From: a virus | DNA length: 21,683 nucleotides | Strand: one strand, 5' to 3' | Virus record (IMG/VR): IMGVR_UViG_3300007734_000463 | Span: 1 to 21,683 of that record | Shown here: positions 1 to 21,683 of the stretch, piece by piece | Position numbering within the stretch: the stretch's first letter is position 1 | How the letters are laid out: each line of letters begins with the position of its first letter | Program-made: the position numbers and the translations under genes | The notes under the pieces: model-generated | The model's database searches: none | What the model saw: the letters and a program-made list of their open reading frames with translations, nothing else | What the model was told of the DNA's origin: nothing

Positions 1-497
1 CTCCATTGACGACGATAGTCAGGGCTGGTAGGAATATACAACACACCAAGCCTAAGGTTAGGTACAGTCACACCGAAGTGATAGTAAGCGGAGACTTGGA
101 ACAAGTGTTCAGGCTTAGGTCCATCTAGAAACGAGAGGCTCGCACCACTAATAGTCTTATAGTCCAGTAGCCAGTACTCTGTGTCAGGTGTCTCCAAGTA
201 AGCATCAGCGGTACCCATCCATTCGAATGCCATATCAGTACCAGTATAATAAATAGGCTGCTCACTAATATAATTCCACTCGTCTACATCTTCCATGATT
301 CCGTGGATTGCTTCATGGACTGCCGTACCCTGCATAAGTGGAAAGGTATTAGCCCAATGTTTAATAGTATGAGGCTTAGAATGAAACCGCCCAATGGCAG
401 TATGCCTATCGTTAGTAAGATCACTAGAGAAATGTAGATACTCATCAACACGAGGCTCACTAATCTTCCACTTAATAATATCAACTAGTTCCTTCAT
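1..497 (-). CDS. PD-(D/E)XK nuclease, RecB/Cas4-like (3' part beyond window edge)
   Basis: Reading leftward from an ATG at 497 gives an open frame of 165 residues that leaves the window without a stop. It shows the ordered motifs of the Cas4/RecB exonuclease branch of the PD-(D/E)XK superfamily: GTAVHE with His61, GTADA with Asp98, LLDYKT with Asp112 and Lys114, and QVSAYYH with Gln134 and Tyr138. Such proteins are Mg-dependent DNA exonucleases, in phages usually acting in recombination or DNA processing. Four cysteines for an iron-sulphur cluster are not visible in the part present. Two adjacent ATGs (500 and 497) follow an AGAGGAG ribosome site; 497 has the better spacing. It overlaps the end of the 65-aa gene by 17 bases, so translation is probably coupled. 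Family is confident from motifs; exact role is inference. Confidence 0.85.
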   Translation of the reverse strand, partial: MKELVDIIKWKISEPRVDEYLHFSSDLTNDRHTAIGRFHSKPHTIKHWANTFPLMQGTAVHEAIHGIMEDVDEWNYISEQPIYYTGTDMAFEWMGTADAYLETPDTEYWLLDYKTISGASLSFLDGPKPEHLFQVSAYYHFGVTVPNLRLGVLYIPTSPDYRRQW

Positions 498-678
498 CAT
501 TCTCCTCTAGTGTTTCAGTAAACTTAACGAGTGTCTCACCATCAGCATCATACACATGACCAAGCACATAATTATTAATCTTCACAAACTCTAGGCTTGC
601 CACCTGCTGACCTTTACAAAAAACACCACATACAATGCCACGATCAGTATCACGAGTAGCAACATTAATTACCCCCAT
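481..678 (-). CDS. Small hypothetical protein, 65 aa
   Basis: Not recognised. The product starts MGVINVATRDTDRG and is a compact, soluble-looking protein with an acidic tail (EENDEGTS) and two cysteines (around 17 and 21). The start at 678 is preferred over the longer open frame because AAGGAGG lies nine bases upstream, and the gene begins inside the last codons of the 38-aa gene. Its stop overlaps the start of the nuclease gene. The tight overlap on both sides argues that it is a real operon member. No domain can be assigned. Confidence 0.65.
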   Translation of the reverse strand: MGVINVATRDTDRGIVCGVFCKGQQVASLEFVKINNYVLGHVYDADGETLVKFTETLEENDEGTS

Positions 679-781
679 TCTTTCGAGCCTCCTTAGCAGC
701 CTGCTTCTTAGCACCACGCTCAAGACGCTTACGCATATTCTCCTCCAACTTAGCCTTCTTCATACCCTTAATGGTAGCCAC
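665..781 (-). CDS. Small basic hypothetical protein, 38 aa, GTG start
   Basis: Starts with GTG eight bases after GGAG, and the start shares one base with the TAG stop of the upstream 77-aa gene (TAGTG). The product, MATIKGMKKAKLEENMRKRL followed by a Lys/Arg/Ala-rich tail, is highly basic and predicted helical, which would suit nucleic-acid or protein binding (inference). It contains the ribosome site of the next gene. No family recognised. Confidence 0.6.
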   Translation of the reverse strand: MATIKGMKKAKLEENMRKRLERGAKKQAAKEARKNGGN

Positions 782-1014
782 TATACTTTCTCCTTAGGTT
801 TAAATTTAATACACGTTGCAATGAAACCAGACTTACCACTAGCCGATGGGTTCCGACGATAAGCATACACCTTATAGCCAGCATCATACAGCAAGTCAGT
901 AGCGCCACACAATCCATCTACCTGACCCAACTTAACACCATCAGCAGCAACATTCCACTTCTCATTCTTACTACGTTTAACAGTAGCCTCTACCATATTC
1001 TTACGCTTACTCAT
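781..1014 (-). CDS. Hypothetical protein, 77 aa
   Basis: Product begins MSKRKNMVEATVKRSKNEKW and has a basic N-terminus, a central segment (VKLGQVDGLCGATDLLYDAG) and a Lys-rich end. The ATG at 1014 is chosen over an upstream TTG because AAGGA is five bases before it. It overlaps the end of the 50-aa gene (ATGAGTAA), and its own stop overlaps the next GTG start. It belongs to the leftward unit driven by the promoter at 1193-1221. No family recognised; possibly a small nucleic-acid-associated early protein (inference). Confidence 0.65.
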   Translation of the reverse strand: MSKRKNMVEATVKRSKNEKWNVAADGVKLGQVDGLCGATDLLYDAGYKVYAYRRNPSASGKSGFIATCIKFKPKEKV

Positions 1015-1159
1015 CAATGTCCTTGATAACTACAGTACCATCATCATGTATAGTAATATACTGTGCCTTAAGATCATATAACTTCTCTCTCATATCTTGG
1101 ATAATAATCTCTATCTCATTATCCCATTCATAAGTATTCATATAATCCTCACTAGTCAT
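1007..1159 (-). CDS. Small acidic hypothetical protein, 50 aa
   Basis: First gene after the promoter at 1193-1221. The ATG at 1159 is preceded by AAGGA with an eight-base spacer. The product begins MTSEDYMNTYEWDNEIEIII, is acidic and probably helical in its first half, and ends in a short strand-like VVIKDIDE segment. The predicted transcript leader is only about 27 nt. Small acidic products at the head of phage early operons are often host-takeover or anti-defence factors, but nothing in the sequence proves that here. No family recognised. Confidence 0.7.
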   Translation of the reverse strand: MTSEDYMNTYEWDNEIEIIIQDMREKLYDLKAQYITIHDDGTVVIKDIDE

Positions 1160-1192
1160 AATATATATCCTTTCGTAGTTACTATAACGCTA

Positions 1193-1221
1193 AGTGTACC
1201 ATATTTATTCCCTAATGTCAA
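1193..1221 (-). promoter_or_regulatory. Sigma70-type promoter, leftward
   Basis: On the minus strand TTGACA (1221-1216) is followed after exactly 17 bases by TACACT (1198-1193), a near-consensus -35/-10 pair. It lies in the only gene-free gap (about 100 bp) between the 61-aa gene ending at 1262 and the 50-aa gene starting at 1159. The predicted start is about 1186. It should drive the 50-, 77-, 38- and 65-aa genes and the nuclease. Use of a host-like promoter implies recognition by host RNA polymerase. Confidence 0.8.
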
Positions 1222-1261
1222 GAGATATTTACAATACTATTACACATAAGCATTACTTATA

Positions 1262-1447
1262 CTACTCACTACCACCGTAACTGATAAACTGCTCGTCTAA
1301 CCTACCCTTTTCATTGAGCGCATCACAGATAGTATGTGCCTGTTCCTGACTGGAACACTCAGCAATACCTAGGTATAGGTCGAACGGATCTTCGCAAATC
1401 AGTACGAAATAAGACTCACCAATCAACGCAACAATAGCATTAGTCAT
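1262..1447 (-). CDS. Hypothetical protein, 61 aa
   Basis: Product MTNAIVALIGESYFVLICED continues with a mixed alpha/beta pattern and ends QFISYGGSE. GAGGAAG stands four bases before the ATG, and the start overlaps the TAA of the preceding 61-aa gene. It is the last gene of the first leftward unit before the promoter gap. The SSQEQAHTICDALNE segment resembles the helix of small phage proteins that pair a short sheet with one helix, but no family can be named. Confidence 0.65.
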   Translation of the reverse strand: MTNAIVALIGESYFVLICEDPFDLYLGIAECSSQEQAHTICDALNEKGRLDEQFISYGGSE

Positions 1448-1632
1448 TACACTTCCTCATACTCGTGAGCAACAATAGAAATATTCTGCAACACATACTC
1501 TATAAAGTCTGCGGGAATATTCCCATTAACAATAGAGTCGGGATCGTCAGTCTCATAATCAACATGCACATACATAGCCTCAAACGAAGGCTCGAAGATT
1601 AACTCTACATCAAACGAATAGTCTTTGATCAT
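1447..1632 (-). CDS. Small acidic hypothetical protein, 61 aa
   Basis: Product begins MIKDYSFDVELIFEPSFEAM and is strongly acidic. The ATG at 1632 overlaps the TGA of the upstream 184-aa gene (ATGA), while the ribosome site is poor (GGTGG), so it is probably translated by coupling. A longer reading from a TTG is possible but would run into the end of the upstream gene without a ribosome site. No family recognised. Confidence 0.6.
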   Translation of the reverse strand: MIKDYSFDVELIFEPSFEAMYVHVDYETDDPDSIVNGNIPADFIEYVLQNISIVAHEYEEV

Positions 1633-2183
1633 GCTGCACCACCACGGTAAGCAATCCAAACAGCAGCCTGAGTATCACGAGGAGTCATACCAAACACATC
1701 AGCAAGACTATGACAAGCCTCCGTAACCTCACTACGAATCTTCTTAGTCACATCACTACCATAACCAGCAGCATAAGACATGATACTATCCACCGTGACG
1801 GGCTGAGTATGCCCAAGAATATTCAGGTAAAAGTTACTAACCTTCTCACCAGTCACCAACTTAGAGTAGTAACGATCCGTCATTACCTGAGTACCCTTAC
1901 GAGCATTAGCACCAAGAATACCATACGACGACTGTCGCATATACTCAGGCACAAACGAGTCAGCAACAATACTATACGTTGCCTCTACATTCTTACCCCA
2001 ACGAGCACGAGGAGAAGTGACCGCCATGACAGCAGCAACACGCTGAGCAGACACACCATACTCTTTGGATACATTAAGGCAATGAGTCCACGCCTCAGGA
2101 TACCACGCCTGTCCCTCAATAGCAGCCTGCTCGATACCATAAGCATCAACAATACGATAGAACTTGTTGGCAATACTAGACAT
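1629..2183 (-). CDS. Conserved phage protein of unknown function, 184 aa (possible HhH-like fold)
   Basis: The start at 2183 is supported by AAGGAG seven bases upstream. The N-terminal half has WYPEAW, a YGVS segment, then AAVMAVTSPRARWGKNVEAT; the second half has VSNFYLNILG then PVTVDSIMSYAAG. I recognise this pattern from phage hypothetical proteins (often in actinobacterial phages). The order, a helix-rich region, a Lys before a helix and later an Asp in a PVTVD stretch, loosely resembles helix-hairpin-helix DNA glycosylases. That similarity is only a pattern match, and the canonical hairpin glycines are not clear. It overlaps DUF3846 upstream and the 61-aa gene downstream. Confidence 0.75.
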   Translation of the reverse strand: MSSIANKFYRIVDAYGIEQAAIEGQAWYPEAWTHCLNVSKEYGVSAQRVAAVMAVTSPRARWGKNVEATYSIVADSFVPEYMRQSSYGILGANARKGTQVMTDRYYSKLVTGEKVSNFYLNILGHTQPVTVDSIMSYAAGYGSDVTKKIRSEVTEACHSLADVFGMTPRDTQAAVWIAYRGGAA

Positions 2184-2514
2184 TTGCAATCTCCTTAAGA
2201 TTAGCATTGAGCCACTCGGTAGTGAGTGTCATCATTTCACCTTCATCATCACAGTCACCGACAATAAGCATGTTGCCAGCAATCCAATCATCACCATAGA
2301 TAGCATTATGAGCATGAGCAATATCAGTAGCAACCTGATTCTTGGGCAGCCCTTCCAACTTGCCTTCCTCATTTACATAAGCCGTAGCACCATCAAGATA
2401 CACAGGCTCAATATAACCATGCACCACACCAACCATATCATCGTAAGTCATAACTTCGGGCAACTCCCGGACTACCTTCATTCCACTAGGCGTAATCACT
2501 GCATAAGTAAACAT
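2176..2514 (-). CDS. DUF3846 family protein, 112 aa
   Basis: The product carries the hallmarks of DUF3846: a segment VGVVHGYIEPVYLDGATAYV, then NEEGKLEGLPKNQVAT, an AIYGDDWIAGNMLIVGDCDDEGE stretch and a hydrophobic end. The family is common in phages and mobile elements and its biochemical role is unknown; it is frequently found near DNA metabolism or antirestriction genes, as here next to ArdC. GAGGAAG precedes the ATG at 2514, which overlaps the stop of the 62-aa gene. Length is normal for the family. Confidence 0.8.
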   Translation of the reverse strand: MFTYAVITPSGMKVVRELPEVMTYDDMVGVVHGYIEPVYLDGATAYVNEEGKLEGLPKNQVATDIAHAHNAIYGDDWIAGNMLIVGDCDDEGEMMTLTTEWLNANLKEIANV

Positions 2515-2702
2515 TATACTTCCTCGATTTCTACTTTAGTAACATTACCAACACCAACACTCGTATAATCCAGATAATAAGACTCAATACCATCCAAACC
2601 TACCATAGTAATACCCTCATCAATAGCAGAAAGCAAACTACTACTAACAACCCTAGCAGTAATACTAACCGGAACAGTAAAGGTAACATAATAAGCATCC
2701 AT
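2514..2702 (-). CDS. Hypothetical protein, 62 aa
   Basis: Product MDAYYVTFTVPVSITARVVS then SSLLSAIDEGITMVG; alternating hydrophobic residues suggest a small beta-alpha-beta fold. TTGGAG is five bases before the ATG, and the start overlaps the TAA of the upstream gene (TAATG). The ends of this and several neighbouring small proteins are similar in style (...VEIEEV, ...HEYEEV), which may reflect distant relatedness of these small early proteins (weak inference). No family recognised. Confidence 0.65.
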   Translation of the reverse strand: MDAYYVTFTVPVSITARVVSSSLLSAIDEGITMVGLDGIESYYLDYTSVGVGNVTKVEIEEV

Positions 2703-2911
2703 TATAACTCCAATCCATAAGTAGGAAACGAATCATCACTAGCCTCATCACAATAAGTATACCAGTCAGACAAATGCTCAGCATAAAACTCATCAGGTAC
2801 ACGGTAATCCTCAAACGTACTACGCTCAACCTCATCAGTATCAGCCCAATAAGCCTCAGTCACATCATCCAACATACGATCATAAGCCAGATCACTCAGA
2901 TCATTCACCAT
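2702..2911 (-). CDS. Acidic hypothetical protein, 69 aa
   Basis: Product begins MVNDLSDLAYDRMLDDVTEA and is very rich in Asp, Glu, Tyr and Trp. A longer open frame runs upstream to 3007 but passes through structured hairpin A; the ATG at 2911 is chosen because AAAGGAGG ends five bases before it, directly after the hairpin. High negative charge and small size are typical of DNA-mimic inhibitors as well as of many unrelated phage proteins, so function is open. Its neighbour upstream is ArdC. Confidence 0.7.
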   Translation of the reverse strand: MVNDLSDLAYDRMLDDVTEAYWADTDEVERSTFEDYRVPDEFYAEHLSDWYTYCDEASDDSFPTYGLEL

Positions 2912-2926
2912 TCCAACCTCCTTTAT

Positions 2927-2974
2927 CTCTCTATATAAATACTCTTCACTTCGTTCAGAGTATTTATTAGAGAG
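2927..2974 (-). promoter_or_regulatory. Structured RNA hairpin, copy A (leader of 69-aa gene)
   Basis: Sense-strand reading: outer stem CTCTCTA/TAGAGAG (7 bp), one unpaired A on the 3' side, middle stem ATAAATACTCT/AGAGTATTTAT (11 bp), and loop GAACGAAGTGA. The loop can close further as a tandem G-A pair plus AC/GU around a GAA triloop. TATATA precedes the element, and ATAAAGGAGG, the ribosome site, follows at once. Copies B and C share loop, outer stem and bulged A but have different, compensated middle stems. It lies between ardC and the 69-aa gene. Confidence 0.85.
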
Positions 2975-2993
2975 TATATAATCAGCAGCCTCT

Positions 2994-3920
2994 TTACGCA
3001 ACTGCATAAGTGTTCTCCATAATCATATCAGCAGCGTAACTAGCAGCGTTAGCCGCAGAGAACAGCAACTTAGGCTCATCCTTACAACGCTTAGCCCATG
3101 CCTTCAGGTAAGCAGCAGACTGAGAATCATCAAGTGGGACACCAGTATTAGCACACATAAACGCGGAAGCAAACTCAGCAATCAATTCTTCTTTCGCATA
3201 GTTATCACCAGTAACACGGGCTTCTCCTCCTCTATCACTATTATCTAGCCGATTAGTACGAGACTTGTGACCAGTACTATGCGCCATTTCGTGAAACATA
3301 GTATGGTAGTACGCTTCTAGCGACTCGAACTGGTCAAGGTCAGGCATCTCAATACGATCAAGATCAGAAATATAACATGCACGATCACCACCATGATGCA
3401 GCCCACCACCTAGAATATCACACCACTCAGTAGAGATAAGATCAGCCTCAGGATACCCATTATCCTCATGATCATAACCCTCAACCTCTACCTCAGGCAA
3501 CTCGAAGGTATCAAGACCATCAATCTGCGAGCCGTTAAAAACCCTGTAGTAGCGCTGAAACCACGAAGTCTTAGTCTCAACCTCACCCGTAGACTCATCC
3601 TCAACGTCACGCTTAGTAGCCTTATTGTAGATGACGATGGTGGACTTGCTACCCTTCTTCACCTGCATACCTTCATCAAGGCTGTTCATTGTGTAGAATC
3701 GTGGATCATTCCAACCATTCTGCTCAACGAGAAAGGACAGGTACATGCTGTTAAACCCTGTGTATACACGGTTACTGACACCATTACGAGGCATCATCGC
3801 ATCATTCCTACCACGAACAATCCATGGCTTAGACCATGGTGCCACACCAGATTCCATCAAGGCAATCAAACCTTCGGTAATCTCAGCGTGAACCTCTGCA
3901 ATGTCAAACTTTTTCTTCAT
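2994..3920 (-). CDS. ardC: ArdC-type antirestriction protein (zincin-like)
   Basis: 308-aa protein with the two-part ArdC layout: an N-terminal ssDNA-binding domain (about 1-140, with WSKPWIVRGRNDAMMPRNG and YTGFNSMYL motifs) and a C-terminal metallopeptidase-like domain. The zinc site is HEMAH at 210-214 with KEELIAE (244-249) supplying the likely third ligand, followed by a FASAF helix. ArdC proteins from plasmids and phages bind single-stranded DNA and protect incoming DNA from restriction. Length is normal and the catalytic residues are intact. The ATG at 3920 follows AAAGGGG, itself directly after hairpin B; hairpin A follows the stop. The gene is thus bracketed by two copies of the same RNA element. 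Confidence 0.92.
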   Translation of the reverse strand: MKKKFDIAEVHAEITEGLIALMESGVAPWSKPWIVRGRNDAMMPRNGVSNRVYTGFNSMYLSFLVEQNGWNDPRFYTMNSLDEGMQVKKGSKSTIVIYNKATKRDVEDESTGEVETKTSWFQRYYRVFNGSQIDGLDTFELPEVEVEGYDHEDNGYPEADLISTEWCDILGGGLHHGGDRACYISDLDRIEMPDLDQFESLEAYYHTMFHEMAHSTGHKSRTNRLDNSDRGGEARVTGDNYAKEELIAEFASAFMCANTGVPLDDSQSAAYLKAWAKRCKDEPKLLFSAANAASYAADMIMENTYAVA

Positions 3921-3935
3921 TTTGTTCCCCTTTAT

Positions 3936-3983
3936 CTCTCTATATAATTACTCTTCACTTCGTTCAGAGTAATTATTAGAGAG
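3936..3983 (-). promoter_or_regulatory. Structured RNA hairpin, copy B (leader of ardC)
   Basis: Same architecture as copies A and C: outer stem CTCTCTA/TAGAGAG, bulged A, middle stem ATAATTACTCT/AGAGTAATTAT, loop GAACGAAGTGA, then ATAAAGGGG as the ardC ribosome site. Relative to copy A, the middle-stem differences on one arm are matched on the other, so pairing is preserved. The tandem TAA stops of the 68-aa gene (3978-3973) fall in its 5' arm, so ribosomes finishing that gene would reach the outer stem. Confidence 0.85.
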
Positions 3984-4182
3984 TATATACCGTTGCCGAA
4001 TTGACTTCTTGCACATGCGCTACATCATTCCAATCGTAACCCATGCCCTGCACATAATCCATAAGATCCTCTACAAAACCAGCCTCTTGTGCTACATACT
4101 CATACGATTCCAATGCCCAATAGTCAGCATGACTAAGCACATCATCATTCCACTCAATAACATACAACATATCTTCGTTCAT
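3976..4182 (-). CDS. Acidic hypothetical protein, 68 aa
   Basis: Product begins MNEDMLYVIEWNDDVLSHAD and is rich in acidic and aromatic residues, like the 66- and 69-aa neighbours. The ATG at 4182 is chosen because AAAGGG is seven bases upstream; longer readings to 4242 lack a ribosome site. That ribosome site lies within a small triloop hairpin (4190-4202). The last codons and stop are inside hairpin B of ardC. No family recognised. Confidence 0.65.
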   Translation of the reverse strand: MNEDMLYVIEWNDDVLSHADYWALESYEYVAQEAGFVEDLMDYVQGMGYDWNDVAHVQEVNSATVYTL

Positions 4183-4189
4183 TCTACAG

Positions 4190-4233
4190 CCCTTTCTAAG
4201 GGAGATAATAGGTACCCATGTGGGGTAGCCTAT
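4190..4233 (-). promoter_or_regulatory. Two leader hairpins; the proximal one contains the ribosome site
   Basis: On the sense (minus) strand CCCTT-AGA-AAGGG (4202-4190) forms a 5-bp triloop hairpin whose 3' arm is the AAAGGG ribosome site of the 68-aa gene. Just upstream, 4233-4208 forms ATAGG/CCTAT plus TACCC/GGGTA with one bulged C and a CACAT loop. Together they occupy much of the 102-bp gap before this gene. Occlusion of the ribosome site is inferred from pairing only. Confidence 0.55.
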
Positions 4234-4284
4234 GTGACACACACAAACGCCTTAGGAGCCTCTACAGACCCCTTAGAATCGACG

Positions 4285-4485
4285 CTACCTACGTACCTGA
4301 GCCTCTTGCAAAGCAACATCAGCATTATGATGAGCCAAAGCATTCCAACTAGCATCATGGAAGTCTTCCCACTCACTCACAAACTCATCACTATCATCGT
4401 GAGGATTCACATACCACACCTCATAGAAACCATTATTACCGTCAATGATATGGTAATCTCCGATTACCCTACATGTAGCAAACAT
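4285..4485 (-). CDS. Acidic hypothetical protein, 66 aa
   Basis: Product begins MFATCRVIGDYHIIDGNNGF and continues YEVWYVNPHDDSDEF, an acidic, aromatic-rich sequence. The ATG at 4485 overlaps the TAA of the upstream 82-aa gene (TAATG); GGAAAGG is about nine bases upstream. A GTG three codons earlier is an alternative start. Composition resembles the 68- and 69-aa proteins. No family recognised. Confidence 0.6.
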   Translation of the reverse strand: MFATCRVIGDYHIIDGNNGFYEVWYVNPHDDSDEFVSEWEDFHDASWNALAHHNADVALQEAQVRR

Positions 4486-4733
4486 TATGCACACACCTTT
4501 CCATCCCGATCATCACCGGGCATCCGACTACTAGTTGGCAGTCCTTTAGGACTCACAATATCCGTAACATGACGCTTACCACGCTTAGCATAACCCCTAC
4601 CAGTAGCAGCAAACTGAGCAGCCACCTTCACACTATGCACATCATCGTACACGATCACATCATATACACGATCCCCAATGACCGCGACGCGCGTCTCGCG
4701 GATTACGCGGTTTTGTTTACGAGCCTTACGCAT
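4485..4733 (-). CDS. Basic hypothetical protein, 82 aa
   Basis: Product begins MRKARKQNRVIRETRVAVIG and is Arg/Lys-rich at both ends around a short beta-like core (RVYDVIVYDDVHSVKVAAQF). Charge suggests nucleic-acid binding (inference). The ATG at 4733 follows AAGGA by six bases. The ribosome site is inside a perfect 6-bp triloop hairpin (4738-4752). It follows the zinc-ribbon gene and overlaps the start of the 66-aa gene. No family recognised. Confidence 0.65.
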   Translation of the reverse strand: MRKARKQNRVIRETRVAVIGDRVYDVIVYDDVHSVKVAAQFAATGRGYAKRGKRHVTDIVSPKGLPTSSRMPGDDRDGKVCA

Positions 4734-4737
4734 ATAG

Positions 4738-4752
4738 ATTCCTTTCAGGAAT
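4738..4752 (-). promoter_or_regulatory. Triloop hairpin masking the ribosome site of the 82-aa gene
   Basis: Sense-strand ATTCCT-GAA-AGGAAT is a perfect 6-bp stem with a GAA triloop. The AAGGAAT 3' side is the ribosome site for the ATG at 4733, so folding would hide it. The GAA loop matches the loops tiling the gene just upstream. Confidence 0.6.
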
Positions 4753-4777
4753 GGACACGAACAGGGAGTTTAGCACA

Positions 4778-5200
4778 CTTGACTCTACGAGTCAAGCCGT
4801 ACCTTACGAGAGACTTTCACACGAGTCCCACCGACAACAACACTTACAGTGTTGTGACCCTTCTTGCCTTGCCGACCAACGATAGTAACAGAGTTACTAT
4901 CCGACGTAGCCAAAGCAACGTAGCAAACTTTGCAAATGCCTTCGGCATTGACTCGGTAATGCTTTTTGGCAAAGCCACAGCAACGGCACTTGACTTTTTT
5001 GACGGCAACCTTCGGTTCCACAATCTCCTCCTTCGGAGCAACAGTCTCATCGTCTTCGACGATCTTCACACCAACCTCATCTTCGATGAGGTCATCCAAC
5101 TCAACACCTTCGGTGTTCTCCATCAGTTCTTCGAACTGAGCCAACTCCTTCGGAGAAAGATTCTCCAACCATTCTTCGAATGCCAACTCAACTTCGTTGA
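4778..5200 (-). repeat. Series of ~15 small triloop hairpins inside the zinc-ribbon gene
   Basis: Perfect stems with 3-nt loops lie at 4778-4796 (8 bp), 4837-4855 (8), 4881-4901 (9), 4923-4933 (4), 4935-4949 (6), 4967-4977 (4), 5007-5017 (4), 5028-5038 (4), 5049-5063 (6), 5074-5092 (8), 5103-5117 (6), 5123-5139 (7), 5145-5155 (4; alternative 5152-5166, 6), 5170-5182 (5) and 5188-5200 (5). Ten loops read C-GAA-G in the sense strand. Stem sequences differ, so the constant is the shape and loop. GAA is in frame as Glu in seven cases and out of frame (Pro-Lys codons) in three. The TAG stop (4787-4785) lies partly in the loop of the first listed hairpin. Confidence 0.85.
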
Positions 5201-5216
5201 TGCTTCGGTTCAACAT
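4785..5216 (-). CDS. Zinc-ribbon protein with acidic N-terminus, 143 aa
   Basis: First gene of the leftward early unit. Residues 1-70 are acidic and helical (FEEWLENLSPKELAQFEELM, then Asp/Glu/Val-rich). Residues 77-98 hold CRCCGF...GICKVC (Cys77, 79, 80, 95, 98), a zinc-ribbon/knuckle. The C-terminus is basic (VKVSRKVRL). A charge-split protein with a zinc ribbon suggests nucleic-acid or polymerase binding (inference); no named family. AAGGAG precedes the ATG at 5216 by seven bases, directly after hairpin C. Its DNA is tiled by small triloop hairpins, and the repeated E-G, E-D, K-E residue pairs look partly dictated by them. Confidence 0.75.
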   Translation of the reverse strand: MLNRSINEVELAFEEWLENLSPKELAQFEELMENTEGVELDDLIEDEVGVKIVEDDETVAPKEEIVEPKVAVKKVKCRCCGFAKKHYRVNAEGICKVCYVALATSDSNSVTIVGRQGKKGHNTVSVVVGGTRVKVSRKVRLDS

Positions 5217-5232
5217 TTTCGGTCTCCTTTAT

Positions 5233-5280
5233 CTCTCTATATAAAATATCTTCACTTCGTTCAGATATTTTATTAGAGAG
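5233..5280 (-). promoter_or_regulatory. Structured RNA hairpin, copy C (leader of zinc-ribbon gene)
   Basis: Sense strand: CTCTCTA/TAGAGAG outer stem, bulged A, middle stem ATAAAATATCT/AGATATTTTAT, loop GAACGAAGTGA, followed by ATAAAGGAG as ribosome site. Four middle-stem positions differ from copy A and/or B and every change is compensated. Total length, 48 nt, is identical in all three copies, and TATATA precedes each. Confidence 0.85.
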
Positions 5281-5297
5281 TATATAAATCTCAGCCA

Positions 5298-5670
5298 GAC
5301 CATCTTCGATGGTCAACGTGTATCTCAACGAAGTTGAGACAAAAATAGTATCGTAGATACTAAAAACCATATCGAAGATATGACCAACAAACCAACATAA
5401 ACAAAACTTATATTACTCTGTAATATAAGACTATCACTACCTAAAGGTAGTGATAGAAGTAGTAATATCAATAGATATTACTATAATGTTTTGGTACTAA
5501 AACATTTTACAAACTTTGTTTGTAAAGAATTATTCTATTATATATAATAATAAGGGAACCTTATTATATATATATATAGTCCTCATCCAAAAATGTACGA
5601 CCCTCAACGTATACACCCTCTAAGAGAGGGTATATACGAAATCCACAAACCTCAGGCTTCACAAAGTGAA
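5298..5670. repeat. Non-coding array of about 12 tandem hairpins
   Basis: No gene here. Consecutive perfect stems: 5298-5314 (7 bp, TTC loop), 5323-5339 (7, GAA), 5346-5362 (7, GTA), 5368-5382 (6, GAA), 5407-5429 (10, TCT), 5431-5456 (11, TAAA), 5460-5483 (10, AATA), 5485-5506 (8, six-base loop), 5507-5525 (8, TTT), 5547-5567 (9, GAA), 5608-5638 (6+7 bp around one mismatch, AAG) and 5658-5670 (5, AAA). A self-complementary AT stretch (5536-5549) lies between. Stems share no sequence. Many abut with 1-10 bases between, so the region folds as a string of hairpins on either strand. It continues the hairpin series of the adjacent coding gene. Confidence 0.85.
5563..5590 (-). promoter_or_regulatory. 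Candidate leftward early promoter
   Basis: Minus-strand TTGGAT (5590-5585), 16-base spacer, TATAAT (5568-5563). The -10 is a perfect match but sits in an alternating AT tract; the -35 matches only TTG. If real, transcription starts near 5556 and gives a leader of about 340 nt carrying most of the hairpin array and hairpin C before the zinc-ribbon gene. Confidence 0.35.
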
Positions 5671-5779
5671 TACCAATACCCATCCCCCCTTTTACATACC
5701 CACACATATATATAATTACACTATTTGTATTTTTGGTTATTTTGTGTTTATAACTTATGTTGGGGGTTTTGTTTATTAT

Positions 5780-5800
5780 TTGTGTTAAGGTTGTGTTAAG
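5780..5800 (+). repeat. Tandem 10-nt direct repeat TTGTGTTAAG
   Basis: TTGTGTTAAG occurs at 5780-5789 and 5791-5800, separated by one G. Spacing of 11 bp (about one helical turn) would suit a dimeric regulator binding one face of the DNA near the rightward promoter (inference). Confidence 0.5.
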
Positions 5801-5820
5801 TTGTATTTAATTTGTTACTT

Positions 5821-5848
5821 TTGTGCTGTTGGTTTCGTATAGTATAGT
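5821..5848 (+). promoter_or_regulatory. Candidate rightward late promoter
   Basis: TTGTGC (5821-5826), 16-base spacer, TATAGT (5843-5848); a second TATAGT overlaps at 5838-5843. The match is partial. Predicted start about 5855, giving a T-rich leader of roughly 60 nt before the ATG at 5917. Confidence 0.35.
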
Positions 5849-5916
5849 AGAGGGGTTTATTTTTCTTCTTTCTTTTTTTTTTATTTTTATTCTTCTGGTG
5901 AAGGGATGTTATTGTT

Positions 5917-6597
5917 ATGGCTTATACTGCTCCTAGTGCTGTTGTTGCTGCTCAGGCTATTACTGCTTCGTTGTATAATACTTATGTTAAGGATAATATT
6001 ATTGATTTGAATGCTAGGTTGGGTCAGCAGGCGGGTATTTATACTACTGAGGCTGTTCGTGATGCGGCTATTACTAGTCCTACTGAGGGTATGGTGTGTT
6101 ATTTGACGGCTCCTACTGTTCCGGCTGCTACTGGTACGACAACGATGATCCCGTCTGGTATTCGTACGGTGTATAATGGTTCTGTTTGGGTGTGTGTGAC
6201 GGAGGTTGCGGCGACTACGCCAGCGTCGGGAACTACAACGAGTACTTCGTTTACGGCGACGCTTTCTGGTTCTCCGGGTACGAATCCGTCTGTGACGCTT
6301 GTTACTGGGACGACGGCGATGATTATGGTTCGTGCGGGTTTGCAGAATGGTACGGCTGGTTCGGCGGCTCTTTGTTCTGTGGCTGTGTCTGGCGCAACGA
6401 CAAAAGCGGCGGCATTGGATGATCAGGGAATCGCGTTTCGTTCGGCAACGGCATCAAATGATGCTATTATTGGGTCAAGTGTAGTTATGTCTGGATTGAC
6501 GGCAGGTACTAATACTTTCACTTTAAACTATGCAACGTCTAGTGCAAGTACGTCTACATTTGTGCGTCGTACGCTTGCTGTTCGTGGTATTGCTTAG
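5917..6597 (+). CDS. Virion structural protein (head or tail fibre/decoration type), 226 aa
   Basis: First gene of the rightward arm. GAAGGGAT lies about ten bases before the ATG. The N-terminus (AAQAITASLYNTYVKDNIID) matches the start of many phage tail/fibre proteins, and SPTEGMVCYLT...RTVYNGSVWVCV is the common short fold in which a Gly-Met-Tyr strand is followed by YNGSxW. The second half is Thr/Ser/Ala/Gly-rich and beta-like, ending FVRRTLAVRGIA. It is best read as a surface or fibre component. A structural gene upstream of the terminase is somewhat unusual but seen in small podovirus-like genomes. Codon use changes after about 6390 from T-ending to A/C-richer codons. Confidence 0.65.
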   Translation: MAYTAPSAVVAAQAITASLYNTYVKDNIIDLNARLGQQAGIYTTEAVRDAAITSPTEGMVCYLTAPTVPAATGTTTMIPSGIRTVYNGSVWVCVTEVAATTPASGTTTSTSFTATLSGSPGTNPSVTLVTGTTAMIMVRAGLQNGTAGSAALCSVAVSGATTKAAALDDQGIAFRSATASNDAIIGSSVVMSGLTAGTNTFTLNYATSSASTSTFVRRTLAVRGIA

Positions 6598-6627
6598 TCT
6601 AGTATAAAAACTTAAGAAAGAAGAATT

Positions 6628-6765
6628 ATGTTCGGAAGTAACGTACAACCAAAAAAGATTATTCGAGAATCTCCTAAAGAGTCTTGGAGTTGCATGAAGT
6701 GTAGTACGGAGAATAAGCGTTATATGGTTAAGTGTTCTTCTTGTGGTGAAAGGCGTGATGGCTAA
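6628..6765 (+). CDS. RanBP2-type zinc-finger mini-protein, 45 aa
   Basis: ATG at 6628 to TAA at 6765. The product begins MFGSNVQPKKIIRESPKESW; its core is W20-x-C22-x2-C25-x3-N29-x6-C36-x2-C39, the exact spacing of the RanBP2-type zinc finger (zf-RanBP), which in known proteins binds single-stranded RNA or ubiquitin. The tail is GERRDG. The ribosome site is a weak purine stretch (AAGAAAGAAG). Its end overlaps the TerL start by eight bases (ATGGCTAA), so the two may be translationally coupled. The position just before TerL is where small terminase genes often sit, but size and fold do not match one. Function unknown. Confidence 0.75.
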   Translation: MFGSNVQPKKIIRESPKESWSCMKCSTENKRYMVKCSSCGERRDG

Positions 6766-8227
6766 TTATAAGTGGTCGGATGATAAGTTGGATTCTACTG
6801 GTTTACAGGACATTATGCTTGGTTTTCCTGAGAAGATGGGTTGGTTTATCTCTAAGGGTTACTTGCCTCATTATTATCAGGCTTTGTTTCATTGTGATTC
6901 TAACGAGGAGAAGGTTACACGGTTCCGGCATCTTATTGCTGGTCGGCGCGGGGGCAAAACCTTGTCTGCTGCGTGGGAAGTACTCTTCTATTGCCTCTTT
7001 CCAAGCCAGTTTCACCTTGACGCTCATGGTAAAGAGAAGGATACACCCTTATGGGTATGGGCATTATCCTCATCCTACAAGGTTGGACGGCCTTCTTACA
7101 TTACTTTTCGCAATATTTGTATTGATGCTGGTCTAGTAATCGGTAAAGACGTTAAAGAGAATAAGGGTGGCTTGCGTTTCGAGTTTGATAATGGTAGTAT
7201 GGTCGAATTTAAGTCGGCTGAAGACCCCCAAGCCCTACGCGGCGCTGGACTAGACATTCTTTGGATGGACGAAGCAGCGTTTATCAGAGACGAAGAGGCT
7301 TGGAACGTAGTTAGACCATCCCTATCCGACAAGATGGGACTACTAATTACAACAACCACACCTAATCAGAAGAATTGGTTCTACGAAGAGTTCTTTTCTA
7401 AGGATTCTAAAGAGGATCTTACTAATAGTAGGGTAGAGTATCGTAGTATTGATAATCCTTACTTTGCTCGTAGTGAGTGGGAATACGTTAAGGCACGTTA
7501 CCACCCATTATTGTTCAACCAAGAGTATTGTGCATCATTCGATTCTATGGCAGGCCGCGACTTGTCTGGAGAATGGCTCAAATACTACGAGGACGATGAT
7601 CTTCCTCGCAATGAGGACGGATCTAAGAAGAAACTCCGCGTATACATCGGAGTAGACCCTGCCATTAGTACGAGTATTCGTGCAGACAGGTTTGTTCTTA
7701 CCGTCATCGGGGTTGCTGACTCTAATGAGGTCTTCTTGTTAGAACAATTAGCGGCTCGTATACCTTTTGTGGATCAGTTAGAGCGTATTGAAGAGTATTA
7801 TATTAAATGGAAGCCTGAAATCATCGGCATCGAGTCGAACGCATATCAGGCCGCGCTTGTTCAGCAGGTTGAACGATTATCTTCGATGCCTCCGGTTATT
7901 CCTATGCTTGCTCGCGGCAAGAAGTACGAACGTATCCTCGCAATGAGTCCATTGTTCCGTATCGGTAAGATTCGTATTAAACGAGAACACCGAGACTTCA
8001 TTGACGAGTGGATTAATTATGATGCTAGTGTAAGCAACTCTAAAGACGACTGTTTAGACAGTATGGAGATAGCGTTGCGTACGGCTGGTGCTCTTCTTGG
8101 AGAGTCTTTATTTATTGAAGCGCCAGAAGAAACACACGGTTTACCCCGATGGGTACTAGACGATAGGCCCGGAGTTGGTAAAAAAGAAGATCGTTACATT
8201 GATGAAGTTATGGGGAGTTTATGGTGA
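6758..8227 (+). CDS. terL: Terminase large subunit
   Basis: 489-aa packaging motor from the ATG at 6758, with GAAAGG four bases upstream (a GTG at 6743 would add five residues). ATPase domain: Walker A GRRGGKT at 62-68, Walker B LDILWMDEA at 165-173 with catalytic Glu, and coupling motif TTTTPNQ near 198-204. C-terminal RNase H-like nuclease: YIGVDPA (Asp300), IGIESN (Glu359), and DDCLDS (Asp430/431, Asp434). All catalytic residues are present. It acts at the portal to pump and cut concatemeric DNA. Length is typical. The stop overlaps the next start (ATGGTGA). Its DNA between about 7020 and 7360 is richer in A/C-ending codons than the flanks. Confidence 0.95.
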   Translation: MANYKWSDDKLDSTGLQDIMLGFPEKMGWFISKGYLPHYYQALFHCDSNEEKVTRFRHLIAGRRGGKTLSAAWEVLFYCLFPSQFHLDAHGKEKDTPLWVWALSSSYKVGRPSYITFRNICIDAGLVIGKDVKENKGGLRFEFDNGSMVEFKSAEDPQALRGAGLDILWMDEAAFIRDEEAWNVVRPSLSDKMGLLITTTTPNQKNWFYEEFFSKDSKEDLTNSRVEYRSIDNPYFARSEWEYVKARYHPLLFNQEYCASFDSMAGRDLSGEWLKYYEDDDLPRNEDGSKKKLRVYIGVDPAISTSIRADRFVLTVIGVADSNEVFLLEQLAARIPFVDQLERIEEYYIKWKPEIIGIESNAYQAALVQQVERLSSMPPVIPMLARGKKYERILAMSPLFRIGKIRIKREHRDFIDEWINYDASVSNSKDDCLDSMEIALRTAGALLGESLFIEAPEETHGLPRWVLDDRPGVGKKEDRYIDEVMGSLW

Positions 8228-8541
8228 GTAATCTTACAGAGTTTAGTATTTACGCTACTGGTGCGGATGCGATCACAGGAGAACGTATCTCGCCGGGAGA
8301 AAGCGTACTAGATACTAACATTAACAATAGTGTCACGCCTTACATGACGGACACTCTTACACGATTCGTTAAGGAGTCTACAATTGTTTGGTTGGCAGAG
8401 TCGGCAGGATACACTCTTACTCGAAGTGATGCGGGAAATCCTAGCGACACAGAAGACTTGGGTGGAGAAGATGCTATTGTTGGAGGAGGAGAAACTCCGA
8501 CTAGAAACCCTAAGGTTAGAGGGAAGTCGCCCGTTAAGTGA
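8221..8541 (+). CDS. Hypothetical protein, 106 aa
   Basis: Overlaps the end of terL by seven bases (ATGGTGA). The product begins MVSNLTEFSIYATGADAITG, has a central helical region (TRFVKESTIVWLAESAG) and a disordered, Gly/Glu-rich then basic C-terminus. Between terminase and portal, it could be a small head-assembly or packaging accessory. No family recognised. Codons are A/C-richer than in the portal that follows. Confidence 0.65.
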   Translation: MVSNLTEFSIYATGADAITGERISPGESVLDTNINNSVTPYMTDTLTRFVKESTIVWLAESAGYTLTRSDAGNPSDTEDLGGEDAIVGGGETPTRNPKVRGKSPVK

Positions 8542-8548
8542 TGTTCCT

Positions 8549-8683
8549 ATGGGACAACTTCGCGTTAACGAGGATGAGCAAGATGCAGACTGGGCTTTAA
8601 ATACTGGACTAATTAGTCCGTCTGAGTATAAAGAATTATTGTCAAAGGCGGGACTTTCGCCTGACGAGGTAGAGTTTCTATAA
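8549..8683 (+). CDS. Small hypothetical protein, about 44 aa (start uncertain)
   Basis: In the frame ending at 8683 the last 44 residues (MGQLRVNEDEQDADWALNTG then LISPSEYKELLSKAGLSPDE) look like a real acidic, helical protein; the ISPSEYKELLSKAGL segment resembles short helical motifs found near phage portal genes. The ATG at 8549 starts eight bases after the preceding stop and has no clear ribosome site, so reinitiation is possible. An in-frame ATG at 8471, inside the previous gene and with GGAG three bases upstream, would add a Leu/Glu-rich helix. Choice of start is open. Confidence 0.5.
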   Translation: MGQLRVNEDEQDADWALNTGLISPSEYKELLSKAGLSPDEVEFL

Positions 8684-8698
8684 ATATTAGAGGGGAGT

Positions 8699-11029
8699 GT
8701 GATCCGTACTGTTTTGGATGAAGCATTGATGATTGAGAATGGTGATGAGTTCCCTCCCGCTTCGGGGCTAGTTAAGCGTGTCGATGAGTTGGTGCGTCAG
8801 CGAGAGTTGTTGGAGCGTCAATGGAAACTAAACTTAGCCTTCTTTAAGGGTAAGCAGTACGTTTTTTATAATCGGCGTAGTCGTCGTATTGAGAGTATGC
8901 CTACTGATGATGGTGATAAGCCTCGTTATCGTGTGCGTCTGGTTGCTAATCAGATTGCTCCGCATACTATGAGTCTTCTTAGTCGGTTAACTAAGACTAA
9001 GCCTACTTTTTTTGCTACTCCGGGTCAGGCTTCTTATGAGGCTATTAAGGCTACTGAGGTTGCTGAGACTCTGCTTGATTTCTGGTGGGATAAGTTTAAT
9101 CTTAGTGAGAAGCGTGAAGAAGCGATTATGTGGGGTATCATTTGTGGTAATGGTTTCTGGAAGGTTAGTTGGGATACAACGGTTGGTTCTAGTATTAAGT
9201 TGATGATTAATCCTCAGGGCCAGCCTATTCTTAGCCCTCTTGTTGAACACTTTTTTCGTGACGAGTTGGAGAAGTCTGGTATGGATCCAAGGATGTTTGA
9301 GAAGGAAGTCTTTGAAGGGGAGATTAGGGTTGATGTTCTTGCTCCTTTTGATGTTCTTCTTGATGATACTGCTCAGGTGTTTGAGGATTGTAAGTATGCT
9401 ATTTGTATGCATCCGATGAGTAGTGAGGAGATTTATACTCGTTATGGTGCGCGGTTGAAGGCTAATGCTGTTAATCAGTATCCCGATGAGACTCTTCCGG
9501 GTACTTATAATATGAGTGCTGGTAAGACTAAAGAGAATGTGCGTGTTGTTTATTATGGTTACTTCTTGCCTACGGCTGATAAGCCTGAGGGTAGGTATGT
9601 GGTGTTTGTTAAGTCTCCTGATATTGTGTTGTATGATGGTCCTTGGCCTTATCCGTTTAAAATGCTTCCTCTTGTTAAGTTTCCGGGTATGCGTGTGCCG
9701 GGTCAGTTGTATGATTCGAGTGTTGTTGAGCAGGCTATTCCTCTTCAGAAGGAATTGAATCGTACGCTTAGTCAGATGATTGAGTATAAGAATCTTACGT
9801 TGAAGCCGCAGATGTTGGCTCCGGTTGGTTCTTTGCGTCAGCGTATGACTGATGAGCCGGGTGCTATCTTTGAGTATAATCCGGTTGCTGGTAAGGTGCC
9901 TGAGGCTATTCCTCTTCCGGGTTTACCATCGTATGTGTTTGATCATGTTCAGGATCTTGGTCAGCGTATTCGTGATACGTTTGGTTTGAATGAGATTCTT
10001 CAGGGTGATGTGCCGCCTAACGTGGAGGCCGGTGTCGCTATCGACTTGTTGCAAGAAGCAGCAACGGATCGTCATGCTCCACAGATCCTTATGCTTGAGA
10101 AGTCTCTGGAACGTGCTGGTAACATGATGCTTCAGTTGGCTCAGAAGTATTATACTGAGCCGCGTATGCTGGTTATTAATGGTGCTGGTAGTCGTCCTAA
10201 GATTGAGCGTTTTGAGTCTGCGGATATTATTGCTGGTGTTGGTGTTCGTGTGGAGACTGGTTCCGGGTTGCCTCGTACTCGTGCGGGTAAGCAGGCGCGT
10301 GTTATGCAGATGCTTCAGATGGGGCTTCTTACTCCTACTAAGGCGTATAAGTATCTTGATATGGCTGACTTCAAGTCGCTTCAGGCACAGTTTCAGGCTG
10401 ATGAGGAGCAGGCTAGTCGTGAGCATGATAAGTTGATGGATGGTGGTGTCGTTAATGAGGCTGCTGCGCGTATGGCTCAGGAGCAACTTATGGTGAGTAT
10501 GATGCAGGTTGATCCGAATACTGGACAACCGATGCCTATTGATCCTGCTGCGTTGCAGGCTAGTGTTGAGGCTGGGTTGCAACCGTTGGCGTATGAGAAT
10601 AAAAATATTCATTTGGAGCAGCATGGTTTGTATATGAAGTCTCCAGAGTTTGAGGATCTTCCGTCTGATGTGCGTGATCGTTTCTATAAGCATTACGAGT
10701 TGACACAAATGGCGTTGACGAGTGAGACTGTTCCGCAGGGTTCGGCTCCTCGTGTGTCGTACCAGTTCCGTGGCGCTGTTGGGCCTACGGCTACTAGTAA
10801 GATTCTTGCTCAGGGTGGCGTGTCGGGTGTTACGCCTGAAGAATTGCTTGAGCCGAGTCTTGATACGGTGGTTATTGATAATAAGGATAAGCCTAATGCT
10901 GAAGGTCAGCCGGGTAATCAGGTTATGGATTATCAGCAGAAACAGTTGCAGGATCTTATTACACAGGATTCGAAGGATCAACAGGCTTTGTCTTTTGAAA
11001 GGGAGAAGGCGGCGATTAAACGTGTCTAA
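8699..11029 (+). CDS. Portal protein (P22-type, long)
   Basis: 776 aa from a GTG at 8699 preceded by AGAGGGGA; an ATG ten codons later is an alternative start. N-terminal RQRELLERQWKLNLAFFKGK, then ANQIAPHTMSLLSRLTKTKP (about 83-102) and EAIMWGIICGNGFWKVSWD (141-159) are characteristic of podovirus portals. A middle region (VEQAIPLQKELNRTLSQMIE) matches the portal stem/clip helices. The C-terminal 200 residues are Gln-rich and helical, as in the barrel of long portals such as that of P22 (about 725 aa). It forms the dodecameric ring at one capsid vertex, docking TerL during packaging and later the tail. The DNA uses strongly T-ending codons. The end overlaps the HTH gene by eight bases. Confidence 0.9.
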   Translation: MIRTVLDEALMIENGDEFPPASGLVKRVDELVRQRELLERQWKLNLAFFKGKQYVFYNRRSRRIESMPTDDGDKPRYRVRLVANQIAPHTMSLLSRLTKTKPTFFATPGQASYEAIKATEVAETLLDFWWDKFNLSEKREEAIMWGIICGNGFWKVSWDTTVGSSIKLMINPQGQPILSPLVEHFFRDELEKSGMDPRMFEKEVFEGEIRVDVLAPFDVLLDDTAQVFEDCKYAICMHPMSSEEIYTRYGARLKANAVNQYPDETLPGTYNMSAGKTKENVRVVYYGYFLPTADKPEGRYVVFVKSPDIVLYDGPWPYPFKMLPLVKFPGMRVPGQLYDSSVVEQAIPLQKELNRTLSQMIEYKNLTLKPQMLAPVGSLRQRMTDEPGAIFEYNPVAGKVPEAIPLPGLPSYVFDHVQDLGQRIRDTFGLNEILQGDVPPNVEAGVAIDLLQEAATDRHAPQILMLEKSLERAGNMMLQLAQKYYTEPRMLVINGAGSRPKIERFESADIIAGVGVRVETGSGLPRTRAGKQARVMQMLQMGLLTPTKAYKYLDMADFKSLQAQFQADEEQASREHDKLMDGGVVNEAAARMAQEQLMVSMMQVDPNTGQPMPIDPAALQASVEAGLQPLAYENKNIHLEQHGLYMKSPEFEDLPSDVRDRFYKHYELTQMALTSETVPQGSAPRVSYQFRGAVGPTATSKILAQGGVSGVTPEELLEPSLDTVVIDNKDKPNAEGQPGNQVMDYQQKQLQDLITQDSKDQQALSFEREKAAIKRV

Positions 11030-11543
11030 GCGTATTGAGTGGACTGATGAGGCTCGTGCTGCGGTCTATGTGCAATGGATTGCTAATGAGAAGAATATTC
11101 AACGTACTGCTAAGGATGTTGGTATGGGTACGAGTACTCTTGCTTATTGGGTTAAGGGGTGGAAGAAGGATGGTCCTCCTCCGGGTATTGATGGTAAGAT
11201 TAGTAGTGCTGCGTATGAGTTTGTGAATCATGCTAGTCGTGTTCGTGAGGATGCGATGAAGAAGTTGGAGGAACTTATTCCTCAGGCTGAGGTTCGTCAA
11301 CTTAGTGCTATTGCTACTGTTGTGGGTATTATGGATGATAAGATTAGGCTTGCTAGTGGGCTTGCTACAAGGCGTACGGAAAATACGCATGTGCTTCCTA
11401 GTAAGGCTGAGATGAAGGAACTTATGGGTTCCTTTGTAGATACCTTGATTACTAGTGCAGAGGATCGCTCTGCCGTTGTGGTTGAGGGAGAGGTAGAACT
11501 TGAGCAACCAGAATCGTCTGGACTCTTACAGTTGAAAGGCTGA
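11022..11543 (+). CDS. HTH protein, candidate small terminase subunit, 173 aa
   Basis: Starts with GTG at 11022, overlapping the last codons of the portal gene; GAGAAGG stands about 12 bases upstream. Residues 26-47 (IQRTAKDVGMGTSTLAYWVK) are a helix-turn-helix of the Homeodomain-like/transposase type. Residues 80-113 (KKLEELIPQAEVRQLSAIAT, then VVGIMDDKIRLASG) match the central helices of small terminase-like proteins, in which a 'GI..DK..L..G' motif follows the DNA-binding head. The acidic C-terminus could contact TerL. Small terminases recognise viral DNA for packaging. The location after, not before, TerL and portal is unusual; a transcription regulator is the alternative. Confidence 0.6.
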   Translation: MSKRIEWTDEARAAVYVQWIANEKNIQRTAKDVGMGTSTLAYWVKGWKKDGPPPGIDGKISSAAYEFVNHASRVREDAMKKLEELIPQAEVRQLSAIATVVGIMDDKIRLASGLATRRTENTHVLPSKAEMKELMGSFVDTLITSAEDRSAVVVEGEVELEQPESSGLLQLKG

Positions 11544-11551
11544 GTTTTGTT

Positions 11552-12382
11552 ATGAGTGATGTTGATATGAGTGGCGCTATTGAAGCGTTACAGTCGGAAC
11601 TTCCTGATAATATGGATGCTCCGACAAACTTGGATGAAGGTTTTGTTGAGGATCAACCCGCAGGTGATGTGGAATCTTTTACTGGCTTTAATCCTAGTGA
11701 TCTTCCCGAAGACTTACAGTCGGTTTATCGTTCTATGCAGGGCGATTATACTCGTAAGACTCAGGAGATTGCAGAGTTGCGTCGTACCTATGAAGGCTAC
11801 GATGTGTTCTCTGAGGCTGGTGTTGATCCGAATTATGCGCTACAAGCCGCCGACTTCTATAGGAAACTGGATACAGACCCACAATTTGCTCAGCAAGTTG
11901 TTGATAATATTCAGCGTAATTTAGGTACAGTTGGTGTTGAACAGCAAAGTATTGGTGACGCGCCTTATAATGATAGTGTTAATAGTGAGGGTTATGATTC
12001 TCTTCCTCCTGTGTTACAGCAAGAACTTGCGGAGATGCGTGAATTCCGTAATGATATGTTGTTTCAACAGGAGCAGGCTGAGACTATTGCCGGTTTAGAG
12101 TATGTGGAGCAGGAGATTCGTCTTTCTAATCCGCATTATACGGATGATGATTTGTCAAGTATTTATGATTTGGCTTATTCTACTGATGGTGATTTGTCGG
12201 CTGCGGCTGATGCGTACCACTCTATTCAGCAGCGCGTTATGAGCGGTTATCTTCAGTCTAAGCAGGTTCCTATGGGTGCTCAGTCTATTCCTACAGGTCC
12301 GTCTAGTATTCCTCCGCGACAATTCTCGTCGTTGGATGATGCTCATAAGGCGGCTATGGAAGCGGTTCGTAACTCTTTATAA
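11552..12382 (+). CDS. Capsid scaffolding/assembly protein
   Basis: 276-aa acidic protein directly upstream of the capsid gene, the usual scaffold position. Its N-terminal half includes LPEDLQSVYRSMQGDYTRKT followed by QEIAELRR, a helical segment typical of phage scaffold-like proteins. A predicted helix-rich centre (LQQELAEMREFRNDMLFQQE) suggests a coiled coil. The C-terminus is Pro/Ser-rich then ends DDAHKAAMEAVRNSL, a basic amphipathic helix of the kind that binds coat protein. It would direct procapsid assembly and then exit. No protease motif is visible. A weak GAAAGG site precedes the ATG. Confidence 0.8.
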   Translation: MSDVDMSGAIEALQSELPDNMDAPTNLDEGFVEDQPAGDVESFTGFNPSDLPEDLQSVYRSMQGDYTRKTQEIAELRRTYEGYDVFSEAGVDPNYALQAADFYRKLDTDPQFAQQVVDNIQRNLGTVGVEQQSIGDAPYNDSVNSEGYDSLPPVLQQELAEMREFRNDMLFQQEQAETIAGLEYVEQEIRLSNPHYTDDDLSSIYDLAYSTDGDLSAAADAYHSIQQRVMSGYLQSKQVPMGAQSIPTGPSSIPPRQFSSLDDAHKAAMEAVRNSL

Positions 12383-12403
12383 TTTATAAGGAGTGTGATT
12401 TTT

Positions 12404-13735
12404 ATGGCTGGTGGAACATTAACTACTGTTGATAGCATTCTCAAGGAGTATTACCTTGGGCCGGTGCAGGAGCAGTTGAATAATGAGGTGCTTCTTCTGT
12501 CGCGTATTGAAGCGCGTTCGGAGGATCTTGTTGGTAAGGCGGCGTTTGTGCCGCTGCATACTGGGCGTTCGTCTGGTATTGGTGCTGTTGCGGAATCTGC
12601 GGCGTTGCCTGCGGCTGGTAATCAGTCGTATGCTCGTGCTGAGTACGACCTGAAGTACTTGTATGGTCGAATTCAGGTTACGGGTCCGTCGATGGCTAAG
12701 ACTAAGAGTGATGCTGGTTCGTTCTTGCAGGTTCTTAAGGGCGAGTTGGACGGCGTTCGTGCCGACTTGACGAAGGATCTTGCTCGTCAGGTGTATGGTA
12801 CGGGTGATGGTGTTATTGGTACTGGTGTGCCTGACGCTACGACTGCTACGACGCATACGATTACTCTTGATGACTGGGAGCCTTTGAAGAAGGGTCAGTT
12901 ATACGTTGGTCAGGCAATTAACTTGTTTGTTGCTAGTACTGGTGTTGCTGCTGCTCAGACTGACTTTGTTATTTCGGCTGTGTCGCTTGTGGCTGCTGCT
13001 ACTTCGACGATTACGGTCACTAGTACGAGTGTTGCTCTTACTGCTGTATCGTTTGCGATTACTCGTAATGGTACGGTAACTGAGGGTAAGAATCGTTTCA
13101 ATAAGAATAGTCGTTCTAATGAGATTGACGGGCTTCGTCGTGTCGTTAACTCGTTTACGCCTACGAGCGCTTCGGCTGCTGATGGTACGCTTGGTACTAC
13201 GGCTAAGTCGGGTTCGCTTGGTAAGATTGACGCTTATACGTCAACGTATTGGGACAATGGTCGTCTGTTCGGTGCTACACCGGGTACGGCTGAGGCTCTT
13301 ACGATCATGCGTGTTCAGCAGGGTATTAATACTGCTCGACAACAGGGTGCTATGCCTACTGCGATTATTACGTCGCTTGGTGTGCAGCGCGAGTTCTATC
13401 GTCTGCTTCAGGCTAATCAGCAGTTCGTTGCTCCGGGTACTACGGATTATGCGTCGGGCTTTAGTACGCTGACGTATAATGGTATGCCGGTTATTGCTGA
13501 TCTGGATGCACCGTATGGTAAGATGTACATTCTGGACGAGTCTACTATTAAGGTATTCTCGGATCAGGATTGGCACTTCCTTGATGGTGATGGTCAGACG
13601 CTTCGTCAGGTTGCTGGCTATGATGCATATGAAGCAGTCATGGTTCGTTACATGAATGTTGGTGCTACTAATCGTAGCAAGAACGTGGTCATTAACGATA
13701 TTAATGTTAATGGTGCTGCTGACGCTGGTATCTAA
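12404..13735 (+). CDS. Major capsid protein (HK97 fold)
   Basis: 443 aa. The ATG at 12404 is preceded by AAGGAG with a ten-base spacer; a GTG at 12395 would be too close to it. N-terminal region MAGGTLTTVDSILKEYYLGP, then LLLSRIEARSEDLVGKAAFV, AEYDLKYLYGRIQVTGP and a long helix region (LQVLKGELDGVRADLTKDLA) follow the N-arm, E-loop and spine helix order of this coat family. The domain around 165-215 is Thr/Ala/Val-rich and may be an inserted surface domain. The C-terminal part has TARQQGAMPTAIITSLGVQR and the beta-hinge YNGMPVIADLDAPYGKMYIL. It is expected to be the most abundant virion protein; a GC-rich hairpin follows the stop. Confidence 0.88.
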   Translation: MAGGTLTTVDSILKEYYLGPVQEQLNNEVLLLSRIEARSEDLVGKAAFVPLHTGRSSGIGAVAESAALPAAGNQSYARAEYDLKYLYGRIQVTGPSMAKTKSDAGSFLQVLKGELDGVRADLTKDLARQVYGTGDGVIGTGVPDATTATTHTITLDDWEPLKKGQLYVGQAINLFVASTGVAAAQTDFVISAVSLVAAATSTITVTSTSVALTAVSFAITRNGTVTEGKNRFNKNSRSNEIDGLRRVVNSFTPTSASAADGTLGTTAKSGSLGKIDAYTSTYWDNGRLFGATPGTAEALTIMRVQQGINTARQQGAMPTAIITSLGVQREFYRLLQANQQFVAPGTTDYASGFSTLTYNGMPVIADLDAPYGKMYILDESTIKVFSDQDWHFLDGDGQTLRQVAGYDAYEAVMVRYMNVGATNRSKNVVINDINVNGAADAGI

Positions 13736-13744
13736 TGTGTTGTT

Positions 13745-13771
13745 TGGGAGAGGGGCTTTGCCCCTCTCCCA
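13745..13771 (+). terminator. GC-rich hairpin after the capsid gene
   Basis: A perfect stem GGGAGAGGGGC / GCCCCTCTCCC (11 bp, plus a closing T-A) with a TTT triloop, ten bases after the capsid stop. ATTCTTATATT follows rather than a clean T run, so it may be a weak terminator or a 3'-end stabiliser that keeps capsid mRNA in excess over downstream genes. Strongest GC hairpin in the rightward arm. Confidence 0.65.
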
Positions 13772-13793
13772 TTCTTATATTGAAAGGATTGTT

Positions 13794-13913
13794 ATGCCTA
13801 AAGATTTAGAGAAGATTCGTAAGGATATTATGAAGGCTAATCCTAATATGAAGGAGTCTTTGGCTTATGCTCTTGCTACTAATATTTTGAAGAAGCGTAA
13901 GGCTAAGCGATGA
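13794..13913 (+). CDS. Small basic hypothetical protein, 39 aa
   Basis: ATG at 13794 after GAAAGGA with a good spacer. The product begins MPKDLEKIRKDIMKANPNMK and ends in a Lys/Arg stretch; mostly helical and very basic. The segment ANPNMKESLAYALATNILKK looks like a short DNA- or protein-binding helix pair. First gene after the capsid hairpin; its TGA overlaps the next ATG (ATGA). No family recognised. Confidence 0.7.
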   Translation: MPKDLEKIRKDIMKANPNMKESLAYALATNILKKRKAKR

Positions 13914-13972
13914 GTACTACTGCGTATAATCGTTATGCTATGGGTCGTTGGAAGCGTAGGCGGGGATTATGA
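13910..13972 (+). CDS. Micro-gene, 20-aa Arg-rich peptide
   Basis: An ATG overlapping the upstream TGA opens a 20-codon frame (MSTTAYNRYAMGRWKRRRGL) whose TGA overlaps the next ATG. The exact ATGA fit on both sides suggests a translated coupling element or a true micro-protein; AAGGCTAAG upstream is a weak ribosome site. Composition is aromatic then strongly basic. It is short enough to be chance. Confidence 0.4.
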   Translation: MSTTAYNRYAMGRWKRRRGL

Positions 13973-14226
13973 GTCAAGCATGGACTCGTAAAGAGGGTAA
14001 GAATCCTAGTGGTGGTTTGAATGCTAAGGGACGCGCCTCTTATACTAAGGGTACTTTGAAGCCGCCTGTGTCTGCTAAACAGGCTAAGAAGAGTCCTACT
14101 GCTGCTGGTAGGCGTAAAAGTTTTTGTGCTCGGATGAAAGGCATGAAGTCTAAGTTGACTAGCGCTAAGACTGCTAATGATCCGAATAGTCGTATTAATA
14201 AGAGTTTAAGGAAGTGGGATTGTTAA
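13969..14226 (+). CDS. DUF6321-like conserved phage protein, 85 aa
   Basis: The product begins MSQAWTRKEGKNPSGGLNAK and contains GRASY, LKPPV, RRKSFCARMKGMKSKL and the end LRKWDC. This pattern (AWTRKEGKNPSGGLNxKGRxSY, then RRKSFCARM and a C-terminal KW) is that of DUF6321, known from many aquatic phages. It is small and very basic, and its function is unknown; the position among head genes suggests a virion or DNA-associated role (inference). Slightly shorter than most relatives I know of. The ATG overlaps the micro-gene stop. Confidence 0.75.
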   Translation: MSQAWTRKEGKNPSGGLNAKGRASYTKGTLKPPVSAKQAKKSPTAAGRRKSFCARMKGMKSKLTSAKTANDPNSRINKSLRKWDC

Positions 14227-14227
14227 G

Positions 14228-14656
14228 GTGAAGATTTATATTCCTGGTCGTGGTAGTGTTGATTCTGGTGTGTATAAGGTTGATGCTGCTGTGCGTAAGT
14301 ATAATGAGCGTCTTAGTTTTAAGTTGAATGAGGATACGCAGGAGTATTGTATTTATATGCGTATGCCGCGTCCTGAGCCTGATCTTCCTATTCTTGGGTT
14401 TGGTCGTGAGGTTCCTCATCCTGATGCTGCTTGTAAGAAGTTGTGGGAGTCTGATACTATGATTCATGGTGATAAGATTCTTAATGATATTCTTAAGTCT
14501 CAGGAAGAGTTTAAGAAGATGCTTAATTATAATGCGGATCAGGCTAGTGGTGATTCTGCTGAGCGTGTTGAAAAGTTTTTGCGTGGTAAGGGGCATAGTC
14601 CTGTTGTTAAAGTATTTCCTAATGATAAGAAGGGGGTGGTTGCTAGTGACGATTGA
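14228..14656 (+). CDS. Hypothetical protein, 142 aa
   Basis: GTG start at 14228, one base after the previous stop. The product begins MKIYIPGRGSVDSGVYKVDA; residues 10-75 are mixed, with a Pro-rich stretch (MRMPRPEPDLPILGFGREVP), and 75-125 helical with charged residues (KILNDILKSQEEFKKML). Such phage genes between capsid and adaptor often encode small head-completion or chaperone proteins, but no motif proves it. The stop overlaps the adaptor start by 11 bases. Confidence 0.65.
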   Translation: MKIYIPGRGSVDSGVYKVDAAVRKYNERLSFKLNEDTQEYCIYMRMPRPEPDLPILGFGREVPHPDAACKKLWESDTMIHGDKILNDILKSQEEFKKMLNYNADQASGDSAERVEKFLRGKGHSPVVKVFPNDKKGVVASDD

Positions 14657-15275
14657 TCAGATGTTTGCTGAGATGGATTTGTATGGGTTTGAAGATTTTG
14701 ATGATGATGCTAAACTTATTCTTATTAATGAGGCTTATTTTGATATTGTGACTCGTGAGGCTTGGCCTTTTATGGAAGGGCTTGCTAGTATTGTCCAGCC
14801 GTCTAATGATGATACACTTAATGTTCCTTCTGATTTTCAGGCTGTGTTGAGTCTTATTGATTCGCAGAATAATATTGTATTAGAGCCTGAGCGTAATGAT
14901 GTAATTGAGAAGAATATTCGTCTTAATTCTGATAGTGGTTCTCCTAATAAGTATTATTTTGTTGGGGAGACTCTTTATTTGTATCCTTCTGATAATACTG
15001 GTACGACGTATCGGTTGTATTATATTAAGGCTCCTTCTACGTTGACGGTTGATAGTGTTGTTGCGGATATTCTTATTCCTGTGCGGCATCATAGTATTAT
15101 TGTGTATGGTGCGCTTGTTAAGGCGTTTCTTGTTAATGATGATCCTCAGGCTGCTGTGTTTCAGAATATGTTTGAGTCGCGTTATATGCAGATGCGTAAT
15201 GATGTTTGGATGCGTCAGTATGATCGTCCTGAGCGTATTCATGTTATTACTGATTCGCATGATTGGGCGTACTAG
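14646..15275 (+). CDS. Head-tail adaptor protein (tail tubular A / gp4-like), 209 aa
   Basis: GTG at 14646 preceded by AAGGGGG at nine bases; it overlaps the 142-aa gene. The product begins MTIDQMFAEMDLYGFEDFDD, then LILINEAYFDIVTREAWPFM, LNVPSDFQAVLSLID, YYFVGETLYLYPSDN, YRLYYIKAPSTL and a helical C-terminal half with VYGALVKAF. This alternation (DIxxREAWPF, then VPxDFxxVxSLxD, then LxLxPxxxxxTYRLxYIK) is typical of phage adaptor proteins linking portal and tail hub in short-tailed phages. It would form a 12-fold ring under the portal. The hub gene follows at once. Confidence 0.75.
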   Translation: MTIDQMFAEMDLYGFEDFDDDAKLILINEAYFDIVTREAWPFMEGLASIVQPSNDDTLNVPSDFQAVLSLIDSQNNIVLEPERNDVIEKNIRLNSDSGSPNKYYFVGETLYLYPSDNTGTTYRLYYIKAPSTLTVDSVVADILIPVRHHSIIVYGALVKAFLVNDDPQAAVFQNMFESRYMQMRNDVWMRQYDRPERIHVITDSHDWAY

Positions 15276-15277
15276 TT

Positions 15278-17968
15278 ATGGCGTTGACGTATGTTAATCA
15301 GGTTGGTGCTCCAGAGGGTCTGAATCAGGCTATGCCTGCGACTACGTTGCCGGATACTTATGTGCGTTGGGCGCAGGATGTGTTGTTTGATCGTGTTGGT
15401 ACTATGCGTCGTCGTGGTCCGTTTGGTTTAGTTAATCTTACTACTAGTGATGGTAGTGAAGCAAGTCAGCCTACGCCTCTTACGAGTACTACTAGTGAGA
15501 AGACGCTTGGTTTGGTGGCTACTAAGAATCCGCTTGGCGAGCAGGTTATGGCTTTGTTTGTGCATAATAATGCTGCTGATACTGTTGATCCTTCTAGTCG
15601 TGCTACTATTGCTGATGCTATTAAAGTCTATGCGTATGATTCTTCTTATCGTACTAAGAGTACTGGTACTATTAGAACGTTTGCTACGACTGATACTGAT
15701 TTTACTTGTGATTCTACTGCTATTTTTTATTCTACTCCTGCTCTTGGTGGTGGTGCTTGGATTAGTGTGTTAGATAATTATACTCCTGCTTCTTCTTCTA
15801 ATTCTCAGACGCTTGTGTATTGGCGCGGTGGTGTTGGTAAGGAGGCTACTGCTGGTATTACTTGTACTATTGGTGTTACTGGTAGTGGTGATCCTTCTAC
15901 TTATACTGATCAGATTACTAGTAGTGCTTTGTTTGGTAATATTACTAGTGGTATGTTTGCTTTTGATGTTGTTGGTGGAGAAGATTATTATCTTGGCGTA
16001 GTAAAAAGCGTAGATTCTACTAGTGCTATTACGTTGGAGAAGAAAGCCCTTCGTACGGCTCTTGCTGCTACTAGTGACGCTGATGCTAATACTACTAATC
16101 GTACTATTAGGTTTACTAATACTCGTCCGTATATTCATAATCATGGGCGCGGCTTATTAACTTGTGCAATTCCTGCTGCTAGTGGCACTTTTACAAGCGG
16201 TAATGAAGGCGGTAGTGGCGAAGGACATTGGAAAAGTGCAGGACTAGGCGTTAACTGGGCTTTATATAAAAATAGTGATCATACTTGGGTTGGTAATATT
16301 GCTACAGTTACTAATAATGCTAGTGGTACATTAAGTAGCACACACTTTAATAGTGCTCTTACCGCGTTTGCTAATGAAGAGTATGTTGCTTATCCTGTTT
16401 CTTATACGATGAATGCTAATGCTCAGGCTAGTGTTGCTCAGCGTTCTACAGAAAAGTTTGGTGGCATATTTGCTACAACTTATCAAGGCTACCAATGGTA
16501 CGCTAATTGTGGTGTAGGCAATAAGGGCAATCGTATTGTTTTTAGTGCTGCTAGTAATGCTGAAAGCGTTGACTTGTCTAAGGATGCGGCTGATAGTATT
16601 GAACTTCCCGGCACTAAAGAAATTCGAGGTATTGCTGCTAGTAGTGCTGGACTCTTAGTGTTTACTCCAGATAAGACTTTTATTATTCGTGGTAATGAGC
16701 GTAACAATTTTTCTTTGGAAGAATTATATCCTGAAGGTTGCTTGTGTGCTAGTAGTATTGTTGAGTATGGTGGTGGTGTCTTCTGGGTTGGTAAGAGTGG
16801 CTTTCTTCTTTATGATGGTGGTAGCACTCGCTTGTTAACGGGTAATAATCTTGGTGTGTTCTATACGGATAGTATTAAGAATTTTGATCCTGCTGTGGAT
16901 CGTATTTATTCTTTCTTCTATAAGAATTACTTGTTTGTTTACTTTAATGTTTTTCAGACTCCGTTTACTCCTCAGCGTTATGAACCTTTGTATGTTACTG
17001 GTTGGACTACTACGGATGCTATGGCTACGTTGCAATGGTCTGCGTTGGATGATGCGTTTGAGTGGGATGATTTTAGTAATGATAATAAGGTTCCTGTGTA
17101 TTGGGATTCTCAGAAGATGTATGAGACTATTGGTGCTGAAAGCCAAGGTATTGAGGCTTTGTTTGACGATGCTGTGTTTGGTTTAGACGAAACAGGCTTG
17201 TACAAGTTTGGTCCACTAAACTCTACTGATGGTATGCTTTTTGCTTTGTATCTTCCTACTGGTAGTGTCACTACGCTTAGTAATATGAATTTTCAGGGTG
17301 CTGCTATTATTGAGACGGCGAATGGTACTAATTGTTTCCTTGGTGTTACGGCTGACATTAGTGATGCTATTCGTGCTAGGATTATTGATCTTGATCCTGT
17401 TATTGATACGAACACGACTGGCAGTGATCCAATCCTAATTTATAATGCGATTAAAACAGAAGCCCTTTATCGTAAGGGTCCAGATTTTTATATTCAAACT
17501 AAAGCGTATACTGTGGGTGATCCAGTATTGAAGAAGTGGTTTCAGCGTTTAATGTTTAATATGAAACTGAATAGTGGTGCTGTGCGTTTTGATATTATTA
17601 ATGATGAGGATAATGATGATATTAATATTACGTTGAAGGCGCATCGTAATTATGAGGTCTTTACTCCACAAGGATACGATTGGGCGTATGCGGAGAATAT
17701 TATTTTTCCTAAGTATGAAGCGTCTAATACTACTAATTGGAGTGATGTGTCTGATCAGAATCAGTCTTGGGTAGACTTGTTTGATCCTGCGTTTGAACGA
17801 TATAAGAAGCGGTTTAGTTGGCGTAGTAATAGTGCTGGTATTAGGTTGTATCAGTTGAATGATTATGAGGCTCCTAGTACTCCTGATGGTACACTTAGTT
17901 TGCCTACTACTGTTGAGGTTTCTTCTTGGAATGTTGGGTTTAAGCCTATGCGTGAGGGGCGACAATAA
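15278..17968 (+). CDS. Large tail hub/nozzle-like structural protein, 896 aa
   Basis: ATG at 15278 (longer frame to 15263 lacks a ribosome site). N-terminus MALTYVNQVGAPEGLNQAMP has the 'GLN...P..F..G...RR G' style of tail-nozzle proteins (YVRWAQDVLFDRVGTMRRRG). Near 420-530 are EIRGIAASSAGLLVFTPDKT, FIIRGNE, SIVEYGGGVFWVGKSG and FLLYDGG, the beta-propeller-like motif seen in P22 gp10/T7 gp12-type nozzle proteins. The C-terminal 300 residues look mixed beta. Length is larger than most nozzles, so an additional fibre-attachment or enzyme-like insertion is possible. It would form the hexameric tail tube end. The stop overlaps the next gene by one base (TAATG). Confidence 0.75.
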   Translation: MALTYVNQVGAPEGLNQAMPATTLPDTYVRWAQDVLFDRVGTMRRRGPFGLVNLTTSDGSEASQPTPLTSTTSEKTLGLVATKNPLGEQVMALFVHNNAADTVDPSSRATIADAIKVYAYDSSYRTKSTGTIRTFATTDTDFTCDSTAIFYSTPALGGGAWISVLDNYTPASSSNSQTLVYWRGGVGKEATAGITCTIGVTGSGDPSTYTDQITSSALFGNITSGMFAFDVVGGEDYYLGVVKSVDSTSAITLEKKALRTALAATSDADANTTNRTIRFTNTRPYIHNHGRGLLTCAIPAASGTFTSGNEGGSGEGHWKSAGLGVNWALYKNSDHTWVGNIATVTNNASGTLSSTHFNSALTAFANEEYVAYPVSYTMNANAQASVAQRSTEKFGGIFATTYQGYQWYANCGVGNKGNRIVFSAASNAESVDLSKDAADSIELPGTKEIRGIAASSAGLLVFTPDKTFIIRGNERNNFSLEELYPEGCLCASSIVEYGGGVFWVGKSGFLLYDGGSTRLLTGNNLGVFYTDSIKNFDPAVDRIYSFFYKNYLFVYFNVFQTPFTPQRYEPLYVTGWTTTDAMATLQWSALDDAFEWDDFSNDNKVPVYWDSQKMYETIGAESQGIEALFDDAVFGLDETGLYKFGPLNSTDGMLFALYLPTGSVTTLSNMNFQGAAIIETANGTNCFLGVTADISDAIRARIIDLDPVIDTNTTGSDPILIYNAIKTEALYRKGPDFYIQTKAYTVGDPVLKKWFQRLMFNMKLNSGAVRFDIINDEDNDDINITLKAHRNYEVFTPQGYDWAYAENIIFPKYEASNTTNWSDVSDQNQSWVDLFDPAFERYKKRFSWRSNSAGIRLYQLNDYEAPSTPDGTLSLPTTVEVSSWNVGFKPMREGRQ

Positions 17969-18792
17969 TGGCTGAGATGCAGGATTATAATTTTTCTAAT
18001 CCTAGTGATAAGCAAGCGTTTCAACGTTTTATGATTGAGTTGATGCGTAATGAGATTAACTCTTATACTAAGCAGACGCAGAATAATAATCCTAATCCTA
18101 GTGCTTCTTTGGAAGCGGGTTTGTTGCCTAGTGGTATTATTGTTCCTTTTGCTGGTGGTCCGGGTGTTACGCCTAATCCGGGGACTATTCAGGATACACC
18201 TATTGGTTGGTTGTTGTGTGCTGGTGATGCTGTAAGTAGGGGTTCTTATTCGGCTTTGTTTGCTGCTATTGGTACTACTTATGGTGTTGGTGATGGTTCT
18301 ACGACTTTTAATCTTCCTGATTTGCGTGGTCGTGCTGCGTTTGGTAAAGATGATATGGGTGGTACGACGGCTTCTCGTATTACTAGTGCGGTTTCGGGAA
18401 TTACTGGTACTCAACTCGGAGATTCGGCGGATAATCAAGGTGTTACCTTAACTGCCGCACAATCTGGTGTTCCCGCACACACTCACCCTCTTGCTGGAAC
18501 AGGAGCAGGGGCTAATGTGGGCGCGCACACTCATCAGACAGACCTTAACATTCAAGTAAGCACTAACTTAATTGGAACAACCGGCGGTTCAAATTATCGT
18601 GTTGCGCTGCCAAGCGATACAACAGTCACACCAAGAACGTCAGATTATCTTAACAAAACTACTAATGTAATAACTCAGACTGCAACTGGTTCTCTTATTG
18701 GTAATTCGGCAGCCAGTACTGCGGCGGCAGCAACAACAATACATACTAATGTGCCGCCAGCAATTATTTTAAACTACATCATTAAAACGTAA
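17968..18792 (+). CDS. Tail collar/fibre protein with collar domain, 274 aa
   Basis: Residues 1-45 are a helical attachment segment (FQRFMIELMRNEINSYTKQT). Residues 51-130 carry the phage tail-collar domain: GLLPSGIIVPFAGGPG, IGWLLCAGDAVSRGSYSALF, GDGSTTFNLPDLRGRAAFGK. Residues 168-190 have two His-x-His sites, PAHTHP and GAHTHQ, typical metal-binding motifs of trimeric fibre tips. It ends AIILNYIIKT, the usual collar C-terminus. Ala/Thr-rich loops after 180 probably vary between strains. From about 18410 to the end the DNA switches to A/C-rich codons while the N-terminal half has T-ending codons, suggesting the receptor-facing half was exchanged. Confidence 0.85.
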   Translation: MAEMQDYNFSNPSDKQAFQRFMIELMRNEINSYTKQTQNNNPNPSASLEAGLLPSGIIVPFAGGPGVTPNPGTIQDTPIGWLLCAGDAVSRGSYSALFAAIGTTYGVGDGSTTFNLPDLRGRAAFGKDDMGGTTASRITSAVSGITGTQLGDSADNQGVTLTAAQSGVPAHTHPLAGTGAGANVGAHTHQTDLNIQVSTNLIGTTGGSNYRVALPSDTTVTPRTSDYLNKTTNVITQTATGSLIGNSAASTAAAATTIHTNVPPAIILNYIIKT

Positions 18793-18803
18793 AGGAGATT
18801 AAC

Positions 18804-20084
18804 ATGGGTGATACTAATTATTATGATTTACCATATCCTGCTAGTACTGATAAGGTTAGTTTAGGTTATCAAAATATGCAAGACTTGGCTGAGCAGATTG
18901 ATACTATCCTAAATGATGCTAATATTCCTATTGTTGGTGATGGGGCTAATGTGTTGCGTACGGATACTGTGTTTGCTTCTGCTGTTATTGGTACTTATAA
19001 TAATCTGGTTCTTGATCCAACTGTTGCATTGCCTAACGGCATGTTTGCGACTACTCAGACCCAGAATGATGGGTCTACTAAAGTTGCTACTACTAGTTAT
19101 GTTGATACTGCTGCTTTAAACTTTACATTAGGAATTATTCCAGATAATAGTCTTACTAATGTTAAAATTAATAGTGCTGCTGCTATTGCGTACTCTAAAC
19201 TTAATCTTACTACTAGTATTGTTAATGCGGATATTAGTGCTAGTGCAGCAATTGCATATAGTAAACTTAACCTTGCTTCTAGTATTACTAGTGCTGATAT
19301 TGTTGATGATACTATTGTTAATGCAGATATTAATGCTAATGCGTCTATTGTTGATACTAAGTTGGCTACTATTAGTACGGCTTTGAAGGTGTCTAATTCC
19401 GCTACTACTGCGACTAGCGCTAACACGGCTAGTGCTATTGTATCGCGTGATGCCAGCGGAAACTTTACTGCCGGTACCATTACTGCAAACATCACAGGCA
19501 ACGTAAGCGGTTCTTCTGGTAGCACGACCGGCAATGCCGCCACAGTTACAACTAACGCAAATCTTACGGGTGATGTGACTAGTGTCGGTAATACTACAAC
19601 TATTACGGCTTTGCCGGATAGTAAACTTGCTACAATTGCTACGGCACTTAAGGTTTCTAATAGTGCGACTACTGCTACTGACGCTAATACTGCGTCTGCT
19701 ATTGTTGCTCGTGATGCTTCAGGTAACTTTACAGCAGGTCTTATCACCGCAAATAGTGGTGTATCTACATCAAACGCAGTATTGTCGGGGTATTTTCGTC
19801 GTGCCGCTCCAGTTTCTACGGCGGGTGCCGCAACACACACAGTTGCCGCTACAACCTCGTACCTTTATTGTACAGCAGCGTGTACTTTAACTCTGCCAAC
19901 CGCTTTTGCTGGACGAGAACTTATAATTAAAAATACTGCCGCAGGAGCCATTATATCTGCATCATCCAATGTTTATCCTATTGGATCAACGGTTGTTGGT
20001 ACTGCAATTCTGGCTGCTACTGCTGGCAAGTTTGCAACTCTTGTTGGTGATGGTACCAACTGGATTATTATGCAGGCTAACTAA
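18804..20084 (+). CDS. Repeat-containing tail fibre protein, 426 aa
   Basis: AAAGGAG six bases before the ATG. N-terminus MGDTNYYDLPYPASTDKVSL with NMQDLAEQIDTI is a common tail-fibre start; TQTQNDGSTKVATTSYVD (85-102) is the fibre attachment motif of many phages. Then come Ala/Ser/Thr/Ile repeats, including AAIAYSKLN twice (126-134, 148-156) and a 44-residue unit (186-229 and 274-317). The C-terminal 85 residues (LYCTAACTLTLPTAFAGREL, then LVGDGTNWIIMQAN) form the usual knob domain. Trimeric beta-fibre expected; binds the host surface. The repeats differ in codons more than in amino acids. Confidence 0.82.
   Translation: MGDTNYYDLPYPASTDKVSLGYQNMQDLAEQIDTILNDANIPIVGDGANVLRTDTVFASAVIGTYNNLVLDPTVALPNGMFATTQTQNDGSTKVATTSYVDTAALNFTLGIIPDNSLTNVKINSAAAIAYSKLNLTTSIVNADISASAAIAYSKLNLASSITSADIVDDTIVNADINANASIVDTKLATISTALKVSNSATTATSANTASAIVSRDASGNFTAGTITANITGNVSGSSGSTTGNAATVTTNANLTGDVTSVGNTTTITALPDSKLATIATALKVSNSATTATDANTASAIVARDASGNFTAGLITANSGVSTSNAVLSGYFRRAAPVSTAGAATHTVAATTSYLYCTAACTLTLPTAFAGRELIIKNTAAGAIISASSNVYPIGSTVVGTAILAATAGKFATLVGDGTNWIIMQAN
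19359..19754 (+). repeat. Protein-level repeat with different codons (two 44-codon units)
   Basis: Units at 19359-19490 and 19623-19754 agree at 40 of 44 residues, yet 22 of those 40 identical residues use different codons. Shorter unit AAIAYSKLN (19179-19205, 19245-19271) has six of nine codons different. Confidence 0.8.
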
Positions 20085-20095
20085 GGAGGCAATAA

Positions 20096-20356
20096 ATGTC
20101 TAACGCAACAGGAACAGTAACAACAAATTATGCTTTTAAAACTCTTGACGATGGAGACATTGCAGGTAATGATGGTATCAACGAAGTAATTACTAGCATT
20201 GATACTAATCTTGCTAATGATACGTTTGTTGCTGATATGGTTATGCTTTATTTTGGGGCTACTGCTCCTACTGGTTGGACTAATATTAATTCTACTATTG
20301 TAGGGTTGCAGGCTACGCTTAGTTTGACTGGTTATATTTGGATTAAGAAGTCTTAG
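20096..20356 (+). CDS. Small tail/fibre-associated protein, 86 aa
   Basis: AAGGAGG followed by seven bases then ATG. The product begins MSNATGTVTTNYAFKTLDDG and ends MLYFGATAPTGWTNINSTIV then GLQATLSLTGYIWIKKS, in the style of the tip of collar/fibre proteins (APTGWT). Without a larger domain it may be a fibre accessory or a truncated collar relative. It lies directly between the fibre and the Ala/Gly-rich proteins. Confidence 0.6.
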   Translation: MSNATGTVTTNYAFKTLDDGDIAGNDGINEVITSIDTNLANDTFVADMVMLYFGATAPTGWTNINSTIVGLQATLSLTGYIWIKKS

Positions 20357-20357
20357 A

Positions 20358-21122
20358 ATGCCTAGTACTCTTACAAGTAATCTTCAAACTGGTGGTGCTC
20401 AATACCAGACTGCTATTAGAAATAGTCAGAATGCTGTGAGTAGTCTTCTTAATCAGGCTGGTATTATTATGCCGGGTGGTGGTGCTGCTAGTGGTGTTGG
20501 TGGTGCGTTTGATCCGTATAATATGATTAGTGGTACTATGTCTCCTGAGGATCTTGCTAAGACGATTGCTGGTACGTCGTATGGTGCTGAGGGTGCGTAT
20601 AGTGAGGCTTATCAGGCTGGTGGTAATATTGCTGCTGAGCAGGCTATGCAGTCGCGTAGTCGTGGTCTTGGTGGTGGTGGTCTGGCTGCTCAGCGTCAAG
20701 AGTTGGCTCTTATGCAGACTCAGGGCGGTGCTGCTGATGTTACTAAGGGTCTTGTTCAGGGTCTTGGGGAGCAGTATGGTATTAGTCAACAGGCTAATCT
20801 AGATGAGATACAGAGGCGGGCTGATGCTAAAACAGCGGCTGCTAATCTTGCTGCTGAGAGGGGTACTATTACTAATCCTAATCTTCCGACTACAATTATT
20901 TCTGTTGCTGATCGTGCAAATTATACAAAGAAGGGTACTCCACGGGGTTCTGATGTTCCTAAGAATCCTAAACCGGGACAGCCGTATAAGGGTGATGGTG
21001 GAGTAAGTTTTGTGTATCGTCCTCAGGGGCCTAAGGGTCCGGGTTGGTATACTAAGGGGTCTAATACGGCGGCTGGTTCTGGTCCAGGCCCTATTATTCC
21101 TCCGGGAACAACAGGAATATAA
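20358..21122 (+). CDS. Ala/Gly-rich putative internal virion (ejection) protein, 254 aa
   Basis: Starts one base after the previous stop; AAGAAG upstream. Residues 1-30 begin MPSTLTSNLQTGGAQYQTAI. The centre is rich in Ala, Gly, Gln and Ser with helical stretches (GYGAEGAYSEAYQAGG-like, LALMQTQGGAADVTKGLVQG, LDEIQRRADAKTAAANLAAE), and the end is Pro/Gly-rich (RPQGPKGPGWYTKGS...). In podovirus-like genomes this position, after fibres, with low-complexity helical Ala/Gly/Gln sequence, is typical of ejection/internal core proteins. No lytic motif is visible. Function is inference from place and composition. Confidence 0.5.
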   Translation: MPSTLTSNLQTGGAQYQTAIRNSQNAVSSLLNQAGIIMPGGGAASGVGGAFDPYNMISGTMSPEDLAKTIAGTSYGAEGAYSEAYQAGGNIAAEQAMQSRSRGLGGGGLAAQRQELALMQTQGGAADVTKGLVQGLGEQYGISQQANLDEIQRRADAKTAAANLAAERGTITNPNLPTTIISVADRANYTKKGTPRGSDVPKNPKPGQPYKGDGGVSFVYRPQGPKGPGWYTKGSNTAAGSGPGPIIPPGTTGI

Positions 21123-21150
21123 ATAATGATTTTATTTAAGGAGGTTAAAT

Positions 21151-21683
21151 ATGGCTAAGCCTAAACTTACTCAGGCTCAGAAGGATCGTAAGTTTGCAAA
21201 CAGGTATGCTGATAGGCAGGGTCGTCCTTATCGTATGGCGGCTCGTGCTGCTGAGGATGATGCTGCTCGTGGTATGACGGATGCTCAGATTGAAGCGTTG
21301 TATGGTACGCAGTATGATACTGCTGCACAAATTGCTGGTACAATTGGTTCTTCTGCGGGTATGGCTGCTGGTAATGCTTCTAGTATTCTTGGTGGTCTTG
21401 TTGGTGCTCTTCCGGGTGCTGGTTCGTATGATGTTACTGGTTTGTTGGCGGATTATACTAATGCTAATGCGGCTAATGCTGATCTTGGTAAGGTGTTTGG
21501 GGCTGCTTTGACGGCTGATATTGGTACTGCTAGGGGTGCTGGTCTTGCTGTTGCTGGTGGTCGTAGGGATGAGCGTTCTGATAAGTTGAATGCTGAGGCT
21601 CGTGCTCTTCAGATGCAGGGTGATGTTGCTGCTTCTGATTATTTGACTCCTCTTAATAATATTCTTGCTACTCGTGCTGCTCG
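21151..21683 (+). CDS. Ala/Gly-rich putative internal virion protein (3' part beyond window edge)
   Basis: AAGGAGG and six bases precede the ATG at 21151; the frame runs off the right edge (about 177 residues). Begins MAKPKLTQAQKDRKFANRYA, then GRPYRMAARAAEDDAARGMT, and becomes Ala/Gly/Leu-rich helical (TAAQIAGTIGSSAGMAAGNA). It shares composition with the preceding protein and is likely also an internal/ejection protein. The full length and any enzymatic domain are unseen. Confidence 0.55.
   Translation, partial: MAKPKLTQAQKDRKFANRYADRQGRPYRMAARAAEDDAARGMTDAQIEALYGTQYDTAAQIAGTIGSSAGMAAGNASSILGGLVGALPGAGSYDVTGLLADYTNANAANADLGKVFGAALTADIGTARGAGLAVAGGRRDERSDKLNAEARALQMQGDVAASDYLTPLNNILATRAA

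What the first reader, a model, noticed from the sequence alone, without database searches (positions are those of the whole stretch)
2927..5280. Three-copy 48-nt RNA element with compensatory base changes before leftward ribosome sites
Hairpins at 2927-2974, 3936-3983 and 5233-5280 have the same length, loop (GAACGAAGTGA), outer stem and bulged A. Their 11-bp middle stems differ (AAATACTCT, AATTACTCT, AAAATATCT on the 5' side) and every change is matched on the opposite arm; at least four positions covary. That is evidence for selection on RNA or cruciform structure, not on primary sequence. The loop can fold into tandem G-A pairs and an AC/GU pair capped by GAA. Each copy is directly before AAAGG(A/G)G of a gene (69-aa, ardC, zinc-ribbon). 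Roles by analogy: RNase III processing sites between early genes (as in T7), 5' stabilisers or a trans-acting protein's binding site. This could be a new cis-regulatory RNA family.
Basis: partly seen in the sequence, partly recalled or inferred. Interest (0 to 1): 0.85.

Follow-up and report, generated by a model that had tools for sequence, protein, structure and literature searches.

The report
Conserved-cap RNA hairpin in phage operons
The three look-alike hairpins in front of early phage genes belong to an undescribed, widespread family: many unrelated environmental phages carry 2-5 copies each, with quite different but perfectly matched stems under one nearly fixed loop, which points to a shared but still unknown way of controlling phage messenger RNA.

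Summary
The three 48-nt copies are at the stated coordinates on the minus strand, just before AAAGG(A/G)G ribosome sites. Further copies occur in many IMG/VR phages. In a loop-selected alignment of 34 distinct inner hairpins, 373 of 374 cells pair, 117 are changed on both sides and none on one side only. Counting more broadly gives 104 distinct elements on 129 contigs, 52 with at least two distinct copies.

The cap reads (C/T)-GA-AC-RNA-GU-GA-(A/G): tandem G·A pairs, two base pairs and a purine-N-A triloop. Scans with free positions support it. Nearest-neighbour stability does not explain it, so recognition is likely.

Elements sit 5' of ORFs, in the sense direction, in at least three phage lineages. 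In the window lineage the upstream stop codon lies in or just before the 5' arm. Nothing in Rfam 15 matches; a literature search for the loop string found nothing relevant.

Best model, mostly inferred: an intercistronic mRNA processing or 5'-protection hairpin recognised through its cap. Unexplained: no G·U pair in 438 inner-stem cells; a DNA-level role is not excluded.

The parts
2927..2974 (-). Element copy 1 (type A); helix extends to 2924-2978; loop 2946-2956
3936..3983 (-). Element copy 2 (type A); helix extends to 3933-3987; loop 3955-3965; stop codon of the upstream ORF (3976-3978) lies in its 5' arm
5233..5280 (-). Element copy 3 (type A); helix extends to 5230-5284; loop 5252-5262; no upstream ORF, part of the operon leader
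2702..2911 (-). 69-aa ORF behind copy 1
   Evidence: no Pfam match
2994..3920 (-). ArdC-type anti-restriction protein behind copy 2
   Evidence: PF08401 and PF18818, phrog_7245
4785..5216 (-). Zn-ribbon ORF behind copy 3, first gene of the operon; basic C-terminal part conserved in relatives; candidate RNA-binding protein
   Evidence: AlphaFold pLDDT 74, no fold match
3976..4182 (-). ORF whose stop codon lies inside the 5' arm of copy 2
5290..5680 (-). Operon leader with an array of small perfect hairpins, conserved as an array in relatives

Best explanation
The element is a cis-acting hairpin of phage early mRNAs. It sits between cistrons (or in the leader) immediately 5' of a gene. It has a long paired stem (about 18-27 bp, usually with one fixed bulge or mismatch) and an almost invariant cap, (C/T)-GA-AC-RNA-GU-GA-(A/G). 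Shown: structure under selection, cap conserved independently of the stem, sense orientation, several copies per phage, same layout in unrelated phages. Inferred: the cap is recognised by a protein, either a widely conserved host factor or a phage product, and the duplex serves to cut or to block ribonucleases at that point, so that each early gene behind it gets its own defined, protected 5' end and accessible ribosome site, in the manner of the RNase III sites of T7 or the CUUCGG stabiliser of T4 gene 32. When ribosomes run to the upstream stop codon inside the 5' arm the hairpin cannot form, so its action would be tied to upstream translation.
For: Covariation in three alignments. Cap invariant on unrelated stems; triloop purine-N-A in 58 of 59 in a scan with a free triloop; invariance not explained by nearest-neighbour energy. 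Same-strand ORF start behind 52 of 65 distinct elements in multi-copy contigs against 10 on the other strand, similar. Intercistronic position with the upstream stop in or just before the 5' arm. Genes behind a given element are exchanged while the element stays. About 20-bp irregular duplex, as in known RNase III targets (minimum about 22 nt). Precedent for one loop on variable stems between phage genes: CUUCGG hairpins, including the stabilising 5' leader of T4 gene 32 (PMC8948821). Spacing to the Shine-Dalgarno differs between lineages, which speaks against direct occlusion as the common function.
Against: No expression, cleavage or binding data exist. RNase III does not need a conserved apical loop (general knowledge), so the cap must have another reader. 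No G-U pair among 438 inner-stem cells is odd for an RNA helix. No shared phage protein that could read the cap was found across lineages.
Confidence: 0.4

Rival explanations
1. Translational operator regulon: a phage-encoded protein (in the window lineage perhaps the Zn-ribbon product, itself behind copy 3) binds the cap and represses or activates translation of the genes that carry the element, including its own, like T4 gp43, phage coat proteins or Mu Com.
For: Invariant non-canonical cap, several target genes per genome, fixed 34-35 nt from loop to ATG in the window lineage, Shine-Dalgarno adjacent (type A) or inside the 3' arm (type B). The Zn-ribbon protein is conserved and basic. T4 gp43 precedent: operator hairpin about 40 bases upstream (PMC3014915).
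Against: Distance to the ribosome site varies between lineages. The Zn-ribbon is not shared by lineages C and D. Its predicted fold matches no known RNA-binding protein.
Confidence: 0.22
2. DNA-level hairpin: the palindrome acts as extruded single-stranded or cruciform DNA (hairpin promoter, replication or recombination signal) and not as RNA.
For: No G-U pairs in 438 inner-stem cells and no one-sided changes. C-GNA-G loops are known from N4 hairpin promoters, where a sheared G:A pair stabilises the loop (PMC4496689). The operon leader is full of perfect small palindromes.
Against: Position just 5' of ORFs, sense orientation, and a fixed distance to the ATG in the window lineage. In N4 the GGA loop is on the template strand with a 5-7 bp stem; here the loop is on the mRNA-sense strand of a roughly 20-bp stem. 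No single-subunit RNA polymerase found (the control was uninformative). No conserved flank that could be an initiation region.
Confidence: 0.15
3. Cap-independent hyperstable hairpin: the element is only a rugged barrier to exonucleases, and the cap is conserved because it is unusually stable, like C(UUCG)G.
For: Tandem sheared G-A and GNA-type loops can be more stable than simple models say (general knowledge). Long perfect stems in all copies.
Against: Nearest-neighbour energies give no advantage: 7214 of 20000 random loops are at least as stable and simple Watson-Crick substitutes gain 6-8 kcal/mol. No other stable loop (UUCG, GNRA) replaces it in these positions in the loci seen.
Confidence: 0.12
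4. Mutational or selfish palindrome: REP-like hairpins kept perfect by template switching, without function for the phage.
For: Absence of G-U pairs. Loop flips among the small leader hairpins. Short-stem REP-like relatives such as TCATTCTGAACGAAGTGAAGAATC occur in other contigs.
Against: Fixed bulges and an A-G mismatch persist while flanking pairs change. Location 5' of ORFs and orientation are not random. Almost absent from cellular genomes in the tested form (9 hits).
Confidence: 0.08

Closest known systems
CUUCGG hairpins of T4 and other phages (e.g. T4 gene 32 leader)
   Same: One conserved loop on variable stems, mostly intergenic, in phage mRNA; one case stabilises the mRNA (PMC8948821)
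   Different: Other cap (tandem G-A plus purine-N-A triloop, 11 nt instead of UUCG); much longer stems with fixed bulges; consistently 5' of ORFs
RNase III processing sites of T7 early mRNA and the lambda N leader
   Same: About 20-bp irregular duplex between or before early genes, next to ribosome sites
   Different: Those have no conserved apical loop (general knowledge); cleavage here untested
Start-associated sequences and extended inverted repeats (SAS/ESAS) of cluster K and EF phages, inverted repeats of clusters O and EG
   Same: Several copies per genome just upstream of start codons of non-structural genes; lineage C also has a palindromic ribosome site
   Different: ESAS authors report no support for RNA pairing (PMC3203893); here stems covary. 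TM4 lacks the cap
N4 virion RNA polymerase hairpin promoters
   Same: C-GNA-G loop before early genes, variable stem bases allowed
   Different: DNA hairpin of 5-7 bp on the template strand; here about 20 bp, loop on the sense strand, no such polymerase found
Translational operators with a conserved loop (T4 gp43, phage coat proteins)
   Same: Conserved loop, variable stem, near the ribosome site
   Different: No cognate regulator identified; several genes and unrelated phages share one cap

Membership tests
Any Rfam 15 family | Score at or above a family's gathering threshold | tested here: not met
   only tRNAs in L026; in the window only chance-level scores
RNase III processing site | Duplex of about 20 bp or more in the transcript | tested here: met
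   predicted fold and covariation
RNase III processing site | Cleavage by RNase III | not testable with these tools
   no host or RNA data
CUUCGG-type hairpin | C(UUCG)G loop | tested here: not met
   loop is GAAC-RNA-GUGA
SAS/ESAS (cluster K) | 13-bp GGGATAGGAGCCC-like sequence and 17-bp inverted repeats that do not pair as RNA | tested here: not met
   sequence differs; arms pair and covary
N4 vRNAP hairpin promoter | 5-7 bp hairpin with GNA-type loop on the template strand | tested here: not met
   loop on the mRNA-sense strand, long stem
N4 vRNAP hairpin promoter | Cognate single-subunit RNA polymerase in the phage | tested here: inconclusive
   none found but records may be incomplete and the control did not ring
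Sigma-70 promoter (TATACT as -10) | -35 element 16-18 nt upstream of TATACT, above chance | tested here: not met
   10 promoter-like sites against 10.3 expected, none using TATACT; no conserved upstream sequence
Protein-binding translational operator | Conserved loop near the ribosome site | tested here: met
Protein-binding translational operator | Cognate protein binds and changes translation | not testable with these tools
   candidate only (Zn-ribbon)
HK022 put-type antiterminator RNA | Two adjacent stem-loops at the start of early transcripts acting on RNA polymerase | not tested
   the elements here are single hairpins, mostly intercistronic; resemblance from memory only

The most novel reading that the evidence does not exclude
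A single class of RNA punctuation mark, shared by unrelated phages whose genes differ even in ribosome-site type (with and without Shine-Dalgarno), is read through its tandem G-A / purine-N-A cap by one conserved factor that processes or licenses each early cistron: a general phage post-transcriptional system not known from model phages.
Probability: 0.3. Interest if true: 0.88.

Novelty: new variant of a known kind. Interest (0 to 1): 0.73.

Why it matters
It is a compact, clearly bounded family of structured elements with strong covariation, present in many uncultivated phages and absent from Rfam. It gives a ready covariance model, a defined cap to use as bait for the unknown reader, and a way to ask whether phages of different hosts use a common post-transcriptional signal. 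The lack of G-U pairs is itself a sharp puzzle that separates RNA-level, DNA-level and mutational explanations.

Tried and rejected
Isolate phages: blastn with the element gave only chance matches (the Salmonella phage Munch match lies in a CDS and lacks the loop). Regions around short-stem copies in other contigs: no useful match. Cellular genomes: type A pattern 0 hits; a generic stem version 9 hits, one of them a 23-bp copy before an ATG in a Verrucomicrobiia MAG. The host could not be assigned. T7-like RNA polymerase: none found, but the control was uninformative. The very large ORFs as N4-type polymerase: no Pfam, PHROG or PDB match to one. A Zn-ribbon shared by all lineages: not found. 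The AlphaFold model of the Zn-ribbon gave no fold match. Antisense copy of the loop elsewhere in the window: none. Promoter reading of TATACT: no -35, not above chance. Literature: the loop strings occur only in unrelated contexts; other searches found no description.
Full report
CHECK OF THE OBSERVATION. The window is a 21,683-base IMG/VR virus record. The three 48-nt elements are exactly where reported, on the minus strand, with the same outer stem (CTCTCTA/TAGAGAG), bulged A and loop GAACGAAGTGA, and with middle stems that differ at four positions, all compensated. They fold with z-scores of -5.2, -6.1 and -5.4. The helix continues for three more pairs below a second bulged A (TAT/ATA), which accounts for the conserved TATA upstream and ATA downstream. 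The genes behind them are a 69-aa ORF, an ArdC-type anti-restriction protein and a Zn-ribbon protein.

RELATIVES. A scan for the 15-nt cap, and then for outer stem plus cap with the middle stem left free, found the element in other phages. In the window lineage (type A) the copies carry ten different middle stems. In 16 distinct sequences 99.4% of cells pair, 44 cells are changed on both sides and none on one side only, while slid registers pair in 38-61% of cells. A second form (type B: GGTTTATAT..ATAGAAACC, bulged A on the 5' side, conserved A-G mismatch) stands before the orthologue of the same Zn-ribbon gene and also covaries (46 both-sided cells, 100% paired; the only one-sided changes are three U-G at the outermost pair). 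One record (L180) has changed even the outer stem, to CCCTCTA/TAGAGGG.

OTHER LINEAGES. A separate phage lineage (C: G018, G020, G029, G030, G031, L054) carries up to 4-5 copies per record, about 50-69 nt before the ATG, followed by a palindromic ribosome site such as GCAC-GGGAG-GTGC. Another (D: G023, G024 and many records) carries 3-5 copies before ORFs without an obvious Shine-Dalgarno. A and C share only remote portal, capsid and terminase similarity; A and D share a DUF7178 protein. Over all of these, an alignment of 34 distinct inner hairpins chosen by the loop has 373 of 374 cells paired, 117 both-sided changes and no one-sided change. In the loci fetched I counted 104 distinct elements on 129 contigs, 52 contigs with at least two distinct copies and 22 with at least three. 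These numbers depend on my cut-offs, some overlapping loci may come from one record, and two scans were truncated.

THE CAP. With the triloop left free, 59 distinct sequences give GTA 30, GAA 13, ATA 6, AGA 4, AAA 3, GCA 1, ACA 1, GTC 1: purine-N-A in 58 of 59. With the two flanking dinucleotides left free, GA/GA prevails among hairpins with real stems. The pair between them is almost always A-U, but G-C (L399) and C-G (L030) occur. The pair outside the tandem G-A is always pyrimidine-purine in the 34-sequence alignment. This fits tandem sheared G-A pairs, a two-pair stem and a GNA-like triloop. Nearest-neighbour energies give the cap no advantage: 36% of random 11-nt loops fold at least as well and Watson-Crick replacements gain 6-8 kcal/mol. 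Its invariance on ever-changing stems is better explained by recognition than by stability, with the caveat that these energy parameters may undervalue special non-canonical motifs.

POSITION AND STRAND. The loop has the sense of the gene behind it. An ORF start follows within 20-90 nt on the same strand only in 33, on both strands in 7, on the opposite strand only in 2, and on neither in 11 of 53 elements. In multi-copy contigs it is 52 against 10 of 65. In the window lineage the second element has the stop codon of the upstream ORF in its 5' arm (13 nt before the loop, nine of ten cases), and the third has it 37-40 nt before the loop (eight cases). They are therefore intercistronic, and no promoter is apparent: sigma-70-like sites are not above chance. 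The gene behind an element differs between relatives while the element stays.

WHAT IT MOST LIKELY DOES. Irregular duplexes of about 20 bp between early cistrons, next to ribosome sites, resemble RNase III processing sites and 5' stabilisers (T7, lambda N; T4 gene 32 CUUCGG). The spacing to the Shine-Dalgarno varies between lineages, so occlusion of the ribosome site is not the common denominator. I favour a processing or protection element whose cap is read by a protein (0.4). A translational operator for a phage protein comes next (0.22): the Zn-ribbon of the window lineage is a candidate but is not shared by the other lineages.

WHAT DOES NOT FIT. Not one G-U pair occurs in 438 inner-stem cells of multi-copy contigs, although wobble pairs were allowed, and one search has no one-sided cell. 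In a wider, unfiltered set that includes short-stem repeats there are 37 of 738. Absence of wobble pairs is unexpected for an RNA helix with so many compensatory changes. It could mean a DNA-level constraint, a very strict duplex reader, or stems renewed as perfect palindromes by template switching. The fixed bulges and the A-G mismatch argue against the last, and the sense orientation and position against the first; neither is excluded. N4 polymerase hairpins share the C-GNA-G loop but carry it on the template strand with a short stem.

SURROUNDINGS. The leader and the first gene of the same operon form an array of small perfect hairpins: 18 in window 4501-5400 against 2.4 in shuffles. The array recurs in the type A/B relatives examined and in lineage D, whose first gene encodes a different, basic protein but is equally full of palindromes. 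Between the window and L125, stems change together and some loops flip to their reverse complement. In the leaders GNA and its complement are equally frequent (11 against 9); in the first genes GNA dominates (36 against 4), where codon content may contribute.

KNOWN OR NEW. No Rfam 15 family matches, and the loop string is not described in the open papers searched. Start-associated inverted repeats of cluster K, EF, EG and O phages are the nearest described arrangement, but for cluster K the authors found little support for RNA pairing (PMC3203893, PMC7302621). I file it as a new variant of a known kind: a phage intercistronic mRNA hairpin with a new, apparently recognised cap.

Noticed in passing
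window 4780-5680 (minus); also L265, L262, L258, L031, L130, L129, L128, L273, L267: Operon leader and first gene packed with small perfect hairpins (18 in 900 nt against 2.4 expected); in relatives stems co-change and triloops flip to their reverse complement. The array recurs in an unrelated lineage with a different first protein.
   Followed up: partly
[quoted passage not shown]
   Followed up: partly
L045, L052, L060, L063, L081, L087, L098, L152: The same cap on short stems, followed by short pyrimidine-rich direct repeats (CTGTATCTGTATCTG, CTTCCCTTCCC), in contigs that include isolate genomes; no gene start behind it; function unknown.
   Followed up: partly
L009, L020, L035, L036, L039, L051, L278: REP-like repeats of the form TCATTCTGAACGAAGTGAAGAATC share the cap, with an A-U to G-C exchange in it in some copies.
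   Followed up: no
L277 near 1394-1414 (minus): A Verrucomicrobiia MAG carries a 23-bp-stem copy with GTA triloop just before an ATG, possibly a prophage.
   Followed up: partly
L269:1121-13549 (minus); L266:1389-9956: Lineage C phages encode single ORFs of 4142 and 2855 aa without clear family matches.
   Followed up: partly
L034: The contig looks like an inverted duplication (every hit mirrored on both strands), probably an assembly artefact.
   Followed up: no

Follow-up and report, generated by a model that had tools for sequence, protein, structure and literature searches.

Why should a small viral gene be filled with short perfect hairpins, and do such hairpins belong to the gene, to its RNA or to the DNA around it? 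The question was raised by a sequence-only reading of a 21,683-base virus record (the whole stretch analysed here, referred to as the window), in which a zinc-ribbon gene was seen to be tiled by about 15 perfect triloop hairpins and the shape of its RNA, or of cruciform DNA, was proposed to be constrained beyond the protein. The leftward early genes of the window encode an ArdC-like anti-restriction protein, a DUF7178 protein and small proteins, and its rightward late genes encode a terminase, a P22/SU10-like portal, a major head protein, an SU10-like adaptor and an internal virion protein. The zinc-ribbon (CxxC...CxxC) gene is the first of the leftward genes (4785-5216, minus strand, 143 aa).

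The hairpins are real, far beyond chance, and not confined to the gene. Among the 25 non-overlapping perfect hairpins of the window (stem of at least 6 bp, loop of 3-4 nt), 20 lie within 4738-5631, an array of about 900 letters that spans the zinc-ribbon gene and the divergent intergenic region above it; the 19 hairpins in 4778-5631 cover 41% of that stretch. The intergenic stems are longer than the genic ones (up to 11 bp) and the cluster runs to 5631. The first description, with the coding gene as the feature, is not supported: it is the intergenic part that stays constant. Most loops measure 3-4 nt, rarely as many as 6, and besides GAA they include TCT, GTA, AGA, TTT, TAAA, AATA and others. 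The features are listed below, with a strand where one applies.

4738-5631: whole hairpin array, with 20 of the window's 25 perfect hairpins
4785-5216, minus strand: zinc-ribbon gene, 143 aa, eight hairpins of stem at least 6 bp
5217-5640: intergenic part with the longest hairpins, within the divergent region 5217-5916
4738-4752: hairpin just below the gene, 6-bp stem, triloop
4778-4796: hairpin across the stop codon, 8-bp stem, triloop
4837-4855: hairpin, 8-bp stem, loop GTA in the sense strand
4881-4901: hairpin, 9-bp stem, loop TCT in the sense strand
4935-4949: hairpin aatgccGAAggcatt (sense), identical in 11 of 11 aligned full-length genes of the closer clade
5049-5063: hairpin, 6-bp stem, loop GAA in the sense strand
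5074-5092: hairpin, 8-bp stem, loop GAA in the sense strand; arms differ in locus L023 together with the protein
5103-5117: hairpin, 6-bp stem, loop GAA in the sense strand
5123-5139: hairpin, 7-bp stem, loop GAA in the sense strand
5152-5166: hairpin, 6-bp stem, loop TCT in the sense strand
5224-5287, minus strand: leader repeat, long hairpin with CTGAACGAAGTGAAG apex, directly before the likely Shine-Dalgarno sequence
5298-5314: intergenic hairpin, 7-bp stem, loop TTC on the plus strand
5323-5339: intergenic hairpin, 7-bp stem, loop GAA on the plus strand
5346-5362: intergenic hairpin, 7-bp stem, loop GTA on the plus strand
5368-5382: intergenic hairpin, 6-bp stem, loop GAA on the plus strand
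5407-5429: intergenic hairpin, 10-bp stem, triloop
5431-5456: intergenic hairpin, 11-bp stem, tetraloop; the sole terminator-like site of the scan (minus strand)
5460-5483: intergenic hairpin, 10-bp stem, tetraloop
5485-5506: intergenic hairpin, 8-bp stem, loop of 6
5506-5526: intergenic hairpin, 9-bp stem, triloop
5547-5567: intergenic hairpin, 9-bp stem, triloop, G-C closed (unusual in the array)
5615-5631: last intergenic hairpin, 7-bp stem, triloop

The first description of the gene held up well in its counts. There are 16 non-overlapping perfect triloops with stems of at least 4 bp in 4778-5216, and nine have stems of at least 6 bp, as had been reported, eight of them wholly in the gene and one (4778-4796) straddling the stop codon; their starts differ in reading frame, again as noted. 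Ten sense-strand C-GAA-G loops had been counted; nine are non-overlapping (stem of at least 4 bp) and the tenth, at 5145-5155, overlaps the alternative hairpin at 5152-5166. Against the eight triloop hairpins of stem at least 6 bp observed in the gene, dinucleotide shuffles gave a mean of 0.11 (maximum 2, 500 trials), codon-usage resampling gave 0.30 (maximum 3, 2000 trials), and synonymous codon permutation, the check that had been suggested, gave 0.55 (maximum 4, 2000 trials). Only one triloop of this kind was found in 14 other window genes taken together. Six homologues of the gene hold 3-7 hairpins each, numbers that were reached in 0-2 of 1000 codon permutations, and the 424-bp intergenic part holds eight hairpins vs 0.28 in shuffles.

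Another 26 contigs were seen to carry the zinc-ribbon gene, which makes 27 with the window. Counts were made on 23 loci, the window and 22 of these contigs; L024, L026 and L138 were left out as near copies of L023, L027 and L137, respectively, and L030 because its contig begins inside the array. The left-out loci carry clusters as well, with 15 (L024), 14 (L026), 8 (L138, counted as the same-contig locus L119) and 6 (L030) hairpins of stem at least 7 bp per kb. Each of the 23 loci has 5-12 hairpins of stem at least 7 bp within 650 bp upstream of the gene, where shuffle means are 0.15-0.40 (L027 and L038 are identical in this stretch). Inside the gene, hairpins of stem at least 6 bp vary from 1 to 10 across loci, four of the genes being cut by a contig end; in a more diverged clade three of six members (L137, L140, L142) have a single genic hairpin, and their intergenic array stays at 8-9.

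The link between gene and array was also viewed from the capsid gene, for which 80 loci were kept from 86, with 13 extending more than 3 kb before the terminase. Eight of the 13 have both the zinc-ribbon gene and the array, and four (L067, L100, L111, L118) have neither, with at most three hairpins of stem at least 7 bp in any kb; L118 keeps only a piece that matches the C-terminal part of the zinc-ribbon protein, and the absence of the gene from L100 refers to the 21-kb locus alone, which was the part searched. Since these four relatives lack it, the array cannot be an origin or promoter on which this gene order depends. The thirteenth locus, L076, has no zinc-ribbon gene and a partial cluster, five hairpins of stem at least 7 bp within 1 kb, not below the poorest zinc-ribbon locus (L028, 5 in 650 bp), and the link of array to gene is therefore not absolute. 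Five other capsid loci start inside the array and are silent on the gene. The gene-array link rests on few negatives and on a count that ignores shared ancestry. No array was found in two named capsid relatives, Arthrobacter phage Jasmine and Microbacterium phage Shocker. Five long contigs were scanned: G010, G011 and G012 have one dense array each, at the sign change of the GC skew, and in G014 and G016 the scan found no array although the GC skew changes sign.

A second, unrelated group of tailed viruses (loci L228-L232, L172 and L176; records G021 and G022) has arrays of the same make-up as the window's. Two pattern scans for single hairpin types gave 58 new loci, of which 13 have six or more hairpins of stem at least 7 bp in a kb; eleven of these are contigs from the lineage of the window, and the other two, 64 kb long, have no match to the window proteins tested. 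The 64-kb contigs encode a terminase domain, a phage tail tube, a family B DNA polymerase, a clamp-loader-like ATPase and an ERCC4 nuclease, a gene set which we take to be archaeal-virus-like. Their hairpins of stem at least 7 bp number 117 and 130, where base shuffles in 2-kb blocks give 5-13, and the peaks are 19 and 23 per kb. Three more contigs of the group were found by protein search, and the array stretches marked in the five (L228-L232) are 3.5-5.3 kb long, 29-42% hairpin-covered, and tile coding genes; L229 and L230, and likewise L231 and L232, may be near copies, because their match scores are equal. A 350-aa gene of this group has 26 hairpins of stem at least 6 bp, against a mean of 1.7 and a maximum of 6 in 300 synonymous permutations. 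The group's triloops, 132 distinct ones in all, have C-G closing in 92 cases and a GNA or TNC loop in 90. The arrays of the second group adjoin other genes than that of the window's lineage.

We propose, with a probability of about 0.43, that the array is a set of DNA mini-hairpins (cruciforms) at the leftward-early/rightward-late junction in a lineage of tailed phages, from which it extends into the first early gene, with a function that is inferred. Divergent transcription should concentrate negative supercoiling at this junction (twin-domain model). Such supercoiling would extrude the hairpins, as it does the single promoter hairpins of phage N4, and from that point onward the steps are ones that we infer: the extruded array may take up superhelical stress, and may offer early transcription or replication proteins a loading site of structured or single-stranded DNA. 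In the window's lineage the likeliest candidate for a hairpin-binding partner is the zinc-ribbon protein, whose gene lies next to every full array on contigs that cover the gene side. Selection would act on having many extrudable hairpins and not on their sequence, which would lead to fast turnover and to hairpins that cut across codons.

The turnover itself was observed: between relatives the array is kept in kind, not in sequence. Stem changes were compared in 12 locus pairs, which share loci and are not independent, and 11 hairpins crossed by alignment gaps were left out. The six closest pairs (intergenic regions about 90% identical or more) show 14 two-arm stem changes with pairing kept, five stem positions changed on one arm and five changed on both without pairing; over all 12 pairs, in which the distant alignments are less reliable, the numbers are 44 two-arm paired, 59 one-arm and 28 two-arm unpaired. 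In some hairpins the loop is inverted to its reverse complement on an unchanged stem (ATA/TAT, AAA/TTT, GAA/TTC); among the changed loops of the 12 pairs, 8 of 37 were scored as inverted, and after the L136/L137 case was dropped as misaligned (its stems differ) there are seven cases covering four hairpins. The gene of L034 is 98.7% identical to that of L036 with an intergenic identity of 77.2%, and between L036 and L014 the values are 99.2% and 98.5%, so faster intergenic change is not universal. Inside the gene, the same GAA loop is flanked by DLIEDEV in the window and by DSIEDAK in L023, arms and protein having changed together. Amino acids thus change on both sides of a kept hairpin, stems co-vary between relatives, and synonymous shuffles fail to reproduce the hairpins, which upholds the earlier proposal that shape is constrained beyond the protein.

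Two-arm paired changes, of the compensatory kind for which a search had also been suggested, were seen, and general synonymous conservation in the coding hairpins was not. A first codon test gave synonymous conservation of 0.91 in shared hairpins vs 0.72, with a mask that depends on the outcome; with single-reference masks the effect was gone for three of four references (0.62/0.59, 0.63/0.73, 0.70/0.71) and held for one (0.99/0.72). Synonymous conservation inside hairpins was therefore not used, its mask being outcome-dependent and the signal being lost with three of the four single-reference masks. It follows from the lack of general conservation that hairpin density is kept while single coding hairpins turn over.

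These patterns bring in the main and strongest rival to the cruciform-array reading, namely template switching without function: a hot spot of template switching by DNA polymerase (quasi-palindrome correction) near a replication start or pause, where imperfect inverted repeats keep becoming perfect and loops keep inverting, with little or no function for the result. Homogenization of arms and inversion of spacers are signatures of template switching in the accessible text of two published studies (PMC8604942, PMC3820800), and the array resembles such sites in both respects, with arms homogenised and spacers inverted in place. The loop inversions on unchanged stems (seven pairwise cases, four hairpins), the two-sided stem changes between close relatives, the intergenic region that can outpace the gene (L034/L036) and the absence of synonymous conservation under three of four single-reference masks all agree with it, and template switching clearly shapes the array. 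Homogenising and inverting changes are what it would produce in the absence of selection, and the excess of one-arm changes (59) over two-arm paired ones (44) across the 12 pairs also counts against the cruciform reading. As an explanation on its own it has more to account for: a strong preference for C-G closing and GNA loops, a similar hairpin number in each of the 23 zinc-ribbon loci, four relatives without an array at the same junction, and two unrelated virus groups whose coding genes are densely tiled. The loop preference could come from a bias of template switching toward hairpins with a good DNA fold. The cases described in the portions seen of the same two sources are isolated inverted repeats (PMC8604942, PMC3820800), whereas the window array is dense and kept in a lineage. 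The marks of template switching are weaker in the second group, since the two 64-kb members compared show three stem positions changed on two arms with pairing kept, ten changed on one arm, and no inversion among nine changed loops. Because of the loop preference, the constancy across 23 loci and the tiling of coding genes, we favor selection acting on top of template switching, and regard a mutational process without function, one biased to well-folding hairpins included, as a possible but less probable account.

A less likely alternative is that the constraint lies in RNA, the hairpins shaping an early leader and mRNA through stability, translation control or decoys for RNA-binding proteins. 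The loops of the gene lean this way, with 22 GNA and 3 TNC on the sense strand among 42 genic triloops, as does an earlier and smaller tally of mismatches beyond perfect stems (G-T 5, A-C 1), a hint of wobble; a separate CTGAACGAAGTGAAG-apex hairpin also sits just before the likely Shine-Dalgarno sequence. In fuller tallies there is no marked G-T excess: intergenic stems with exactly one mismatch have G-T in 6, A-C in 5 and other pairs in 14, and one-mismatch stems of the second group have G-T in 11, A-C in 8 and other pairs in 27. The array stems are almost strictly Watson-Crick. Triloops are closed by C-G in 110 of 134 cases in arrays vs 37 of 233 outside arrays (stem of at least 5 bp). In a count by region, C-G closes 74 of the 91 intergenic and 36 of the 42 genic triloops, and in shuffled intergenic regions the proportion is 59 of 657. 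Intergenic triloops use both orientations (GNA 22, TNC 12 among 91) and they invert; some are uneven between strands (AGA 8 vs TCT 1, TTT 12 vs AAA 4). On the gene-sense strand of the second group, TNC loops are commoner than GNA loops (55 vs 35). Folded as single-stranded DNA, 5217-5516 has a z of -10.1; the gene segment 4917-5216 has -3.8 (sense) and -5.3 (antisense) as DNA and -2.2 (sense) and -4.4 (antisense) as RNA, so the sense RNA is the least unusual of the gene's four folds. Loop inversion on the same stem is most simply explained by a hairpin that formed in DNA. The evidence favors DNA over RNA as the level of the array's structure, on the grounds of Watson-Crick pairing, C-G closing with both loop orientations, loop inversion and the C-GNA-G class; of the two options left open by the sequence-only reading, cruciform DNA is thus preferred, and RNA becomes the less likely one for want of a G-T excess, the loop inversions and the z of -2.2.

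The C-GNA-G class of hairpin in the array is that of the phage N4 promoters, DNA hairpins that supercoiling extrudes and the virion RNA polymerase reads. For these, a C:G closing pair and a loop with 5' G and 3' A are described as required for extrusion in the available part of the source (PMC4496689), which also shows DNA hairpins with 3-nt GNA loops and C:G closing in a phage control region, with stem bases partly free to vary. N4 promoter hairpins are the closest working model for the array. A third of array triloops (44/134, either strand) are of the C-GNA-G type. When positions 1-45,000 of N4 were scanned for C-GNA-G, five hairpins were found, and those at 90, 557 and 4546 directly precede gp1, gp2 and RNAP1. 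A role of the array as a row of N4-type promoters, read by a virion RNA polymerase that enters with the DNA by injection, is nevertheless improbable. None of nine records, several of them fragments, matched the N4 vRNAP core domain or PF00940 in a search that had no positive control, and no match was obtained for a 1889-aa virion-side protein of G011. The three hairpins of N4 stand singly and each belongs to a promoter; the window has about 20 in both loop orientations, mostly unrelated in sequence and also inside a gene.

A guide-RNA stem array like those of TIGR-Tas systems, in which tandem units are variable yet consistently palindromic and which occur in viruses among others, shares that variability with the window (PMC12045711, as far as its accessible text goes), and is very improbable here, for TIGR units are there described as enclosing two 8-12 nt spacers with box C/D, for which window loops of mostly 3-4 nt have no room, and the Nop domain (PF01798) was found in none of nine records with a control that matched in 4 of 14 genomes.

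Short hairpins that recur close to early genes are also familiar from other phages. T4 mRNAs carry UUCG-type stable RNA hairpins and cluster K mycobacteriophages carry start-associated repeats; these act at the RNA level or are one repeated sequence, whereas the window hairpins share no sequence. A survey from 2026 counted perfect inverted repeats across 118,019 genomes and, as far as its accessible text goes, took arms of at least 10 bp (PMC13155455), so that most array hairpins are too short for it. Our literature search, with most subscription papers outside its coverage, found no description of such hairpin arrays, which accords with the earlier remark that no family of coding hairpin tiling in phages was known.

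The array looks like an undescribed kind of DNA structural element. A broader statement, which we put forward tentatively and at somewhat less than even odds, is that these are sequence-unconstrained, supercoil-extrudable mini-hairpins that act by DNA shape alone, have at least two independent origins, in unrelated groups of tailed viruses, and impose the codons and even the amino acids of the genes that they cross. Non-B DNA is usually treated as isolated sites or as a hazard. Here small perfect hairpins, with a loop class known for extrusion in vivo, make up whole kilobases, genes included, in two unrelated virus groups. If the hairpins extrude, viruses use DNA topology as a working part and DNA shape can write a coding sequence; if the hairpins are pure products of template switching, the arrays are strong natural records of that mutation process. 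Taken as a whole, the sequence-only interpretation is partly supported.

The zinc-ribbon protein gave only weak PHROGs and Pfam matches (Cys_rich_CPCC, sub-threshold) and no match among named phages. Its AlphaFold model has a mean pLDDT of 75.7, with no fold match in Foldseek (best E 0.94) and no Z above 2.9 in a VIA search. A profile of the protein against PDB sequences found weak ribosomal-protein look-alikes only (E 0.09-0.97), L37ae for the ribbon and the L7/L12 N-terminus for the first helices. When the zinc-ribbon alignment was scanned over the genome contigs, 54 pattern matches were obtained and none was confirmed. In the window, Rfam 15 gave no match at gathering score and a tRNA scan found nothing. 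Within 5150-5950 there are four promoter-like sites vs 3.9 expected and one terminator-like site vs 0.3 expected, and a direct-repeat search of 4700-5950 gave three weak families and no iteron-like repeats in the intergenic array.

Several minor observations were made along the way. The 64-bp leader repeat at 5224-5287 has further copies at 2918-2981 and 3918-3989 (91% and 85% alike), which precede early genes, the former only if its gene starts later than the longest reading frame; its CTGAACGAAGTGAAG apex is compatible with a C-GAA-G loop on top of tandem G-A mismatches, and the repeat is possibly a start-associated element. Just upstream of the gene in zinc-ribbon loci a tetraloop hairpin recurs with loop CTAT on the gene-sense strand, in 12 distinct sequences with stems of up to 14 bp and differing arms; it is absent from the window. 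In L066 (G010) hairpins extend over 1190-3056, about 1 kb or more past the zinc-ribbon gene and over further early genes. The window's zinc-ribbon gene and the next gene (4485-4733) seem to be two halves of one longer protein, present in L066 (2013-2471), L071, L096 and L110, by gene fission or fusion; the longer protein ends in a KGLPTxSR-like peptide. Beyond the capsid gene, 13745-13771 is a perfect 12-bp G+C-rich hairpin with a TTT loop that resembles a terminator stem, and L015 has one of similar look at 1641-1667. Contigs L007, L030, L037-L040, L054, L055, L057, L059 and L074 end in or at the array, for which assembly breaks (from strain variation or the hairpins) are likelier than true genome ends. 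In G010-G016 and G018-G020, all ten matching records of 11, the DNA polymerase A match falls into two pieces that separate at one common point of the profile (position about 124), and the gap between them ranges from 0 to about 2 kb.

Follow-up and report, generated by a model that had tools for sequence, protein, structure and literature searches.

The window analyzed here is the whole 21,683-bp fragment of an IMG/VR virus record (G000), derived from an uncultured, podovirus-like phage. Its right half carries the genes for TerL (6743-8227, plus strand), a P22/SU10-type portal (8699-11029, plus strand), the major head protein and tail proteins. The genes of the left half run on the minus strand, among them a gene for an ArdC-like protein (2994-3920) and gene 1 (4785-5216), the first early gene, which encodes a protein of 143 amino acids. 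The sign of the GC skew flips near position 5,700, and reading leftward from there a promoter-like block (5684-5740, minus strand) is followed by a string of hairpins (5298-5670) and then by gene 1. For comparison, 80 uncultured contigs were gathered by a TerL scan. No close isolated phage was found, the best TerL match being about 25-28% identical, and neither gene 1 nor the hairpin string had a match among isolated phages; a host search in genome contigs yielded no confirmed TerL relative and no match to the promoter pattern. The hairpin string belongs to a little-known family of uncultured lake dsDNA phages. One relative, G003 (44,459 bp), looks complete because its ends overlap by 127 bp; its genes include ones for a family A polymerase, a primase-helicase, a ribonucleotide reductase, a Rad52-like protein and a sigma-like protein, and there is just one hairpin-dense stretch in it. 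A terminal overlap of identical length, 127 bp, occurs in G003, G004 and G005 (43-44.5 kb) and probably arose from the k-mer overlap of the assembly, the genomes being complete or circularly permuted. As a further observation, L086 (3651-9320, minus strand) and its relatives encode, amid structural genes, an orphan protein of 1885-2059 amino acids without recognizable family; a search of Pfam, PHROG and PDB with the largest protein (1889 amino acids) gave no match.

The string comprises 12 consecutive hairpins, nine of them with triloops, which are located in plus-strand numbering at 5298-5314, 5323-5339, 5346-5362, 5368-5382, 5407-5429, 5431-5456, 5460-5483, 5484-5505 (with a loop of 6), 5506-5526, 5547-5567, about 5609-5637 (core 5615-5631) and 5658-5670. 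We assign the string to the minus strand from the promoter position and the polarity described below, the evidence from wobble pairs being weak. The stems span 5-12 bp. An earlier note on this DNA had described about twelve hairpins, eight or more with 3-nt loops, which agrees with our count; it had also placed few or no bases between them, which is true of some gaps (0 nt) but not of others, which reach about 40 nt. Within the window the stems have no common sequence, as had been stated (the relative L038 has one duplicated hairpin unit), and a direct-repeat family is absent from 5298-5670, in agreement with the view that this is no CRISPR or iteron array. When the sequence was subjected to 500 dinucleotide-preserving shuffles, hairpins with a stem of at least 6 bp and a loop of 3-5 nt numbered 0.51 on average (maximum 4) compared to 10 in the string, and triloops 0.19 (maximum 2) compared to 8. 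RNA folding was likewise far below that of shuffles on both strands (z of -8.1 for minus and -12.5 for plus). In the rest of the 21.7-kb window, outside about 4440-5640, most 400-bp bins hold 0-1 such hairpins and isolated bins hold 3; the TerL, portal, head and ArdC genes have no hairpin excess over shuffles.

The hairpins continue into gene 1, whose coding sequence contains eight of them, compared to a mean of 0.29 in dinucleotide shuffles and of 0.68 (maximum 3) in 500 synonymous-codon shuffles. Across 19 distinct homologues of the gene, 82 hairpins were counted, while 14.3 are found under synonymous shuffling. The hairpin tiling of gene 1 is due to synonymous codon choice. Its downstream end lies at 4738-4796 (minus strand, hairpins 4738-4752 and 4778-4796), and with the eight hairpins of the neighboring gene the roughly 900 bp of near-continuous hairpins proposed earlier were recovered. 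The gene 1 protein is conserved and zinc-ribbon-like, with a CxxC...CxxC arrangement and a basic C-terminus. It had no match in Pfam or PHROG, and a search of its AlphaFold2 model (mean pLDDT 74) against the PDB gave no match at E<=0.001.

A second kind of hairpin, related to those of the string, resides directly in front of early genes. In the 5'UTR of gene 1 (5228-5284, minus strand) it reads TATACTCTCTA, a variable stem, GAAC(GAA)GTGA, the complementary stem and TAGAGAGATAAAGGAG, and ends at the Shine-Dalgarno sequence; a second copy lies upstream of the ArdC-like gene (3930-3989, minus strand) and a third upstream of a small early gene (2920-2981, minus strand). The relatives contain 27 distinct elements of this kind (28 regex matches, one of which was spurious), almost all immediately 5' of a start codon; their outer arms (CTCTCTA/TAGAGAG) and the GAAC(GAA)GTGA tip are conserved, and the stem between them varies freely. 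The variable stem is near-perfectly paired in all members, with G-U at 0 of about 330 pairs. The G-A mismatched positions of the tip appear only in the coding-strand reading, and this favors the coding strand as the one on which this element works.

A dense string located within 4.5 kb upstream of TerL was identified in 35 sequences, the window and 34 relatives, the latter number being a lower bound as many other contigs end too soon upstream to judge. Order and spacing of the hairpins are alike across these relatives while the stems differ, as illustrated by TATAGAGTC-GAA-GACTCTATA in L047 and TATAGAGTA-TTC-TACTCTATA in L036. The array-bearing relatives differ in base composition, and their terminases are about 70% identical. 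RNAalifold predicted 34 pairs on an alignment of 18 sequences, 21 of them with double-sided changes; paired cells amounted to 98.7% compared to 85.7% in shuffles (0 of 500 as high) and double-changed cells to 64 compared to 16.7, a count which is biased toward structure as prediction and counting use one alignment. When the partners were slid as a control, 27.8-41.1% of the cells were paired. Without sliding, two of the three helices are free of broken cells. For arrays of at least 85% identity, the substitutions per site were 0.024 in stems, 0.093 in linkers and 0.175 in loops, so that stems evolve about 4 times slower than linkers and about 7 times slower than loops in pairwise comparisons that reuse sequences and are, therefore, not independent. 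Broken pairs cannot be counted reliably from global pairwise alignments of the whole leader once identity falls below about 80%. Short dense hairpins with C(TTC)G tips are retained even in the GC-rich and distant L072. No hairpin string was found in L059, in which the upstream region is present, and L079 has a single short structured stretch only. Where relatives have the string, L059 has some 1.9 kb (5280-7197) in which neither hairpins nor convincing genes are seen. The earlier note had asked for the same architecture in related phages and had named deletion of the region, or decay of the stems without compensation, as the refuting outcome; the string was found at the same place in at least 34 TerL relatives, and in these the stems are kept and compensated. 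That selection acts on the hairpins is well supported.

The promoter-like block consists of CCAAAAATACAAATAGTGTAATTATATATATGTG followed by AAAAGGGGGG (AACGGGGG in relatives). Its general layout is G-T-N-C-A/C-AAAAATATA, then AGTAAT or a TATAAT-like sequence, TATATATATG and, about 10 nt later, AACGGGGG. The motif is located directly upstream of the string in nearly all relatives, and the pattern matches 33 viral contigs with one match each. Over 23 distinct sites, 0 hairpins were found in the 330 bp upstream of the block and 189 in the 530 bp downstream; in the window, the non-coding DNA right of the block (197 bp) contains no hairpins. Because hairpins occur only downstream, the block looks like an early promoter and the string like a transcribed leader. 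We infer from the sequence that the block is the promoter of the early leftward operon and that the string is transcribed from it. No terminator is present between the string and gene 1; terminator-like sites amount to a single weak one, compared to 0.6 expected. In some relatives (L008, L012, L019, L028 and others) the start of the leader is G-rich on the minus strand, e.g. GTGGGTGGGTCATAACGGGGGTATGGG, which is not the case in L040; judged from these letters, a G-quadruplex could form at the 5' end of the RNA in such phages.

As the best explanation, to which we give a little less than an even chance, it might be hypothesized that the string is the structured 5' leader of an early mRNA and protects it against single-strand-specific nucleases; the protective role itself is a guess. 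The promoter-like block would start the leftward early transcript, of which the first 900 nt or so (leader and gene 1) would fold into one short perfect helix after another, each with a minimal loop, while the later early genes would each carry one related hairpin just before the ribosome-binding site. The helices would function as helices and not by their sequence, so that stems may drift as long as pairing is kept and loops may change fastest and even flip, and nucleases specific for single strands would be physically kept off an early RNA which is rich in AU and for the most part untranslated. Bacterial mRNAs are known to be stabilized by stem-loops located in the 5' leader or inside an operon (ompA, puf; PMC7509114). 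A sequence-specific partner is unlikely because loops and stems are free while number and place of the helices are kept. Since the leader is about 69% AU and C-poor on the minus strand, we further infer that Rho is an unlikely adversary and that single-strand-specific RNases are the likely one. Among the roles suggested in the earlier note, a structured early leader, together with a shield or decoy RNA, is favored since the string lies downstream of the block, reads into gene 1 and is continued by synonymous tiling; a mobile population of palindromes is unsupported as a mobile family, the stems being unrelated and the positions conserved. One 5' hairpin is usually enough to stabilize an mRNA. 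A dozen hairpins exceeds the obvious need of mRNA stabilization, which counts against the string as a protective leader, as does L059, which seems to be without a string.

Second in our ranking, and rather unlikely, is that the leader, processed off or in place, is a non-coding RNA which titrates a host helix-binding protein such as RNase III, a degradosome helicase or a defense protein sensing dsRNA or structure. Stems of 6-14 bp could bind such a protein and yet be poor substrates, and each phage has about ten similar, sequence-unrelated helices with unconstrained loops in an early-operon position; in addition, structured phage RNA from terminase genes is bound by a defense cyclase (PMC10686824). 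However, a separate decoy would need neither hairpins that enter the coding sequence of gene 1 nor single ones that recur before other genes, and the lack of a terminator between string and gene 1 also argues against it.

The near-absence of G-U pairs, which is unusual for RNA-level structure, is our main reason for doubt. Hairpins with one G-U mismatch number 4, compared to 96 perfect ones (at least 9 bp). Strand counts of G-U pairs (minus:plus) were 8:1 initially, 8:7 with artefacts when based on alignments, and 4:1 under strict counting, and the strand call from wobble pairs was set aside; the slight minus-strand excess could come about because coding strands here are generally rich in G and T. 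Template switching might account for the scarcity of G-U, as might the stability required of AU-rich stems or a role at the DNA level. In the last case the hairpins would act as cruciforms or single-strand hairpins within the divergent region, at a replication origin or at a site of priming or recombination, to which we assign a small probability: closure of 97 of 126 triloops by C-G, the GC-skew switch at the same spot and the primase-helicase, polymerase and Rad52-like protein of the complete relative are in favor, but the hairpins stop at the promoter boundary, extend into coding sequence and precede Shine-Dalgarno sites, and the skew switch is expected from divergent transcription alone. 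Slightly less probable still is a regulatory leader made up of attenuators, put-like antitermination sites or targets for autoregulation by the gene 1 protein. The gene that comes first downstream of the string does encode a small conserved protein of the zinc-ribbon type whose C-terminus is basic, but its model matched no recognized nucleic-acid-binding fold, there is only the one weak terminator-like site given above, and the hairpins have neither a conserved loop nor a repeated linker motif, with loops that flip between relatives.

Among changed triloops, 27 of 66 are exact reverse complements of each other (9.4 expected), and double changes (130) outnumber single ones (62). Template switching can create and maintain or repair RNA hairpins (PMC8794818), and loop inversions together with an excess of double changes are the footprint expected of it. 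Thus, template-switch-like events probably shape the string, a mechanism which contributes without explaining the place of the hairpins. It does not replace selection because stems are the slowest sites and coding hairpins need synonymous choice. A recent duplication of a hairpin with its linker in L038 (56-146), CTTATACTAC-GGA-GTAGTATAAG and CTTATAGTAC-GGA-GTACTATAAG, suggests a possible route by which the string grows. That the string is a mere mutational by-product, with palindromes made or perfected by template switching in an otherwise unconstrained stretch, would fit the inversions, the double changes and the published mechanism, but is very improbable given that stems are more conserved than linkers of the same region, that the hairpins are conserved in number and position, that they extend to synonymous sites within a gene and that the non-coding DNA right of the block is free of hairpins.

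The usual way to recognize structured phage RNAs is by the fold and sequence that they have in common. In this family, what selection maintains is only the presence of short helices at set positions, along the leader and into a coding gene, among relatives whose terminases are about 70% identical. If the string is RNA, this would point to a pressure on naked single-stranded mRNA in early infection, by decay or RNA-targeting defense, which is directly testable; the string also offers a natural system, and a clean one, in which to study how template switching and selection jointly maintain perfect hairpins. More tentatively than the leader itself, and with clearly less confidence, it might be speculated that helix-chain leaders are a new class of phage RNA. 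In such a leader, about twelve hairpins without common sequence would be under selection for their helices only, would extend into coding sequence by synonymous choice and would be supplied and repaired by template switching; the whole would act in bulk as a shield or decoy, directed at an RNase of the host or at a defense protein that senses structure.

A literature search on tandem hairpins or hairpin arrays in phages gave no match, and several known systems share single features with the string. The hairpin promoters of the N4 virion RNA polymerase (PMC4496689) resemble the string in having short stems closed by C-G, loops of 3 nt and a location in the early region, but depend on a giant virion RNA polymerase and on conserved bases in the stem and in the loop (5' G and 3' A of the triloop); promoters of this type were rejected as there are more than 20 different triloops and loops flip between relatives. 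A Pfam search for PF00940 (T7-like RNA polymerase) gave no match, as was also the case for the positive controls. TIGR-Tas stem-loop arrays (PMC12045711) are likewise tandem variable palindromes, some of them in viruses. They were rejected because box C/D motifs are absent (TGATG or CTGA occurs in 4 of 248 linkers), because linkers are often too short for TIGR spacers (76 are below 10 nt) and because the Nop-domain Tas protein (PF01798) had no match in 7 phage records, some of them fragments, while 6 of 14 control genomes matched. GOLLD, ROOL and OLE (PMC12286853) are also long, structured, phage-associated RNAs, a few hundred nt in length and with covariation support, but they are multi-branched with pseudoknots and kissing loops, whereas the hairpins of the string are simple and local, with loops of 3-4 nt. 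An Rfam search at the gathering score yielded only tRNAs, in 3 of 6 relatives, and nothing in the window; an ornate RNA of the GOLLD or ROOL kind was rejected on both grounds. The CBASS-activating cabRNA (PMC10686824) resembles the string in its length of about 400 nt, its hairpins and its proximity to terminase genes, but is transcribed from the terminase genes themselves, while the string lies upstream of them on the opposite strand. The hairpins in the ompA 5'UTR and between the puf cistrons (PMC7509114) are similarly located in an untranslated leader or intergenic region, with a sequence that is largely unimportant and a defined place relative to the Shine-Dalgarno sequence; these systems have one to few hairpins, whereas the string comprises a dozen in tandem over about 400 nt and continues as tiling into the coding sequence.
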